Below, one piece after another: positions 1-64,000 of a stretch of 64,000 nucleotides of DNA. The translations under genes and the position numbers were made by a program. Below the pieces are notes generated by a model that saw nothing but the letters and a program-made list of their open reading frames with translations, was not told the DNA's origin and ran no database searches. How positions within the stretch are numbered: position 1 is the stretch's first letter; each line of letters opens with the position of its first letter. Source of the stretch: Cytobacillus oceanisediminis (GTDB lineage Bacteria; Bacillota; Bacilli; Bacillales; Cytobacillaceae); NCBI RefSeq assembly GCF_022811925.1, contig NZ_CP065511.1, positions 5,085,001 to 5,149,000 of the forward strand, read 5' to 3'.

Positions 1-1
1 G

Positions 2-970
2 GAAACCCAGCCTCCAGGCAGTCTGCAGATGGATGGCCTCAATGAATGGGTCGCTTATTACCGTTCTTTTGCAGCTGAAGGAAAATGTGCAGCCTATATT
101 CCTGCTCTGGCAAAGACCAATCCGTCAGAGTTGGGCATTTGCATCATCGATCCTGATGGAACGGTTATAAAATTAGGAGATTGGAATGTCTTTTTTACAT
201 TACAAAGTATCTCAAAAGTAATTAGTTTTATGGCCGCATGCATTGGCCGCAGTATTTCTTATGTATTAGAAAGAGTGGATGTTGAACCGACTGGAGACCC
301 CTTCAACTCGATTATCCGCTTAGAAATGCATAAACCGGGAAAGCCTTTTAATCCCATGATTAATGCTGGAGCCATTACAGTATCCTCCCTTCTGCCCGGA
401 GAATCGCCGCAGTATAAAATAGATTTTTTAATAAAATTACTGGAAAACATGCTGGGAAAACGGCCGGCAATTAATGAAGAAGTGTTTCGATCCGAATGGA
501 AAACGGCTCATCGGAATCGGGCATTAGCCTATTATTTAAAAGAAACGGGCTTTTTAGAATTAGAGGTCGAGGAAGCTTTAGAGGTTTACTTAAAGCAGTG
601 TTCCATCGAGGTCAACACAGAAGACATCGCTATGATCGGGTTAATTCTGGCCCATGACGGCTTCCATCCAATCCGCAAAGAACAACTGATTCCTAAAGAA
701 GTGGCCCGATTAACCAAAAGCTTAATGCTTACGTGCGGAATGTACAATTCTTCAGGCAAATTTGCCGCATTCGTCGGAATACCGGCAAAGAGCGGCGTTT
801 CCGGAGGCATAATGGCACTCGTCCCTCCAAGAAATCGGCAGGAAGTACCGTTTCAGGCTGGATGTGGAATTGGGATTTACGGTCCGGCTATCGATGAATA
901 CGGAAATAGTCTGGCAGGCGTCATGTTATTGAGGCATATGGCTAAAAAATGGGATTTAAGCATTTTTTAA
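2..970 (+). CDS. glsA: Glutaminase (5' end outside window)
   Basis: Converts L-glutamine to glutamate and ammonia in the cytoplasm. The beta-lactamase-like serine fold is recognisable from the catalytic SxxK in FTLQSISKVISF and from EPTGDPFNSI, NPMINAGAI, LTCGMYNSSGKFA and KSGVSGGIMALVP. The frame is open back to base 2. The first ATG (29) has no ribosome site, and the protein from there is about 14 residues shorter than I recall for B. subtilis YbgJ, which it closely resembles. The true start is therefore probably just before base 1. It is followed by a symporter, the ybgJ-ybgH arrangement, so uptake and deamidation of glutamine are likely co-expressed. Confidence 0.93.
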   Translation, partial: ETQPPGSLQMDGLNEWVAYYRSFAAEGKCAAYIPALAKTNPSELGICIIDPDGTVIKLGDWNVFFTLQSISKVISFMAACIGRSISYVLERVDVEPTGDPFNSIIRLEMHKPGKPFNPMINAGAITVSSLLPGESPQYKIDFLIKLLENMLGKRPAINEEVFRSEWKTAHRNRALAYYLKETGFLELEVEEALEVYLKQCSIEVNTEDIAMIGLILAHDGFHPIRKEQLIPKEVARLTKSLMLTCGMYNSSGKFAAFVGIPAKSGVSGGIMALVPPRNRQEVPFQAGCGIGIYGPAIDEYGNSLAGVMLLRHMAKKWDLSIF

Positions 971-971
971 A

Positions 972-1085
972 ATGGGACATTTAGCAGCAACATATTTTTC
1001 TAGAGCTCTTGGGTACGCTTCGCAGTTTGCTGCTTTTTATGGCAATGAAGCAATTTTATATTTGGCATTAGATAGAAAATATTAA
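972..1085 (+). CDS. Doubtful 37-codon ORF between glsA and symporter
   Basis: A 37-codon open frame starts 1 nt after the glutaminase stop and ends 22 nt before the symporter gene. It begins MGHLAATYFSRALGY and is rich in Ala, Tyr and Leu. No ribosome site is visible, so translation would need coupling to glsA. I do not recognise it. It may simply be open intergenic sequence. Confidence 0.15.
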   Translation: MGHLAATYFSRALGYASQFAAFYGNEAILYLALDRKY

Positions 1086-1107
1086 AGGAAATAGGTGGAT
1101 TAAATTT

Positions 1108-2535
1108 ATGAAGGAACTAATCAACTGGCTGACTGCGGACTTTAGCAATTTTCTTTGGAGTTATGTGCTCATTATCATGCTGATCGGTCTCGGGCTTTAT
1201 TTTACTGTCCGGACGAAGTTTGTCCAATTTCGCATGATCGGTGAAATGTTCCGGCTATTGGGTGAAGGGGCGGTAAAAAAGAAAGGTATCTCATCCTTCC
1301 AGGCATTTTGTATCAGCACCGCTTCCCGTGTAGGCACAGGCAATCTCGCAGGTGTGGCCATAGCGATTTCTCTCGGCGGGCCTGGAGCGGTTTTTTGGAT
1401 GTGGTTAATTGCCCTTATCGGGTCCGCATCCGCCTTTGTTGAATCGACATTAGCCCAAATTTATAAGGTAAAAGATAAAAAAACAGGGACATTCCGCGGC
1501 GGTCCGGCTTATTATATGGAAAAAGCTTTGAATGCCCGCTGGATGGGCGTTCTATTTGCAATTATGGTCAGTGTCACATTCGGACTTGCTTTTAACTCCG
1601 TTCAAGCAAATACGATTACTAATGCGTTTCATCATGCGTTTGGTTTTGATATGCATTGGACAGGTCTTGGGATTACAGCCTTTACAGCCTTCATCATTTT
1701 CGGCGGGATTAAACGTATTGCCAAAGCAGCTGAATGGATGGTACCCCCCATGGCCGGTATGTACATCCTTTTAGCTGCTTACGTAATGGCCAAGAATTTT
1801 GGAGAGCTTCCTCAAGTATTCTCCCTTATTTTCCAAAATGCTTTCGGATTAAATGAAGCGGTTGGCGGCGGAGTCGGAGCGGCCATGATGCTGGGAATCA
1901 AAAGGGGCCTCTTTTCAAACGAAGCCGGCATGGGAAGTGCCCCGAATGCTGCAGCCACTGCAGATGTAAGCCATCCTGTAAAGCAGGGCCTCATCCAGTC
2001 ACTTGGCGTATTCGTTGATACACTGGTCATTTGCAGCTGTACAGCATTTATCATTTTATTATCGGGTGTTTATACATCCGCTGAATCTAACGGCATCGTT
2101 CTGACTCAATCCGCTTTAAATGCCGAAATCGGGCCATGGGCAGCGATTTTTATCGCCATTCTTATTTTGATGTTCGCATTTAGTTCAATTGTCGGCAATT
2201 ACTACTATGGTGAATCAAACATTTCATTTATAAAGTCAGGAAAAGTTTGGCTAAACCTATACCGTCTTGCCGTAATTGGGATGGTAGCGTTTGGTTCTCT
2301 GGCTTCACTTGACACAGTATGGAGCCTGGCTGATGTCTTTATGGGCATTATGGCTGTAATTAACCTGGTTGCGATAGCTTTGTTGGGGAAAATCGCTTTT
2401 GCTGCTTTAAATGATTATCGGAAGCAGAAACAAGCAGGAAAAAATCCAGTGTTTTCTGTTTCCAATATCGAGGGTCTCAAGAATGTGGAATGCTGGGAAG
2501 CAGATGAAGAGCCAGCATTAAAAAAGGAAGCATAA
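1108..2535 (+). CDS. glnT: Sodium:amino acid symporter, AGCS family (glutamine/alanine)
   Basis: Integral membrane symporter of 475 aa, normal for the alanine/glycine:cation symporter family. Family signatures include VGTGNLAGVAIAISLGGPGA near the N-terminus, FRGGPAYYMEKAL, and GLFSNEAGMGSAPNAAATA in the second half. About ten hydrophobic segments are visible. Ribosome site AGGTGG lies 9 nt before the ATG. Its place behind a YbgJ-like glutaminase suggests glutamine as substrate (GlnT/YbgH), but alanine or glycine cannot be excluded from sequence alone. Probable operon with glsA, since no terminator is seen between them. Confidence 0.88.
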   Translation: MKELINWLTADFSNFLWSYVLIIMLIGLGLYFTVRTKFVQFRMIGEMFRLLGEGAVKKKGISSFQAFCISTASRVGTGNLAGVAIAISLGGPGAVFWMWLIALIGSASAFVESTLAQIYKVKDKKTGTFRGGPAYYMEKALNARWMGVLFAIMVSVTFGLAFNSVQANTITNAFHHAFGFDMHWTGLGITAFTAFIIFGGIKRIAKAAEWMVPPMAGMYILLAAYVMAKNFGELPQVFSLIFQNAFGLNEAVGGGVGAAMMLGIKRGLFSNEAGMGSAPNAAATADVSHPVKQGLIQSLGVFVDTLVICSCTAFIILLSGVYTSAESNGIVLTQSALNAEIGPWAAIFIAILILMFAFSSIVGNYYYGESNISFIKSGKVWLNLYRLAVIGMVAFGSLASLDTVWSLADVFMGIMAVINLVAIALLGKIAFAALNDYRKQKQAGKNPVFSVSNIEGLKNVECWEADEEPALKKEA

Positions 2536-2607
2536 GATATTGCTATCAACAACCAAAATGCACTACATAAAAATGGAAACGATTATCTTGAAAGGTGGAA
2601 AATTTCC

Positions 2608-2730
2608 TTGTGGATCATTACGATTCATTCAAAAAACAACATTAAAATGTATGAGTTTAACAATGAAAAAGAAGCAAAAGAAACATTCGAGAAAATCAAA
2701 GGGTGTAAATTCCTAACCGAAGTGATTTAA
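2608..2730 (+). CDS. Conserved-looking 40-aa protein of unknown function
   Basis: TTG start with ribosome site AAAGGTGG 9 nt upstream, 40 codons, TAA stop. The protein begins MWIITIHSKNNIKMYEF and contains an EKEAKETFEKIKGCK helix-like stretch. It follows the symporter with no terminator in between and is followed by one, so it is likely the last gene of that transcript. Short Bacillus proteins of this style exist, but I cannot name a family or function. Confidence 0.6.
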   Translation: MWIITIHSKNNIKMYEFNNEKEAKETFEKIKGCKFLTEVI

Positions 2731-2773
2731 TTTGTCAGGTAGGCAGTCCCGGTTTTCCGCTTATTAAAAGAGA

Positions 2774-2828
2774 CTGGTTCAAAAAGGGCGTTGAATGACG
2801 ACCTTTTTGAGCCAGCTTTTTATTTTTG
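2774..2828 (+). terminator. Intrinsic terminator
   Basis: A 14-bp stem (CTGGTTCAAAAAGG with CCTTTTTGAGCCAG, one G-U pair) is followed by CTTTTTATTTTT. It ends the glutaminase/symporter/small-protein transcript. Confidence 0.85.
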
Positions 2829-2899
2829 AGAGCATTTTTCCCTCGTTTTTGAAGAATTATAATTTTTTATTTTTTCCATTACAAAAAGACGGTGCTTCT

Positions 2900-2931
2900 A
2901 AAGTGATACTTTTTAGGTATCACTTTTTTTA
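2900..2931 (+). terminator. Second intrinsic terminator
   Basis: A 10-bp stem AAAGTGATAC / GTATCACTTT with a 7-nt loop and a run of T. It backs up the terminator at 2774. Between 2732 and the next gene (3033) I see only the two terminators and the sigma-D promoter. Confidence 0.75.
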
Positions 2932-2969
2932 TTCCCTTCAATCCCCTCGATTAAGGTCTGACTTCAGAC

Positions 2970-2996
2970 TAAAAACCTCCTCATTTCAGCCGATAT
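2970..2996 (+). promoter_or_regulatory. Sigma-D (motility) promoter
   Basis: TAAA, exactly 15 nt, then GCCGATAT: a perfect match to the Bacillus SigD consensus. It lies 36 nt upstream of the BMP lipoprotein start and places the lipoprotein and the following chemoreceptor in the motility regulon. Confidence 0.88.
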
Positions 2997-3032
2997 AAAC
3001 TAAGGCTAAATCTTACAACACGGAGGTTCACC

Positions 3033-4007
3033 TTGAAAAAACTACTATCTATTCTACTTATTCTCACATTGCTTTTATCAGCCTGCTCAGCAGCTGATCA
3101 AAGCGGAACGAAAAATAAAGAATATAAAATTGGCATTCTATTATCCGACACAGGACTTGGAGATGAGTCTTTCAACGACTCTGCCTTCCGGGGCCTGGAA
3201 AAAGCGCGTGATGAGCTTGGCATTCTGTTTGATTACAAAGAAGCCCCGGACGGAAATTTTGAAAAGCCGCTTGAAGAGCTTGTCAAAGAAGATCATGACC
3301 TGATCATCGGACTGGGTTTCACAGCACAGGAAGCACTTGAAAAAACGGCGGAGAAATATCCGGAAAAGCAATTTTTGCTGATTGATGCTGTTTCCGAGCT
3401 TGATAATGTGGTCTCACTTACTTTTAAGGAGCATGAAGGCAGCTTCCTTGTCGGGATGCTCGCTGCCATGACAAGCAAAACAGGCAAGCTGGGATTTATC
3501 GGCGGTGTTGATGTGCCTGTGATCCACCATTTTGAAAATGGATTTATTCAAGGTGCCAAGCACTTCAATCCGAAAATAAAAGTATTAACAGAATACGCCG
3601 GAACTTTTGGGGATGCTGCTCTCGGTGAAAAAATGGCCGAGAAGCAAATTGCTGAAGGTGCTGATTTTATCTACCCAGCTGCCGGATTCACCGGTTTTGG
3701 CGCACTGAAAAAAGCGGAAGAAAAAGGCGTGCTTGCCGGCGGTGTCGATTCCGACCAGTATTTTGTTGCGGAAAAAGCCGTTGCCACATCGATGGTCAAA
3801 AACATCGATATTGCTGTTTTTAACTTGGCGAAGGAATTGACGGAAAACGAAAAAATCGAAGCTTCCTCCTATGAATGGGGACTGGCAGAAAACGGTGTCG
3901 GCCTATCTGAAATCCGGGTCGTTTCCTTAACAGAGGAGCAGCAAGCTGCATTAAAAAAAGCAACTAAAGACATAATCGATGGAAAAATCACAGTAACAGC
4001 TGAATAA
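3033..4007 (+). CDS. BMP-family substrate-binding lipoprotein
   Basis: 324 aa, starting at TTG with GGAGG 6 nt upstream. The N-terminus is a lipoprotein signal: charged MKK, hydrophobic core, lipobox LSAC with the lipidated Cys at residue 18. The body matches the basic membrane protein / Med family of type 1 periplasmic-binding folds, for example [47 protein letters not shown] and [10 protein letters not shown]. The family usually binds nucleosides for an ABC transporter, but no ATPase or permease is next to it. Instead a chemoreceptor starts 13 nt downstream and a SigD promoter lies upstream. I infer that it presents a ligand to the chemoreceptor. The ligand is unknown. Confidence 0.85.
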
Positions 4008-4020
4008 AGGAGCATCCAAG

Positions 4021-5682
4021 ATGACATTACGAAACCGCCTTATTATTGTCACGCTGATCCCGCTCGTACTGTCGGTCAGCATGATAGGCTTTATCATATA
4101 CCAGACATTAAACATTCAAAGCTCTGCTAAGAATGATGTGGAACTTCTTCTGAAAGTGAAGGACCTGGAGCAAAGCCTGGTGGTGACAAGCCAGTCGCTT
4201 GCCAATTATACCTACAATTCAAGTGACGCCAACAAGGACCAGGCACTAACCATGATGACAGAAGTTCAGGAAAACCTGGCTTCCCTCTCTTCGGTTGCCT
4301 CAGTTCCCGGGCATAAAAAAATCATCGGCAGCATTGAAGGAAAATATGCAGAGCTATCAGAAGTTTCAACTGAAGCCTTCAACAAGGGAAACAAAGCCGA
4401 AATCAAGCGCCAGAGCATAAGAATATCCGGCATTTTAAATGATATGCACCTTTTAAAAAAGCGCACAAATGAATGGTATGAAGGCATTCTTCAGGAAACC
4501 AGCCAGAAAATTGCCTTTATCACGAATTCCTCCCTCATAGGAAGCGTGCTGCTTGTTCTGTTATCGGCTGTATTCTCATGGATGGCTGCCAGAAAGATTA
4601 CAAAACCAATCAATGCGATTGTTGAAAAAGCAGAGAAAATTTCAGAAGGAGATTTAACAGCAGACTTATCACAGCTTTCATTCAAAGAAAACAGCCGCTA
4701 TGAAGTGGATAAACTTTCGGAAGCTTTCTCAAAAATGGTTGTGAATCTAAAAGGAACCGTGCAATCCATTGAAGAGGTCAGCCAGAATGTAAAAGGATTT
4801 GCCGAGGATGTGGCTTCCTATATGCACAGCTTAAATGAAAGCAGCAGTCAGGTAGCCGTTTCGACGGATGAATTGGCGAGAGGAAGTCAGGCCATCTCTG
4901 AAGACGTTCAGGCTACCGCTGAATTAATGAGCGTAATGGGAGAGCAGTTCTCCGCTGTCCATCAGTCCAGTGCACAAAGTGCTACGCAAAGCACCCAGGC
5001 ATTGGAATCCGTCAATCATGGCAGAGTGTCCTTAGAAAAACAAATGAAACTTGCTGATGAGATCTCCAGTTCGTCTAATCATATTAGAAGTTCAGTCAGT
5101 GAATTTGCCCAGTTCACCAAGGAAATTGAAGGGGCAGCTAACACGGTTAAAGATATCGCCGATCAGACCAATCTGCTTGCATTAAACGCAGCAATCGAAG
5201 CAGCCCGTGCCGGTGAAGCCGGGAAAGGATTTGCGGTTGTGGCAGAAGAAGTACGGAAGCTCGCCGATTCTTCTTCTAAAGCAACCGATCTGATTGCCTC
5301 AATGGTCAGCAATATCCAAAATGGCATCAGCAATATTTACAATGCCACCGAACAGGGACACACCCTTTCAAAAGAGCAATCCCAATCGATGAGCGAGACA
5401 GAACAGGTCTTTGAAACCATTTCCGGGCATGTATCCGGTATTCACAGCCATCTGGAAAAATTGGTTGAAGATATGAAGACCTCCAGCGATATGAGTCAGC
5501 AGGTCATTAGCGCTGTAGAAAACATTTCAGCGGTAACCGAAGAAACGGCTGCTGGGACTGAGGAAATCTCAGCTTCTACGGAGGAACAGCTTCGCGCGTT
5601 TGAGCAGGTTATGGTGAAAGTGGAGCAGCTGAAGGAAATGACTGAGGTTATGGAAAGGGAATTAGAGAAGTTTACGGTTTAG
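4021..5682 (+). CDS. Methyl-accepting chemotaxis protein
   Basis: Membrane chemoreceptor, 553 aa. TM1 about residues 6-29, a helical extracellular domain of about 135 residues (four-helix-bundle size, no Cache fold apparent), TM2 about 166-190, HAMP about 190-245, then a long signalling coiled coil. The conserved hairpin tip [20 protein letters not shown] lies near residue 381. Glu/Gln-rich heptads on both arms are candidate methylation sites. It shares a SigD-driven transcript with the BMP lipoprotein, and the small extracellular domain would suit contact with a bound lipoprotein. Signal passes to CheA through the tip. Confidence 0.93.
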
Positions 5683-5707
5683 GCGGATGACATGTCCGAA
5701 CAAACGA

Positions 5708-5733
5708 AACCCCCGCAATTGATGCGGGGGGTT
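5708..5733. terminator. Bidirectional terminator between MCP and hpf
   Basis: A stem AACCCCCGCA / TGCGGGGGGTT with a short loop. T-rich sequence follows on both strands (CCTGTTTTATT on plus, TCGTTTGTT on minus). It separates the convergent chemoreceptor and hpf genes. Confidence 0.8.
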
Positions 5734-5742
5734 CCTGTTTTA

Positions 5743-6300
5743 TTATTGCGCTTCAATCAGACCATAGCGGCCGTCTTTACGCTTGTACACTACATTTGTT
5801 AAATTAGATTCTGCATTCGTGAACACGTAGAAGCTGTGGCCTAGCATGTTCATCTGCAGGATCGCCTCTTCACTGTCCATTGGCTTCAGATCGAAGCTCT
5901 TTTGGCGGACAACTTCAAGGTCGTTATCCTCCTCTTCCACTTCTGGCGCCTCTATCTCATTTTCCAACGCTGCAAACACAGCAGTCAGATTGCCTTTTTC
6001 GCGGAATTTGCGGTTCACTTTTGTTTTATGTTTGCGGATTTGACGCTCCAATTTATCTGTAATCAGATCAATCGCTGCATACATATCATCATGATCTTCC
6101 TCTGCACGAAGAACCAGGTTCGGCATCGGAATCGTTACTTCCACTTTAGAACGGTTATTGTTATACGTTTTTAAATTTACATGTACATTTGCATCAGGAG
6201 TTTCAGTAAAATACCTTTCTAACTTAGCAATTTTCTTCTCTACGTACTCTCTAATTGCTGGAGTTACCTCAATGTTTTCACCACGAATGTTGTAATTCAT
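5743..6300 (-). CDS. hpf: Ribosome hibernation promoting factor, long form
   Basis: 185 aa. The N-terminal S30AE domain (about 1-100; MNYNIRGENIEVTPAIREYV, then RAEEDHDDMYAAIDLI) binds the 30S decoding region. The C-terminal domain (about 130-185; SFDLKPMDSEEAILQMNMLG) dimerises 70S ribosomes into 100S particles in stationary phase. I start at ATG 6300: the seven codons upstream that could be added are just the ribosome site AGAAGGAGGAG read as protein. In B. subtilis this gene (yvyD) also follows fliT, but secA should come next. Here a chemotaxis pair replaces it. Confidence 0.95.
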   Translation of the reverse strand: MNYNIRGENIEVTPAIREYVEKKIAKLERYFTETPDANVHVNLKTYNNNRSKVEVTIPMPNLVLRAEEDHDDMYAAIDLITDKLERQIRKHKTKVNRKFREKGNLTAVFAALENEIEAPEVEEEDNDLEVVRQKSFDLKPMDSEEAILQMNMLGHSFYVFTNAESNLTNVVYKRKDGRYGLIEAQ

Positions 6301-6511
6301 ACGTGAACTCCTCCTTCTCATTATACAATGACAGCCTTTTCATTGACGTTTACTGAAAAAATCAGCAGTGAATATAATTAGCGTCTGAAAAGGAAATGCC
6401 TAGTCTTAAAAGTATATTAAGACTATGTATTTATATTTCTATTTTACCCCTAAAAACTCCTCCTGAAACTGATAAAAAGATTGAGAATATTTGTCGAATT
6501 GGTGACGTATA

Positions 6512-6542
6512 TAAAAAAAACGAGCAGCTCATTTTGCTGCTC
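6512..6542 (-). terminator. Terminator of the fliD-fliS-fliT operon
   Basis: Stem GAGCAGC / GCTGCTC (7 bp) followed on the minus strand by GTTTTTTTTA. The stem includes the stop codon of the YjfB-like gene. No gene is visible in the 210 nt between here and hpf. Confidence 0.8.
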
Positions 6543-6729
6543 ATCCTTTTATATCAATATTGCCGCCCAAATGGGGCTGGAGGGCCTGTATGTGAGACCC
6601 GCTCATCATCTTATTAATAAATTCTGCATTTCCCTCCGCTTGATCCATGGCTTTTTTCATGACCGAGATGGATGCCTGCTGCTGGACTTGGCCTTGGGAT
6701 AAGACCATGGACATTAATGGGATATCCAA
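6541..6729 (-). CDS. YjfB-type putative motility protein
   Basis: 62 aa. It begins LDIPLMSMVLSQGQVQQQ and ends with a PHLGGNIDIKG tail, the layout of the YjfB family (Pfam: putative motility protein, function not established). I start at TTG 6729, 7 nt behind AGGAGG. An upstream ATG lies inside that ribosome site and would only add its translation. It is the last gene of the flaG-fliD-fliS-fliT operon, which fits a motility role. Confidence 0.75.
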   Translation of the reverse strand: MDIPLMSMVLSQGQVQQQASISVMKKAMDQAEGNAEFINKMMSGSHIQALQPHLGGNIDIKG

Positions 6730-6764
6730 GGGAACACCTCCTGACAATTTAAGCCTGATCCTAT

Positions 6765-7151
6765 TTAGGATTGTATATATGGATTTAATTCCTGCTGAAT
6801 ATTTTTATGCCACTGCGCAAATGCGGGATAGAGCTTTTTCGAAATGATCTCCTGTCTAACAGGAAGATCGTCAAAGTTCTGAATAAGGAGTTCAGCCTGA
6901 TCGGCTACTGCACTAATATCAGCAATAGCTTTCAGCATGGGCTGATTGCCTTGAACAAGATGGCTAAGCTGTTCATGAGCTGAAGCGACTTGAGGGAATG
7001 CCTGAAAAACATCACCAAGAAGCCGATTTCCCTCTGTTTTACTGAAATCGCTAAAGCTCTTTACGATATAATCAAAAGCCTCATCAATGGTATATAATAG
7101 ATCGCTGTATTCCTTCATAAAAATATACTGCTCTTCGGTCAGAGTCAACAA
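6765..7151 (-). CDS. Uncharacterised helical protein in the fliDST operon
   Basis: 128 aa, TTG start 10 nt downstream of the fliT stop. Predicted all-helical and acidic, no signal peptide, no membrane segment. Recognisable stretches are TEEQYIFMKEYSDLLYTID and a C-terminal YPAFAQWHKNIQQELNPYI. I do not recognise a family, and B. subtilis has no counterpart at this position as far as I recall. Its place between fliT and the YjfB gene suggests a flagellar chaperone or assembly accessory role, by context only. Confidence 0.7.
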   Translation of the reverse strand: MLTLTEEQYIFMKEYSDLLYTIDEAFDYIVKSFSDFSKTEGNRLLGDVFQAFPQVASAHEQLSHLVQGNQPMLKAIADISAVADQAELLIQNFDDLPVRQEIISKKLYPAFAQWHKNIQQELNPYIQS

Positions 7152-7161
7152 AGTTAGTCAC

Positions 7162-7506
7162 CTATTTTCTTTTATCATAAAACATGCCGTCCGTTGCCAT
7201 GGATTGATAGGGATTTGCATATTTTCCGGTTAATTCTTTTTTAACGCTTAAGTCTTTGATGTCTTTTTGAATAACTAGCTTTTCCCTTGTCATCAGCTGG
7301 GTGACTTTTGCATTGAGGCTGATCAGCCTGGCTCCCAGATCCTTTTCGGTATCTGAATATGGAGGAGCCATACCAGCCATTGCCTGCTGGCGTTTTTCAA
7401 GCAGTATTTCGACCTCATTCATTTTCGCATCACGGTCAAGCTTTGTATGTTCCAGAGTTTTGATTAGCTCGAGTGTTAAATCATAAAACCTTTGAACCGA
7501 ACTCAC
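7162..7506 (-). CDS. fliT: Flagellar export chaperone FliT-like
   Basis: 114 aa, helical. FliT binds the filament cap protein FliD before export. It starts at GTG 7506, which shares one base with the fliS stop (TAGTG). AAGGCGG lies 9 nt upstream inside fliS, so translation is coupled. Recognisable features are the N-terminal RFYDLTLELIKTLE helix and a DAKMNEVEILLEKRQQAM segment typical of Bacillus FliT. The family is poorly conserved, so position after fliS is a large part of the evidence. Confidence 0.8.
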   Translation of the reverse strand: MSSVQRFYDLTLELIKTLEHTKLDRDAKMNEVEILLEKRQQAMAGMAPPYSDTEKDLGARLISLNAKVTQLMTREKLVIQKDIKDLSVKKELTGKYANPYQSMATDGMFYDKRK

Positions 7507-7907
7507 TACACTGTGCCGCCTTGGGAGAATTGCTTCTGGCGATTGACCTGGATGACTTCCTTCCATGTGTCGCGGAATTCGGATACAAGACCTTCGACTT
7601 CATCAAGAATAGCTGCCTCATTCTTGACATTCGCCTCCATCAGCCTCCGGTTCATATAATCATATAAAGACATCATATTTTTAGATACCTCTACATCCAT
7701 ATTTAACGTAACCATCAGCTCTTGAATAATATTTTGCGCCTTCTGGATATTGGTGTTTTTTGCCTCAATGTTATTGTCCATGATGGCTTTTTTCGCCTGA
7801 TGGATAAACTTCAGGCAGCCGTTATATAGCATCAGTGTCAGCTCTCCAGGTGAAGCTGTATTCACTGAGTTTTGCTGATAAGATTGGTATGGATTGCTTA
7901 CTGCCAT
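7506..7907 (-). CDS. fliS: Flagellin export chaperone FliS
   Basis: 133 aa, normal length. FliS binds the C-terminal disordered end of flagellin in the cytoplasm. Key sequence: NPYQSYQQNSVNTASPGELTL and MLYNGCLKFIHQA, then YDYMNRRLMEANVKN, the classic FliS signature. I use ATG 7907 (AGGAGT 7 nt upstream) rather than a GTG three codons earlier that touches the ribosome site. Because FliS recognises the last residues of flagellin, it is the direct partner of the alternative flagellin C-termini at hag. Confidence 0.95.
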   Translation of the reverse strand: MAVSNPYQSYQQNSVNTASPGELTLMLYNGCLKFIHQAKKAIMDNNIEAKNTNIQKAQNIIQELMVTLNMDVEVSKNMMSLYDYMNRRLMEANVKNEAAILDEVEGLVSEFRDTWKEVIQVNRQKQFSQGGTV

Positions 7908-7925
7908 TTGTAACACTCCTTTTTA

Positions 7926-10046
7926 TTACATGCCGCCAAATTGGTTCATGAGGAACATGGACTGCTCATTGGAACGCTGAATCGCTTTTTCCATGGCGGT
8001 GAATTGGCGCCAGTAGCGGTCTTCAACCTGCTTTAATTTATCTTCAAAGCTATCAATCCGCTTGCCTACATCATTCAGTTCCCTGCCGATGGTAAATTGC
8101 TGATTGGTTGAAAAGCTGTTTCCGGCTTTTGTCTTCAATTTGTCCATAGCAGCGTTTACTGTATCATAAAGCCTGTGGGCAATCCCTCTTTGCCCGTCTG
8201 TCTGTCCTTCCCCTCTAAAAAGATTCTCAACAGACACAGGATCATCTTCGATTGCCTTTTTCAGGGCAGCTTCATCAATTTCAAGCTTACCGCCTTCTAA
8301 ATAATTGCTTGTCGTTTTAATGCCGATACTCGCCAGCTGATTATAAAGCGGAGAAACAAGATCATTCGATACGGGCTGGTAAAAGTTCATCCGCATCCCC
8401 GATAAAACAGACTGAAGAGTAGAATCCTTGCGCAAGAGACCGCTTTTAGCTCTCTCTTCCCATTGCTCCTGCTGCTTGTCCGAAAGCTGCTCACGCTGTT
8501 CATCGGTTAATGGGGTATAGCTTCTATAGCGTTCTTCACCAGTTTTTTTCTGGATCTTATCAATCATTTCATTGTACTTATCCACAAATGCCTTAATATT
8601 ATCAAAAACCTTTGTGGAATCATTGCTGACATTGATGCTGACCGGCTGATCTTCAAATGTCTGCTTAAGAGTAAAGGTAACACCGTTAACTTCAAATGTG
8701 TTTGAGCTCCGATTGGTAGCCAATCCATTAATCACGAATTCAGCGTTTCTTCCTTCTTCTTTGACCGCAGCCCCTTTAAAGCGCAGAACATCATTCAGAA
8801 AGCTTCCGCTTGTAGTGATCTCAGCCCCGCCCTTATTAAAATCACCCGTCTCTGTGCGGGTCATCGTCATTTGGCCTGTAGCACTGTCAAAGAACATATT
8901 GACACCAGCACTTGAAGCATTGACTTTACTAATGACATTATTCAGAGACTCACTGCCTGAAATCAGGAAGGAATCATGACGATCTCCTTTAGAGGTTGAC
9001 GTATCGACTGAAAAAGCAGTGTATTTGTGGTCATACGCAATCTCCAGAGCCATCGTTGTGTCAGATCCATCTGCCGGTTTTTGCATATCCGAATTAAACG
9101 TGATTTTCCCTGTTTCGTAGTTAAGGGTGCCTACCACTTTATTGGCATCATCGAGTATTTCTCTTTCTCCATTCACGATATTGCCCATTGAAAAAGTTTT
9201 CTCAGTGGTCGTTCCAGACGTTGTTTCCTTTATCTTAATGCTTTTCACTTCGTTCAAGGCACCTTGTGCCAATTGAATGGAGGAAGTGCTGTTTGAAATA
9301 ACGTGTGAACCCGTGCGTTCAGTAGCCACATAATCAATCTTAATGACACTTCCCTTTGCAGGTTCCTTGCCGAATTGCAGTGTTCCATCTTCTTTTATTA
9401 AAACTTCATTCTCTTTTAAGGGACGGTTCGCCGCAGTCAATTCTGCCTCACTCAGCGCATTAAACCCTACTCCATTAACCTTTACACTCCAGGAGCTAAG
9501 TTCACTTAGATCCACCTTGGACATATCTCCGAAACTAATGGCAGCTGGATCGATCACATCAATATTTTTACTTAAAACAGCACCATTTTTCCAAGCACTA
9601 GCGACAGGGTTTCCAGTTGAATCTATATGATTGCCTTTATACATAAAACTGCTTTCCTGTGCATAAAGGCTTTTGCTTGGGTCGATGGACTTCCCATCTG
9701 CAGAAATACTGCCGCCGTTCACTCGAGTCTCAGCACTTGCCAGCTGTGTTACTTTTGAAATTGAGTAAGAAGACTGGCTTGCTGCTCCGCTTGCTGTGGC
9801 AGTTACCATCGCTTCATTTGAAGAAGTTGTCAGACGCGAGCGATAACGTGTAGTCAGCTTCATCTGTGTCAATTCACTTCTAAAGTCCAATAGCAAAGAA
9901 TTCATTGCACGGTAATCATCGCGCTGCCATTCTAATACTTGTTTCTTCTGCTTTAATTTATCAAGAGGCATCCGTTCTGCCTTCATTAGATCTGATACAA
10001 GCTGGTCAATATCCATCCCGCTCGCCAGACCTCCGATTCTAACCAA
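7926..10046 (-). CDS. fliD: Flagellar hook-associated protein 2 (filament cap) FliD
   Basis: 706 aa, TTG start with AAAGGAGGGG upstream. It forms the cap at the filament tip that folds incoming flagellin. The N-terminal domain (MVRIGGLASGMDIDQLVSDL, about 1-110) and C-terminal coiled domain (about 460-706, with IKAFVDKYNEMIDKIQKKTG) are standard. B. subtilis FliD is about 500 aa. The extra roughly 200 residues lie in the surface-exposed middle (about 115-370), a region known to vary between species. Adhesin-like or antigenic variation is possible. Confidence 0.95.
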   Translation of the reverse strand: MVRIGGLASGMDIDQLVSDLMKAERMPLDKLKQKKQVLEWQRDDYRAMNSLLLDFRSELTQMKLTTRYRSRLTTSSNEAMVTATASGAASQSSYSISKVTQLASAETRVNGGSISADGKSIDPSKSLYAQESSFMYKGNHIDSTGNPVASAWKNGAVLSKNIDVIDPAAISFGDMSKVDLSELSSWSVKVNGVGFNALSEAELTAANRPLKENEVLIKEDGTLQFGKEPAKGSVIKIDYVATERTGSHVISNSTSSIQLAQGALNEVKSIKIKETTSGTTTEKTFSMGNIVNGEREILDDANKVVGTLNYETGKITFNSDMQKPADGSDTTMALEIAYDHKYTAFSVDTSTSKGDRHDSFLISGSESLNNVISKVNASSAGVNMFFDSATGQMTMTRTETGDFNKGGAEITTSGSFLNDVLRFKGAAVKEEGRNAEFVINGLATNRSSNTFEVNGVTFTLKQTFEDQPVSINVSNDSTKVFDNIKAFVDKYNEMIDKIQKKTGEERYRSYTPLTDEQREQLSDKQQEQWEERAKSGLLRKDSTLQSVLSGMRMNFYQPVSNDLVSPLYNQLASIGIKTTSNYLEGGKLEIDEAALKKAIEDDPVSVENLFRGEGQTDGQRGIAHRLYDTVNAAMDKLKTKAGNSFSTNQQFTIGRELNDVGKRIDSFEDKLKQVEDRYWRQFTAMEKAIQRSNEQSMFLMNQFGGM

Positions 10047-10060
10047 TGAGAACCCCTCCT

Positions 10061-10420
10061 TTAAATCTTCTTATCTACCATCAGCCCAACAAATTCCGTC
10101 ATTGCGGCATACATATCAAGCATTTTCTTTGATGGGATTTCCTTTACTACTTCCTGAGTTAGGTCATCGACCAATGTCACGTAATATTCATTTAACTCTT
10201 CATGAAGGACGAACTTTAATGAGGTATGAGAAGCTTGTAAGAACTCGTTCATGCTATCGACTACTTCTGTTAGCTTATCTTTCTTCAGTGGCTCAACATG
10301 TTTACGTGTTGGCTGTTCGAGTATATTAGATTCTTTTTTTGTAAACTCATTATTTACTTCATTTTTATTAGAAAGTCTAGGTGTAAGAGGCATGTATTGA
10401 GATGAAAACCGATCGATCAT
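10061..10420 (-). CDS. flaG: FlaG family flagellar protein
   Basis: 119 aa. Variable N-terminus, then a conserved C-terminal FlaG domain: LKFVLHEELNEYYVTLVD and VKEIPSKKMLDMYAAMTEF. FlaG (YvyC) is linked to filament length control, with no settled mechanism. First gene of the operon flaG-fliD-fliS-fliT-unknown-yjfB; 14 nt to fliD. A SigD promoter lies 40 nt upstream. Confidence 0.92.
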   Translation of the reverse strand: MIDRFSSQYMPLTPRLSNKNEVNNEFTKKESNILEQPTRKHVEPLKKDKLTEVVDSMNEFLQASHTSLKFVLHEELNEYYVTLVDDLTQEVVKEIPSKKMLDMYAAMTEFVGLMVDKKI

Positions 10421-10459
10421 GAAAATCCCCTACCTAATTAAATGTATTTCCTAGTTTTT

Positions 10460-10486
10460 ATATCGGTAGGGGAGCGGAAATGTTAA
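10460..10486 (-). promoter_or_regulatory. Sigma-D promoter of the flaG-fliD operon
   Basis: On the minus strand TTAA, 15 nt, ACCGATAT: one mismatch to consensus in each element, with the exact SigD spacing. It fits the known SigD control of the equivalent B. subtilis operon. Confidence 0.7.
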
Positions 10487-10730
10487 GAGGAAAATTAGAC
10501 GGAGAGAATATAGTGATATTGCGGCGGGATCTTTATTAGAACTATTAAAGAGTAGGAACCATTCGCTTGTATTAATTACCGTATGTGGGGACAGGCACCG
10601 ATTCTTTCTTGGATATAATAAATATCTGAACATTCGGTTATTAATTGCCTTTTCTAGTTGTTTTAGCTATGAACAAATGGGCTTTCGGGGCACATCGAAG
10701 CCCCCCATGTGCCCTAAAAGTAAAGAAAAT
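10487..10730. other. Non-coding spacer with hairpin and GGGGACAGGCACC motif
   Basis: No convincing gene. At 10688-10714 an 8-bp stem GGGCACAT / ATGTGCCC encloses a C-rich loop. It lacks a T-run, so it is not a clear terminator. At 10585-10599 stands GTGGGGACAGGCACC, a motif I associate with dispersed palindromic repeats in Bacillaceae. Only one copy is noticed here. Confidence 0.4.
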
Positions 10731-10952
10731 CTACTTAATTTTATAGCCTTTAACTGGTCCCCATTTCCCTTGCACCCATGTATAAACTGTCCCTAATTGT
10801 GGTTTTACCCTAACTCTATCCTCGATACCCTTACTATCATAAGCTGTAGAATATAAATCTTCGGCAACCTCTTTTTGAAAGACAAGCTCATAAAACCCTA
10901 AATCCTTCTTCAGTACATTTTTAATATCTTCTACTCTCTTTTCTACATACAT
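10731..10952 (-). CDS. Small uncharacterised protein downstream of hag
   Basis: 73 aa from ATG 10952 (GAAGGGA 9 nt upstream; an earlier in-frame ATG abuts that site). It contains VEKRVEDIKNVLKKDLGFYE and ends GKWGPVKGYKIK. Soluble, basic C-terminus, no signal peptide. I do not recognise it. It sits between the hag terminator and the flaG promoter and is probably transcribed alone. Nothing in it resembles a flagellar family. Confidence 0.6.
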   Translation of the reverse strand: MYVEKRVEDIKNVLKKDLGFYELVFQKEVAEDLYSTAYDSKGIEDRVRVKPQLGTVYTWVQGKWGPVKGYKIK

Positions 10953-11007
10953 CTCATTCATTCCCTTCTATCCAATTTCAGAAATTTAGACTATATTTCA
11001 GTATACA

Positions 11008-11035
11008 TAAAAAAAGACCCTAGTAAACTAGAGCC
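11008..11035 (-). terminator. Terminator of the hag transcript
   Basis: On the minus strand GGCTCTAG-TTTA-CTAGGGTC forms an 8-bp stem (two G-U pairs) followed by TTTTTTTA. No terminator is seen between the hag stop (11430) and here, so the intron and the second C-terminal block belong to the hag mRNA. Confidence 0.85.
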
Positions 11036-11054
11036 TCTGTCAAAACGTCTAAAA

Positions 11055-11099
11055 TTAACGAAGAAGTTGTAATACTCCTTGTGGTTGTTGGTTCGCTTG
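11055..11099 (-). other. hag: Second flagellin C-terminal coding block (candidate 3' exon)
   Basis: 45 nt encoding [14 protein letters not shown] and a TAA stop, the canonical Bacillus flagellin C-terminus. It has no start codon or ribosome site. From CCACAAGG through the stop to TTAATTT (11052-11084) it is identical over 33 nt to the end of the hag frame (11427-11459). It begins directly after the modelled 3' end of the group I intron and is most simply read as its 3' exon. The alternative is the remnant of a lost second flagellin gene. Confidence 0.75.
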
Positions 11100-11474
11100 C
11101 TTTGCGACTGCACCTTTCAGTGACAGAATAGACTATATCTTCATCCATGTTTTTACATGGAGCTGGGCACTTCGAACAGCGTTTACTGTCCTACGAGATT
11201 CATAGTCATAGCTTTTGCCTTAGACCGTATCCTCTAGTCGTTGAACCTTCTCCAGAGTTTCCTCACAGGAGCTTAGCTGCTGATTATCCATTGTTACATC
11301 CTCATCATTTTCATACCGTCACGCATACCGTTTCCAGTTACGTTGTGGTTGATGAAGCTTTAGGAAGTTCCAGCAATTCACCCAGTTATCCTCTAGCTCG
11401 TTACCAAGCTAGACGCCCTTCGAATCAAATTAACGAAGAAGTTGTAATACTCCTTGTGGCATTTGATTTGATTG
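11100..11474 (-). ncRNA. Group I self-splicing intron in hag (ends modelled)
   Basis: The core is clear on the minus strand. P7 is GACTA (11239-11235) with TAGTC (11135-11131), embedded in the R and S elements GTTCAACGACTAGA and AAGATATAGTC. P3 pairs CTGGGTG (11385-11379) with TGCCCAG (11169-11163). P4 pairs TTGCTG (11376-11371) with CAGCAG (11282-11277). P2 is 11412-11393, P6 has a GAAA-capped hairpin (11271-11250), P7.2 is 11191-11174, P8 is 11160-11145, and P9 has a GAAA loop (11126-11108). The extra hairpin before P3' points to a phage-td-like IA subtype. No homing endonuclease is present. The ends are inferred: 5' after GCT (11475), 3' after AAAG (11100), with T before and G at the end as the class requires. 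P1 is the weak point: GCTC could pair with GGGC near 11416 by only 4 bp. Confidence 0.85.
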
Positions 11475-12563
11475 AGCCAACATTGCTTGTGATGCTTGTG
11501 CAAGAATAGAATTCTTAGTTTGTTCCATCATTTCTTTCGCCATGTCAACATCACGGATACGAGATTCCGCAGCAGTTAGGTTTTCTGAAGATGTACTTAA
11601 GTTATTAATTGTGTGCTCAAGACGGTTTTGGTATGCACCTAATTTTGAACGCTCGGCAGATACTTTACTAATTGCAGCTTTTGTGATATCCATCGCACTT
11701 CTAGCATCTGCATCAGTTGCAACACTGATTGCACCAGTATTTAAAGAACTTGCAGTTGTATCCATTTTTCCAATTTGAATACCTAAACGTTCGTCAGTAC
11801 TTGTATTAGCACCAATTTGAATGTTTACTGCTGTTTGAGCTCCTGTTACAATTTCACCAGCATTACCACCACCAGAAACTGCAGCAAGAACTCCAGCACG
11901 TGTTTGTGTTCCATTTAATGAAATTTTAACTCCTAATTGGTCAAAATTTAATGTTCCAGCAGTTCCATCTGCTAATTTTACTGTCTGTTGATTTCCAGAT
12001 GTGTCAGAAAGTACCCACTCATCAGCTGCAGTACCAGCAGCAATAGTAAAAGTTGTAGATGCCTTCGCACCACTGATATCAATAGCTGTAACACCATTAT
12101 TACCAATAGACATACCTGTATTTGCAGCATCTAATTGAACACCAAAACTACCATCAAGCAACTTTTTACCATTAAAATTTGTAGAGTTTGCAATACGGTC
12201 AATCTCACTGTTTAACTGATTGATTTCATCACTGATAGCAGTTCTATCTTCAGATTGTAGGTTTCCGTTTGCAGCTTGTGTAGCAAGTTCATTCATACGT
12301 TGAAGGATATCGTGTGTTTCATTTAAAGCACCTTCAGCCGTTTGAATAAGTGAGATTCCATCTTGAGCATTTGCAGATGCTCTGTCTAAACCACGAATTT
12401 GTCCACGCATTTTCTCAGAGATTGCAAGTCCAGCTGCATCATCTCCAGCACGATTAATACGAAGACCTGAAGATAATTTCTCCATTGATTTTGATTGAGC
12501 ACCTGAAGCACTATTCAACTGACGATAAGTATTCAACGCAGCAATATTATGATTAATTCTCAT
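11430..12563 (-). CDS. hag: Flagellin (unspliced reading)
   Basis: 377 aa filament subunit, exported by the flagellar type III system. The N-terminal D0/D1 helix ([37 protein letters not shown]) and C-terminal helix ([20 protein letters not shown]) are conserved, with a variable Thr/Ala-rich middle (about 165-290). Start ATG 12563 has AAGGAGGAAG 6 nt upstream. In the unspliced frame it ends [14 protein letters not shown] at 11430. If the modelled intron is removed, the frame continues from Ala (GCT, 11477-11475) into [14 protein letters not shown] and stops at 11055, giving the same length with two substitutions. SigD promoter upstream; CsrA sites in the leader. Confidence 0.96.
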
Positions 12564-12570
12564 TATTAAC

Positions 12571-12604
12571 TTCCTCCTTGAGTGTAAGTCCCACATCCAT
12601 GTGG
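12571..12604 (-). promoter_or_regulatory. Candidate CsrA binding sites in hag leader
   Basis: At 12591-12604 the leader RNA forms CCACA-TGGA-TGTGG, a short stem presenting GGA in its loop, the form favoured by CsrA. A second GGA lies in the ribosome site AAGGAGGAAG (12571-12580). This matches the two-site repression of hag by CsrA known in B. subtilis. csrA and fliW are the next genes upstream. Confidence 0.7.
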
Positions 12605-12664
12605 TTGTTTTACCAAACAGCACAAAAGTCGGCCGCCTTTTTGCTATTTAGCTTTACAATGGTT

Positions 12665-12691
12665 ATATCGACTTATTTTGACAGGTGTTTA
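12665..12691 (-). promoter_or_regulatory. Sigma-D promoter of hag
   Basis: TAAA, 15 nt, GTCGATAT on the minus strand: one mismatch to the SigD consensus with exact spacing. It gives a leader of roughly 95 nt before the hag start. Confidence 0.88.
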
Positions 12692-12709
12692 ATGGTTTGG
12701 AAAAAAAAT

Positions 12710-12940
12710 TTATTTCTTTTTAAAAAAATTGCTCAGGCTTTCGATTGAAATTGCTTCTGTTTTAGTTGCACTGCTGTTTTCCTGCTGAATTGATAGGTAT
12801 ATTTCTTTTCTATGTATATCAACATTTTTTGGCGCGCTAATGCCTAGTTTTACTTGGTCACCTTCGATGGAAAGGATTGAGATTTCAATATCGTCACCAA
12901 TCATGATTGATTCTTTTAGTCTCCTAGTGAGTACAAGCAT
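12710..12940 (-). CDS. csrA: Carbon storage regulator CsrA (translational repressor of hag)
   Basis: 76 aa. [20 protein letters not shown] and [19 protein letters not shown] are the conserved RNA-binding beta strands. The protein dimerises and blocks the hag ribosome site until bound by FliW. The ATG overlaps the fliW stop by one base (TAATG), so the two are translationally coupled. The hag promoter begins only about 20 nt downstream of the csrA stop. Confidence 0.97.
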
Positions 12941-13380
12941 TATATCTCCCCCTGTTCCTGAGGTGTCATGATTTTATGCTTGGTCTGATAAGGTGTTTGA
13001 TTAAGTATGACTTGTTTGCCCAGCTTTTTTGTTTGGTTAATGACTAATGGTGCCTGCAAGTTAACAGTTGTTTCTTGGAATGGCTCACTTACTGTTAAAA
13101 TCGCAAAAGTTACCACATCTTTATTGGATTGGATCTCTAATTTTTCTAATGCCTCTTCTGGCAAATCAAACTCATACTGCGGAAAAAGAACAAATGGATC
13201 TGTCACGATAAATGCCACCTCAGTTGTTCTTACTGACTGGAGCACAAATAAGTCTGTCCCTTTAAGAGGAAGAACATAAAACTCCTTCTCCTCTAAAAAA
13301 CCCGGAATCCCAGATGGAAAATTAATAATGTCATCCTTAATTATTTCCTGCTCACCATGAAACTTTGTTTGGATATTCAT
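12940..13380 (-). CDS. fliW: FliW, flagellin-sensing antagonist of CsrA
   Basis: 146 aa, normal length. FliW binds either cytoplasmic flagellin or CsrA and couples hag translation to secretion. Conserved sequence: [35 protein letters not shown] and [22 protein letters not shown] 13380 has GAGGTG 5 nt upstream. FliW contacts the flagellin C-terminal region, so the hag isoforms could differ in this interaction. Confidence 0.96.
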
Positions 13381-13395
13381 CTTTTCACCTCATTG

Positions 13396-13959
13396 CTATA
13401 TTGTTAAATTGATAAAATCAATATTCAGGCTGTTTTTCTCAAGAATTTCTGTGCTGACTTTTCCAGGCGTATAAGTATGAACCGGCTTTCGGATCTCAAC
13501 TTCAATCTTCGGCTTTTGCGGCTGAGCATCAATGCTGACTTTGGCTGGTTCGTATTGAATCTTTACACTATTGTAAGAAGGCAGCCAGCCAATATTGAAC
13601 TGCTTGGGAGGACCTTCACTGTTTTCTTTGGCCTGATAGGCAATGGGATTGCCGCCGTTTTCAATTTTCATGAGCTCTGTTCCCTGTGCAGCCCTTCTCT
13701 CCATCCCTTTTAGCCAATCCTGGTACCCGTTTTGGGCAAACTCTTCTATTCTTCTGCCGACACTTTTAAGGTCCACGTCCTCCCGTGCTTTTGTCTGGTC
13801 GATCGTCAGCTTACCGGGGGGTGTTTCAATTTCCAGGATGGCTTTGGGCTGCTGGATGGATTGGATAGCAGGGGGCTGTTCAATTTCCTGCACGGATTTT
13901 TCTATCTTTAATCCCATTTTGATAAAATTAGATTCCAGTCTGATTTGCGGCAGGTTCAT
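13396..13959 (-). CDS. yviE: YviE-like protein (DUF6470) of the flagellar cluster
   Basis: 187 aa from ATG 13959 with GAGAGGTG 7 nt upstream (a GTG three codons earlier lies inside that site). It opens MNLPQIRLESNFIKMGLKIE, then PPAIQSIQQPKAILEIETPP and GKLTIDQTKAREDVDLKSVG, as in YviE. No signal peptide or membrane segment; repeated short beta-forming motifs. Function is not established. The gene lies between flgL and fliW as in other Bacillus species. Confidence 0.88.
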   Translation of the reverse strand: MNLPQIRLESNFIKMGLKIEKSVQEIEQPPAIQSIQQPKAILEIETPPGKLTIDQTKAREDVDLKSVGRRIEEFAQNGYQDWLKGMERRAAQGTELMKIENGGNPIAYQAKENSEGPPKQFNIGWLPSYNSVKIQYEPAKVSIDAQPQKPKIEVEIRKPVHTYTPGKVSTEILEKNSLNIDFINLTI

Positions 13960-13981
13960 AATAAACACCTCTCTTATGAAA

Positions 13982-14008
13982 AAAAGCTATCACTGATGGA
14001 TAGCTTTT
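13982..14008 (-). terminator. Hairpin terminator/attenuator between flgL and yviE
   Basis: A 10-bp stem AAAAGCTATC / GATAGCTTTT with a 7-nt loop, followed by a T-run on the minus strand and ending about 20 nt before the yviE start. It would trim transcription from the flgM promoter into yviE-fliW-csrA. Confidence 0.75.
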
Positions 14009-14014
14009 CACTGA

Positions 14015-14875
14015 TTATCTCAAAAAGTCAGTCAGGGTTGGCTGTATGATCCTCGCCCCAACACTTAGTGCTGCACGATGGATGCTTTCCTGGGTTGTTA
14101 GCTCGATGATGGCTTTTTCCATATCGATGTCTTCATTATCGGAAAGGATTCTTGTCGAGAAGACCTCCTGCTGGGAAAGGCGGTCCTCCATCAGCTCGAC
14201 ACGATTCTGTTTGGCACCTATTAGTGCACGAGCAGACAAAAATTTGTCTATGTTTTTATCAACTTTCTCTAGCATATCTCCAACGGCAGGATCATTCGTT
14301 TCGAGTGCTGTGATTAGCTTTTGGATATCTCCTTCATCGCTAAGCATGTCCTCAAATAAAGCTTTTCCTTCAGTATTTACAGGAATCTTGATGCCTGAAA
14401 AAACCTCAAGCTCGATGGTCCCGCTTTGAAATCCTGATTCAGATGGCCGTACATTCGTCTGTTTGCCGTTAAAAATATACTTTCCACCCACTTGTGTATC
14501 ACCGATATTCTGCAGATGCTCTTTAAGCTGTTTTATCTCTTCCGCAACGGCTTTACGCTGATCTCCTTCCAGCGTGCCATTGCTTGCTTGAAGAGTCAGT
14601 TCCCTAATTCGTTGCAGAGCCATCACACCTTTATCCAGGGCATCATCCGTACTGTCAACCCAGTTTCTTACTTCCCCGATGTTGCGGGTAAATTGCTGAA
14701 TCCGGTTTAAATCCGTACGATAGTTCATCCCCATCATCGCAGCGACTGGATCGTCCGATGGCTTGGTAAATTTCTTTTGAGTCGAAATTTGATCCTGCAG
14801 CTTGTCCATTCTGCTGTAGCTGTTGCTTAAATTGCGTAGCATGTTATTTGATAGCATTGATTGTGTTACACGCAC
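14015..14875 (-). CDS. flgL: Flagellar hook-filament junction protein 3 FlgL
   Basis: 286 aa, GTG start. It forms the second ring between hook and filament. The N-terminus MRVTQSMLSNNMLRNLSNSY and the C-terminal ELTTQESIHRAALSVGARI carry the flagellin-like D0 helices. SDDPVAAMMGMNYRTDL is also typical. It lies 13 nt behind flgK in the flgM-flgN-flgK-flgL operon. Confidence 0.95.
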   Translation of the reverse strand: MRVTQSMLSNNMLRNLSNSYSRMDKLQDQISTQKKFTKPSDDPVAAMMGMNYRTDLNRIQQFTRNIGEVRNWVDSTDDALDKGVMALQRIRELTLQASNGTLEGDQRKAVAEEIKQLKEHLQNIGDTQVGGKYIFNGKQTNVRPSESGFQSGTIELEVFSGIKIPVNTEGKALFEDMLSDEGDIQKLITALETNDPAVGDMLEKVDKNIDKFLSARALIGAKQNRVELMEDRLSQQEVFSTRILSDNEDIDMEKAIIELTTQESIHRAALSVGARIIQPTLTDFLR

Positions 14876-14888
14876 TTTATTTCACCCT

Positions 14889-16451
14889 TTATCTGCCTAC
14901 GACGCCCATGCCGTTGATAATTTTATCGAGCATTTCATCAACCACAGTTATATTTCTGGCCGAAGCGTTGTATGCATGTTGGAATTTAATCATATTGGTC
15001 ATTTCTTCATCTAATGAGACTGCACTGACTGATTGCCTGTTCCGGTCTACTGAATCCGCCAGCACGGCAGAGTTTTTTAAATCCTTCTGAGCACTCTGAG
15101 AGTCTACTCCTAACCGTCCGATTATTCCTGAATAATAGGAATCAATGCTTCCATTCAGCTTTGATTTTTCATCATCAGTCAATGAAGTATAATCACTAAA
15201 GCTTTTCTTTCTTAAATCAGCCAGCAGCTGTGCATTGTGGTTATCTCCAGAAGCACCGCCTTTTTCGGCTGCAGCGGCGATTTTAGAAGAGTCATCAAGC
15301 AGTTCTTGATTTACTTTAATGCTTTGTGCGGGATTTCCCTCATCAAACTGGAAAAAGTCTAGACCTGAGATAGCATCCGCACCCAGAGCATACCCGTTTT
15401 TATGAATTTCATTGAATTCCTTGGCAAAAGCAGATGTCATTCTATTCAGCTTCTCCAGCATTTCAGGATAAGCACCCTTAGCGGAACCCCCTGCTTCATA
15501 CCCATAGCTGTTAATTAAACCAGATAGTTCACCGGATAAAGTCTCAAACTGTGTAAATGAAGCGGAACCGATTTTTAATCCTGTTACAAGTCCGCTGTCT
15601 TCGCTTTTTTCAAGCTCCACCTTGTTTGTGCCAACAATGCCGCTCTCTTTTGTTGCGGATATGAGGCTGATGGGCGGATTATAGGATTTTCCATCCTTTT
15701 GGACAATCTCGATATTATAAAGGCCCGCTGCCATCGGTTTAGCATCCCCATATGTATTAGGGACCACACTGGTCACTTTCACATTAACCAATTGTGAAAG
15801 GCTATCTACCAATAAATCTCTCTCGTCATAAAGGTCATTTGGGAGGTATCCGTGCGGCTCAACAGAGGCGATCTGCTTATTCAGATGATCAATCTGCGCA
15901 ACGATCGCGTTGATTTCATCAACCTTCACATCAACTTGATTGCCAATATCCTCCTGAACCCGTGACAGAGAATTATAGTAATAATTCAGTGTATCGGCAA
16001 CCATCTGTCCTGTAGCAGCCACTACATCCCTGGCTCCGGTATTTTCGGTGTGGCTTGATAAATCCTGCAGGGCGTTCCAGAACTTTTCCAGGGTACTGTG
16101 CAGTCCATTTTCAGACGGCTCATTCATGATTTCTTCCATCTTAGTCAGAGACTCGCTCATGGCTCCATAGTAGCCCATTTTGGTGTTTTCGGTTCTATAT
16201 TGCAGATCCAGAAACGATTCTCTTATTCTCTGGACGGTTCCCGCCTCGACACCTGTCCCCATTTGTCCGGGTATCTGCGGACGATTCATTCCAACTCCTG
16301 GATAAGGCTCGGTTTGCGCGAAATTAATCCGCTGCCTGGTGTATCCCGGCGTATTCGCATTTGAAATATTATGTCCTGTTGTATATAAAGCACTTTGCTG
16401 GGTGAACATGCCGCGGCGGGCCGTTTCGAGTCCCATAAAAGTTGAACGCAT
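14889..16451 (-). CDS. flgK: Flagellar hook-associated protein 1 FlgK
   Basis: 520 aa. It forms the first hook-filament junction ring. The start region MRSTFMGLETARRGMFTQQS and NISNANTPGYTRQRINF is diagnostic of rod/hook-type axial proteins, and the C-terminal VSLDEEMTNMIKFQHAYNAS completes the D0 domain. ATG 16451 follows GGAGGAA. Length is close to the family norm, with a moderate variable middle. Confidence 0.95.
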   Translation of the reverse strand: MRSTFMGLETARRGMFTQQSALYTTGHNISNANTPGYTRQRINFAQTEPYPGVGMNRPQIPGQMGTGVEAGTVQRIRESFLDLQYRTENTKMGYYGAMSESLTKMEEIMNEPSENGLHSTLEKFWNALQDLSSHTENTGARDVVAATGQMVADTLNYYYNSLSRVQEDIGNQVDVKVDEINAIVAQIDHLNKQIASVEPHGYLPNDLYDERDLLVDSLSQLVNVKVTSVVPNTYGDAKPMAAGLYNIEIVQKDGKSYNPPISLISATKESGIVGTNKVELEKSEDSGLVTGLKIGSASFTQFETLSGELSGLINSYGYEAGGSAKGAYPEMLEKLNRMTSAFAKEFNEIHKNGYALGADAISGLDFFQFDEGNPAQSIKVNQELLDDSSKIAAAAEKGGASGDNHNAQLLADLRKKSFSDYTSLTDDEKSKLNGSIDSYYSGIIGRLGVDSQSAQKDLKNSAVLADSVDRNRQSVSAVSLDEEMTNMIKFQHAYNASARNITVVDEMLDKIINGMGVVGR

Positions 16452-16469
16452 GATTGTTCCTCCGTTCTG

Positions 16470-16949
16470 CTACACTTTCGAGTTGAAAATTCCTGGATTC
16501 ATCTTTTCAGATTTCTTCTTGGCAGGCGGGCCATAATTCATCGTTTCAGGCTGCGGCCTAAAAAGACTCATAGATACATTTACAAACTGAAGGGAATGAT
16601 GAACAAGCTGCTGGTTTAGGAAATTCTGCTCTTTCAGTTCAAATATCAGCTCAGCAAGCTCATTTGTTATGGCTTCCAGCTTGAGGCGATCAGGCTGCGT
16701 GAGAATATTTAAACAATCTGATACTGTAGGGCTTTCCAGCATCGGCGCGATGGAATTTGCTGCCTTTTCCCGCTCGTTTTCCAATCGGCCGATAGCTGCA
16801 ATATGAGCCTGCTCATCCTTCAGCATCTGATTCAGGGCGTCCATGTCGCCGGTCTTAATAATGTCTGTCTTTTTAACTGCGAGTTCATATAGGCTTTTAT
16901 GAAGCTTTAGCAGTTTCTCCATCGTTGCAGTTAGTGCTTCGGCTGACAT
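16470..16949 (-). CDS. flgN: Flagellar export chaperone FlgN
   Basis: 159 aa, helical. FlgN escorts FlgK and FlgL to the export gate. Features: LLKLHKSLYELAVKKTDIIK, then LNQMLKDEQAHIAAIGRLEN and a helical LIFELKEQNFLNQQLVHHSL near the C-terminus. The family diverges strongly, so position between flgM and flgK supports the call. GAGGAGG lies 7 nt before the ATG. Confidence 0.9.
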   Translation of the reverse strand: MSAEALTATMEKLLKLHKSLYELAVKKTDIIKTGDMDALNQMLKDEQAHIAAIGRLENEREKAANSIAPMLESPTVSDCLNILTQPDRLKLEAITNELAELIFELKEQNFLNQQLVHHSLQFVNVSMSLFRPQPETMNYGPPAKKKSEKMNPGIFNSKV

Positions 16950-16964
16950 GCCATTCCCTCCTCA

Positions 16965-17231
16965 TTATTTTTTTGAATAAAAATTAGCGATGCTTTTCGC
17001 GACTTCTTTCGGATTGATTTTATAGGTGCCGTTCTCTACCTGGATTTTAAGCTCTTCTACTTTTGCTTTACGATTTTCGCTTAGCTGTGATACCTGCTGC
17101 ATTTCCTTTGCAGTGGAGCTGATTTCAATTTTATCTGATGCCGTTCTGGCTGGTTTTCCTGCATTTTCAAGCTTATTCAATTGGCGTTTGTATGGGTTCA
17201 CGCCTGAAGGACCAAAATTATTGATTTTCAT
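16965..17231 (-). CDS. flgM: Anti-sigma-D factor FlgM
   Basis: 88 aa. FlgM holds SigD inactive until the hook is complete. N-terminal MKINNFGPSGVNPYKRQ and C-terminal SigD-binding KVEELKIQVENGTYKINPKE plus VAKSIANFYSKK are conserved. First gene of the flgM-flgN-flgK-flgL operon and itself preceded by a SigD promoter, giving negative feedback. Confidence 0.96.
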   Translation of the reverse strand: MKINNFGPSGVNPYKRQLNKLENAGKPARTASDKIEISSTAKEMQQVSQLSENRKAKVEELKIQVENGTYKINPKEVAKSIANFYSKK

Positions 17232-17274
17232 GTGTACCCCTCACTTTCTTTCCGGTCGATTTAACCTAAGTCTA

Positions 17275-17301
17275 TTATCGGCTAATGTGGCGGTATGTTT
17301 A
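17275..17301 (-). promoter_or_regulatory. Sigma-D promoter of flgM
   Basis: TAAA, exactly 15 nt, GCCGATAA on the minus strand, 44 nt upstream of the flgM ATG. One mismatch in the -10 element. Confidence 0.85.
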
Positions 17302-17344
17302 AATGTTAATTTAAGTTTGGCAAAAAATACATCGATAAGCCTAT

Positions 17345-17376
17345 AGAAAAAGCTATGTGAATGAGTCACATAGCTT
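17345..17376 (-). terminator. Terminator after yvyF
   Basis: An 11-bp stem AAGCTATGTGA / TCACATAGCTT with a 5-nt loop, followed by TTTCT. The stem contains the yvyF stop codon. It isolates the SigD operon from the upstream competence-type operon. Confidence 0.8.
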
Positions 17377-17806
17377 AGAATCGCTTATTAATTTTTTCAT
17401 TGACGGCAAAATAAGTGCCATGTTTCTCTCTCTGGACAGCCTCTTTTCTTCGTTCTTCCTCAGCGGTAAACTGCTGAAGATCTTTTCTCAGATTCCCCGC
17501 ACAGCTGCCGCATAGCTTGCCTTCCCGGATGCTTGTCCCGCATTTCTCACAGGGATACCCCAAATTTGGAAATTGCGCTAATTTTAATCTGCCGGTCTTA
17601 ATAAACTTTATGATGAGTTCTTCCTCGACTCCGGTCGCCTCGACAACCTCCATCATCTTCGCTGTCCTGTTTTCCCTCTTCCGGATAAACTGGTAAACCG
17701 TCTCATAGGCCTTTTCTTCTTCCTTCCAGCAATCCTGGCAGACATCGCGGAATTGGCTTTTGACAAAAATGGCGTCACATTTCGGGCAGTTTGATAACTC
17801 AGCCAT
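17375..17806 (-). CDS. yvyF: YvyF, zinc-ribbon flagellar operon protein
   Basis: 143 aa. Two zinc-ribbon-like cysteine pairs near the start (CPKCDAIF, CQDCWKEEEKAYE) and two in the middle (YPCEKCGTSI, LCGSCAGNL), with a helix-turn-helix-like GVEEELIIKFIKTGRLK between. It matches the TIGR03826-type flagellar operon protein. The role is unclear, possibly regulatory. In B. subtilis it follows comFC directly; here a c-di-GMP gene is inserted between. Confidence 0.88.
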   Translation of the reverse strand: MAELSNCPKCDAIFVKSQFRDVCQDCWKEEEKAYETVYQFIRKRENRTAKMMEVVEATGVEEELIIKFIKTGRLKLAQFPNLGYPCEKCGTSIREGKLCGSCAGNLRKDLQQFTAEEERRKEAVQREKHGTYFAVNEKINKRF

Positions 17807-17876
17807 ATGACTCTTCCTCTCTCAGCTTGTGATGAAATTATTATAGCTCGAATAATAGGATAATTATAGAAAAATA

Positions 17877-20462
17877 TTATTCGAAGTATAGCTGGCTGCT
17901 GGCTGTTTCTATGAATCGGGATTCGGGAACAGAGGGGCTTTGCTCGAGCTGACTTTGCAGAATATCAAGCATCGCCGCCAATTCATCTCTCGGTCCCTCA
18001 TCGATAATAAATTGAAATCCATAATTAGTCAGAGCATCTGATATTTCATCTTTTCGGACAATCGTTCCTGTAAAGGAGAGAACCTCTCCTAAAAGCTTGG
18101 TTTCAATTAATAGAATGATGTCTTTCCTTACCGGAAGTTTCATCTTTGAAACAAATTTCACTCCGCCTGCACTCATATCTTCAATCAGGATTTTCGTGCT
18201 GCCCATTTTGACAGGCTTGCTGTTAAGCTCTAAGATGGTCATTTCCGCCTCCAGCGGATAGGGAAACTCGACTCGAACATACTTGCGCAAACCTTTGAAC
18301 ACATTGTCTTCTTTGATATTCTGCGGCTTCAGGCTGCCAATTAACAGTTTCTGCTCAAAGGTGGAAGGCGGAATTGGCTTGCTGAAAAGATACCCCTGTA
18401 TTTGGTCACACTCATTTTTTCTTAAGGAATAGAACTGTTCAAAGGTCTCCACGCCTTCTGCTACAACCTTCATATTCAGCCCATGGGCGAGCTGAATCAG
18501 ATTTGCTGTGATGATAGCATCTTCCGCATTAGTATCCATTGCCTGGATAAAGGTTTTATCGATCTTCAAAATATCGAATTTATACTTTTTCAACTGGGTG
18601 ATGGATGAATAGCCTGTCCCAAAGTCATCCAGCGCAATTTTCACGCCCAATTCTCCCAATTCTTTAAGCACTGCAATCACGTTATCGGAATAGTTAATTA
18701 GGGAAGATTCCGTCAATTCGATTTCAATCAGTGACGCATCAAGGTGATTCTCATCTAATGCTTTTTTTATCATGGAAACAAGACAACTTTTCAAGAAGCT
18801 CAACGGAGAGATGTTTACGGATATCGGAACAATCGATAAACCTCTTTCCCTCCAGGAATAAATCTGGCTGCATACTTTCCTGATCACGTATTCTCCTATA
18901 TTTATAATTAAACCAGTTTCCTCTGCCACTGGTATAAACTCCAGCGGTGAAACTCTGCCCCATTCCGGATGATTCCATCTTAATAAAGCTTCGGCACTTA
19001 CTATTTTGCCGGTCTTCGTATCAACTCTTGGCTGGTATTCAAGAAAAAACTCATCATTTTGAATGGCTTTTCTCATATCCTGTTCCAGGGTAAAAAGCTT
19101 ATAAGATTCAATATCCATAGAAGGATGGTAAACCTGAAATCTATTATTCCCTTTCTGCTTGGCATGGTATAGGGAAGATTCCGTATTTCTGACCAATTCA
19201 TCAGCTGTGCTCCCATTATCCGGATATAAACTAATGCCTATAGACGGGGTAATATTAAGCTCAAAGCTGTTGATATGGAATGGTTCAGAGAAAATTTGAT
19301 TAATGGAATCTGCTAATTGCGCAGGATCCTCCTTCTCCTGGATATATTCCATAATAACTGCGAATTGATCACCGGAAATTCTTGCTGAAAAACAGACTGA
19401 ATTTAGCTTCTCCTTAATTCTTTGTGAAACAAGCCTAAGAAGTTCATCTCCTGAAGAGTGTCCAAAGGTATCATTAATCTGCTTTAACCGCTCCAGATCA
19501 AAAAACAAGACAGCAATATTCTGTTGTTCATCGTCTTCAATAAGGCTCTGGAGCTTCTGATCAAAGTACCGGCGGTTCGGCAGATCGGTCAAATGATCAT
19601 AAAAAGCCATACGCCTCATTCTCTTTTCAAGCCATTTTTGTTCTGTTATATCTGTTACAAATCCATCAACCCGGAAAAGTTCGCCTCTTTCATTCAGATA
19701 TGGGATGCTATGATCATTAACCCATCTAATTTCACCGGATTTATGAACAATTCGATATTGATAGCGGATGCTGTTCCCATTCAAAATGTTCGCCCGCTTC
19801 GCTTCTACCTCCTGCAGATCATCCGGAAGGATCACATTGTTCCATAAATCGAAATCGGCAATAAATTCCTCGGCTGTATAGCCGAATATCCCCTCTACTC
19901 CCTTGGAAAAATGAAGAACTTTTCTTTCTGCCAGATCTGCGGAATAGACGCCTACATCAAGATTTTCATAAATCTGCCCAATTTTCCGCTCATTTTCGTA
20001 AAGCTGTTCTTCCATGCGCCGCTTTTCAGTTATATCCTGAATCGTTGCGATGATTTTAGGTGATCCATCTTCATCTGCAAAATAATCTGCCCGATGGTGA
20101 ATATACCGTTCTTCGCCATCCTGCCTGATCATCCTGCATACCAGGTCCACACTATCCTTTTCTTTGAGAAGCCTTTTAAACTGCTTTTCAAAGGCCGGGC
20201 GGTCATCCTGATGAAGGTAGCTCAAATACATTTGATAGTCTGGGAAAAAATCTTTTTGAGGCTTTAGGCCAAAAATCCGAAACATTTGATCTGACCAAAA
20301 CCCTTTATCGTTTTCCACATCGTACTCAAGGCTTCCAATATTGGCGATCATCTGAGCCTGGTTGAGGTTATTCTTAATCTTAGTCAATTCCAATTGCTGA
20401 CTGCTAGAATCAGCAATATCTTTAGTGGTTTTTTCACCATCCTGTGTATTAAATTCGTTCAC
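17877..20462 (-). CDS. PAS-PAS-GGDEF-EAL-PilZ cyclic-di-GMP protein
   Basis: 861 aa, soluble, from GTG 20462 (AAAGGATG upstream). Order: two PAS domains (about 35-145 and 155-270), GGDEF (about 285-440), EAL (about 455-700) and PilZ (about 720-835). The GGDEF signature reads SGDQF, so cyclase activity is doubtful. The EAL domain keeps EALLRW, ELTESS, DDFGTGYSS, LKIDKTFI and VAEGVET, so it is probably an active c-di-GMP phosphodiesterase. PilZ has RKYVR and DMSAGG for ligand binding. It sits alone between comFC and yvyF behind a c-di-GMP-I riboswitch and likely lowers c-di-GMP to favour swimming. An in-frame ATG at 20531 falls inside the riboswitch and is rejected. Confidence 0.93.
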   Translation of the reverse strand: MNEFNTQDGEKTTKDIADSSSQQLELTKIKNNLNQAQMIANIGSLEYDVENDKGFWSDQMFRIFGLKPQKDFFPDYQMYLSYLHQDDRPAFEKQFKRLLKEKDSVDLVCRMIRQDGEERYIHHRADYFADEDGSPKIIATIQDITEKRRMEEQLYENERKIGQIYENLDVGVYSADLAERKVLHFSKGVEGIFGYTAEEFIADFDLWNNVILPDDLQEVEAKRANILNGNSIRYQYRIVHKSGEIRWVNDHSIPYLNERGELFRVDGFVTDITEQKWLEKRMRRMAFYDHLTDLPNRRYFDQKLQSLIEDDEQQNIAVLFFDLERLKQINDTFGHSSGDELLRLVSQRIKEKLNSVCFSARISGDQFAVIMEYIQEKEDPAQLADSINQIFSEPFHINSFELNITPSIGISLYPDNGSTADELVRNTESSLYHAKQKGNNRFQVYHPSMDIESYKLFTLEQDMRKAIQNDEFFLEYQPRVDTKTGKIVSAEALLRWNHPEWGRVSPLEFIPVAEETGLIINIGEYVIRKVCSQIYSWRERGLSIVPISVNISPLSFLKSCLVSMIKKALDENHLDASLIEIELTESSLINYSDNVIAVLKELGELGVKIALDDFGTGYSSITQLKKYKFDILKIDKTFIQAMDTNAEDAIITANLIQLAHGLNMKVVAEGVETFEQFYSLRKNECDQIQGYLFSKPIPPSTFEQKLLIGSLKPQNIKEDNVFKGLRKYVRVEFPYPLEAEMTILELNSKPVKMGSTKILIEDMSAGGVKFVSKMKLPVRKDIILLIETKLLGEVLSFTGTIVRKDEISDALTNYGFQFIIDEGPRDELAAMLDILQSQLEQSPSVPESRFIETASSQLYFE

Positions 20463-20515
20463 TTCAAGACATCCTTTCCAATAAAAAAGGCAAACGAAAA
20501 TAGTTCTTCTTCTGT

Positions 20516-20592
20516 GCAGCCCGGCTGCCATGGCAGAAACCTGCTTTAGGCCCGCAGCTTTGCGTCCTTTACTTTCGTAAAATTTACCCTGG
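20516..20592 (-). ncRNA. Cyclic-di-GMP-I (GEMM) riboswitch
   Basis: Read on the minus strand, CCAGGGTAAA is followed by a hairpin TTTAC-GAAA-GTAAA with the GAAA tetraloop, the core GGACGCAAAGC (20567-20557), CGGGCCTAAA (20554-20545), and the closing CAGCCGGGCTGC. These are the conserved elements of the c-di-GMP-I aptamer in the right order. It ends 53 nt before the GTG of the PAS-GGDEF-EAL-PilZ gene. The leader then holds TTTGCCTTTTTT (20494-20483), which can pair with AAAGG and CAAA of the aptamer core and resembles a terminator arm. This would make ligand binding an ON signal (inference). Confidence 0.9.
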
Positions 20593-20671
20593 ATTAGAAT
20601 ATTTTAACATAGGATTATTTTCCTAATAACTATCTAGTTCAAAAACATTAATTTGTAATTTATTCCATCCA

Positions 20672-21370
20672 TTATCCTCTTGCTAATGTCAACGAGCATA
20701 CTGATGCAGCACCCCCTGCTTTCAGTACTTTCGCTGCATGATATAGAGTTGAGCCGGTTGTATAGATATCGTCGATTAGGATAATCTTCTTATTTTCGAT
20801 ATTGAGATTTAGCGGCTGGAAGACCTGATGAAGATGGATTCGGTCAAATCGCGATTTCTTGGATTGCTTTTCTGAGTGAATTCGCTGCAGCAGCTCCGTC
20901 ACGGTAAAGCCTGCCTCATGGATGAGTGCAGCAGACTGATTAAAGCCTCGTTCATAAAGCCGTTGAGGACTGAGAGGTATTGGAACGAGGTAGTCAAATT
21001 TCAGAGCTTTCAGCCTTTCTCTAATAAAAGGAGAGAAAGCTTTCGCAAAAATATAGTCGCCCCGGAATTTATAGCGGGCTAATGTTTCTTTCAGAAAGTC
21101 ATCGTATAGGAAAAGAGAATCGTTTTTCTCGAGCAGCCCTGACCATTCTGGATCCTGGTTCCACCTTAAACAATCTGCGCATAGATTCCCTTTTCGAAAT
21201 TGAGGTTCTAAATTGTTGAAGGGCCTGCTGCATTTAGCACATGTCTCGCCCGTAATTAATGGAAGTTTATCGGCACAGCCCTGACATAAATGATTTTCTT
21301 TTGGCTTCGACCAGAGAGTCGACCAGCTTACAGCAGAGAGTATTTCTTCGTGGCAAATTAAGCAGTTAAT
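20672..21370 (-). CDS. comFC: ComFC, competence phosphoribosyltransferase-like protein, AUU start
   Basis: 232 aa in one uninterrupted frame. Four CxxC pairs in the first 65 residues (CLIC, CQGC, CAKC, CADC) form the zinc region. FKFRGD-like YKFRGDY, LVPIPLSPQRLYERGFNQ and the PRPP loop IILIDDIYTTGST follow. ComFC is needed for DNA uptake during transformation and works with ComFA. No ATG, GTG or TTG occurs in frame before residue 157. The frame begins at ATT (21370-21368), which overlaps the comFA stop (ATTAA), with AAAGGA 10 nt upstream. It therefore appears to start at AUU. A TAG two codons earlier excludes extension. Confidence 0.9.
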   Translation of the reverse strand: MNCLICHEEILSAVSWSTLWSKPKENHLCQGCADKLPLITGETCAKCSRPFNNLEPQFRKGNLCADCLRWNQDPEWSGLLEKNDSLFLYDDFLKETLARYKFRGDYIFAKAFSPFIRERLKALKFDYLVPIPLSPQRLYERGFNQSAALIHEAGFTVTELLQRIHSEKQSKKSRFDRIHLHQVFQPLNLNIENKKIILIDDIYTTGSTLYHAAKVLKAGGAASVCSLTLARG

Positions 21371-22862
21371 AGTCTATCAATCCTTTCTTTTTGGCTTCAG
21401 AGTTCATTTTGAGGATTTGTTTCTGCGCTTTGACCATGCTTTCGGTTTTGCCGTAGTGAAAAAAGGTGATTTCTCCTTTCGGGTATTCAGAGCTTCTTCC
21501 AACACGGCCGGCGATCTGGACAAGAGCGCTTTCTGTAAAAATGCGATCTTCTGCTCCGAGTACTGCTACATCAATATTAGGGAAGGTAACTCCTCTTTCC
21601 AGAATGGTAGTTGTTAAAAGCATGGAAATCTCTTTATTACGCATCATTTGGACTTTGTCTTTTCGGCCGGGGTCTTCTGCGTGGACAGCTTGGATTTTAG
21701 GATAGGTTTTACGAAGGATGGTGAGGACTTTTTCCATTTTATCGATTTTCGGAAGGAAGAGCAGGCACTCCTTGTGGTTATCAAGCCTCTTCTTGATCCA
21801 TTGTCTAACTGCAGATGGGAGTTTGTCCTTTTTAAGGGATTTCTCCCAATTTCCACACCATTTGAAAGACGGAACAGGCAATGGATGACGATGATATCTA
21901 GCCGGGATAGTGACAAATTCTCTTTTTCCGCTCCGGCATTCTCTTTGCCATTTTTGGCTAGGGGTAGCAGTTAAATAGATCATAGAGGAGGTTTCCTTGC
22001 GGGACTGTCGGACAGCATACTGAAGGCTTTCGTCTGCTGTATAAGGGAAGGCATCTACTTCATCAAGAATGACTGTGTCAAAAGCATTGTAAAATCGAAG
22101 CAGCTGATGTGTGGTTGCGATGGTTAAGGGAGCTTGGAGATGGCGGTCTTCACTGCCGCCGTATAGGACAGCAACCTGGATACCAGGGAAGACTGCTTTA
22201 AGCCGCGGACCAAGCTCCAGTACAACATCTGTTCGAGGTGTGGCAATACAGATTCTTTTTCCGGACGCAAGGGCAGCATTGATCCCTTCAAACAGAATTT
22301 CCGTTTTTCCCGCACCGCATACTGCCCAAACAAGGAGCTCTTTATTCTCAATCACTGCATGCTTTACCTGTTCGGAGGCATGCTGCTGCCCAGGTGAAAG
22401 GGTGCCACTCCATACTAAGGGATTCTCGACAAGTTCCTGGAGTGGTTCAGGTCCACACCAGCTAATCAGAGGTGTACAAGCACTGACCCGTCCCATCATG
22501 ATGCATTTTCGGCAGTAAACACACTCCTTCTCCCCGCATCGGGCACAGTGAAAACTAGAAAAAAGAGAGCGATCCTTATTGCCGCACCTTGCACAGACAA
22601 CCTTACTCTTATCTTTAATAATACCTTTTCGGTATAGAATATTTCCGTTTCCGTAATGTGATTGAATTTCTTCGAGGGGAAATGGGAGATCAATAAGTAA
22701 AAGCTGCTTACCATGGAGTAGTTGCTGAAGTTCATTATTAAAGAGGTAGCTTTCGTTGAGTGATATAGCCGGAATGGTCTCAATTAAGGAAATCGGGAGG
22801 CTGTCTGAAGTGTCTTTGTTTAAATTTGGAATTAACATATTATTTTTAAGGGCAAATCTCAA
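21366..22862 (-). CDS. comFA: ComFA, DNA-uptake ATPase/helicase
   Basis: 498 aa. Membrane-associated DEAD-box-type motor that helps pull single-stranded DNA into the cell. Features: a four-cysteine zinc finger (CARCGNKD, CARCGEKECVYCRKC), Walker A AVCGAGKTE, DEVD box TVILDEVDAFPY, motif III YLTATPS, and helicase C-terminal LLTTTILERGVTFPNIDV with QIAGRVGRS. I start at TTG 22862, 5 nt after GAGGTGA. An ATG nine codons earlier lacks a ribosome site. The stop overlaps comFC by 5 nt. Confidence 0.93.
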   Translation of the reverse strand: MRFALKNNMLIPNLNKDTSDSLPISLIETIPAISLNESYLFNNELQQLLHGKQLLLIDLPFPLEEIQSHYGNGNILYRKGIIKDKSKVVCARCGNKDRSLFSSFHCARCGEKECVYCRKCIMMGRVSACTPLISWCGPEPLQELVENPLVWSGTLSPGQQHASEQVKHAVIENKELLVWAVCGAGKTEILFEGINAALASGKRICIATPRTDVVLELGPRLKAVFPGIQVAVLYGGSEDRHLQAPLTIATTHQLLRFYNAFDTVILDEVDAFPYTADESLQYAVRQSRKETSSMIYLTATPSQKWQRECRSGKREFVTIPARYHRHPLPVPSFKWCGNWEKSLKKDKLPSAVRQWIKKRLDNHKECLLFLPKIDKMEKVLTILRKTYPKIQAVHAEDPGRKDKVQMMRNKEISMLLTTTILERGVTFPNIDVAVLGAEDRIFTESALVQIAGRVGRSSEYPKGEITFFHYGKTESMVKAQKQILKMNSEAKKKGLIDY

Positions 22863-22897
22863 ATAATCACCTCGTTTTTTTAAAATCAATGGGGGGT

Positions 22898-23023
22898 ATT
22901 CCTCAAATTTCAGTTTCTATTCCCGAGTTTAAGCAAATCATTCCCCAAATATCTACTTCCTTTCCTCAATTTTGCCATTCCTTTCCCCAATTTTTCAAGT
23001 CTATTCCCAAAGTTCACAATTCA
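22898..23023. repeat. Six tandem 21-bp direct repeats upstream of comFA
   Basis: Six units start at 22898, 22919, 22940, 22961, 22982 and 23003, spaced exactly 21 bp. On the plus strand each begins (A/T)TTCC(C/T)CAA-like, e.g. ATTCCTCAA, ATTCCCGAG, ATTCCCCAA, TTTCCTCAA, TTTCCCCAA, ATTCCCAAA, followed by a T-rich half. 21 bp is two helical turns, so a repeated protein site would face the same side of the DNA. The repeats occupy the comF promoter region between comFA and degV. Read as protein (plus strand) they give heptads such as IPQISVS and FPQFCHS, but no ribosome site supports a gene there. Confidence 0.85.
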
Positions 23024-23069
23024 GACAAAAAGAAAGTACCATTCCGAACCCAGAATGATACTCACAATA

Positions 23070-23909
23070 CTACTTCTTCACCCAGCCAAACCCCATAGCA
23101 CCTTCACCCAAATGGGTTCCAATGACCGGGCCAAAGTAGCTGATCATAAACTCAACATTTGGATACTCCACTTCAAGCTCAGCTTTCCACTCGAGGGCTT
23201 CTGCTTCGCGATTGGCATGGATAATAACCGCCTGGTAAGGCTCCCCGCTTTTCACATCTTCCCAGAAAAGATCAACCATCCGCTTCATCGCTTTTTTGCG
23301 CGTGCGAATCTTTTCAAACGGAACAATTTTCTTATCTTCAAAATGAAGCAGCGGTTTCACCTGCAGCAGGCTGCCGATCAATGCCTGTGCACTTGACAAG
23401 CGCCCTCCACGCTGAAGATGCGATAAGTCATCCACCATGAAATAAGCCCGAATGCTCTTCTTCATTTCCTCAAGCCGTTCAACGATTTCCTGTGGTCCCT
23501 TACCGGCAGCAGCAAGTTCCGCAGCTTCAATTACATAAAACCCCTGCACCATACAGCTGATTTCCGAGTCAAACGGGAAAACCTGAATATCCTCCACCAT
23601 GCTCCCAGCAGTAACTGCCCCCTGGAACGTCCCGCTGATGCCGCTCGACAAATGAATCGAAATCACTGCATCATATTCTTTCGATAGTTTCTCAAACAGC
23701 TCGGCAAACTCCCCCACCGGCGGCTGTGAAGTAGTCGGAAGATCTTTATGCTTCACTTCTTCATAAAAGTCTGCAGCCGTAATTTCTACTTCTTCCTGGT
23801 AGGTCTCACTGCCAAAAATAACACTCAGCGGTATCATATGTATATTTAACTTTTCTCTTATATCTTTAGGAATATATGCTGTACTATCCGTTACAACAGC
23901 CGTTTTCAT
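23070..23909 (-). CDS. degV: DegV family fatty-acid-binding protein
   Basis: 279 aa from ATG 23909 (AAGGATGG upstream). DegV/FakB proteins hold a fatty acid for phosphorylation by a FakA-type kinase. Family hallmarks: AVVTDSTAYIPKD, TTSQPPVGEFAELFEKL, ISIHLSSGISGTFQGA and LSHLQRGGRLSSAQALIGS. Gene order degU-degV-comFA is as in B. subtilis. No kinase partner is in the window. Confidence 0.92.
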   Translation of the reverse strand: MKTAVVTDSTAYIPKDIREKLNIHMIPLSVIFGSETYQEEVEITAADFYEEVKHKDLPTTSQPPVGEFAELFEKLSKEYDAVISIHLSSGISGTFQGAVTAGSMVEDIQVFPFDSEISCMVQGFYVIEAAELAAAGKGPQEIVERLEEMKKSIRAYFMVDDLSHLQRGGRLSSAQALIGSLLQVKPLLHFEDKKIVPFEKIRTRKKAMKRMVDLFWEDVKSGEPYQAVIIHANREAEALEWKAELEVEYPNVEFMISYFGPVIGTHLGEGAMGFGWVKK

Positions 23910-24130
23910 AAATAGAGTTACCATCCTTATCTTTTTTCTCTACTGTATGTCATGTTCCATTTTATATGATACCGGGGAAAATTGCATTAAGTTATAAAGT
24001 TGGGAAGTAAATAAACCTATGCCCCATTATACCTACTTTTAAGACCTGGTAATTTTTTACCTTCAAATCCTTCCCAAGCATATGATAAAATGCCTTTTGT
24101 GTCTTATTTTTGTAAAGGAGCTGTAACACA

Positions 24131-24409
24131 TTGATTAAAAGCACTTCTTCCACAAATACCCCCGGATCAAATAGATACAGCTTAGATACACTTCATCAAA
24201 TGCTTAATAATGAATTAAGTAAATATAAGCACATTAAAGTACCAAATATTGACCATTCTATTAGCGGACCAGAACTTGCTTCCTGGCTGATAGACTGTTT
24301 GCCTCCAAAAGAAATCGAGGAGCTTGTTTATATAGTGAATCAAGCTAAAAAGAGATCCTCCGATACAAAAGCTATTTTTCAAACAGCTGCAGCCGCACTT
24401 ATTAAATAA
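24131..24409 (+). CDS. Small uncharacterised protein between degV and degU
   Basis: 92 aa, TTG start with AAAGGAGC 9 nt upstream. It is transcribed opposite to its neighbours and has its own terminator. Contents: a polar N-terminus (IKSTSSTNTPGSNRYSLD), then helices including LHQMLNNELSKYKHIKVPN and CLPPKEIEELVYIVNQAKKR. No signal peptide or membrane segment. I do not recognise a family. The good ribosome site and terminator argue that it is real. Confidence 0.7.
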   Translation: MIKSTSSTNTPGSNRYSLDTLHQMLNNELSKYKHIKVPNIDHSISGPELASWLIDCLPPKEIEELVYIVNQAKKRSSDTKAIFQTAAAALIK

Positions 24410-24446
24410 ACACGCAAAGGTGATTACTTTCTGCGTGTTTATTTTT
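24408..24446 (+). terminator. Terminator of the 92-aa gene
   Basis: Stem AAACACGCA / TGCGTGTTT (9 bp), 15-nt loop, then TTTATTTTT. The stem begins within the stop codon. Confidence 0.8.
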
Positions 24447-24647
24447 GGTTAAAATTTCAAAAATAGTGTATAAATACCTTTAATTCACCTTACCTTTCCG
24501 TTATCATTAATATAGAGGAAGCAAATGTTCTTTTAAGACAAAAGAATAGAGGGTAACCATATGGGGCAAGTAACCACAATTATTCTTTCTTCATTTCCCT
24601 ACTGTTCTTGAAGGTAATTTAAAGAGCTTATTAAGAAAAGGTAAAAA
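24447..24647. other. Spacer with a possible 16-codon leader ORF
   Basis: No clear gene. On the plus strand ATG 24561 follows AGAGGGTAACC and opens 16 codons (MGQVTTIILSSFPYCS, stop 24611). There is nothing downstream in the same direction for it to regulate, so it is probably chance. Confidence 0.3.
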
Positions 24648-24655
24648 CAAAAAAG

Positions 24656-24683
24656 AAAAAGCCCCTTTAAAAAAGGACTTTTT
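24656..24683 (-). terminator. Terminator of degU
   Basis: On the minus strand AAAAAGTCC pairs with GGGCTTTTT (one G-U), with further T-rich sequence TCTTTTTTG behind it. Confidence 0.8.
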
Positions 24684-24695
24684 CTCTCAATAAAA

Positions 24696-25376
24696 TTATC
24701 GCACCTCAACCCAGCCATTTTTAATCGCTACAACGACTGCCTGAGTACGGTCATTCACATTCATTTTTTGCAGGATATTGCTCACGTGGTTCTTTACTGT
24801 TTTTTCACTTATGTATAAAGCTTCCCCAATTCCGCGGTTACTTTTGCCATCAGCAAGGAGCTGAAGCACTTCGCATTCACGGCGTGTCAGCAAGTGAAGA
24901 GGACGGCGGATTTCCACCTGTGAATAAGATGTGGTTCCAGTACCTTCTGCAGCTAGTCTGCGGTATTCATTTACCAGGTTGTGTGTCACCTTCGGATGTA
25001 AATAAGATCCTCCATCAGCGACAACCTTTACAGCTTCGACTAATGCATCTGCATCCATTTCTTTTAAAAGGTATCCGCTTGCTCCTGTCTTAAGTGCGTG
25101 CGTTACATAATTCTCATCATCATGGATGGAAAGAATGATCACCTTGGATTCAGGATATTTATTAATCAGCTGGCGGGTCGCTTCCACACCGTTTGTATTC
25201 GGCATATTGATGTCCATGATGATTACATCTGGATCATTCTCTTCCACAAGAGCCATGGCTTCACTGCCATCATCGCCTTCTGCCACTACATTAAAGCTCT
25301 TTTCGAAATCTAAAATGCGTTTTACCCCTTCTCTGAATAATTGATGGTCATCAATTATGACGATCTTTGTATTCAA
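24696..25376 (-). CDS. degU: Response regulator DegU
   Basis: 226 aa. Receiver domain (about 4-120) with [12 protein letters not shown], phospho-acceptor in [13 protein letters not shown], and [12 protein letters not shown]. LuxR-type DNA-binding domain (about 160-222) with [38 protein letters not shown] start behind GGGAGG. It controls exoenzymes, competence, motility and biofilm choice. The neighbouring comF operon, flagellar genes and the secreted protease and wall enzymes in this window are the classes of gene it governs in B. subtilis. Confidence 0.97.
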
Positions 25377-25432
25377 ATGCTTCGCCTCCCAAATCTCCAG
25401 TTAGTTTTCTATCTCTATTCTTAAGGTGTTTC

Positions 25433-26572
25433 TTAATTCAATGGCACTTGGATAATGACAATGGTTCCTTTGCCTATTTTAGAATCTATGGACATCTGGC
25501 CATCCAAAAGTTCAAGCCTTTCACCCATTCCCATAATTCCAAAAGAGCCCGGACGCTTCTCACGAAGATTGAAGCCTTTCCCATCGTCTTTGATGACTAC
25601 TGCTACCCTAGTGCTGTTTATTTCTATTTTCACATGGATTTCTTTAGCTTCTGCATGCTTGAGAGCATTTGTCACAGATTCCTGAATCAGGCGGAACAAT
25701 GCGACTTCATATTGTGGCGGCAATCGCCTTTCTTCGCCAACATTCGCGAAGTATATCTTGGTACTCCTGTGATACTCTTCGATCGTTGTTAAGTATTTTT
25801 TGAGGGTAGGTATTAAACCCAAATCATCAAGAGCCATTGGACGCAAATCATAAATAATCCTTCGAACTTCATATAAAGCATTGCGGACCATTTTTTTCAG
25901 GTCTTTTATTTCAGTAATGGCTTCATCAGCACCGCGCTCTTTGTATACCCGTTCAATTAAGTCGGATCTCATCATGACATTCGCCATCATCTGGGCCGGT
26001 CCGTCATGGATCTCGCGGGACACTCTTTTCCGCTCTTCTTCCTGTGCTTCGATGATCTTCAGACCAAAATCCTGTTTGAGCTTCGCGTCTTCAATGATTT
26101 CTCCCATTTGTTTTAAGTCACTTGTCAGATAATTCATCACGACCGTGATTTGAGAAATAAGGACTTCAGCTCTATCAATAGTGTCGTTAACACCTATAAG
26201 CCTTCTTTCAATATCATCACGGCGATCCCTCAGCTGTTTTTCAAGCTGGCGATTCATGGATAAATCCATTTGAAGCTGATGGGCCTTCTCATATGCTTCA
26301 CGCACTTCAGACTCTGAATAATCCTTAAAATGCATGCTTACTTCAGAAAGGCGCTTTCTTGCAAACCGGGTTTGCACCTCCAGCTTATCCCCTTCTTCAA
26401 TTACCTTAAGAACCATTTGTTTAACTTCCATAAGTTCATCCGTTAAAGTCTTATGGTCTTTACGGCATTGTTCACCTATACGGAAAATTTCATCTTTACT
26501 GGTGCCTACTGTTTGAACCATTTTTTCAAGAATAAGATCCAGAGTCTTGGAATCGAATTTCTTAATACTCAT
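25433..26572 (-). CDS. degS: Sensor histidine kinase DegS
   Basis: 379 aa, cytoplasmic, no membrane segment, as expected for DegS. N-terminal sensory coiled-coil (about 1-175). HisKA_3 box KRVSREIHDGPAQMMANVMM carries the phosphorylated His. ATPase domain has LIQESVTNALKHAEA, VVIKDDGKGF and FGIMGMGERLELLDG. It phosphorylates DegU, encoded 56 nt downstream. ATG 26572 follows GGAGGAG. Confidence 0.97.
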   Translation of the reverse strand: MSIKKFDSKTLDLILEKMVQTVGTSKDEIFRIGEQCRKDHKTLTDELMEVKQMVLKVIEEGDKLEVQTRFARKRLSEVSMHFKDYSESEVREAYEKAHQLQMDLSMNRQLEKQLRDRRDDIERRLIGVNDTIDRAEVLISQITVVMNYLTSDLKQMGEIIEDAKLKQDFGLKIIEAQEEERKRVSREIHDGPAQMMANVMMRSDLIERVYKERGADEAITEIKDLKKMVRNALYEVRRIIYDLRPMALDDLGLIPTLKKYLTTIEEYHRSTKIYFANVGEERRLPPQYEVALFRLIQESVTNALKHAEAKEIHVKIEINSTRVAVVIKDDGKGFNLREKRPGSFGIMGMGERLELLDGQMSIDSKIGKGTIVIIQVPLN

Positions 26573-26984
26573 TTACACTCCTCCAAGGGCGTAACCCTTC
26601 CGCTATGTACCTTTATTTTAGCGCTAAATGAGCTAAGATACTATCTTTCCAGTCTGAAAATTATACCAAGTTACCTAAAATTCGGTAAAAAGGCTTAGAC
26701 TTGTGATTTCACCCTATGTCTTATATCCTATATAAAAGCAGGGTAAACATGACTACCAAGCAAAATAATATGTATATTTATACCACTTAAAGATTAAAAT
26801 CGGCACATTTTTTATTATAGCAGCATAAACATCAGAATTGGTTTCATTATAACATGGGAAAAAATGTTCTATATTAAAGTTTTATTACATTCTGTTGAAA
26901 ATTATGTGTTTCAAACTTTGTCGATTTATAATGAAATAGGTCAATTTTAATTTGAATTAAGAGAAACAGGAAGGAGCGGTTTAC
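26573..26984. other. Divergent degS / yvyE intergenic region
   Basis: 412 nt, very AT-rich. A TATAAT at 26927-26932 lies 53 nt before yvyE and may be its -10 box, but no good -35 hexamer stands at the right distance. I see no gene, repeat or terminator here. Confidence 0.5.
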
Positions 26985-27617
26985 ATGCTGCCCCATTACT
27001 ATACAGTAAAGGGATATGGAGAAAATGAAATAATAATAGATAAATCCCGATTTATTGCACATGTATCCCGAGCACAATCAGAAGAGGAAGCACAGGAATT
27101 CATCCTATCTATAAAGAAAAGACATTATAATGCAACACATAATTGTTCTGCCTATTTAATAGGGGAAAATGATCAAATCCAAAAGGCGAATGATGACGGA
27201 GAGCCTAGCGGCACGGCTGGCGTTCCAATATTGGAGGTCTTGAAGAAAAAAAAGCTAAAGGATTCCGTTGTAGTCGTAACCCGATACTTTGGCGGTATAA
27301 AGTTAGGCGCAGGCGGCCTAATTCGCGCCTATGGGAAAGCAACTTCGGAAGGATTGCAGACAACCGGGATTGTCGAAAGAGAACTTGTAACGATCATGCA
27401 TACCAAAATAGACTATACCTGGCTTGGAAAAATAGAGAATGAACTCCGGTCCTCCATATATCCAATTAAGGAAATCCACTACCTTGAATCGGTTGAGATA
27501 GAAACGTATGTTAAGGACGAACTCATTGACTCTTTCACCAGTTGGATGACTGAATTAACGAATGGCCAAAGCCAAACAATCGCTGGAAATAAACTATACT
27601 TGGAAACACAGATTTAG
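26985..27617 (+). CDS. yvyE: YigZ/YvyE (IMPACT) family protein
   Basis: 210 aa. N-terminal UPF0029 domain (about 15-125): DKSRFIAHVSRAQSEEEAQ, HNCSAYLIGENDQIQKANDD, GEPSGTAGVPILEVLKKK and VVTRYFGGIKLGAGGLIRAY. C-terminal DUF1949 ferredoxin-like domain (about 140-200). The family resembles the eukaryotic translation regulator IMPACT, but its bacterial role is unclear. ATG behind GGAAGGAG. Divergent from degS as in B. subtilis. Confidence 0.93.
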   Translation: MLPHYYTVKGYGENEIIIDKSRFIAHVSRAQSEEEAQEFILSIKKRHYNATHNCSAYLIGENDQIQKANDDGEPSGTAGVPILEVLKKKKLKDSVVVVTRYFGGIKLGAGGLIRAYGKATSEGLQTTGIVERELVTIMHTKIDYTWLGKIENELRSSIYPIKEIHYLESVEIETYVKDELIDSFTSWMTELTNGQSQTIAGNKLYLETQI

Positions 27618-27694
27618 TCGTTTACTATATCGTGAAAATTCGATAAAATTAACTATTGCTAACGATAAATTTTTAAATAAAGTAGGGATAATAT

Positions 27695-28834
27695 ATGTCT
27701 GGTACTAGAATTGTCAGGCGGAAGAAGAAAAAGCTCAGAATTTGGCGAGTGCTCCTGCTGTTCACACTTATTACAGTTATTGGCGGCGGAACATACTTCG
27801 CCTACAACCTTTATTCTCATGCTAAAGGTGCCTCCAGTAAAATTTTTCAGGAATTGGATAGAAGTAAAATTCCGAATCACCGAACAGAGGAAGTCGAAAT
27901 TACCAAGGATCCTTTCACCGTTCTTGTTGTTGGAATAGAAGACCAAGAAGGCGGAGAACGTTCAGATGTAATGATGCTGGCAACAGTCAATCCAAAAACA
28001 GAAGAAGTTTTCCTGCTAAGCATTCCCCGTGACACAAGAACATATATAAAAGAACTCGGCTATAAGACAAAATTAAATCATTCCTATGGCGCCGGCGGTA
28101 TTGAGACAACCATTGCAACAATCAATGATATGATTGATATTCCAATTGATTATTATATAACCACTAACTTTGAAGGTTTTGAGGATATTGTCGATACATT
28201 TGACGGTGTATCCGTCGATGTACCATTTACCTTCGACGCCCAGCTGACAGGCAGCTTAAAATGGAAGACCTATTATGAAGGTAAAATGAACCTAAATGGG
28301 AATGAAGCACTTGCTTATGTGAGAATGAGAAAAGCGGATCCACGCGGTGACCATGGAAGAAACGAGCGGCAGCAGCAAGTCATAAAAGCGATCATTGATA
28401 AAGGCACTTCGTTCTCTTCCATTACAAAAATTGATGATGTAATGGATGACTTAGGGAAGAATGTAAAAACGAATATCCCGCCATCAAAATTTGCAAGTTT
28501 TGTAAAATTATATTCTAAAATCAAAGACACCAAAATCCAGAACCTTACTCTAAATGGTACGGATGAATATATAGACGGTGTATATTATTATATTCCTGAT
28601 GAAGATTCTCTATTAGAAATTAATAGTACCCTTGAAACAGCACTTGCCATTTCAAAAGGCACATCAATATCCGACTCTGAATTTGGGAACGACTCTAATT
28701 CAGAATATGATTTAAACCCTGAATCCGGATATGATTCCAATGAATCGGAAACAGAATATGATTCTGAGGAAAACTCTGAGTATCAATCTGAAAGTGAAAC
28801 AGATACAGACTATAATTCAGACTCAAATTATTAA
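27695..28834 (+). CDS. tagU: LCP (LytR-CpsA-Psr) wall-polymer ligase with acidic tail
   Basis: 379 aa. One membrane anchor (about residues 17-38) behind a basic RRKKKKLRIWR. The extracellular LCP domain (about 75-240) has SDVMMLATVNPKT, FLLSIPRDTRTYIKELG, KLNHSYGAGG and AYVRMRKADPRGDHGRNERQ, the Arg/Asp residues that bind undecaprenyl phosphate. LCP enzymes transfer teichoic acids or other glycopolymers to peptidoglycan. Odd: the last 55 or so residues are nearly all Ser, Asp, Glu, Asn and Tyr (e.g. SEYDLNPESGYDSNESETE), absent from TagU as I know it. Probable partner of the polysaccharide genes in this window. Confidence 0.9.
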   Translation: MSGTRIVRRKKKKLRIWRVLLLFTLITVIGGGTYFAYNLYSHAKGASSKIFQELDRSKIPNHRTEEVEITKDPFTVLVVGIEDQEGGERSDVMMLATVNPKTEEVFLLSIPRDTRTYIKELGYKTKLNHSYGAGGIETTIATINDMIDIPIDYYITTNFEGFEDIVDTFDGVSVDVPFTFDAQLTGSLKWKTYYEGKMNLNGNEALAYVRMRKADPRGDHGRNERQQQVIKAIIDKGTSFSSITKIDDVMDDLGKNVKTNIPPSKFASFVKLYSKIKDTKIQNLTLNGTDEYIDGVYYYIPDEDSLLEINSTLETALAISKGTSISDSEFGNDSNSEYDLNPESGYDSNESETEYDSEENSEYQSESETDTDYNSDSNY

Positions 28835-28850
28835 TATTATCTATTTCTTC

Positions 28851-28881
28851 GGGAGCTTTCCAAATGGAGAGCTTCCTTTTT
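28851..28881 (+). terminator. Terminator of the LCP gene
   Basis: An 11-bp stem GGGAGCTTTCC / GGAGAGCTTCC (two G-U pairs), AAAT loop, then TTTTTG. Confidence 0.85.
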
Positions 28882-28986
28882 GTTATATATTTCCTGTATT
28901 TCTACCGAAATCATAGATTGGAACATTTGACATTTTTTGATAGAATATGACATAGGTCGAAAAAACTATTAAAATGGAGGGTTACC

Positions 28987-31842
28987 GTGAAGAAAATTAT
29001 TGCTTCTTCTGTTTTGGCTACTGCAGCGTTGCTTCCCAACTTTACATATGCAGAAGAAACAACATATCCTGCCAGTATGACAACGGATTCCGCTGTTGAA
29101 ATCAGAAAAGGAACAACCACTGATGATCAGGTTGTAACTACCTTAGATGATGGAGAAAGTGTAGTAGTAGTTGATGAATTTACAAATTCATCAGGTGAAC
29201 TTTGGTACAAGGTTGAAAGTGATGGCATTTCAGGTTGGGGACTCTCTACAGGATTCCAAGAGGCAAACTCTTCTCTTGTTGGCCAAGATGCAGTTTCAAC
29301 TGGTTCGAATGTAAATGTCAGAAGAGGAGCATCAACCTCTTATGAAGTAATTGGCAAGCTATCTCTTGGGCAAAAAGTAAAAGTGATTGATCAGCATAAT
29401 AACAGCCAAGGTGAGTTATGGTATAGGATATCTTTTAATGGACAGCTAGGCTGGGTACTAGCAGATTTCATTAAGGCTGACCCAGGATCAACGGAACCAC
29501 CTCCCTCTGAACCTGCGATTATCCAAAAAACAGTGCAGGTTGACAGCACTGCAGTACGCAGAGGCGCTTCTTCTGATTATCAAGCGGTTGCCACTCTAAG
29601 CAAAAATAAGGAAGTTGCGATTATTGCTGAATATAAGAATTCCAAAGGTGAACTTTGGTACCGGGTAGACCTAGGCGATGTCATCGGCTGGGTAATTAGC
29701 TCTGCTTTTGTAAAACCAGCTTATACAGTCACCACTAAGACAGTGCAAGTTGAAAAGGCTGACGTCCGCAGGGGCGCTTCCTCTGATTATGAATCTGTGG
29801 CAACTTTGAGCAAAAATCAAGGAGTGAAAGTAATTGATGAATATAAAAACTCCAAGGGTGAGCTCTGGTACCGCGTGGATCTTGGCAGCAATATCATCGG
29901 CTGGGTGATCAGCTCCGCTTTTGTAGCACCCCCTTACACTGTGACCACTAAAGTGGTCCAAATTGATAAGACTGCCGTACGCAGAGGCGCTTCTTCTGAT
30001 TATGAATCAGTGGCAACATTGAGCAAAAATCAATCGGTTAAAGTCATCGGGGAACATAAAAACTCTAAAGGCGAGCTTTGGTATCGAGTCGACCTTGGCA
30101 GCAATATCATCGGCTGGGTGATCAGCTCCGCTTTTGTAGCACCCCCTTATACTGTGACGACCAAAGTAGTACAGGTTGAGAAGACTGCCGTGCGCAGAGG
30201 CGCTTCTTCTGATTACGAGTCAGTGGCTGCATTGAGCAAGAATCAATCAGTTAAAGTCATCGGGGAACATAAAAACTCTAAAGGCGAGCTTTGGTATCGA
30301 GTCGACCTTGGCAGCAATATCATCGGCTGGGTAATCAGTTCCGCTTTTGAAGCACCACAATATTCAATCACGACTAAAGTGGTACAAGTTGAAAGTGCTG
30401 CTGTACGCAGAGGTGCATCTGCTACTTATGCAGCTGTAGCAGCCGTAAGCAGAAATCAAGAGATTAAAATTATTGACGAATTTACAAATTCAAGCGGCGA
30501 GCTCTGGTATAGAGCAGACCTTGGTGATGTCATCGGCTGGATAAACAGCACTGCTTTTGAAAAGCCTGAACCAGGCTCTATTTCGTTAAGTGGAACTTAT
30601 TATGTTGGCAATCGAAATACAAATCTGTATTCCGGAGCTACATATGATTATAGAGTGGTAGAAAAGCTGAATTTTACAGGAAAAGTGACCGTTTTAAGCG
30701 GGTTTATAAACGACTCTTTGCAAACTTGGGCTAGAGTAAGCACCTCCACTGGAAATATTGGATGGGTTCCTTTGAAAGACTTAGTCAAATCAACATCAGA
30801 ACTAGAATATGTATATGCATTGAGTAACGCAGCATTAAGAAGAGGTGCATCAACCTCATACGGTATAGCTGCTGCACTAAAAGCAGATGAACCTTTGCTG
30901 GTTCTCAGCAAATTGAATGGATGGTTAAACGTTGAAACCGCTGCAGGGATACGCGGATGGATTCTAGAGTCCCAAACTTCCGAGGTTTCGTTGAAACGGC
31001 TAGCTTCCCCTTCTACTTACACAGAGGGCAATGCAAGCTATCTGGTATGGAAAAAACCAACAAATTTTGACTTTACTTATTCAAAATTATCGGATTATCG
31101 CTTAAAGCTGACGCAAGGCATAACAGATGCAGAATTGCCTAATTTTAAAGTAAAGGGAATCAAAACAGTTGAAACTGTACAATCAACATCCACCGAAAAG
31201 TCGGTCATTTTAACTTTTGAACCTGGCTATACCTTCACTATTCGAAATTACAGCGATAAAGTTACCATTAAAGTCATCCCTACAGGTTTATTAGGAAAGC
31301 AAATCGTCGTCGATGCCGGTCATGGCGGAAAAGATACAGGTGCTATTGGCCCAACTGGTCTATTGGAGAAAGATGTAAATTTAGCAACTGCTTTATTATT
31401 AAAATCGGAGCTTGAAAGAAACGGTGCATCTGTTTTATTAACGCGAAGCAGAGACATTTTCCTCGAGCTTGCCGAAAGAACAGCTATTGCTAATTCCAGC
31501 ACCTATGATGCCTTTATCAGTATTCATGCTGATTCTTTCTCAAGCACATCCAGAGGATCAACAACGTTTTTTAACTCAACGGTAAACTTCAATGGCCCAA
31601 TTAGCGAGGAATTAGCCGATTCTGTTCAAAAGTATATGGTATCGTCACTCGGCACCTATAATAGAGGTGTTAAGGAACAAGAATTCTATGTTAATAGAAT
31701 GAATCACCTTCCAAGCATCCTTGTGGAACTAGCTTTTATTTCTAATCCTAACGAAGAAAGTCTGCTTCGTACTACAGCTTTCCGCCAAAAGGCCGCTGAG
31801 GGAATCAGGAAAGGTTTCCAGGATTATTACAGTAGTTTCTAA
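28987..31842 (+). CDS. N-acetylmuramoyl-L-alanine amidase with nine SH3b repeats
   Basis: 951 aa, GTG start behind GGAGGG. Signal peptide about 1-24 (ends TYAEE). Nine SH3b-type wall-binding repeats follow (about 30-660), each with VRRGAS..Y and GELWYRV..GW. An AMIN-like beta domain spans about 665-770. The Amidase_3 catalytic domain (about 773-951) has VVDAGHGGKDTGA, the Glu in LLEKDVN, SIHADS and ILVELAFISNP, covering the zinc ligands and catalytic Glu. It cuts the stem peptide from peptidoglycan. By position beside an LCP gene and a SpoIID/LytB-like gene it corresponds to LytC, but with SH3b instead of SPOR/CWB2 anchoring. Confidence 0.92.
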   Translation: MKKIIASSVLATAALLPNFTYAEETTYPASMTTDSAVEIRKGTTTDDQVVTTLDDGESVVVVDEFTNSSGELWYKVESDGISGWGLSTGFQEANSSLVGQDAVSTGSNVNVRRGASTSYEVIGKLSLGQKVKVIDQHNNSQGELWYRISFNGQLGWVLADFIKADPGSTEPPPSEPAIIQKTVQVDSTAVRRGASSDYQAVATLSKNKEVAIIAEYKNSKGELWYRVDLGDVIGWVISSAFVKPAYTVTTKTVQVEKADVRRGASSDYESVATLSKNQGVKVIDEYKNSKGELWYRVDLGSNIIGWVISSAFVAPPYTVTTKVVQIDKTAVRRGASSDYESVATLSKNQSVKVIGEHKNSKGELWYRVDLGSNIIGWVISSAFVAPPYTVTTKVVQVEKTAVRRGASSDYESVAALSKNQSVKVIGEHKNSKGELWYRVDLGSNIIGWVISSAFEAPQYSITTKVVQVESAAVRRGASATYAAVAAVSRNQEIKIIDEFTNSSGELWYRADLGDVIGWINSTAFEKPEPGSISLSGTYYVGNRNTNLYSGATYDYRVVEKLNFTGKVTVLSGFINDSLQTWARVSTSTGNIGWVPLKDLVKSTSELEYVYALSNAALRRGASTSYGIAAALKADEPLLVLSKLNGWLNVETAAGIRGWILESQTSEVSLKRLASPSTYTEGNASYLVWKKPTNFDFTYSKLSDYRLKLTQGITDAELPNFKVKGIKTVETVQSTSTEKSVILTFEPGYTFTIRNYSDKVTIKVIPTGLLGKQIVVDAGHGGKDTGAIGPTGLLEKDVNLATALLLKSELERNGASVLLTRSRDIFLELAERTAIANSSTYDAFISIHADSFSSTSRGSTTFFNSTVNFNGPISEELADSVQKYMVSSLGTYNRGVKEQEFYVNRMNHLPSILVELAFISNPNEESLLRTTAFRQKAAEGIRKGFQDYYSSF
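29731..30360 (+). repeat. Near-identical 213-bp repeats inside the amidase gene
   Basis: Repeats 4, 5 and 6 of the SH3b array (71 codons each) are almost identical in DNA, not only in protein. Shared stretches include GGCAGCAATATCATCGGCTG and GCTCCGCTTTTGTAGCACCC. Repeats 5 and 6 both read GTTAAAGTCATCGGGGAACA. This indicates recent duplication or ongoing homogenisation, and the array is likely to vary in copy number between strains. Confidence 0.85.
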
Positions 31843-31871
31843 GCTTTTTAAAACTATTTAAGGAATTTAAG

Positions 31872-31906
31872 GCTTTGGGTAACACTTACCCAAAGCACAT
31901 TTTTTT
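31872..31906 (+). terminator. Terminator after the amidase gene
   Basis: An 11-bp perfect stem GCTTTGGGTAA / TTACCCAAAGC, CAC loop, then ACATTTTTTT. Confidence 0.9.
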
Positions 31907-31934
31907 AAACACAATTAGGGGGAAATTTCGTAAA

Positions 31935-32636
31935 ATGAATCGTATTAAAAAATTGGTCGCTGCTGGAATTGTAACTGCTGGTATTGGAACTAGTGCTGCT
32001 TTGTTTACTCCATCCGGATCTGATGCTGCTTCAAATGTCGTATTAGCAAGCGTGGAATGGGTCAATACAAAGTTAAACCCCATTAATACAAAACTATCTT
32101 CTTTAGAAACAAAGATTAGCAGTTTAGAAGCAAAGGTCGCTTCACAGCAGAAAGAGATTGAGGCACTGAAAGCAGATAGCGGGACAACGACTCCGACAAC
32201 ACCACCTCCTAGCGGCTTGCCATCTGCTGTCTACACAACCAAGGATAATGTATCAATCCATTCAGGAGCTTTAAGGACATATAAAGTCGTAGCAACTGTT
32301 TCAAAAAGCACTGCTTTAACCGTAGTAGATTCCCATAACTCCAGTTCAGGCCTTTGGTACAGAGTGCAACTATCTCCGTCCTTATTGGGCTGGGTTTATT
32401 CCGGTGATGTTTCAACAACTAAGCCAGATACTTTAAAAACTGTTGTAACCACTGCAGATGTCAACATGCGCAGAGGAGCTACAACAGATTATGCTGTAGT
32501 AGAATTACTGCCAAAAGGCACTGTTCTAAAATTAGTTCAAACCTATAAGAACTCAAAGGGAGAAACCTGGTATAATGTTGAAACTTCATCAGGCAGCAGA
32601 GGATGGATTATCAGCACCTTTGGTGAGGTGAGATAA
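31935..32636 (+). CDS. Secreted coiled-coil protein with two SH3b domains
   Basis: 233 aa from ATG 31935, preceded by TTAGGGGGAAA. Twenty upstream in-frame codons lie across the terminator and are excluded. Signal-like N-terminus about 1-33 (RIKKLVAAGIVTAGIGTSAA). A short coiled coil about 45-80 (NTKLSSLETKISSLEAKVAS). A Thr/Pro linker. Two SH3b domains, the second with NMRRGATTDYAVVELLPKG and KGETWYNVET. No enzyme domain. Probably a wall-bound partner of the adjacent amidase and LytB-like proteins. Stop is 1 nt before the next start. Confidence 0.8.
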   Translation: MNRIKKLVAAGIVTAGIGTSAALFTPSGSDAASNVVLASVEWVNTKLNPINTKLSSLETKISSLEAKVASQQKEIEALKADSGTTTPTTPPPSGLPSAVYTTKDNVSIHSGALRTYKVVATVSKSTALTVVDSHNSSSGLWYRVQLSPSLLGWVYSGDVSTTKPDTLKTVVTTADVNMRRGATTDYAVVELLPKGTVLKLVQTYKNSKGETWYNVETSSGSRGWIISTFGEVR

Positions 32637-32637
32637 G

Positions 32638-34170
32638 TTGAAGAAATTTATCTCAATCATTTTATTTATGGCTTTACTATTTTCAGGGGGTCAATATCCC
32701 AGTGCAGCTGAGGTTAAAACGTACCCGAATAGTGTAAATGTATCTGTGCACATAAACAACAGTCTGACTTTAACCCTTAATGGAAGCTATCAGCTTACAA
32801 ATAGGCAAACTGGCAGCAAGTCCATCATCCCGCCAGGAACAACTATTACGTCATCAAGCAATGGAACAGCCGTAACAGTCTCCTATACCGGATTCAGTCA
32901 ATCCTCGACTTCAGGCTTTGATGTCCAGGAGCTTGCCGGAACCGCAACATTAGCTGTATTCACAAGCCAGACGGATATGAGACGAGGTGCCGATACCTCC
33001 TATTCAAAGATATATACTTTCCAAACAGGAGACAGCGCGAATTACCTTGGTTCCTTCACAAACAAGACAACGGGTGAACTTTGGTATAACGTAACCTTGG
33101 GGTCCTATACAGGGTGGGTTCCAGCCAAAAATGCTAAATTAACAGAAGGGGACAAGCTACCTCTCGCGAAAGTAAGCAATGGCCTTACTTATAGAGGCAG
33201 CTTCTATTTGAAGAAAAACGGTTCCCAGGTTGAAGTAATCAACATGTTGGATATGGAAGATTATCTTAAGGGAGTTGTCCCTAATGAAATGCCAGCCTCA
33301 TGGCATAAGGAGTCCCTTAAAGCACAGGCGATCGCAGCCCGAAGCTATGCAGCCAACATGATGCTCCTTACCAGTACAGCTGCAAGCCAAGTATACAGGG
33401 GATACACTTCTGAAGATACTCGGGCAAATACCGCAATTAAAGAAACAGAAGGCTTGTTAGTAAAATACAACGGAAAGCCAATCCAAACATTTTTCTTTTC
33501 AACGAGCGGAGGCAAAACTGCCAATGTTGGAGATGTTTGGAATTCTAATCAGAGCTCCTTCCCTTACCTGGTTTCAGTCGAGGATAAATACGAAGTATCC
33601 CCTTACAGCAATTGGAGTGAAGAATACTCCGCTGCTGCAATTTTAAAGTCATTCGGTTTTGATAGTACAGCAAAACTGCTGGATATTAGCCTTGAAGTAA
33701 AAGGGGCGAATGGAGAAGTAGGTGCTGTTACAGTTAAAACCACTAAAGGAGATAAAACGGTAAGCGGAAATGAGTCAGTCATCAGAAGGTTATTCCCTGT
33801 CTCAAGCTCTGCACATTATAATCTCCTTTACTCCAACTGGTTTACAATGGAGATAACGAGATCTCAGCCTGCCCTTTCTGTTCAAACGAATAGCGGAATT
33901 TTCCCTATCGAAGATATGAAAGGACAAACCGTACAAACACCGAGCGGACAAATGACGCTAACTGAATCACAGGTATCTGTCCAGACTCCGTCTGGGGTCA
34001 TTACTAGTGAAAGCGGGACAGGTGAGGTACTATCTGTAACCCTTAACGGAAAAGGCTGGGGCCACCGTATTGGCATGAGTCAATATGGAGCAAAGGCCTA
34101 TGCTGAAAACGGCTGGACAGCCAGCCAGATCATTACACATTACTTCAAAGGAACGACCGTTTCTAAATAA
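32638..34170 (+). CDS. SpoIID/LytB domain protein with SH3b domain
   Basis: 510 aa, TTG start 1 nt after the preceding stop, so translation is coupled. Signal peptide about 1-24 (ends PSAAE). One SH3b domain (about 105-165; DMRRGADTSYSKIYT, GELWYNVTL). SpoIID core about 190-500 with VINMLDMEDYLKGVVPNEMP, AQAIAARSYAANM, FFFSTSGGKTANV and the end GKGWGHRIGMSQYGAKAYAE. SpoIID is a lytic transglycosylase; LytB is the vegetative relative that stimulates the LytC amidase. The pairing with an amidase gene supports the LytB-like role. Confidence 0.9.
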   Translation: MKKFISIILFMALLFSGGQYPSAAEVKTYPNSVNVSVHINNSLTLTLNGSYQLTNRQTGSKSIIPPGTTITSSSNGTAVTVSYTGFSQSSTSGFDVQELAGTATLAVFTSQTDMRRGADTSYSKIYTFQTGDSANYLGSFTNKTTGELWYNVTLGSYTGWVPAKNAKLTEGDKLPLAKVSNGLTYRGSFYLKKNGSQVEVINMLDMEDYLKGVVPNEMPASWHKESLKAQAIAARSYAANMMLLTSTAASQVYRGYTSEDTRANTAIKETEGLLVKYNGKPIQTFFFSTSGGKTANVGDVWNSNQSSFPYLVSVEDKYEVSPYSNWSEEYSAAAILKSFGFDSTAKLLDISLEVKGANGEVGAVTVKTTKGDKTVSGNESVIRRLFPVSSSAHYNLLYSNWFTMEITRSQPALSVQTNSGIFPIEDMKGQTVQTPSGQMTLTESQVSVQTPSGVITSESGTGEVLSVTLNGKGWGHRIGMSQYGAKAYAENGWTASQIITHYFKGTTVSK

Positions 34171-34174
34171 AAGT

Positions 34175-34220
34175 AAAAGGAGAGAAGACATGAAGGTTTA
34201 ACCCATGCTTCTCTCCTTTT
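34175..34220. terminator. Bidirectional terminator
   Basis: Stem AAAAGGAGAGAAG / CTTCTCTCCTTTT (13 bp) around a 20-nt loop, T-rich on both strands. It separates the LytB-like gene from the convergent glycosyltransferase gene, whose stop codon is in the loop. Confidence 0.85.
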
Positions 34221-35442
34221 TATTTTCACCTTCCAGATGGTGAATCAGATCTTCAACAATGCTCTTCCAGGAGTATTGATCGATGGCTAATTTTCGGCCG
34301 TTTTGGCACATTTGCTGATAATCCTCACCAGTTATCGCCGCTAATTCTTTAACTGCCGCTGCAATTCCTTCAGGATTTTCCGGAGGTGCGATTCTGCCGC
34401 AATTATATTCATTTAAAATCTCGGCACTCTCTCCAACTCCGCAATACAATACCGGCGTTCCAGTTGAGATGGCCGGAAAAATCTTCGAAGGCCGCGCTCC
34501 TTTAAACAAATCAATATTTCTAAGAGATACAACGCTAAAATCAGATACAGAAAAAATCTTTGGCATTTCTTCTAATGGAACCGAACCATAAAAAGTGACG
34601 TTTGTCAGCTGCAGCTCTTCTTTTAAGGCGAGCAGCTTATCCTTCTCCTGTCCATCCCCTACAAATAAAAAGTGGACATCCGGATGGGAATCCTTAACCA
34701 GGGCAGCTGCCTGCAAAACGGAATCAAGGCCCTGTGCATAACCAAAATTGCCGGCATAAGTGAACACCTTTTTACCTTCCAGCCCGGCTTTTTTTATGAT
34801 GGCCTGGTCTTTATCTAACGGCTTAAAGTAATCAGTATTTACGCCATTGGGCAAAAGGAAAACATCCTCGCTTGATTTCCCCTTCTTGACATAATAGCTG
34901 CATATCCCTTCTGTTGCACCTGCTATTTTCCAGGCATTGCGGTATAGGAAATTCTCCAGTTTTTCAGCCATTCTGATAAAGGTTTTATTCTTAACCAATC
35001 CCAGCTCAACAGCAGATTCCGGCCAAATATCCGCCACATTAAATACAAATTTGGCCCTCTTTAATTTAGCGCCCACCCAGCCCGTTATGCCAAGAAATAA
35101 TGGAGGCGAATTGCAAATGATGACATCTGTAGGCTTTGCTTTTGCCAGAGAATAAAAAGCACTAAACGTAAAAGAAAAATAGGAAGCAAGCCTCTTCCAA
35201 AAGCTTCCTTTCGGTGATGGATAGATCCATGAACGATGGACAGGAATTCCATCCCAATGTTCAAATTGATAAAACCTGCCTTTATATTCATCCGGAATAA
35301 TGCCATGCGGATGATGAGGAAAAGCTGTTAATACTTCCACCTGATGTCCTCTATTCATGAGTTCCTTGCTCACTTCATACACTCGTATTTGAGGAGCACC
35401 TGTTTCAGGGGGAAAATGCTGACATAAATAGATTACTCTCAT
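34198..35442 (-). CDS. Glycosyltransferase family 4, WbuB-like
   Basis: 414 aa, GT-B fold. N-terminal acceptor domain begins VIYLCQHFPPETGAPQIRVY, typical of WbuB-type enzymes. The C-terminal donor domain has FTYAGNFGYAQGLDSVLQAA, VHFLFVGDGQEKDKL and the EX7E-like region FKGARPSKIFPAISTGTP. Last gene of the minus-strand polysaccharide operon. It adds one sugar of the repeat unit at the cytoplasmic membrane face; donor and linkage are not predictable. Confidence 0.88.
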   Translation of the reverse strand: MRVIYLCQHFPPETGAPQIRVYEVSKELMNRGHQVEVLTAFPHHPHGIIPDEYKGRFYQFEHWDGIPVHRSWIYPSPKGSFWKRLASYFSFTFSAFYSLAKAKPTDVIICNSPPLFLGITGWVGAKLKRAKFVFNVADIWPESAVELGLVKNKTFIRMAEKLENFLYRNAWKIAGATEGICSYYVKKGKSSEDVFLLPNGVNTDYFKPLDKDQAIIKKAGLEGKKVFTYAGNFGYAQGLDSVLQAAALVKDSHPDVHFLFVGDGQEKDKLLALKEELQLTNVTFYGSVPLEEMPKIFSVSDFSVVSLRNIDLFKGARPSKIFPAISTGTPVLYCGVGESAEILNEYNCGRIAPPENPEGIAAAVKELAAITGEDYQQMCQNGRKLAIDQYSWKSIVEDLIHHLEGENKKERSMG

Positions 35443-35477
35443 TTTCCCAACTCCAATATGTCTTAATTTATCGTATA

Positions 35478-36560
35478 TTATTTATCGTTTCGTTTTCCGG
35501 AATTAGCTATAGAAGCCCTATAAAGCTTTAGCATCCGGCCGGCATTTTCCTGCCAATCGTAATGATCACGGACATGCTTGACTCCGTTTTGTCCCAGAAT
35601 AGCGCGGAGACCTTCATCGTTCAGCAATTCCGCCACAGCCTTTGCAAGCATGTCAGAGTTTCCTTTAGAGACAATCAGCCCTGTTTCCCGATTCTTTACA
35701 ACTTCTTTTAAACCATCTGCATCCGATACAACAACTGGGACTCCACAAGCCATAGCCTCTACTGCTGTTACTCCAAAGCTTTCTTCAAGGGAAGGCATCA
35801 CAACAACAGCCATTTCACGAAGATAGTTCGGCACCAGATGGTTGGGCACCCGGCCAATAAAGTGGACAGCATCTGCTATTCCCAGTGATCGGCAGAGCTC
35901 TTGATACTCTTCCCTCATAGGTCCGTCGCCAACGATCATAAGCTCCAGATCCTGAAAAGAGGAGCGTAAAATGACGAATGCCTGAAATAAATCACGGAAA
36001 CCGTAGACATCATCCAGCCCTTTGGCAATCCCGATTTTCAAGCTTGTCCCCTCTTCTTTCTTCTTAGGACAAAAAAGGGAAAGGTCAACGCCAAACGGAG
36101 TTACTTCTATTTCCTTATCTGTATACTTGCTTGTTTCCTTAGCCATGATATGGCTTGTAGAACAGATCACATCCGCTTTCCCTAATGTGTATTCCACGAT
36201 CCTGCGATTAACAGTGTTCTTTAATGGGAATTGGTAAATATCTGTACCCCACACGGAAACATAAAATGGATGAAATTGAGTTAAAGCGCCTACTAATCCA
36301 TAGCTTGAAACAAAGTGGGCATGCAGGATATCTGGCTTTAATTCCTTTAATAGCTTGCGCAAATGAGAAACAGCAAATAAGTAGGAAAGCTTGCCCGGCA
36401 AGAGCTTAGGCAGAACAACGGTATGAACCTCTTTAGCGTTTTCCTCAGAGTAATGGTCCTTAAAGGTCATAACCGTAACCTCAATTCCCTGTTGCTTATA
36501 AAAAAGCGCCCATTTATGAGTATGTGATGATTTACTCGGCGAAAGCAGCACTACTTTCAT
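35478..36560 (-). CDS. Glycosyltransferase family 4
   Basis: 360 aa, GT-B fold. HAHFVSSYGLVGALTQFHPF, then VTPFGVDLSLFCP, LELMIVGDGPMREEY and the nucleotide-sugar EX7E motif in MPSLEESFGVTAVEAMACGV. The ATG overlaps the previous gene's stop by 4 nt (ATGA). Cytoplasmic, builds the repeat unit on the lipid carrier. Confidence 0.9.
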   Translation of the reverse strand: MKVVLLSPSKSSHTHKWALFYKQQGIEVTVMTFKDHYSEENAKEVHTVVLPKLLPGKLSYLFAVSHLRKLLKELKPDILHAHFVSSYGLVGALTQFHPFYVSVWGTDIYQFPLKNTVNRRIVEYTLGKADVICSTSHIMAKETSKYTDKEIEVTPFGVDLSLFCPKKKEEGTSLKIGIAKGLDDVYGFRDLFQAFVILRSSFQDLELMIVGDGPMREEYQELCRSLGIADAVHFIGRVPNHLVPNYLREMAVVVMPSLEESFGVTAVEAMACGVPVVVSDADGLKEVVKNRETGLIVSKGNSDMLAKAVAELLNDEGLRAILGQNGVKHVRDHYDWQENAGRMLKLYRASIANSGKRNDK

Positions 36561-37669
36561 GACTGTTCCCCTGTCAGCGAAGCTTTAACTTTTTCCACTC
36601 TTGCTACCCATGAATGATTTCTTAGGAATGTAGCTTCAATATTTGCCTGATATTGCTCAAGGGACTCTGCCATTTCTTTTATTGCTTCAGCCATGGAAGA
36701 AGAATTATCTTTACAGATAACACCATACCTATTGCTTTCAAGAAAACGCTTTTGTGCATCACATGCGGTTGCTATAATCGGCAAACCGTTGGATAAATAC
36801 TCAACAAGCTTTACAGGCATTGAAAAGTTCTGATACTCTGTACATTTTCGCGGGATAAAAGCAAAATCCATCTCCTCATATAGTGAATCAAGCTCACTTC
36901 CGCTAATATGCCGTACGTCAATATCCAGCTCTTTAATTTTCTCTTTATTCGCTTTATCTGCAGCCTCGTATTCCCCTTGTCTGCACACAATCGTCAGCTT
37001 ACAGATCTCTGACTCCTTATTTGCTTCCATTAAAGCATCGAGCATTAAAGATAAACCATAATCTTCCCCATTTATGGCACCAACATAAATGGCCCTGAAA
37101 GGCCCATCATGCTTTTCCCTGGCAGATATAGGCCGCTCTTTTCCGCCCGGAGGCAAGTCAGCCATTTTTCGGTCAATGTCTACATATTGTCCCATCTCCA
37201 GGCTAGGGAGAAAAATCACATCGCAATATTTTTCATAAAATTTCTCTTCAATCCTGTAGATGGACTGCATGATTTTCTTTTTTGCTCCTGTTAACGGATA
37301 GATATGATCAAATTTCCAATACACATCCCGATAAAAAACCCCTACTGGCACATTTTGCTGCTTGAGGTAACGCAGGATTTTCCGATCTATAAATGGCCTT
37401 TTGGGTTTGTGCCCTGGATCTGTAAGCCAAAGGGGAATGGTCTGATTCTCCATATAGCAGAACCATAGGTTATCCAGCTTCCCCGACGAAAGGAGCTGCT
37501 GAAACTGCTGATCCCGCTGATCGGAAGTTCCGGATATCACGATGATATTAACCACATTTTCAGTTCCCCAAGTATGAAAAGCCTTTTTCATTTCAAGCGG
37601 GCGAAGCTTGGATCCGCTATTGGCATTCTCCGATAATGGGAAAGGGTAATAAACTAAAACTGATTTCAT
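36557..37669 (-). CDS. Glycosyltransferase-like protein (divergent GT-B)
   Basis: 370 aa. It begins SVLVYYPFPLSENANSGSKLRP. The C-terminal half has AIYVGAINGEDYGLSLMLDA and FAFIPRKCTEYQNFSMPVKL followed by VEYLSNGLPIIATAC, resembling the donor site of GT-B enzymes. The acceptor half is unusual and I cannot place the family exactly. ATG behind AAAGGAG. Operon with the two other transferases. Confidence 0.75.
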   Translation of the reverse strand: MKSVLVYYPFPLSENANSGSKLRPLEMKKAFHTWGTENVVNIIVISGTSDQRDQQFQQLLSSGKLDNLWFCYMENQTIPLWLTDPGHKPKRPFIDRKILRYLKQQNVPVGVFYRDVYWKFDHIYPLTGAKKKIMQSIYRIEEKFYEKYCDVIFLPSLEMGQYVDIDRKMADLPPGGKERPISAREKHDGPFRAIYVGAINGEDYGLSLMLDALMEANKESEICKLTIVCRQGEYEAADKANKEKIKELDIDVRHISGSELDSLYEEMDFAFIPRKCTEYQNFSMPVKLVEYLSNGLPIIATACDAQKRFLESNRYGVICKDNSSSMAEAIKEMAESLEQYQANIEATFLRNHSWVARVEKVKASLTGEQS

Positions 37670-37773
37670 GCTAATACTCCTTTATTCATGCATTAACTAA
37701 CATGCTTGCCCACTTAACTGCACAAGTTAAACTTTGGTAACGGATAGCACTGCTGGTAAAAGGACTAAACCGT

Positions 37774-38841
37774 TTACGCCTTTAACCCCTGTTCAAGCAC
37801 TTCAACAATTTTGCTGGCAGCTTCTCCGTTTCCGAATAATTGCTTATATTCAGGCTTTACCTCTTTATTAATGGCTTCAGTCATTTTTGTCTGATCTGTC
37901 CCTACAAGGATATTGGCCTCTCCTTCAAGGGTTTCCACCCATTCTGTCTGCTCTCTAACCGTAACACATGGAACCTCCATGAAATAAGCTTCCTTCTGCA
38001 CACCGCCAGAATCTGTTACAATCTTTCGTGCATTTGCCTCAAGCGTTAACATATCAAGATACCCTACTGGATCAATGATTTTCAGATTAGGGATTTCCTC
38101 CACATTTAGACCGTAATCAGCAAGCTTGTGTTTTGTACGCGGGTGAATAGGCCAAACCTTGGTTTCTTCTGTGCTTGAAAATGCCTGAAGAATGCCTTTC
38201 ATTTTTTCCGGATCATCCGTATTTTCAGCACGGTGAATCGTGATGAGCAGATAATCTCCCTTGTTTAGCTGTGCGTCTTCAAGAATACGCGACTTTTCCT
38301 TTGCAAGCTCACGATTATACAAAACGGCGTCATACATGACGTCCCCGATATTGATGACGTTTCTTGTAATATTTTCATTCTTTAGATTTTCAACCGCTGT
38401 ATCCGTCGGGCAGAAAAGGTACTCTGAAATATGGTCAGTCAAGATCCGGTTCACTTCTTCAGGCATAAGCTTATTAAAGCTTCTTAATCCTGCTTCAATA
38501 TGAATGACAGGGATATGAAGCTTTGCAGCAACCAATGAGCCTGCAAGAGTTGAATTTGTATCTCCGTAAACAAGTACATAATCCGGTTTTTCTTTTAGAA
38601 CAATTTCTTCAATTTTAGCCATCATTTCGCCAGTCTGCTTCCCATGGTTTCCGGAACCTACCGCTAAATGATAATCAGGCTTTGGAATATTTAACTCTTC
38701 AAAGAAGATATCCGACATATTGGCATCATAGTGCTGTCCTGTATGTACAATAATTTCCTGATGGTTTTGCCTTAAAGCACGTGAGACTGGAGCAGCCTTT
38801 ATAAATTGAGGGCGTGCGCCTAGAACTGTTACGATTTTCAT
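37774..38841 (-). CDS. wbpI: UDP-N-acetylhexosamine(uronic acid) 2-epimerase, WbpI-like
   Basis: 355 aa. Epimerase 2 family: VTVLGARPQFIKAAPVSRAL, YVLVYGDTNSTLAGSLVAAK, VIHIEAGLRSFNKLMPEEVN and TDSGGVQKEAYFMEVPC. The GARPQFIKA opening, as opposed to GTRPEAIK of WecB/MnaA, and the WbpA/B/E/D neighbours favour C2 epimerisation of UDP-GlcNAc3NAcA to UDP-ManNAc3NAcA. A plain UDP-GlcNAc epimerase is the alternative. Confidence 0.85.
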   Translation of the reverse strand: MKIVTVLGARPQFIKAAPVSRALRQNHQEIIVHTGQHYDANMSDIFFEELNIPKPDYHLAVGSGNHGKQTGEMMAKIEEIVLKEKPDYVLVYGDTNSTLAGSLVAAKLHIPVIHIEAGLRSFNKLMPEEVNRILTDHISEYLFCPTDTAVENLKNENITRNVINIGDVMYDAVLYNRELAKEKSRILEDAQLNKGDYLLITIHRAENTDDPEKMKGILQAFSSTEETKVWPIHPRTKHKLADYGLNVEEIPNLKIIDPVGYLDMLTLEANARKIVTDSGGVQKEAYFMEVPCVTVREQTEWVETLEGEANILVGTDQTKMTEAINKEVKPEYKQLFGNGEAASKIVEVLEQGLKA

Positions 38842-38897
38842 AAACCGAAACCTCCATGTTTTCTAAGTTCGGGAATTGATAATGACAATTATAAAAG

Positions 38898-38925
38898 CGT
38901 AAAGGAGCGATACCGCCCCTATACG
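38898..38925 (-). terminator. Possible attenuator between wbpD and wbpI
   Basis: On the minus strand CGTATAGGGGCG and CGCTCCTTTACG form an imperfect hairpin followed by CTTTTATAATT. It could lower expression of the downstream epimerase and transferases. Confidence 0.4.
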
Positions 38926-38944
38926 TTTAAAAATTTATTAGCTG

Positions 38945-39676
38945 CTATAATAATTCTCTTTCATCAACCATTCTAAGGAACTTCGCAGGAATTCCTTTAA
39001 CTACTGTTTTCTCTTCGGTATCTTTTGTTACTAAAGCCCCGGCAGCTACAAAAGTTTCTTCTGCGACTGTTATACCCGGGAGAATGATGGAAGCACCGCC
39101 AACCCTTGCGCCGCGTTTAACGATTGCTCCTTTGATCTTATCGAATCTTTCTTCTGTTCTTCCCATAAAGTTATCATTAGTAGTCGTAACACACGGAGCA
39201 ATAAATACCTGCTCTTCGAGAGTCGTATAAGCCGTAATATAGGAATTGGATTGAATCTTTGTCCGGCTGCCAATCTTCACATAGTTTTCAACTGTGACAC
39301 CGCGCCCTACAATGACATAATCCCCAATCTCCACGTTTTCCCTTACGCTGGCAAGGTCCGCTATAAGCGTGTTTGAACCAATTGCTGCTCCACGGTAGAT
39401 CACACAATTAGCACCGATCGTGACATCTTCCCCAACCTCAAGCGCCGGAATGGAGTCAGAAAGCTTAACCGTACTCGTTTTTGCCGGTTTTGGCGGTTTT
39501 CCTACAACAGCACCGTCAGCAATCGTTGTATTGTCGCCAATAACCGTATCCTCATGGATCGTAACTCGATTCCCGATGACTACGTTCTGGCCAATCTTTG
39601 CGCCTTTTTCAATGACACTAAAATATCCTACTTTTGCTGAAGAATCTACTGCTGCGGAAGGATCGATAAAGTTCAT
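38945..39676 (-). CDS. wbpD: Left-handed beta-helix N-acetyltransferase, WbpD/WlbB-like
   Basis: 243 aa from ATG 39676 (AAGGGAG 8 nt upstream). Hexapeptide repeats run through most of the protein (AKIGQNVVIGNRVTIHEDTV, GANCVIYRGAAIGSNTLIAD). It acetylates the 3-amino group of UDP-GlcNAc3NA-type uronic acids with acetyl-CoA. The specific call rests on the neighbouring dehydrogenases and aminotransferase, since the fold alone is shared by many acetyltransferases. Confidence 0.85.
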   Translation of the reverse strand: MNFIDPSAAVDSSAKVGYFSVIEKGAKIGQNVVIGNRVTIHEDTVIGDNTTIADGAVVGKPPKPAKTSTVKLSDSIPALEVGEDVTIGANCVIYRGAAIGSNTLIADLASVRENVEIGDYVIVGRGVTVENYVKIGSRTKIQSNSYITAYTTLEEQVFIAPCVTTTNDNFMGRTEERFDKIKGAIVKRGARVGGASIILPGITVAEETFVAAGALVTKDTEEKTVVKGIPAKFLRMVDERELL

Positions 39677-39700
39677 TTTGAGCTCTCCCTTATATAACAA

Positions 39701-41014
39701 TTATAGTTTGTTGTATTTATTAGGTTTTGCAACGTCTTTCATTGCGTTTCTTGTATCAAAAATGGACTTGCTTTCTCGTGCGATCATTTCATAGTCGAAA
39801 TCGGAGTGGTCTGTCGTCAAAAGAACCAAGTCAGATTCATTTAATAGTTCCTTCGTTAATTCAACCGTTTCAACTCGTGTATTACATGACTTGAATGATT
39901 TAACATAAGGATCTACAACTGTGTAATCAGCACCCTGAGCATCTAATAGTTCAATAATTTTAAGGACAGGAGATTCACGCACATCTTCAATATCCTTTTT
40001 ATAAGCAACACCCAATAGTGTAACTTTAGCTCCTCTTAGTGCCTTTCCATCTTCATTTAGAAGGTGCATAGCACGGTTAACAACAAACTCAGGCATTGAG
40101 TTGTTAATTTCTCCGGCTAATTCGATAAGTCTAGTATGATAGTTATATTCTCTGGCTTTCCATGTTAAATAGAATGGATCGATTGGAATACAGTGGCCGC
40201 CAAGACCAGGACCCGGATAGAAAGCCATGAAGCCATAAGGCTTTGTTTTAGCTGCATCAATTACTTCCCATACATCAATTCCCATTCTGTCACACAGAAT
40301 AGCCATTTCGTTGGCTAGGGCAATATTAATATGGCGGAATGTATTTTCGAAAATTTTCTCCATTTCAGCAATAGCCGGGCTTGATACTTCGAAAACATCT
40401 CCTTCGAGTACATTGCGGTATAAAGCAGCAGCTACTTCCGTACAGTTGGCTGTAATACCGCCAACAACTTTAGGCGTGTTCTTCGTTTTGAATTGCTTAT
40501 TGCCTGGGTCAACACGTTCAGGCGAGTAGGCAACAAATACAGTTTCACCTGTTTTAAGGCCTTTTTCCTCCAGGGCAGGTTTAACGATTTCTTCAGTTGT
40601 GCCAGGGTATGTTGTTGACTCAAGAACAACAAGCATGCCTTCATGAGCATATTTGGCAATTTCCTTAGCAGAAGATTCTACATATGAAGTGTCAGGCTGC
40701 TGATAAACGTCAAGAGGGGTTGGGACACAAATCGCCACAGCATCAACTTCCTGGATGCGCTGATAATCAGTTGTCGCTTCCAACTTTCCGCCTTTAACCA
40801 TATCCTTAAGGTCTTCATCCACAACATCGCCAATATAGTTAATACCCATGTTTACTTCTTCTACTCTTGCTGCCTGCACATCAAAGCCAATAACTTTAAA
40901 GCCTGCTTTTGCTTTTTCAACTGCAAGAGGCAGTCCTACATAACCTAACCCAACTACTCCAATGACAGCTTCTTTATTATTAATTTTTTCTAATAGTGTT
41001 TTATGGTGGCTCAT
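39701..41014 (-). CDS. wbpA: UDP-N-acetylglucosamine 6-dehydrogenase, WbpA-like
   Basis: 437 aa. NAD-dependent oxidation of UDP-GlcNAc to the uronic acid. Rossmann motif IGVVGLGYVGLPLAVEKAKA, VVLESTTYPGTTEEIVKPAL, FENTFRHINIALANEMAI, catalytic Cys in GPGLGGHCIPIDPFYLTWKA and C-terminal VTLLGVAYKKDIEDVRESP. The sequence resembles the WbpA/WbpO branch more than UDP-glucose dehydrogenases. First oxidative step of the five-gene pathway. Confidence 0.9.
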   Translation of the reverse strand: MSHHKTLLEKINNKEAVIGVVGLGYVGLPLAVEKAKAGFKVIGFDVQAARVEEVNMGINYIGDVVDEDLKDMVKGGKLEATTDYQRIQEVDAVAICVPTPLDVYQQPDTSYVESSAKEIAKYAHEGMLVVLESTTYPGTTEEIVKPALEEKGLKTGETVFVAYSPERVDPGNKQFKTKNTPKVVGGITANCTEVAAALYRNVLEGDVFEVSSPAIAEMEKIFENTFRHINIALANEMAILCDRMGIDVWEVIDAAKTKPYGFMAFYPGPGLGGHCIPIDPFYLTWKAREYNYHTRLIELAGEINNSMPEFVVNRAMHLLNEDGKALRGAKVTLLGVAYKKDIEDVRESPVLKIIELLDAQGADYTVVDPYVKSFKSCNTRVETVELTKELLNESDLVLLTTDHSDFDYEMIARESKSIFDTRNAMKDVAKPNKYNKL

Positions 41015-41028
41015 TTTCTTCTACTCCT

Positions 41029-42042
41029 TTATTGGATAAAGACTTTTTTTCCAGTTTCTGCGGATTCCAAAATGGATAAAATCAGTTTAACGGGAGCGAT
41101 CCCGTCTTCACCTGTAACAATAGGGTCACGATCTTCTTTAACAGCATACACCATGTCTTCAATAATGCACTGATGCCCTGGCGTGCCAAATGGATCTTTA
41201 CTCACTTCTTCCTTAACGGAGGCTGCTTCTTCCTCTGAGACGCCTTCGATATCCCACGTTTCAATATAATTTGCTGTACGGCCGCTGATTTTCACCGAAG
41301 CCGTTTCACCGAAGACGGAGATAGATTCTTCAAGGTTTTTAGGGTAGATCGTCGTTGCTGCTTCAATAACACCTAAAGCCCCACTCTTGAATTGCACGAC
41401 TGCAGCTGCAACATCCTCTGTTTCAATTTTGCGGAGGCGGGTAGCAGCCATAGCCTGTACCGATTCAACAGGGCCCATCAGCCAAAGCATCAAATCCAGA
41501 TCATGTATAGCCTGATTCATCAATACTCCGCCATCAAATTCTTTCGTGCCGCGCCAGTCAGCTTGATCATAGTATGCTTGGCCGCGATTCCATCTAACCG
41601 TTGCATTGGCATGGCTTAATTTGCCGAAAGAGCCTTTTTCAAGCTCCGCCTTAAGCTTTTGAACACCAGGCCGGAATCGGTTTGGATGGACAACCGCAAG
41701 CTTCACATTATTTTCTTTTGCCACTTTAATCATTTCTACTGAATCCTCAAGCTTCAAAGACATTGGCTTTTCAACGATGATATGCCGCTTATGGTCAGCA
41801 ACCACTTTCGTAAGCCTTGCATGCAGCCCGGATGGTACGCATATATTGACTACATGGATGTCTTTGTTTTCAGTAAGCATTTCATTTAAATCAGTATATT
41901 TTTTCACACCCGGCAAATCAAGTTCGAGCCTTTCAGGGTTTGTATCACATATTGCAAAGAGGTTAGCCCCCTCAACTTTTTGAATGGATTCAATATGCTT
42001 ATTCGCAATATGCCCCATGCCTACAATAGCAAAATTTATCAT
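41029..42042 (-). CDS. wbpB: Gfo/Idh/MocA oxidoreductase, WbpB/WlbA-like 3-dehydrogenase
   Basis: 337 aa from ATG 42042 (AAGGAG 8 nt upstream; twelve earlier codons span that site). NAD Rossmann FAIVGMGHIANKHIESIQKV, the EKP motif in HIIVEKPMSLKLEDSVEM, AVVHPNRFRPGVQKLKAEL and DGGVLMNQAIHDLDLMLWLM. It oxidises C3 of UDP-GlcNAcA; WbpE then transaminates the keto sugar. Confidence 0.88.
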   Translation of the reverse strand: MINFAIVGMGHIANKHIESIQKVEGANLFAICDTNPERLELDLPGVKKYTDLNEMLTENKDIHVVNICVPSGLHARLTKVVADHKRHIIVEKPMSLKLEDSVEMIKVAKENNVKLAVVHPNRFRPGVQKLKAELEKGSFGKLSHANATVRWNRGQAYYDQADWRGTKEFDGGVLMNQAIHDLDLMLWLMGPVESVQAMAATRLRKIETEDVAAAVVQFKSGALGVIEAATTIYPKNLEESISVFGETASVKISGRTANYIETWDIEGVSEEEAASVKEEVSKDPFGTPGHQCIIEDMVYAVKEDRDPIVTGEDGIAPVKLILSILESAETGKKVFIQ

Positions 42043-42113
42043 GCTTCTATCTCCTTCCAAAAGCCTTTTGAAGTTCAAAAAACCTGCAGATGATACTGAA
42101 TTTTAATCAAGTA

Positions 42114-42144
42114 AAGAAAACGCCCCCTTATTAATCGGCGACGT
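42114..42144 (-). terminator. Possible terminator/attenuator after wbpE
   Basis: Stem ACGTCGCC / GGGGGCGT with one mismatch, 9-nt loop, then TTTTCTTT on the minus strand. Partial read-through to wbpB is expected. Confidence 0.5.
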
Positions 42145-42155
42145 CTCCTAAAAAA

Positions 42156-43268
42156 TTATTTTCCGTAGAATTCGGCTATTTTCGCCACAACATATTCTTG
42201 CTGCTCTAATTTTAGTTCAGGGAACATTGGCAATGATAATGCTTCTTTAGCCGCCTTCTCCGTAACAGGGAAGTCCCCTTCTTTATATCCAAGCTCCTTG
42301 AATACAGGCTGAACATGAAGAGGAAGCGGGTAGTAAATCATTGTAGCTACTCCCTGTTCTTTCAGATATTCCTGAAGCTCATCACGCTTTTCCACTCTAA
42401 TTGTATACTGATGGAAAACGTGATAGTTCCCTTCTTTCTCCACTGGTGTAGCAACTGTGTCGCCTAGAGCCTCTTTAAGAAGCTTAGTGTAATTTTCCGC
42501 CTTTTCGCGTCTAAGCTCACTCCAATGATCCAAATGCGGGAATTTAACATTTAAAACGGCAGCTTGAAGTTCATCCAAACGGCTGTTATAGCCTAGAACA
42601 TGATGATAATATTTAGGCTTGCTTCCATGCACACGGATAACACGGCTTTGTTCAGCAACCTCATCATCATTTGTTACAACCATTCCACCGTCTCCATAGG
42701 CACCCAGATTTTTAGTTGGGAAGAAGCTATAAGTAGCAGCAGTTCCAAGTTCACCAACTGTCTTTCCATTATGCTTCGCGCCTATCGCTTGAGCAGCATC
42801 TTCAACAACGGCAAGATTATGTTTCTTCGCGATTTCAGCAATTTTCTCCATATCAGCCATTTGCCCGTATAAATGCACAGGAATAATTGCTTTTGTTTTT
42901 TCTGTGATAGCTTCTTCAATCTTGTTCGGATCAATGTTAAATGTAACAGGGTCAATATCTACGTAAACCGGTGTCGCACCTGCTCTTGCAATAGCTCCAC
43001 CCGTTGCAAAGAATGTGAAAGGAGTCGTGATAACTTCATCGCCTTCACTCACACCTAAAGCCTGTAAAGCAATATGTATGGCATCGCTTCCGTTGCCGCA
43101 GCCAATTCCATGGGCAACATTACTGTATTTAGCAACATCTTGTTCAAGCTTTTTTACATTATCTCCTAATATAAAACGTGAAGAGCTCATTACGCCATCA
43201 AGCACTTCCAAAACTTCACTTCTTAAGGATTGGTATTGTTCACTAAGGTCAAGCATAGGAACTTTCAT
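42156..43268 (-). CDS. wbpE: PLP-dependent sugar 3-aminotransferase, WbpE-like
   Basis: 370 aa, DegT/DnrJ/EryC1/StrS family. MLDLSEQYQSLRSEVLEVLD, GCGNGSDAIHIALQALGVSE, VVEDAAQAIGAKHNGKTVGE and the PLP lysine in YSFFPTKNLGAYGDGGMVVT, then HHVLGYNSRLDELQAAVL. It aminates the 3-keto uronic acid made by WbpB, using glutamate. ATG behind CGGAGG. First gene of the wbp set after a 216-nt spacer downstream of the tagO-like gene. Confidence 0.9.
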   Translation of the reverse strand: MKVPMLDLSEQYQSLRSEVLEVLDGVMSSSRFILGDNVKKLEQDVAKYSNVAHGIGCGNGSDAIHIALQALGVSEGDEVITTPFTFFATGGAIARAGATPVYVDIDPVTFNIDPNKIEEAITEKTKAIIPVHLYGQMADMEKIAEIAKKHNLAVVEDAAQAIGAKHNGKTVGELGTAATYSFFPTKNLGAYGDGGMVVTNDDEVAEQSRVIRVHGSKPKYYHHVLGYNSRLDELQAAVLNVKFPHLDHWSELRREKAENYTKLLKEALGDTVATPVEKEGNYHVFHQYTIRVEKRDELQEYLKEQGVATMIYYPLPLHVQPVFKELGYKEGDFPVTEKAAKEALSLPMFPELKLEQQEYVVAKIAEFYGK

Positions 43269-43484
43269 TTTTTTTACCTCCGAAAATGTAAAATATCAAC
43301 ATGTTTAAAAACATGTTTAGTTTATCACAAATCATAGTATTTATATGATTTTTTTGTGTCTAAAAACGTATAACAAGCAAATAGTCTGGAATAAATAGGA
43401 TTTAAATCTATTTTTATCAATTATGTGAAAAAAATGCATAAACGAACTATTTCATGCCAATACTTTTATATAACAACATTTCTT

Positions 43485-43523
43485 AAAAAAACCGTTTGTC
43501 ACTTTGCAGCTAACAAACGGTTT
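43485..43523 (-). terminator. Terminator of the tagO-like gene
   Basis: An 11-bp perfect stem AAACCGTTTGT / ACAAACGGTTT, then TTTTAAG on the minus strand. Confidence 0.9.
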
Positions 43524-43538
43524 ATGAATTATTTGATT

Positions 43539-44621
43539 TTACTTATTTCCTGTTCTCCCTAATGAGCGGGTTCCTGTAATCTTTTTATACAAATTGATGA
43601 TAGGCCTGTACCGATCAGAAACTAATCCGATAAGCTCAGCAATTATTTCCGTCACCACAAGCAGGCCAAAAATAATAAAGATTGTGCCCCATAAAGTCGA
43701 TTCAGACACTAATACAGCACTGATGCTAAATAAAATACCAAAGGCATAAATGGCCAAAACGGTATTTCGATGTGACAATCCCAACGCTAACAGCCTGTGA
43801 TGCAAATGCGATTTATCTGGAGCAGATATCGGCCTGTTATTCACGAGTCTGCGCAAGATGGCAAAGGTTGTATCAAAAACCGGCACACCTAAAATAATTA
43901 TCGGAACCAAGAAGCTAAATAAGGTCACACTTTTATACAGCCCTAATAGGGATAGAATCGAAATGGAATACCCCAGGAATAGTGCACCTGTATCCCCCAT
44001 GAATATTTTGGCAGGATAAAAGTTGTAATATAAAAACCCTAATATGCTTCCTAGCAGTATGGCGGAGAAGGTAAAGATGAGCATGGCTCCAGAAAGGCCC
44101 GCCATAATGGCGATGGTTGCTATTCCGATAGCAGAGATTCCTGCCGATAATCCATCTAAACCATCTATCAGATTGATCGCATTTGTGATGGCTACGATCC
44201 AAAAAATAGTAACAGGATAGCTCCACCATCCCAATTCAAAATCACCAATATAGGGAATGGTTAAGAGATCTACTGTCAGACCGCTTGCCACTATTAATGA
44301 AGCAACAAGGATTTGCCCAGCAAATTTGATTTTCGCTGATAATTCGTATTTATCGTCAAGTATGCCGATAATTACGATTAAAATAGCACCGACACTTATC
44401 GCAGTAACTTTTTGATTATAAACACCGCCTGCAAAGTAGCCGGCAATAACCCCAATAAAAATAGCTAGACCACCTAAACGAGGCATGAGCTTTTGGTGAA
44501 CTTTTCTATGGTTTGGCTTATCTACAGCACCAATTTTTAGTGCGAATCTTTGTACAAAAGGCGTGGCAATCAGAACAGTAACTAAGGATACTAAAAAAGC
44601 TATACCAGCTTGAATATACAT
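43539..44621 (-). CDS. tagO: Undecaprenyl-phosphate GlcNAc-1-phosphate transferase, TagO/WecA-like
   Basis: 360 aa, about ten membrane helices. It starts lipid-linked polymer synthesis. MraY-superfamily motifs: DKPNHRKVHQKLMPRLGGLA, GILDDKYELSAKIKF (metal-binding DD), NAINLIDGLDGLSAG, FMGDTGALFLGY and the substrate loop DKSHLHHRLLALGLSHR. It probably initiates teichoic acid and/or the polysaccharide encoded here. Its own terminator separates it from the wbp genes. Confidence 0.93.
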   Translation of the reverse strand: MYIQAGIAFLVSLVTVLIATPFVQRFALKIGAVDKPNHRKVHQKLMPRLGGLAIFIGVIAGYFAGGVYNQKVTAISVGAILIVIIGILDDKYELSAKIKFAGQILVASLIVASGLTVDLLTIPYIGDFELGWWSYPVTIFWIVAITNAINLIDGLDGLSAGISAIGIATIAIMAGLSGAMLIFTFSAILLGSILGFLYYNFYPAKIFMGDTGALFLGYSISILSLLGLYKSVTLFSFLVPIIILGVPVFDTTFAILRRLVNNRPISAPDKSHLHHRLLALGLSHRNTVLAIYAFGILFSISAVLVSESTLWGTIFIIFGLLVVTEIIAELIGLVSDRYRPIINLYKKITGTRSLGRTGNK

Positions 44622-45114
44622 GTGTCATCACCTTTATTGGAGGTTTGTTTTAGTTTTACTCACTATCCCTAATCGTATCACATTTCTTTAAAACCGCAAT
44701 CTTTTTTTATTGCCATGAATAAAAGATACTTTCCAGTAAAATATAGATTTAAGAGTACACTTCCCCACTTGAAACTTCTTAAAACTCCTCACACTATGTC
44801 TGACGAACATTATCGAAAAAAGTTTCATCTAAGATTTTTTTTCGGTGAGTTAGTAACTCTTGTCCAATTTTAGTGAATTAATTGGCATAAGTCTATTTCA
44901 GAAAGATTAAAAATGATAAAACATCCTTTTATATTACAATTCAGTTACTTATATCTGAAAACTCCTTTTATATCTCATATCCAATGATATCCATTCTTTT
45001 CTCCAATATTAAAATGTTAAATTTCTGTATAAATTCCTTTAAATTACTATATTTATTTGTTAATATTTGTTATACAAATTCTTCTAGCAAACTAGTAATT
45101 TAAGGATGTGAAAT
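44622..45114. other. Divergent AT-rich intergenic region
   Basis: 493 nt between the tagO-like and LtaS-like genes. It must hold both promoters, but AT-richness makes -35/-10 calls unreliable. No ORF with a ribosome site, no repeat and no terminator seen. Confidence 0.6.
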
Positions 45115-46986
45115 ATGAAGCAGCATATAAAAAGACCTTATTGGTATTTACCTATATTATTGATAGGACTGGTCACAGCATTCTGGTTTTTTAAAACCCT
45201 TTATTTTATAGAGGAGCTTGATCTAAGTCCTCATAAAAAATTGATTCTTCTTTCTTCAGCAGGGTTTGGGCTGGTCATTGCCTCCATGTTTTTCGCCAGG
45301 AGGTCTTTAATAGGAAGCTTGGCGGCTTTTTTGGTCTACTCCCTCATGTCTTTTCTTTTATACGCGGATGTTGTCTACGAAAGGTACTATGATGCAATTC
45401 TCCACATAGAATTAGCAGGACAGGCAAACCAGCTGGGAGAAATTGCAGATTCAGTTGTCTCATTAATGTACAAGTCTGATCTGCTTTATTGGGCCGACCT
45501 TCCTTTGCTGGCAATCTCCTTTTATTTCATGCACAAAAAGAACGATTCTGCCGGTAACCGCCTTAAGCAAGCTGCTTCAGCCGGGGGAATTGGAATGGCC
45601 GCCATATTGATTGCTTCGTTTCTCCCTTTACAGCCTGAACATACAGATCAGTACAAAGTATCCTTAACAGGCATAATCCCTGCACATATTTATGACATTG
45701 CCCAAAGTTACCGCGAAAAGGCTTTGGCAGAGGAATATGCCAAGCAGCAAAAAAAACAGCTGGCAAAACTAAAGCAAAAATTTGAAGATAAATTTGAGAC
45801 ACCAGCAGAGTCTGCAATCTTTGGAAAATATAAAGGGAAAAACCTGATTATGGTTCAGGCAGAATCTCTTAACACCTTTCCCATCGGTATGAACATTAAT
45901 GGGCAAGACATTACACCCAATATCGATCAATTAATAGCTTCAAGCAGCTATTACCCAAATACTTATCTGCAGATCGGGCGTGGAAACACCTCAGATGCAG
46001 AGTTTGTTGCCAATAATTCAATGTATCCGATTGCCGCTAAAGGGATCTATCAAACATATCCTGATAACCACTTTCTGTCTCTGCCTGTGGCCCTAAATAA
46101 AATGGGGTACACAACGAGTGCCACTCATGGAAACAGCCCGGATTTTTGGAACCGGCAGGAAGCATACCGCCAGCAAGGTTATGATCATTTTTACCATATT
46201 AATCATCCCAAAATTGACCGAAGTGAAATTATTGGAATGGGAATCTCGGATGAAAGCATTTTTAATCAAATGGCAAGCCTATATAAAGAAATGGAAAAAC
46301 CATTTTATAACTTTATTATTACGCTATCTGTCCATAGACCATTTGAATTGCCAATAGAACATCAATACCTGGATCTGCCGGCTGAGTTCAAAGATACACC
46401 CACAGGAAATTACCTTCAAAGCGTCCATTATTTTGATCAGGCCTTAGGAAACTTTATTAAGGAACTTAAGAAGGACAATTTATGGGATGATACCATATTC
46501 GTTATGTATGGTGATCACTATGGATTGGTTCCAAAGAATGAAGCTGAAATAAAGAAGCTTCTCGATATCAAGTTCGATGAAAAAGAACGCTTCAGGGTAC
46601 CGCTGATCATCCATCATCCAGGCCAGGTAAAAGGGCAAGTGAGTACCATTACGACAAGCCAGATGGATATCTACCCGACCATTTCTACTCTTTTAGGTAT
46701 TCAAGGGCCTCTCATTCAATTTGGTGAATCTCTTGACTTAAAAAAAGAAGGGTTTGCGGGATTTGCCTATGAAACAACCAGGTACACCTATTTTACCGAT
46801 GATTATGATTATATGGCCTCACATGATGGGAAATTTGAATCGGGAACCTGTGTAGACAATCGAACAGGCAAAAAAGCAGATATTGAGGCTTGCAGAGGTG
46901 TTTATAATAAGTTAAGGAATGACGTTCAAGATTCGAAGTTTTTATTGGAAAACAATATGGTTAGAAAAGTATTTGAAATGGAATAA
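45115..46986 (+). CDS. LtaS-like sulfatase-fold glycerolphosphate transferase
   Basis: 623 aa. Five N-terminal membrane helices (about 10-205) and an extracellular sulfatase domain (about 240-610). The catalytic threonine region RGNTSDAEFVANNSMYP, the metal-binding Glu in NLIMVQAESLNTFP, and VMYGDHYGLVP plus SVHRPFELP match lipoteichoic acid synthases of the LtaS/YfnI/YqgS group. These polymerise glycerolphosphate from phosphatidylglycerol on the outer membrane face. Which paralogue cannot be told. ATG behind AAGGATGTG. Confidence 0.9.
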   Translation: MKQHIKRPYWYLPILLIGLVTAFWFFKTLYFIEELDLSPHKKLILLSSAGFGLVIASMFFARRSLIGSLAAFLVYSLMSFLLYADVVYERYYDAILHIELAGQANQLGEIADSVVSLMYKSDLLYWADLPLLAISFYFMHKKNDSAGNRLKQAASAGGIGMAAILIASFLPLQPEHTDQYKVSLTGIIPAHIYDIAQSYREKALAEEYAKQQKKQLAKLKQKFEDKFETPAESAIFGKYKGKNLIMVQAESLNTFPIGMNINGQDITPNIDQLIASSSYYPNTYLQIGRGNTSDAEFVANNSMYPIAAKGIYQTYPDNHFLSLPVALNKMGYTTSATHGNSPDFWNRQEAYRQQGYDHFYHINHPKIDRSEIIGMGISDESIFNQMASLYKEMEKPFYNFIITLSVHRPFELPIEHQYLDLPAEFKDTPTGNYLQSVHYFDQALGNFIKELKKDNLWDDTIFVMYGDHYGLVPKNEAEIKKLLDIKFDEKERFRVPLIIHHPGQVKGQVSTITTSQMDIYPTISTLLGIQGPLIQFGESLDLKKEGFAGFAYETTRYTYFTDDYDYMASHDGKFESGTCVDNRTGKKADIEACRGVYNKLRNDVQDSKFLLENNMVRKVFEME

Positions 46987-47010
46987 GGCGGGCCTCTATG
47001 CCCGCCTTTT
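46987..47010 (+). terminator. Terminator of the LtaS-like gene
   Basis: Stem GGCGGGC / GCCCGCC (7 bp, GC only), 6-nt loop, TTTT. Confidence 0.85.
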
Positions 47011-47042
47011 ACTATAATGCTTACTCTTTAGGATTGTGCACT

Positions 47043-48440
47043 TTACTCCTTGCTCAGCTGATCCTTATCTATAGGAATCTTTAATTCCCAGCCTTTGACC
47101 CATTCAGGTATATAATTCGTTGTACGGAAATATAAATCATCATTATATTGAGTTTTGAATTTTATTAATTGATTTTTACGCTTTTTATTGTCTAGATCCC
47201 CTTCGCTATCGATTCTGCTTGCCGGGGTCATTGCCTTGCCCTTTTGTAAGGAAAGATCGTATTTTCTCTCTTCAGCAAAGTCACCCTCTACATGGAAATA
47301 CACCCAGACTTCATTTGGCTTTTTTTCGACTTTCTTCACAACAATACCTCCGCCTTCCCCTTGGGGCAAATAAAGAGGCAGTTTCTCAGAAATGGTTGTT
47401 GTATATTCCTTTATTTGATCCGGCTCGAAAAATCTATAATACGATTTGAGGGTAATCGATTCCGGTATGTCTTCAACTGGAGTGTAGATCCTCTTCCCTT
47501 TCCCTGTTCCAAATCCGGATTTATATCTAAACGTATCACTTGTGCCCCCTATTTGCTTTAATTCATTTCCGTCTTCATCCAGCAGCTTGTAATCGATTAC
47601 TTTCCCGTTATTGATTAGCTCTGTTTTTTGTTTGCGTTCTATCTCCACGAGAACACCACTTGGAGCAAATGCGATTTTATTTACTTTTATTTCACCTAAT
47701 TCGGTAGTCTTTGAGGCATTTGGATTTAGCGTATATATTTTACCAATCCTCTTGATAGGGAAGGAAAACTCCCATTCGCCCTTGATGAATTGCGACTCCA
47801 TATTATCAGGACTGGAGGCGATCAATTCTTGAATATTAAAATCTAGGGTGAATTGGTTTGGCAGATTCTTTTCGATCTCTAAATTTTGTACTTTAATAAT
47901 CTTATTCCCCTGCTTTTTCTCCCCCCCGCCTGATAATCCATATTCACTTACTTTCTCACCATCAACACTTATATTAAATAGAAAAATATCAAGAAGGTTT
48001 TCTTTCAATTTATCATCCTCAGGCTCAAGTGAATATGATATAGAAATTCGTGCTCCATCATATAGCACTTCATGAATGGTAATTCTGACCCCTTCACTTA
48101 CAACTGATTGATTAATAACCTGCACTTTGTTTTCTTTAACCGCTTCCTTTTGCCCTTCATCCCCATATTTGGATAGGAAGGTTTCAAGAAACGGCAATGC
48201 TGTAACCACCTCCTGCTTCAATGGAGTTTGCAGCAGGACAGCTAATGTTATAATGGCAAGTGCAACAGGTGCAAGGACATATGCAGCAGCCGTTTGAACT
48301 ATATTTCCTTTCCTTTTAGGCGGTTCCTTATTTTCTTGTATTTTTCTAAAAACAGCTTTACGGTCATCTGCTGTAAATTTCAATTTCTCTTTTTCTTCTT
48401 CAGTCAGCATTTTATGTAAATGGTTAAAAGGACTATTCAT
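47043..48440 (-). CDS. DUF4179 membrane protein, probable anti-sigma partner
   Basis: 465 aa. Cytoplasmic N-terminus (about 1-48), one membrane segment (about 49-70; AAAYVLAPVALAIITLAVLL), and a large extracellular beta-rich part containing the DUF4179 region (about 70-190) and a DUF5643-like region. The start overlaps the ECF sigma gene by 8 nt. This layout, sigma factor followed by a one-TM protein, is that of membrane anti-sigma factors. No zinc-binding HxxxCxxC motif is visible in the N-terminus. Confidence 0.8.
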   Translation of the reverse strand: MNSPFNHLHKMLTEEEKEKLKFTADDRKAVFRKIQENKEPPKRKGNIVQTAAAYVLAPVALAIITLAVLLQTPLKQEVVTALPFLETFLSKYGDEGQKEAVKENKVQVINQSVVSEGVRITIHEVLYDGARISISYSLEPEDDKLKENLLDIFLFNISVDGEKVSEYGLSGGGEKKQGNKIIKVQNLEIEKNLPNQFTLDFNIQELIASSPDNMESQFIKGEWEFSFPIKRIGKIYTLNPNASKTTELGEIKVNKIAFAPSGVLVEIERKQKTELINNGKVIDYKLLDEDGNELKQIGGTSDTFRYKSGFGTGKGKRIYTPVEDIPESITLKSYYRFFEPDQIKEYTTTISEKLPLYLPQGEGGGIVVKKVEKKPNEVWVYFHVEGDFAEERKYDLSLQKGKAMTPASRIDSEGDLDNKKRKNQLIKFKTQYNDDLYFRTTNYIPEWVKGWELKIPIDKDQLSKE

Positions 48441-48984
48441 TTGAAAATACCTCCTTTTCCAATAAAGGTGCCAGCTGCTTCTTGGCCCGGCGAAGCCTTG
48501 TATTTACTGTTGCTTCTGGAAGATTTAGTATAGTAGAGATTTCCTTTATGGTTAAATCCTGATAATATCTCATCAAAATGACTTCCCTGTACTTTAGCCT
48601 TAATGTGAAAACTGCTTTTTTAATTACCTTGGAAGCTTCCTGCTCCAAATAGTTTTCATCAATAGGAGATTCCTTTTTGTTTGTTTCAGGGCTGGTACCT
48701 AAGAGGATCACTCGCTTGAACAAAGAGCTTTTTAAATGATCCTTGCATTTATTTATCGTAATCCGATAAAGCCAGGTTTTTATAGAACTATCACCTCTAA
48801 ATGCTGCCAAGTGCTGAAAGGCAGCTACGAACACGTTCTGTACAATGTCTTTTGCCTCCTCAGTATTTTTTACGTAAGAATAGGCAAGAAAGGTTAGTTC
48901 ATTTCCATGCTCAATCATAAGTTCTTCTATTATTTGTTCTATGTTATGGTTGAGATTGACTTTTTCTATTTTTTCGGCATTCAT
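48433..48984 (-). CDS. ECF-type RNA polymerase sigma factor
   Basis: 183 aa from ATG 48984, 6 nt after AAAGGGGG; a longer frame reads through that site. Region 2 is AYSYVKNTEEAKDIVQNVFV with FRGDSSIKTWLYRITINKCK. Region 4 is LRLKYREVILMRYYQDLTIK and LNLPEATVNTRLRRAKKQL. SigM/SigV-like size. Likely held by the DUF4179 protein encoded next and released by envelope stress. Location inside a wall-polymer region suggests envelope targets. Confidence 0.92.
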   Translation of the reverse strand: MNAEKIEKVNLNHNIEQIIEELMIEHGNELTFLAYSYVKNTEEAKDIVQNVFVAAFQHLAAFRGDSSIKTWLYRITINKCKDHLKSSLFKRVILLGTSPETNKKESPIDENYLEQEASKVIKKAVFTLRLKYREVILMRYYQDLTIKEISTILNLPEATVNTRLRRAKKQLAPLLEKEVFSNE

Positions 48985-49007
48985 CTTCATCCCCCTTTCA
49001 ATAGTTA

Positions 49008-49035
49008 GACGAGCATGCAAGGAATATTTGTTCAA
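49008..49035 (-). promoter_or_regulatory. Possible ECF autoregulatory promoter
   Basis: Minus strand TTGAAC, 18 nt, CGTCTAA, 24 nt upstream of the sigma gene. The AAC and CGTC elements match ECF promoters, but the spacer is 1 nt longer than usual. Confidence 0.35.
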
Positions 49036-49222
49036 GTTATAAGAAAAATGATTTAACTATGTAATCACTCAATGTTTAGCCGTTGCCTCTCATAGATTGA
49101 CACTTACTTCATAAAAAGTAAATCTGAACCATTATATCAATATGCCGCAGGTGGAATTATTTAAGGCATCTATGGTAAGATAAAAATGTTTTTATTTTGA
49201 TAATTTTAAGGAGAATTATTAC

Positions 49223-49966
49223 ATGGAGAAGATAAAATATCCGGTTTACGACTATATGAAGTTCATTTGGAAAAAGAAGCTTTTGTTGATCGGTTTTACT
49301 ATTTTGTGCATGGTGATTGGTGCGGGGCTTAGTTATACAAAGCAGACTGTGTATACTTCGACTGCAAATGTTTTCACCGGAAACGCGGAAAATGATTTAC
49401 TATCAAAACCAGAATTGATCACACCTATCTATAAAGAGGAACTTCCGGATGGGATAAGTGATTCCCTAAATATCAAAATTGTTGGACCGTTCCATATTTC
49501 ATTAAGTTTAAGCGGACCGAACAAAGAAGCAGTAGAAAGCAATACAAAAAAAGTAGCTGAGCAATATACACAGGACCTGACAGAGCGATTTAATGAACAG
49601 TATGAGGCTCAGAAAAATTACAAGAATGCTCTTGAAGGATTAATGGAAGAAACAAAAGAGACTATTTCACAATATAATCAGCTGAAGCAGGAAACCTCAG
49701 ACGAAAACAAGCTATTTAACTTTACTGAGGCATTGATCAATAAAAGGTATTGGGAGTATACAACAGACTTTCGTGATGCCGACTTAGATTTATCTATGGC
49801 AGAACCTCCTAGGTTAATACCGGGCATTTCAACAACCCAAACATCAAATAACCTTCTTAGAAATACTATACTTGCTGGTGCCTTTGGCTTCCAACTAATG
49901 CTGGTCCTTCTAGTGCTTTGGAAATATATCATTAACGCTCGCCGCGCATTATCGGAGCGAAAATAG
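49223..49966 (+). CDS. Wzz/YveK-type polysaccharide chain-length regulator
   Basis: 247 aa with two membrane segments (about 20-38 and 215-235) and a helical external loop, the polysaccharide co-polymerase layout: YDYMKFIWKKKLLLIGFTIL at the start and PPRLIPGISTTQTSNNLLRN before TM2. No fused or adjacent BY-kinase is seen. Starts a plus-strand set with flippase, glycosyltransferase and polymerase. Confidence 0.8.
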   Translation: MEKIKYPVYDYMKFIWKKKLLLIGFTILCMVIGAGLSYTKQTVYTSTANVFTGNAENDLLSKPELITPIYKEELPDGISDSLNIKIVGPFHISLSLSGPNKEAVESNTKKVAEQYTQDLTERFNEQYEAQKNYKNALEGLMEETKETISQYNQLKQETSDENKLFNFTEALINKRYWEYTTDFRDADLDLSMAEPPRLIPGISTTQTSNNLLRNTILAGAFGFQLMLVLLVLWKYIINARRALSERK

Positions 49967-49979
49967 TTTTATAATATTG

Positions 49980-50022
49980 AAACCCTTAAAATCCTTGATG
50001 CCATTGGTGTTTTAAGGGTTTT
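49980..50022 (+). terminator. Hairpin terminator/attenuator before the flippase gene
   Basis: A 12-bp stem AAACCCTTAAAA / TTTTAAGGGTTT with an 18-nt loop, followed by TTGCC. The T-run is short, so partial read-through is likely. Confidence 0.6.
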
Positions 50023-50050
50023 GCCGGTTAAAAAAACAGAAGGTGTTTAT

Positions 50051-51370
50051 ATGAGCAATTCATTTGTAAAAAATACGATCATGACGTTAAGCAGGCAAAT
50101 CTCCGGTATTTTACTTGGCCTTTTGGCTTCCATTATTATTGCAAGATCATTAGGCCCTGAAGGAAATGGCTTGTACCAGCTGATTGTCCTGCTTCCTACT
50201 ACCCTTATGACCCTGCTTAATTTGGGTGTAGGTACCTCCAGTGTGTATTACGTTGGACAGAAGAAATATGACATAAAGGATATTATCAAGACGAATACTG
50301 CTTCAGGCGCTGTTTTAAGTCTAGCAGCTGTCATTATTGGCCTTATAGGCGTTATGTTTTTTTCGGACAAGTTCTTTGAAGGAGTGCCGCCAAATTACCT
50401 TTACTTCATTCTGCTGATTATGCCGCTGCTAATGCTTAATGATTTTTATCTGGTTATTTTTCAGGGAGTCCAGGATTTTAAATCCTTTAATTCACTGGCT
50501 CTATTAAGACAGCTGGCCGCATTGATTACTCTGGTTATATTTATTTTTGTGCTCAAGATCGGTCTTGTCGGAACAGTCATTGCTTTTATTGCAGGGGTTG
50601 TAACGCAATTTATAGTAACGCTGATTCTGCTGAATAAAAATCTAAAAACCAATTTGTTCTCAGGGAGCTTTTCTAAGGCTTATTTTAAGGAATCCTTTTC
50701 ATTCGGCTTTAAAGCCCACTTCAGCAATGTATTGTCATTCATCAATTACAGAGCTGATATCTACCTTATTTCAATGTTCCTTAATCCAGCGGCGGTTGGT
50801 TTATACGGAGTGGCTGTCAGTATCGCAGAAAGATTATGGATTGTTTCTCAATCCATTTCTTCGGTTTTATACCCAGCCATCTCTTCTTCAAGTGATGTTG
50901 ATAGTAAAAATAAACTAACAAGCGTAATAAGCAGAAACGTTTTATTCTTTTCTATAATAGCCGGTATCGTTTTTTACTTTGCCAGCGATATCATTTTCAG
51001 ATTGCTATTTGGAGAGGCATATGCAGACAGTTCCGATATTTTAAAAATGCTGCTGCCTGGAATTATCTTATTCTCTGTTGATCGAATACTTTCCAATGAT
51101 CTAGCAGGGAGAGGAAAGCCCGAGCTAAATATGTACACTTCTATTTTCACAGTAGCTTCTAATATTATTTTAAATATCCTGCTCATTCCCAAAGTTGGAA
51201 TAGCTGGGGCTGCTATAAGTACCTCAGTCACTTATAGTTTAAGTACACTGGTAAAAATGATTTTATTCAAAAGGGAAACAGGCGTATCTTATTCAAAGAT
51301 GGTTCTATTGCAAAAAGAGGATCTTATCCTTTTCAAACGACTAATCAATAAGGCGGTAAAAAGATCATGA
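50051..51370 (+). CDS. Wzx-type polysaccharide flippase
   Basis: 439 aa from ATG 50051 (GAAGGTG upstream), about 12-14 membrane helices. MOP-superfamily features: VKNTIMTLSRQISGILLGLL, ARSLGPEGNGLYQLIVLLPT, and GVAVSIAERLWIVSQSISSV. It flips lipid-linked repeat units to the outer face. It overlaps the next gene by 4 nt. Confidence 0.9.
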   Translation: MSNSFVKNTIMTLSRQISGILLGLLASIIIARSLGPEGNGLYQLIVLLPTTLMTLLNLGVGTSSVYYVGQKKYDIKDIIKTNTASGAVLSLAAVIIGLIGVMFFSDKFFEGVPPNYLYFILLIMPLLMLNDFYLVIFQGVQDFKSFNSLALLRQLAALITLVIFIFVLKIGLVGTVIAFIAGVVTQFIVTLILLNKNLKTNLFSGSFSKAYFKESFSFGFKAHFSNVLSFINYRADIYLISMFLNPAAVGLYGVAVSIAERLWIVSQSISSVLYPAISSSSDVDSKNKLTSVISRNVLFFSIIAGIVFYFASDIIFRLLFGEAYADSSDILKMLLPGIILFSVDRILSNDLAGRGKPELNMYTSIFTVASNIILNILLIPKVGIAGAAISTSVTYSLSTLVKMILFKRETGVSYSKMVLLQKEDLILFKRLINKAVKRS

Positions 51371-52515
51371 AAGTCCTAATCATCCCTTCATGGTACCCTA
51401 TTAAAGAAAATCCGATTTTAGGCATATTCTTCAAGGAGCAGGCAAAAGCTATCCAAAAAAGCGGATGTGACGTTACTGTTATCTATCCTGAAATAAAAAC
51501 GATGCGTTTCTATAATGCCAATTGGAAAAAAGGGATCAAAGCCGAGGATGAGGAAGGTATAAAAACATACCGCTACAGAGGGTATAACCCCTTCCCTGCC
51601 AGAATCCCTTATGCTACAGGATATATCTATTATTTAAGATTGAAAACGCTATACAGCCAAATGGTTAAAGCAGAAGGGAAGCCAGATATTATCCATGCCC
51701 ACTCATGTCTTTGGGGAGGCTGGGCAGCAGCAAAAATAGCGGCGGAAGAAAAGATTCCTCTTGTTGTTACCGAACATTCGAGCAAACTAGTTAGAGGCCT
51801 GCTTAAGCCATATGAAGAGAAAGAAATCACTAAAACGCTGAGGCAAACAGACAGAATTATATCAGTAGGGCCAAGTTTAAAAAAAGCGCTAGCACATTAT
51901 ACGGACAAAGAAATTGTTGAAATCCCCAACATAGTAGATTTCAAAAGCTTTCAGAATGCAGACCTTGTTGAGGCCAGCAAAACGAATAACTTCAGATTCT
52001 TCTCGTTAGCTTTATTAACGCCCAATAAAGGGATGGACTTACTGATCAGAAGTTTTGCCAGTGGCTTTAAAGACCAGGAAGCTGAACTATTTATCGGTGG
52101 AGACGGCGCCCAAAAAGAAGAATTAATGAACCTGGCCAAAACATTGGGTGTTGATAAGCAAGTAATATTTCTGGGTGCGATAAACCGGGAAGAAGTAATA
52201 CAGCAGATGAATGCGTGTGATACTTTTGTACTTGCCAGTAAATTTGAAACATTCGGGGTTGTGCTAATTGAGGCCCTAGCCTGCGGAAAGCCGGTGATTT
52301 CAACAGACTCGGGAGGACCTGGTTCCATCGTTAATGAAAAGAACGGAATTATTGTTCCTGTTGATAACGAAGAAAAGCTCCGCCAAGCGATGGAAAAGGT
52401 CTACCATAACTATTCAGATTATGACTCAAAAGAAATACGCGAAGATTGTTCGGCAAGATTCAGTGAAGAAGTGATTATGGAACAAATTTTAAGAATATAT
52501 CAAACTCTAGTTTAG
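51367..52515 (+). CDS. Glycosyltransferase family 4
   Basis: 382 aa, GT-B fold. VLIIPSWYPIKENPILGIFF, IIHAHSCLWGGWAAAKIAAE, VVTEHSS, VEIPNIVDFKSF, AELFIGGDGAQKEELMNLAK and the donor-site EX7E motif in FETFGVVLIEALACGKPVIS. ATG overlaps the flippase stop (ATGA). It adds a sugar to the repeat unit. Confidence 0.9.
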   Translation: MKVLIIPSWYPIKENPILGIFFKEQAKAIQKSGCDVTVIYPEIKTMRFYNANWKKGIKAEDEEGIKTYRYRGYNPFPARIPYATGYIYYLRLKTLYSQMVKAEGKPDIIHAHSCLWGGWAAAKIAAEEKIPLVVTEHSSKLVRGLLKPYEEKEITKTLRQTDRIISVGPSLKKALAHYTDKEIVEIPNIVDFKSFQNADLVEASKTNNFRFFSLALLTPNKGMDLLIRSFASGFKDQEAELFIGGDGAQKEELMNLAKTLGVDKQVIFLGAINREEVIQQMNACDTFVLASKFETFGVVLIEALACGKPVISTDSGGPGSIVNEKNGIIVPVDNEEKLRQAMEKVYHNYSDYDSKEIREDCSARFSEEVIMEQILRIYQTLV

Positions 52516-52526
52516 AGGTACTCAAC

Positions 52527-53795
52527 ATGAATTGGAAAGCCACAGCTTATATAGTTGTATTTGCTCTGATTTTTTTAGACTCGTTTTTCTTTAATGTTCC
52601 CATTGGCCCCTTACGAATAACACTATTAAGGCTGGTTATCGGAGTGCTATTCATTATTATGCTTGATCAGATTTTTCTTAAGAGAAATCCTTTGATTACT
52701 GATCATATTAAATTCCCGCTGGCCTTTCTGGGAATTTGGTTTTACTATGGCGCCCTTTCGCTAGTATGGACAAGCAATAAAGGGACAGCAGTGAAGGAGC
52801 TTTATTACTTTGCCGTCTTCTTATTGTTAATTATTGTTTTGATATTTTTACTGCAGCACCTTAAGAGCAGCTTGATAACGAAAACATTTTGGATTAGCGG
52901 CTTTGTATTGGTCCTGATCTCTGTTTTGGAGTTTAAATTTAATATCCATTTGCCTACCTCCCGTTTCGTCATTGAAGCAGAAAGATTTACGGATGCCACA
53001 GCGAGTCGGGCTACAGGCTTCTTTTACAATGAAAATGACTTTGCTTTATACTTAGTCATGATCATTCCATTCTATTTAGCGGGACTGCTAAAAAAGCCGA
53101 TATTATTCAAATTAGTAAATACCGGTTTGATTATAGCCATCTTTATAATTACGTATTTAAATGATGCCCGATTAAGTGTAATGGCTATAGTCCTGCAAGT
53201 ACTGCTATTTACATTGCTATCATTTAGACGTTTCATTAAACATAGCGCACGCCTGTTTCTGTTATTCAGTCCACTCCTATTCCTAGCAGCAGCTGGCATT
53301 TTCTATTACCTTTCAAACGCTTCTTTATTTGAAGGGATCAAAGCCGGCCAGGGATCTGGATTTATTCGGATGAACTTATACTTAAGCGGCCTATACGCAT
53401 CCTTTAAGTCCTTTATGTTAGGAGTAGGTCCAGGAAACTTCCAGCATCATATTTATTTTAATACACTTGGATTTACGAATCCCCATAACTGGTGGCTAGA
53501 GATCCTCACTAACTATGGCCTCTTCATTTTTGCAGGTTATTGCATATTCTTTGGCTATATCTTAATCCAGTTATATTTGATTTACTGGTCGGATAAAAAG
53601 AATAATAAACTGGCTTTGACTCTTTTCCTAAGCTTTATCGGCTTTGCGATAGCATGCCTGGGGCCAAGCAGCTTATTTTACTTCTGGCCGATGTGGCTGC
53701 TGTATGGCGTAACCCTTGGATATATTGTTCAAAAAAGAAAATATTTAAAAAGGGAACGCACTCCTGATCATTCTCTAGAAAGTAAAGAAGGCTGA
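52527..53795 (+). CDS. O-antigen ligase/polymerase family (Wzy-like) protein
   Basis: 422 aa, about 11-12 membrane helices. The Wzy_C type signature appears as SGFIRMNLYLSGLYASFKS, then MLGVGPGNFQHHI and NPHNWWLEILTNYGLFIF, with the His and Arg expected in the external loop. With the flippase and Wzz-like protein it gives a Wzx/Wzy-dependent polymer export set. Last gene before the terminator. Confidence 0.87.
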   Translation: MNWKATAYIVVFALIFLDSFFFNVPIGPLRITLLRLVIGVLFIIMLDQIFLKRNPLITDHIKFPLAFLGIWFYYGALSLVWTSNKGTAVKELYYFAVFLLLIIVLIFLLQHLKSSLITKTFWISGFVLVLISVLEFKFNIHLPTSRFVIEAERFTDATASRATGFFYNENDFALYLVMIIPFYLAGLLKKPILFKLVNTGLIIAIFIITYLNDARLSVMAIVLQVLLFTLLSFRRFIKHSARLFLLFSPLLFLAAAGIFYYLSNASLFEGIKAGQGSGFIRMNLYLSGLYASFKSFMLGVGPGNFQHHIYFNTLGFTNPHNWWLEILTNYGLFIFAGYCIFFGYILIQLYLIYWSDKKNNKLALTLFLSFIGFAIACLGPSSLFYFWPMWLLYGVTLGYIVQKRKYLKRERTPDHSLESKEG

Positions 53796-53820
53796 CTCAA
53801 ATGAGTCAGCCTTCTTTTTT
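53788..53820. terminator. Bidirectional terminator
   Basis: A 12-bp stem AAGGCTGACTCA / TGAGTCAGCCTT with T-rich flanks on both strands, between the convergent polymerase and protease genes. Confidence 0.9.
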
Positions 53821-53823
53821 CAA

Positions 53824-56800
53824 TTACTTAAATAGATTTTTCAACTTAGTGAATACAGTCTCGCTTACAGCACCTTTTCCACCAAGAACCGTTACTTTTT
53901 CCACGGATTCTTCAGCAAGGAAAGCTTCTGTCTCTGCCGGCAAGTTAGCATCAGTTAACAAAATGCCTGTATCATTCTTAGCAGCTAAAGCGGCACCCGC
54001 AAGAGCATCGGCAAATTGCTTTCCAGTTGCTACATAGTACTCGTAAGCACCGTTATCAAAATGCTTTGCAACATTTAAAGAAGTTTCATAACGAGTCTTC
54101 CCGCCAATACGGTAAGGGTTAGGCAATTCACTTGCTACTGAGAAAGATACAACTCCAGTTCCGCCAATTACCAGTGACTTGGAAGCACCTAAATCTCTGA
54201 TAGCAGTGCTTGTTACAGATGGAAGGCTATACATTTCAGTTAATAGAATCGGCATTCCATTTGAAGCCGCATAGGCAGCAGCAGATAGAGCATCTGGGAA
54301 GTCCTTGCCTCTAACTACAACAACTTCTTCTGCCCCATTAGGAGCTACCTCATATGCAATGGCTGCAGCTGTTGCAAAACGGTCTTTGCCGGATAAACGA
54401 TCAACATTCAATCCAGAGTCTTCCAGGTCTTGAGCAATTGCTTCACTTACAGCACCTTTTCCTCCGAGAATAATTACATTTTTGGCACCTAAACGCTCAA
54501 TTTCAGCCTTTGTTGCATCCGAAAGACTGTTCGGTTTTGTTAATAGCAATGGAGCATCATTCTTCTTAGCTAACGGGATACCCGCAAGAGCATCGGCATA
54601 GTTATCACCGCGTGCCAATACGACAGTATCAGCTTCAGTCCAGCCTTTTTTGCTGATTTCGACTGCAGTTACATAGCGGTCAGAACCAGAAAGGCGATTT
54701 ACACGCTCTGCGTCTTCATTGCGGTAAATGTCTACTACCTGTTCAGTGGTATTTCCTGCACCATCTACAAGAGTTAATGTGAAGGAGTTATCCCCTTCTT
54801 TTACAGGAACAGTAACTTCCGTAGTTGCAGTATCAGGCTCAGCCAATTCTTCCATCTGCTGAACGAATACCTTTTCCCCATCTAATAATAATGTAAAGGC
54901 ATTGAAGTTATCTTCAATATCAACATTAAATGTAACTTCTTCAACTTCTTTATCAACAAATCTAGGAGCATCCGTGTTTAACACAGGGCTTGTTGTATCA
55001 ATCATGATTTTGCGGGCAAATGAAAACTCTTTTCCGGAAACGTCTGTTGCTACGATTTGGACATCATATTTTCCATCCTGTTCAAACGTAACAGTTGCAG
55101 TAAATTCATATTCCCCTTTGTCGTTTTGCTTGAAAGAAACATCCTTGCCATTTACAGTTAAAGACTTAAGGGCGATATCCTCATGTACCAGTCCAGAGAA
55201 TGTAATGGAACGAGTATTGTAATGTCCAAATGGAACGAGCTCATCAGTAGAGACATCAATAATCGGAAGTCCAGAATCCCCTACGGCTACTTCATCGAAG
55301 GACACATTATAAACCTTATCGACAGCAGCTACTTCAACAACAGCTTTTTCAGGAATGGAATCAAGAACAACACTTGTTTTATCTGCAGCTGCATCAGCTA
55401 CTTTCACTCCATTTACAAACACAGCATAAGCCGCAATACCAACACCTGCATCAGAAGCTTTCCAGCTTACTGTTTTGGTTTCAGCATCATATTCTGCCTC
55501 AAGTTTAGGAGCTGTATTATCTACGTATACAGGCACTTTCTTCGTTTGCCATTCAGCACCCTCGTAATGAACTTTTCCTTTTAGCTCATAGTAATATAAG
55601 CCATCTTCCGCCGCTTTTCCTTTAATTTTTCCATCCCAGGCGCGTTCAGGGTTGAAGTCATAAGGATTGGTATCACCGGAATCAAACCAATTCTTTCTGA
55701 CATTTGATTCAAGGTTTACTCTTGCTACCTGCTTGCCATCTTTATCAAGGATATTCGTCTGCAATTCCTTGGCATTACGAAGCATAGCTGGAAGAGCATT
55801 AATATCGTCAAGGTTGCCATCGCCATTCGGTGAAAATGCGTATACATCCTTGCCATCTACTTTTAGCATATCTGCGAAATAATCACCATTTTCGACTAGC
55901 ATATCTGTAGGGAACGCATCATAGAATCTATTTTCCCCCAGAGTCTTAAAGCCATCGAAGATTTCAGGGCGGTCCCACTCACCATAGAAGCCCAGGTAAG
56001 GTACAGTTAGTGTTGGGTTTACACTATCTTTCTTGGCATCTTCTAAATGCACAAAACCTTCTACGAAGATATCTTCTTTAAGGTAAAGGGAAATTGGCTT
56101 TCCATCCTTATCCAACCCTGGAAGTTTTGCTTTAGAGATATCAACTGTGACTGTGAACTCTACAGTTTCACCTGGAGCCACTGTCACTGTCTCAGGACCA
56201 TCAACTTCAACACCAGCAAGGTCCCCGGCAATTAGAGCATTGCGGTCTTCTTCGCCTTCAACCTGCTGAATTGTATCAGCTAGTACACGTGTTTTTACGT
56301 TATAAGTAACTTCTTCTGAATCAGAAATATTGGTAACCGCTAAAGGCAGTTCAAATTTTGTTTCTTTAAAGTCAAAGAGTTCTACTTTCGCTTCCCCTGT
56401 TGACTGATCAGTTAAAATAGCTGGCGAAGAAACGGCACTAAATGTTTGCATCATGCCAGCACCCTGACGGCGAGGTGAGAAAGGCTGGCCATGAACATCA
56501 TCAATTGTTTTCGCTGTATTAACTAATAGCACCTTCGCCAATCGTGTACGCTGTTCAAAATCCAGATCAGAGAATCGGTCATCCTCTTGCAGAAATTGCT
56601 GAACCAATGCAGATCCGCCGGCAACATGAGGAGCTGCCATGGAAGTTCCGCTCATAACCGTATATTTATCATCATTTACTGTAGAATAGATATTTCCACC
56701 AGGAGCTGTGATTTCCGGCTTCAATCTTAAATCAGGCGTAACACCCCAAGAAGTGAAGTCAGTCATACGGCCCATTACCGGATCTTCTTTTTTGCTAGTT

Positions 56801-58461
56801 TGGGCAACAGAAGCAGTTGCATCACCATTCGCAATCGCTTTTTCCAATTCTTCTCCATCGCCTGCTGAAATCATCATAAACGGCACATCCCAGCCGCCCT
56901 GGTTTTCATAGAATGTTCCTGCTCCTGAATCATATACAATAATTCCTGCAGCACCTGCTTCTGCAGCGTTTACTGTTTTATCAAAGAATGATAGAGTTCC
57001 CCGCTTAACAACGACAATCTTGCCTTCTACATCGACACCTTCGTAATCAGAAGGGTTTCCGCAAACTTTACAAGCCTTTCCGCTTTCTTCCGTCACACCA
57101 TTTGCCTGAGATAAGCTTACAAGCTCTAAACCAGAAGCAGCAAGACTGGACCAATCATCCACTCCATATCCAGTAAATGTCTTTCCGCCTACTGTTGCTT
57201 GATGCTGGTATAAATAGGCTACGTTACCTGAAGCAGCAACCTGCAGAGTATCCGGATTTAATCCCGGGGATCCAACTACCCCAATATCCGGGTTCTTAGC
57301 ATATGGCGCATCCCAACCGCTTCCCAGATGTGCAGAGTTACCCGCAGAGACAGCGCAAACAATTCCGTTCTCTACCGCTCTAGTAATGGCAATATCCTCA
57401 GCGCCCTGCTCTTCATAGAATGCAGCAGTTGATCCTAAGCTCATATTTAATACATCAGCACCGAGTTTAATAGAATCATCAATGGCTGCTAAATAAACAT
57501 CAGACCATGTTGACGGAAAATTCGGATCATTACTGAATACTTTCATTCCAAGAACCTGTGCTTCAGGAGCGACACCCTTGATTCCTCCAGTTTTTTCATC
57601 CCCATTTGCTGCGACTGTACCGGCAACGTGCATACCATGCATGGAGGCAGCAGGTCCAAGGTCTAAAATAGTGTCATTGCTGTCATAGTAGTTATAGCCA
57701 TAAGGTACTTTACCTGAATAATATTTACCTTTTAGGCCATCTTCTTTAACAAGAGCATCTACTTCGCTCTTTTCCAGATCAGCATTGGTTTTATCAATAT
57801 TCTGGAAATCTTTATGGGAAGGATCGACACCTGTGTCAATTACTGAAACAATCATGCCTTCCCCTTTATATCCGGCATCTCCCCAAGTGGCAGCTGATTG
57901 GATAAAACTGTGGCTTGTCTTCATGTTAGGCTCTACTTCTGGACGGTTGTAAGCATTGGCTAAATAAACTGCTTTTACACCAGATAAACCTTCAATTTTA
58001 GCGACTTCCCCGTATTTTACTTCACCGCTGAATCCATTAAAAGCGGTAGAGAAGTTTTTAAGATATTCAAATTTTACGCCCTTTGATTTAATCTCACTTT
58101 TCACCGAACTTTGCTGTTTTAACACTTTTGAAGCCAGTGATTTTTTTGTCGATTCTGATAATTCTTTGTAAAGTTTGCCTTCTTCAGTTGCAGTCTCTAA
58201 AGGGGTTTTTCCGTCAAGTTCAACAATTACGCGAACTTTATCAGAAGCTTTTAATTCGGATTTAAGAGTCTTATCTTTAAGTTCTGTTTTCTTTAATGTC
58301 TCTGCTTTTAATTCTTTAATTTGGCTAATTTTTTGGTCGTAGAAGTCATTTGAACTTTTGGTGGTTGCAGAAGCTGTGTAGCTGAAGCTTGATAGAACTA
58401 ATGCAGAAGTAAGGGCATATGAAGCTATTTTACCGGCCTTTTTCCTATTTTGTTTTTTCAA
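53824..58461 (-). CDS. Secreted subtilisin-like (S8) protease with triple CWB2 repeats
   Basis: 1545 aa, TTG start behind GGGGGAAG. Signal peptide about 1-32, I9-type propeptide (about 65-170), S8 domain with catalytic Asp in VIDTGVDPSHKD (about 208), His in SMHGMHVAGTVAAN (about 274) and Ser in MSGTSMAAPHVAGG (about 605). A PA domain is inserted (about 450-550; GKIVVVKRGTLSFFDKTVNA). Fn3-like and Ig-like domains follow (about 670-1240). Three CWB2 repeats (about 1260-1545) bind wall teichoic/polyanionic polymer. Odd: a CKVC pair just before the PA domain. Vpr-like architecture but surface-anchored; probably matures or sheds wall proteins. Confidence 0.93.
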   Translation of the reverse strand: MKKQNRKKAGKIASYALTSALVLSSFSYTASATTKSSNDFYDQKISQIKELKAETLKKTELKDKTLKSELKASDKVRVIVELDGKTPLETATEEGKLYKELSESTKKSLASKVLKQQSSVKSEIKSKGVKFEYLKNFSTAFNGFSGEVKYGEVAKIEGLSGVKAVYLANAYNRPEVEPNMKTSHSFIQSAATWGDAGYKGEGMIVSVIDTGVDPSHKDFQNIDKTNADLEKSEVDALVKEDGLKGKYYSGKVPYGYNYYDSNDTILDLGPAASMHGMHVAGTVAANGDEKTGGIKGVAPEAQVLGMKVFSNDPNFPSTWSDVYLAAIDDSIKLGADVLNMSLGSTAAFYEEQGAEDIAITRAVENGIVCAVSAGNSAHLGSGWDAPYAKNPDIGVVGSPGLNPDTLQVAASGNVAYLYQHQATVGGKTFTGYGVDDWSSLAASGLELVSLSQANGVTEESGKACKVCGNPSDYEGVDVEGKIVVVKRGTLSFFDKTVNAAEAGAAGIIVYDSGAGTFYENQGGWDVPFMMISAGDGEELEKAIANGDATASVAQTSKKEDPVMGRMTDFTSWGVTPDLRLKPEITAPGGNIYSTVNDDKYTVMSGTSMAAPHVAGGSALVQQFLQEDDRFSDLDFEQRTRLAKVLLVNTAKTIDDVHGQPFSPRRQGAGMMQTFSAVSSPAILTDQSTGEAKVELFDFKETKFELPLAVTNISDSEEVTYNVKTRVLADTIQQVEGEEDRNALIAGDLAGVEVDGPETVTVAPGETVEFTVTVDISKAKLPGLDKDGKPISLYLKEDIFVEGFVHLEDAKKDSVNPTLTVPYLGFYGEWDRPEIFDGFKTLGENRFYDAFPTDMLVENGDYFADMLKVDGKDVYAFSPNGDGNLDDINALPAMLRNAKELQTNILDKDGKQVARVNLESNVRKNWFDSGDTNPYDFNPERAWDGKIKGKAAEDGLYYYELKGKVHYEGAEWQTKKVPVYVDNTAPKLEAEYDAETKTVSWKASDAGVGIAAYAVFVNGVKVADAAADKTSVVLDSIPEKAVVEVAAVDKVYNVSFDEVAVGDSGLPIIDVSTDELVPFGHYNTRSITFSGLVHEDIALKSLTVNGKDVSFKQNDKGEYEFTATVTFEQDGKYDVQIVATDVSGKEFSFARKIMIDTTSPVLNTDAPRFVDKEVEEVTFNVDIEDNFNAFTLLLDGEKVFVQQMEELAEPDTATTEVTVPVKEGDNSFTLTLVDGAGNTTEQVVDIYRNEDAERVNRLSGSDRYVTAVEISKKGWTEADTVVLARGDNYADALAGIPLAKKNDAPLLLTKPNSLSDATKAEIERLGAKNVIILGGKGAVSEAIAQDLEDSGLNVDRLSGKDRFATAAAIAYEVAPNGAEEVVVVRGKDFPDALSAAAYAASNGMPILLTEMYSLPSVTSTAIRDLGASKSLVIGGTGVVSFSVASELPNPYRIGGKTRYETSLNVAKHFDNGAYEYYVATGKQFADALAGAALAAKNDTGILLTDANLPAETEAFLAEESVEKVTVLGGKGAVSETVFTKLKNLFK

Positions 58462-58652
58462 CTTTTTTCTTCCCCCATTATCCTTTGAATTATAAGAATG
58501 CTATGTACAATTGACCTTAGTACAATATTCCTAAGACAAGACCTGCCTCCTTTTACAAAATTGGTATTAATAGTTATATTTTACAAATTGCTAGATTGTT
58601 AGTCAATCAATATTTAGACAGTTCTAAATATTGAACCTATTACTTTCGATAC

Positions 58653-58688
58653 AAAAAAAAGGAGACACTAATAACAAGGTCTCCTTTT
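58653..58688 (-). terminator. Terminator of the acyltransferase gene
   Basis: A 10-bp stem AAAAGGAGAC / GTCTCCTTTT with a 12-nt loop, followed by more T on the minus strand. Confidence 0.85.
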
Positions 58689-58707
58689 CTCCTATTTTTT
58701 ATAGTCA

Positions 58708-59820
58708 TTAAGCCTTCACATACCACTTTTTCAAGTGGAGAATAATAGCAACAGCAGACCAGGCTAAAAGCATCACGCCGGCATAGGCAAGCTGCGGATA
58801 TTGGGTGATCAGGTCCATTTTACTTAATAGCCAGGCCGAAAAAGACACCTCTTCCCCTCCAGCATTGATCATTATGCGGGCCAGGAAGGAATAAACGATA
58901 AACTTGCCAAAATAAATGAGGAAGCTATTTCGGCCGAACGCTTCTATATACCATGAAAATATAGTTTTTCTCGTATTTCTTAGCTGATCAAAAATCAGAT
59001 GGATAAAAGCGAATACAATGATTACGCTGCCCGCTGTGAGCATCGCAAATGAAGGAGTCCAGATTTTTTTATTGAAGGGCAAGAAGTTTGAAGCTGCGTA
59101 AGAAAGAAGCAATACTGCAGCTCCAAAAAGAATTAATTCTTTCCAGGCCCCTTTATCCCGCTTTTCCAACAAAATTTTTCCCGCTATCATGCCCAGGAGC
59201 ACATTCGAGAGAGCACCTATTACCGTCATAAAACCTTCAGGATCATAGCCCATTGTCCCCTGATGATACAAATGCTCAGCTCCGAATACGGCGACATCAA
59301 TGATGCCTGACGGATTGCAGTCCGGCTGCAAAAGCCCATCCGTACAGCTTTGGCTAAATGAAAATAACATATATCCATGAATAAGCAGGATAAAAGCAAC
59401 AACAGGGATAAGCAATCGCCATGATTTTACGAGAGTGGATATAATAACCGCGAGCAGCCCAATAACTCCATATAACTGAAGAACCCCTGTAATGCGTATA
59501 GTGGAAAAATCAATTTTCCAATCGACAATCATATTAAAGAGTAATCCATAGATAATTAACCGAATGGTCCTCTTAATCAGCTTGCTCCAGTTCACGCCGC
59601 GTTGATAGGCAAAAGCCATCCCTACTCCGAAAACCGTTATAAATCCAGGCAATATATAGTCCATGATTGTAATATCGTACCACCTGGCATGGCGGAGATA
59701 CTCGTATCCTCCAGCCGGAATATGAAATAAAAACACAGACAGCAATACAATCAGTCCTCTTGTAATATCAAGGGAGCGAAACCTTCTCTTTTTCGGTGCT
59801 TCTTTTAATGCACGTTCCAT
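58708..59820 (-). CDS. HGSNAT/YeiB-like multipass acyltransferase
   Basis: 370 aa from ATG 59820 (AAAGGAC 9 nt upstream). About ten membrane helices. RFRSLDITRGLIVLLSVFLF and LPGFITVFGVGMAFAYQRGV, with ITGVLQLYGVIGLLAVI and RNSFLIYFGKFIVYS, recall the heparan-alpha-glucosaminide N-acetyltransferase / DUF1624 group. These move an acyl group from acyl-CoA to an outside amino sugar. Divergent from a PIG-L deacetylase gene. Substrate unknown. Confidence 0.7.
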   Translation of the reverse strand: MERALKEAPKKRRFRSLDITRGLIVLLSVFLFHIPAGGYEYLRHARWYDITIMDYILPGFITVFGVGMAFAYQRGVNWSKLIKRTIRLIIYGLLFNMIVDWKIDFSTIRITGVLQLYGVIGLLAVIISTLVKSWRLLIPVVAFILLIHGYMLFSFSQSCTDGLLQPDCNPSGIIDVAVFGAEHLYHQGTMGYDPEGFMTVIGALSNVLLGMIAGKILLEKRDKGAWKELILFGAAVLLLSYAASNFLPFNKKIWTPSFAMLTAGSVIIVFAFIHLIFDQLRNTRKTIFSWYIEAFGRNSFLIYFGKFIVYSFLARIMINAGGEEVSFSAWLLSKMDLITQYPQLAYAGVMLLAWSAVAIILHLKKWYVKA

Positions 59821-59903
59821 AAACAATGTCCTTTCTAGCAAATGTCATTACTGTTATATGATATAATACTTCATGGAAAAAAACGCAGAAAAGAGGACTT
59901 TTC

Positions 59904-60632
59904 TTGAAACGATTGATAGGTTTATTTTTAATCATAGCGTTATTTATTGGCGGATATTTCTTGTTAAAAGAAGAAACAGTTATATTTTATTCTCCCCATG
60001 CAGATGACGAAGTATTAAGCATGGGAGGTTCGATTATAAAGGCAGTGGAAGAAGATAAAAATGTCATAGTTATATTGCTGTCCAAAGGCCTTGCTAGCAG
60101 TGCCTATCATAAGGTGAATACCAAGCTTCAGGAAGAAGGCTATGATAACATATCCCCTCAGGAATTTGGAGAGGCAAGGATTAAGGAGTTTAAAAAATCC
60201 GTTGAGACAATGGGTGTGAAACCTGAAAATATTCTTATTTATGATTTGCCGGATGCTGCATTCACACCTGATATGGTAAAAGAAATCATGATTGATATGG
60301 AAAAGGACTACCCTGGTGCAACCCATCATGTGATGACAGATCATGACCCTCATCCAGACCATGCTTCAACAGGTAAGGCTTTAAAAGCCCTGCAAAAAGA
60401 AGGGACAATTAAAAAGGCTGGTTATTACCATATCCCCATTCAGGAATTCGAAAATTTATCCTATACAGGCAAAGATGAAATAAGTGAGGAACATGCGGAG
60501 AAGTACCAAAACGCTTTGGATGCTTATGGCGAATGGGCCCCTGAAGAAGATAAATTTCAGATCGGGCAAATCTCGGTTACAGACTACTTTGAGAATGCGA
60601 TTAAATACCTGGAAAGCAGATGGCATCAATAA
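59904..60632 (+). CDS. Membrane-anchored PIG-L family deacetylase
   Basis: 242 aa, TTG start behind GAGGAC. One N-terminal hydrophobic segment (about 3-20) acts as signal anchor. Zinc motif SPHADDEVLSMGG and HPDHASTGKALKAL are the PIG-L (LmbE) hallmarks for N-deacetylation of GlcNAc-type sugars. If exported it could act on a wall or extracellular glycan. Its own stop is 87 nt before the next gene. Confidence 0.87.
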   Translation: MKRLIGLFLIIALFIGGYFLLKEETVIFYSPHADDEVLSMGGSIIKAVEEDKNVIVILLSKGLASSAYHKVNTKLQEEGYDNISPQEFGEARIKEFKKSVETMGVKPENILIYDLPDAAFTPDMVKEIMIDMEKDYPGATHHVMTDHDPHPDHASTGKALKALQKEGTIKKAGYYHIPIQEFENLSYTGKDEISEEHAEKYQNALDAYGEWAPEEDKFQIGQISVTDYFENAIKYLESRWHQ

Positions 60633-60719
60633 AAAGGATAAATTTGTAATGTTATTGTAGATTTTGGTTTTAAAAGAATGTTAGGATTCAATAGAGAGAT
60701 TATTGAAAGGCGGAGGAGA

Positions 60720-62537
60720 ATGTTTAAAAAAGCTTTATCCTTTTTACTTGTATTTAGCCTGTTTTTGGGATTCTTCAGCCCTGCGACAAGCATGGCTGAA
60801 GAAACTTATGAAATTCCCACATACTATGAGACTAACAAGCTGCTAACAGAAGCGGCACTGGCAAAGAATATCCCGCCAGAAATTGCTAAAACACTCGCTT
60901 ACCAGGAAAGCGGCTGGAACCAATTTAAGGATGGTAAACCATATGTAGCGCCTGATGGCGGAATCGGCATTATGCAGGTAACAAATGATGACAGATTTGA
61001 TGAAGACCTATTGAAGACTGACATCGAATACAATATTAATGCCGGTTTGCAAAAGCTTGATGAGAAATTTCGCGGTGTTGATGGCAAACTGCCAACCTTA
61101 AATAATAATGACCGTGACATTCTCGAAAGCTGGTATTTTGCTATTTTAGCTTATAACGGCAGAGTTGAGGAAAATAGCCCATTAAAATTAACAACAGATG
61201 GAAGCAGAAATGAAGATGCTTATCAGGAAAAGTTCTTTAGGTTAATGAACGATTCCTTTTATATCGGAATGGATATACACCCGATTCCATTTGACTTTAA
61301 GCCTGAAGATTTTACGTATAGCGGTGCACCGAATCACCTCTTAAGCTTTAATAAAGATAATTATGAAATTCCCGGGCATCTGTTGCATGAGACAGAGCAT
61401 AAATTTACGCAAAATGATATCTTGCTTTCCGCGGATAGCGCGAACTTCCGTGAGGCTCCCTCCAGCTTATCAAAATCGCTGAAGGATCTTCCATCAGGTG
61501 AAAGAGAAGCTGTGAGAGTACTGGATAAATCATTTGTTTATGATCAATCAAACAAATACGGATTAGCGGATGACAAGATGCGGTTTAGACAATACGTCTG
61601 GTATAAAGTAGAGATGCAGGATGGCAGAATGGCTTATACCGCCTCAAGTGACCTTAAGCATCTTGGCAAAAGATTATACGGAAAGACCCGTTATGATACA
61701 GCAGTTTCCATCTCCCAGGAAGGCTGGAAGGATGGTGCAGGCACAGTAGTGCTTGCCTATGGAGAAGATTTTCCTGATGCACTAGCCGGGACTCCATTAG
61801 CCTATCAGCTGGATGCCCCAATGCTATTAACTAAGGTTAATAGCTTACCAGATTCAACAAAAGCCGAGATTAGAAGATTGAAACCAAAAGCAGCATATAT
61901 CCTTGGCGGTACTGGTGCTGTTAGCAAAAATGTAGAAGCTGAACTTAAGCAACTAGGAATTATGGAAATTAGCCGTCTCGGCGGCAAAACCAGATTTGAA
62001 ACGGCAAATGAAATTGCTATGCATATGCCTAATAAGGGAGATAAGGCCGTCCTTGCATATGGACGCAACTTCCCAGACGCACTGGCGATTGCTCCTTATG
62101 CAGCCAGGAATGGATATCCTATTCTTTTAACTGAGACGAATAAAATTCCTGCCGCGACAGCGACTATCCTGAAAGGCTTTAGCGAAACGCTTGTTGCTGG
62201 CGGCTATGGTGTTATCAGTGAAAACGCGATCGCCAACCTAAACACTGTCCGTTTTAGAGGAACAGATCGTTTTGGAACAAACGCCGATATTGTAAGGAAG
62301 TTAGAAATGGGAAGTGAACAAGCCTTTGTAGCCACCGGCTATAATTTTGCAGATGCTTTAACAGGAGCAGTTCTAGTTGCTAAAAAGAACTCACACCTTC
62401 TGTTAACACCGCCAGCTTCCATTAAAGATCCTATTAAAACGACCATTCTAGAGAAAAAGTACGATCACTTCCAATTCCTTGGCGGTAAGTCAGTGGTTGG
62501 TATTGAGAATGAGCTTGGAAAAATGATAGAAAGATAG
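60720..62537 (+). CDS. Secreted lytic transglycosylase-like protein with triple CWB2 repeats
   Basis: 605 aa from ATG 60720 behind GGCGGAGG. Signal peptide about 1-28 (ends SMAEE). An SLT/goose-lysozyme-type domain (about 40-180) has LAYQESGWNQFKDGKP with the likely catalytic Glu, and GGIGIMQVTND. A short SH3-like linker follows (about 250-320). Then three CWB2 repeats (about 325-605; TVVLAYGEDFPDALAGTPLA, AYILGGTGAVSKNVEAEL). It shares its wall-anchor type with the S8 protease encoded nearby. Confidence 0.88.
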   Translation: MFKKALSFLLVFSLFLGFFSPATSMAEETYEIPTYYETNKLLTEAALAKNIPPEIAKTLAYQESGWNQFKDGKPYVAPDGGIGIMQVTNDDRFDEDLLKTDIEYNINAGLQKLDEKFRGVDGKLPTLNNNDRDILESWYFAILAYNGRVEENSPLKLTTDGSRNEDAYQEKFFRLMNDSFYIGMDIHPIPFDFKPEDFTYSGAPNHLLSFNKDNYEIPGHLLHETEHKFTQNDILLSADSANFREAPSSLSKSLKDLPSGEREAVRVLDKSFVYDQSNKYGLADDKMRFRQYVWYKVEMQDGRMAYTASSDLKHLGKRLYGKTRYDTAVSISQEGWKDGAGTVVLAYGEDFPDALAGTPLAYQLDAPMLLTKVNSLPDSTKAEIRRLKPKAAYILGGTGAVSKNVEAELKQLGIMEISRLGGKTRFETANEIAMHMPNKGDKAVLAYGRNFPDALAIAPYAARNGYPILLTETNKIPAATATILKGFSETLVAGGYGVISENAIANLNTVRFRGTDRFGTNADIVRKLEMGSEQAFVATGYNFADALTGAVLVAKKNSHLLLTPPASIKDPIKTTILEKKYDHFQFLGGKSVVGIENELGKMIER

Positions 62538-62568
62538 AGATGGCTTTAAGCATTTCTGAGACCGAACA

Positions 62569-62606
62569 ACCCCCACTTTTGTGAAAGTGGGGGTTGGCAC
62601 ATTTTA
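62569..62606 (+). terminator. Terminator of the CWB2 transglycosylase gene
   Basis: A perfect 12-bp stem AACCCCCACTTT / AAAGTGGGGGTT, loop TGTG, then GGCACATTTT. Confidence 0.85.
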
Positions 62607-62698
62607 ATAGCCATCTTACCTCGAAAAAAAGGAACAAAATTTAAGAGTTGCAGATGAACACATATATAAACCGTATCTTCCGCAATTATCAAACTTTC

Positions 62699-63871
62699 TT
62701 ACACCTCATACCCAATCAACCATGCTAAACGCTTAATTTGAATTGACCCAGGCATTGTACTCAGCAGGAGGTTTCTGAGTTGGATTGCTGCAGGGTTCTC
62801 AAGCTGCATAAATCTGCCCATAAATCTAGATCCCCTTACAATTTGTGTGGTTCGCGGAATTCTCATTTTTTCATAATCCCTAAAAGCTTGTTGCATATTT
62901 TCTGGATGTTTCTCAAGGCACCGAGATAATATTATAGCATCTTCTATAGCCTGGGCTCCCCCTTGTCCCAAATTGGGCAGCATCGGATGAGCCGCGTCCC
63001 CAAGTAAAATAGCCCTGCCTTGACTCCATGATTTAATCGGTTTTCTATCAAAAATTTCATGGGTGAGGATATTCGTTTCCTTAGTTGACTCAATGACAGC
63101 TTCTATCGGTCCCCACCATCCCCTAAAATGCTCCAAAGCAGTTTTTTTCCTGTTCTGCGCTGTCTTCAATGTTCCCTCTGGGGTATTGATAGCTGCAAAC
63201 CAATAAATTCGGCCTTTCCCCAAATGAGAGAATCCGAACCTTTTACCGGGACCCCAAGCCTCAAAGCCACCTCCCAGTTCAATAGGAAAGCGCACATCAT
63301 TAAAATGAGAGATGCCGCGAATAGCAGTAAACCCAGAATAACGAAGAGGTGTAGAGCCAACTAACAATCTCCTTACTTGGGAATGAACTCCGTCGGCACC
63401 GATTAAAAGATCGCCTTCGACAACCTCCTCTTTCTCAAATTTCGCGCTGATTTTCGATGCATCCTTTTCTATGCTAATAAGCTTTTTCCCCAAAATAACA
63501 GTACCCGGCTTTAAATTTTGATATAAAATGCTTTGTAAGTCTGCTCGATGAATTAAATAACTGTATGTCCCATATTGTTTTGCTTGTACATGAACCGGTA
63601 AATCCACCAGCAGCTTTCCATCCCAAGTCCTTATTTCTGCTTTTTTAACGGATGATCCCATTCTGCGAACCTGTTCGCCTATACCCAGCTTGTCCAATGC
63701 CTTCATAGCATTTGCAGCCAAAACAATTCCTGCACCAAATTCCTTAAGTTCCGCAGCTTTCTCGTATACAGAAACGTCCAGGCCTAACTGCTGCAATGCA
63801 TTTGCAGCTGAAAGTCCACCTAACCCGCCACCAATAACGATTGTTTTGGGGAGAGCAGCTGGTATTCCCAT
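62699..63871 (-). CDS. FAD-dependent aromatic-ring-type monooxygenase
   Basis: 390 aa from ATG 63871 (GAAAGGGTG upstream). FAD-binding GxGxxG in TIVIGGGLGGLSAANALQQL, the DG motif in LLIGADGVHSQVRRLLVG, and GDAAHPMLPNLGQGGAQAIE. It belongs to the salicylate hydroxylase / PHBH-like family, which uses NAD(P)H and oxygen to hydroxylate a small aromatic or related ring. No pathway neighbours in the window reveal the substrate. Confidence 0.88.
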   Translation of the reverse strand: MGIPAALPKTIVIGGGLGGLSAANALQQLGLDVSVYEKAAELKEFGAGIVLAANAMKALDKLGIGEQVRRMGSSVKKAEIRTWDGKLLVDLPVHVQAKQYGTYSYLIHRADLQSILYQNLKPGTVILGKKLISIEKDASKISAKFEKEEVVEGDLLIGADGVHSQVRRLLVGSTPLRYSGFTAIRGISHFNDVRFPIELGGGFEAWGPGKRFGFSHLGKGRIYWFAAINTPEGTLKTAQNRKKTALEHFRGWWGPIEAVIESTKETNILTHEIFDRKPIKSWSQGRAILLGDAAHPMLPNLGQGGAQAIEDAIILSRCLEKHPENMQQAFRDYEKMRIPRTTQIVRGSRFMGRFMQLENPAAIQLRNLLLSTMPGSIQIKRLAWLIGYEV

Positions 63872-63953
63872 ATTGATCACCCTTTCATGCAATGCTTACT
63901 ATTTAAGATACTACCAAAATCATTTCCTCACCGCCTCAAAAGCTTGGAATTTC

Positions 63954-63983
63954 TTGTGTTTCCAATCGGGTGTTTGGTATAAT
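63954..63983 (+). promoter_or_regulatory. Possible sigma-A promoter for a gene beyond the window
   Basis: TTGTGT, 18 nt, TATAAT on the plus strand at the window edge, divergent from the monooxygenase gene. The -35 box is weak. Confidence 0.4.
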
Positions 63984-64000
63984 TTAGAAAAATACAAGGT

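Follow-up and report, generated by a model that had tools for sequence, protein, structure and literature searches.

A predicted group I intron that opens with a second copy of the flagellin ending it interrupts, in hag genes of the Bacillales

Self-splicing introns are usually treated as parasites, tolerated for leaving the mRNA cleanly. The hag (flagellin) gene in a 64,000-nt stretch of the genome of Cytobacillus oceanisediminis (NZ_CP065511.1, positions 5,085,001 to 5,149,000; hereafter the window) raises the question of why such an intron should begin with a copy of the very piece of the gene that it severs. The intron interrupts hag (minus strand) 14 codons before the gene end, and its first 45 nt form a second in-frame copy of these last 14 codons plus stop; the coordinates of this arrangement, as given in the original prediction, proved exact when rechecked. 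The arrangement itself is real, and broader than first claimed.

Anatomy of the interrupted hag locus

The features of the locus are as follows.

11475..12563, minus strand: hag (flagellin) 5' exon, starting with ATG and bounded by the 5' splice site that follows GCT, from sequence reading
11100..11474, minus strand: group I intron, 375 nt (Rfam RF00028, 80.3 bits over 11448-11108)
11430..11474, minus strand: tail 1, the spare copy of 14 codons and a stop, which also supplies the 5' strand of P1 and its loop
11423..11430, minus strand: 3' strand of the P1 extension, paired with 11468-11461 in tail 1
11471-11470 with 11421-11420, minus strand: further UC/GA pair in the P1 extension
11415..11418, minus strand: internal guide sequence GGGC, partner of exon GCU and intron +1 C
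11093..11107, minus strand: hairpin UCGC-AAAG/CAA-GCGA, whose loop holds the 3' splice site (11100/11099)
11055..11099, minus strand: 3' exon, i.e. tail 2, 14 codons plus stop, read from the spliced mRNA
12710-12940: csrA, upstream of hag
12940-13380: fliW, beyond csrA
7926-10046: fliD, downstream of hag

The 5' exon (..GCAATGTTGGCT) ends at 11475, tail 1 starts at 11474 and is reachable only from the unspliced mRNA, and the 3' splice site follows AAAG at 11100; the spliced mRNA would join ..ATGTTGGCT to CAAGCGAAC... Recounting reproduced the reported lengths of the tails and their identity (42/48 nt, with the last 33 nt all identical), and no exact direct repeat longer than this 33-nt block was found in the 1.8-kb region, whereas the longest in 200 codon-block shuffles measured 14 nt. 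Both tails comprise 14 residues and a stop, so the spliced and unspliced products are predicted to be equal in length, as had been claimed. The unspliced ORF (5' exon plus tail 1, stop at 11430) encodes 377 residues and looks like a complete flagellin: the Pfam families Flagellin_N and Flagellin_C match it (search run with the sequence lacking the initial Met), the C-terminal domain being covered end to end. The unspliced mRNA thus appears, judging by sequence, to encode a complete flagellin isoform, while the window locus exhibits a single 5' site and a single downstream exon ending, and not several alternative splice products. According to the ORF list, no ORF of homing-endonuclease size is present on the intron's own strand besides the tail-1 reading. 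Elsewhere in the window, a c-di-GMP-I riboswitch (74 bits; 20598-20512, minus strand) overlaps the first bases of an ORF (17877-20531, minus strand) with PAS, GGDEF, EAL and PilZ domains.

The assignment to group I was borne out by the Rfam search, in which RF00028 matched full length (11448-11108, model positions 1-253 of 253) with 80.3 bits against a cut-off of 50. This is the sole intron above the family cut-off among the 4 RF00028 matches listed in the window's genome; the three weaker ones (L002-L004; 35, 30 and 24 bits) lie on a 240-kb contig (G000:C2), two of them near each other.

In the Rfam alignment P1 falls within tail 1, away from the 5' splice site of the original prediction (after GCT). 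The minimum-energy fold pairs exon GCU and intron C with GGGC, with a U-G wobble at 11475, and the helix continues through pairing of tail-1 codons 2-5 with the segment from the tail-1 stop to the guide. The exon codon GCT, the intron +1 C, the guide GGGCGT and the last intron base G are each found in 121/121 distinct introns among the matches listed (see below), while the same codon in 35 intron-free hag genes is GCT, GCG or GCA in 23, 9 and 3 cases, respectively. Because of this fold and this invariance, the site after GCT is better supported than the P1 placement of Rfam. Two alternative 5' sites, after AUGCC(U) and after CUUCUU within tail 1 (near Rfam's P1), were judged by eye; with either of them the spliced protein would keep a partial second tail. 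The former was rejected because the AUGCCU/GGGCGU pairing is not kept in the diverged tails of loci L018, L022 and L023, the latter (cleavage after CUUCU) because the frame would be lost in loci reading CTTCTGAGATAA, and both because the GCU/GGGC geometry is invariant and recurs with other letters at another hag intron, described below.

Empty sites agree with these boundaries: 16 intron-2-free hag ends (15 loci; the intron of the window is called intron 2 hereafter) run straight from MLA into QANQQPQ[G/A]VLQLLR, locus L053 provides a further intron-2-free hag with an exact empty site, and intron-free hag genes end as tail 2 does. Covariation in P1 was assessed on 88 unique P1 regions from 90 parsed loci of the pattern scan (see below). 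The mean helix energy was -6.13 kcal/mol with the own partner and -4.42 (sd 0.17) with swapped partners (0/5000 permutations), and -2.54 kcal/mol when tail 2 was substituted for tail 1 as a control. The signal is clear on average and not case by case, since 32% of diverged foreign partners pair with tail 1 as well as its own partner or better; compensatory changes are plain in some diverged loci (GCGAATA/TATTCGC, CACAACA/TGTTGTG). At the 3' site, the inner three pairs of the hairpin covary, being kept, in two alternative forms, in 120/121 introns among the matches listed; in the pattern scan the exon codon belonging to this hairpin was restricted to GCG or GCC, and the pairs are kept also in 38/38 introns of the order sample, which carries no such restriction. 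With a U-G pair in P1 at the 5' splice site and a terminal G before the 3' exon, the element is by its anatomy well supported as a group I intron with predicted catalysis, and both originally proposed splice sites stand on the fold, the invariant positions and the empty sites.

Distribution among the Bacillales

Three samples of Bacillales were analyzed. The relatives sample (101 genomes, the window's own included) was searched with a 421-base query that holds tail 1 and is therefore biased towards it; 72/101 genomes gave some match, 17 matched the full 421 bases and hence both tails, and another 3 matched most of the query. In the window's own genus the full match was found in 6/36 genomes. 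The pattern scan of named genomes was not selected on tail 1, though its pattern fixes most of the first codons of tail 2, and returned at least 118 stretches, of which 90 were parsed. The 28 unparsed ones comprise 13 chance matches that show no intron (in two cases truncated by a contig end), 7 whose contig stops short of the 5' site, and 8 parser failures, namely the orphan pieces L030 and L053 (see below) and six loci in which the tail is intact by eye (L028, L060, L094, L096, L106 and L121). In the order sample 136/299 genomes had an RF00028 match at E<=1e-5; the 149 listed matches, for which neither tail was used in selection, were analyzed with the other samples and also alone. The classifier assigned 36 of them to hag intron 2, 52 to hag intron 1 and 61 to other sites, some intron-2 rows being classed as other where a short reverse frame won.

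Pooling yielded 168 3' ends and 154 loci with a 5' site, or 121 distinct introns after merging identical ones. The 14 3' ends without a 5' site represent 7 contig ends, 2 orphans (L030, L231), 1 misreading (L040) and 4 loci that the regular expression missed although their tails are intact (L064, L111, L115, L306). The search of related genomes for a duplicated tail, suggested with the original prediction, found exactly 14 codons plus stop in 120/121 distinct introns read from both ends (among the matches listed: pattern scan 92/92, order 38/39, relatives 19/20). The exception is a single intron found in both the order and relatives samples (L021 = L197), with 23 codons of another sequence in this place; it has lost the tail, and so the spare tail is not indispensable. 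Intact spare tails occur, among the matches listed, in Heyndrickxia, Geobacillus, Parageobacillus, Anoxybacillus, Sporosarcina, Planococcus, Fictibacillus, Oceanobacillus, Peribacillus, Neobacillus, Metabacillus, Rossellomorea, Sutcliffiella and Brevibacillus. From these sequence comparisons the arrangement is judged widespread and conserved, and not a quirk of one genome.

Orphan 3' intron pieces followed by a tail-2-like ending, with no intact hag 5' exon, were seen in L030 and L231 (near 2105) and in L311 (near 756); a further orphan piece, in L053 (near 6643), lies beside an intron-2-free hag. Locus L310 has no readable hag end.

Evolution of the two tails and the competing explanations

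All 111 distinct tail-1 sequences among the matches listed share residues 9-13 (VLQLL) and the stop, encoded by varied codons; TAA, TAG and TGA are all used as stops. On a minimum spanning tree, which was used here in place of a codon model, codons 7-15 of tail 1 accumulated 157 synonymous and 35 non-synonymous changes. The resulting ratio of non-synonymous to synonymous changes per site over these codons is 0.075 for tail 1 and 0.085 for tail 2 (pooled, matches listed), or 0.064 and 0.166 in the order sample alone. Codons 1-6 of tail 1 are looser (0.25 pooled, 0.224 in the order sample); the low ratio of tail 2 over codons 1-6 is partly built in, because the scan pattern fixes its first codons. 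Both tails thus look to be under purifying selection while evolving separately.

One way to avoid this conclusion would be to suppose that tail 1 is kept only as RNA, as P1 and its loop, or through copying from tail 2, its coding capacity being incidental. Tail 1 does fold into P1 in 22/22 diverged examples chosen for display. Moreover, the tails of the window, identical over their last 33 nt, are the most similar of 120 (39/45 nt, against a median of 32/45), and local conversion may have occurred here. Against this idea, the amino acids are kept while the codons change: besides the three stops, Arg14 is encoded by AGA in tail 1 and by CGT in tail 2 in 64/120 introns. Codon identity between tail 1 and tail 2 is the same within genomes (0.493) as between them (0.498), and 3653/5000 permutations reach the own-genome value, which leaves gene conversion unsupported as the overall source of conservation and argues that the tails are not conserved by concerted evolution. 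Only one of 121 introns has a decayed tail. We regard this explanation as highly improbable. The original term "spare copy" is apt, but the near-identity seen in the window is atypical; the copy is old and evolves separately. Lineage-specific changes of the ending usually hit both tails (last residue in tail 1/tail 2: R/R 109, Q/Q 5, G/G 3, K/R 2, Q/R 1; residue 8: G/G 109, A/A 7, S/S 3, A/G 1), though not all differences track, as the K/R, Q/R and A/G pairs indicate.

Alternatively, splicing may have been lost, with the flagellin ending in tail 1 and the remainder of the intron persisting as a relic in the 3' untranslated region. ORF calling of the kind used in annotation indeed yields a complete flagellin with no need of splicing, and the orphan pieces of L030, L231 and L311 exist with no usable 5' exon. 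Yet the coding sequence of tail 2 is maintained at the low ratio given above (codons 7-15), the core matches Rfam end to end, and the guide, the last intron G and the 3' hairpin are kept in 121, 121 and 120 of 121 introns, all of which makes a loss of splicing very unlikely, if slightly less so than the explanation based on RNA or copying.

The original prediction offered two suggestions for the role of the duplication, namely that it frees flagellin synthesis from splicing efficiency or that it sets the ratio of two C-terminal isoforms. According to the latter, the two C-termini would differ in chaperone, FliW or filament behaviour, and conditions altering splicing would tune their ratio. Residues 2 and 5 do differ between the tails (S in 90/111 distinct tail-1 sequences versus A in 65/66 of tail 2; M in 65/111 versus Q in 64/66), and temperature-dependent splicing has been reported for hag introns (PMC4853749, in its accessible part). 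On the other hand, the residues that distinguish the isoforms lie in the least constrained part of tail 1, codons 1-6, and 21/111 tail-1 sequences share A at residue 2 with tail 2. An isoform switch hence seems unlikely, albeit not to the degree of the two preceding explanations. The former suggestion is the better supported one, since the conservation of tail 1 concerns mainly the part that it has in common with tail 2; it is the looseness of codons 1-6 that leads us to favor a spare ending over a specific second isoform.

We therefore propose, with a probability of roughly 0.78, that the intron carries a working replacement for the gene piece it severs, so that full-length flagellin would be made whether or not the message is spliced. 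Where translation reaches the 5' splice site ahead of intron transcription, folding and removal, the ribosome would read into P1, add tail 1 and stop, releasing a full-length flagellin, whereas on the spliced message ribosomes would add tail 2 instead. Tail 1 would serve a dual use: its codons would specify a C-terminus, and in the intervals between ribosomes it would form the P1 helix, by which the 5' splice site is presented. The insertion would thereby come at almost no cost to a gene that is expressed at a high level. Tail 1 would be expected to drift were splicing always complete before translation, and tail 2 to decay were the intron never spliced; as neither tail has decayed, the simplest account, and our best reading of these sequences, is that both messages are translated, each giving full-length flagellin. 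Splicing in this strain, production of both proteins, the timing of ribosomes and the benefit are what we infer from these comparisons. One published observation speaks against the spare ending: temperature-dependent splicing in a thermophile would be unexpected if the only intron there had a working spare tail (PMC4853749, in its accessible part).

Endings of other hag and bacterial introns

Hayakawa and Ishizuka (2009, 2012) reportedly described group I introns in flagellin genes of thermophilic Bacillus/Geobacillus. Introns of this kind in hag of thermophilic Bacillus also figure in a review (PMC3984707), and a group IA2 intron of a thermophile flagellin gene is described, with citation of the 2012 paper, as having temperature-dependent activity that promotes motility when hot, the accessible text not stating which intron it is (PMC4853749). 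These are likewise group I ribozymes in hag, and the introns analyzed here at the site of the window's intron include those of Geobacillus, Parageobacillus and Anoxybacillus; the accessible portions of both papers mention neither a spare exon ending nor a tag-like one (PMC3984707, PMC4853749). In bacteria and phages, group I introns commonly carry an in-frame stop shortly after their start, explained as a guard against ribosomes entering the intron (PMC3984707, PMC3073962). Translation coming from the upstream exon terminates there near the 5' splice site, as it would in hag; the hag introns differ in that the codons before the stop encode a conserved, host-like protein ending. In Clostridium tetani, the group II intron C.te.I1 in a surface-layer protein gene resembles the hag intron in that the unspliced mRNA (the majority of the RNA) and the spliced mRNAs encode different C-termini of a surface protein, five isoforms altogether; it differs in having four alternative downstream exons and distinct isoforms, whereas hag has one group I intron that repeats the exon ending it interrupts (PMC3919590, accessible part). 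An account of an intron-borne spare exon ending or degradation tag was not found in our searches of open-licence papers.

A second hag group I intron (intron 1) occurs between D and MAKEMM, 23 codons upstream (e.g. in L006, L013 and L317). It is present in 54/120 assessable distinct intron-2 loci among the matches listed and absent from 66, including that of the window. Parsing succeeded for 96 loci (84 distinct) and failed for 9; the endings YASAA (2) and YASVA (1) fall outside the parsed list. The in-frame codons of this sister intron read YALAA followed by a stop in 57/84 distinct introns, and 66/84 end in LAA or LAAA, the C-terminus (or its close variant) typical of an ssrA-like degron; 78/84 end in AA and the other 6 in VA or AV. 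In 8/84 the reading is one codon longer (YDLAAA, YDLIAA, YDLAVA, YVLAAA), and its end is again AA or VA. The P1 geometry is repeated with other letters, GAU and the intron's first U facing AGUC, and the exon codon is GAT in 84/84 introns, compared with 37 GAT and 37 GAC in intron-free genes.

The tmRNA tag of the window's genome is GKTQNNFALAA, and the tags of 13 genomes end in FALAA, LAVAA, LALAA, FAFAA, LAFAA, FALAAA or YSLAAA; the 12 genomes besides the window's were picked mostly for unusual intron-1 endings and not at random. ARAGORN called the tmRNA in 5/12 of them, while plain translation read the tag in 12/12. One genome (G252) combines the tag ending YSLAAA with the intron-1 ending YDLIAA. 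Seven tmRNA loci uncalled by ARAGORN (L335-L341; Rfam E 1e-62 or better) each have a tag-like reading. The sister-intron ending and the tmRNA (ssrA) degradation tag are alike in their LAA/AA ends; the former differs in being encoded by the intron and translated in line, with a putative role in degradation. An unspliced message of this intron would lack the 37 C-terminal residues of flagellin, a truncation that a spare tail could not mend but for which a destruction tag is a sensible ending. The codons of the sister intron are likely to be under coding selection, though this is less firmly shown than for tail 1 because P1 also constrains them.

A third hag insertion site, after NAQDG, harbors group I introns of different look (L328, about 844-1260, and L329, minus strand, about 995-1400), the endings of these two loci being KREMPL and RLEMPL, each followed by a stop. 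Further introns of the order sample reside in genes that, from the translated exon, we take to be ribonucleotide-reductase-like and thymidylate-synthase-like, and their endings contrast with those in hag. At the first of these sites the endings of 26 introns range from nothing to GKSA, GKVA or longer, with small-residue endings GKSA in 4, GKVA in 2, GKAA in 1 and GRVA in 1. A second ribonucleotide-reductase-like site has RKNVA in 2, RKKVA in 1 and RKDAA in 1 of 5 introns (L195, L227, L230 and L277 are examples of such genes). At the thymidylate-synthase-like site the stop follows directly after the exon in 7/7 introns.

It appears reasonably likely that the endings of the hag introns fit their position, with a replacement tail near the gene end, a tmRNA-like destruction tag 23 codons upstream, and P1 built from the same nucleotides in both. 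If true, each unspliced message would give either good flagellin or one marked for removal. The intron of the window would escape gene annotation, because the unspliced ORF resembles a complete flagellin. Across many genera, the first codons of these introns look as if selection had acted on how good a protein the unspliced message yields, which suggests how introns persist in highly translated bacterial genes, where ribosomes may arrive before the intron has folded. Together with the sister intron, this yields a testable rule: finish the protein if possible, otherwise tag it for destruction.
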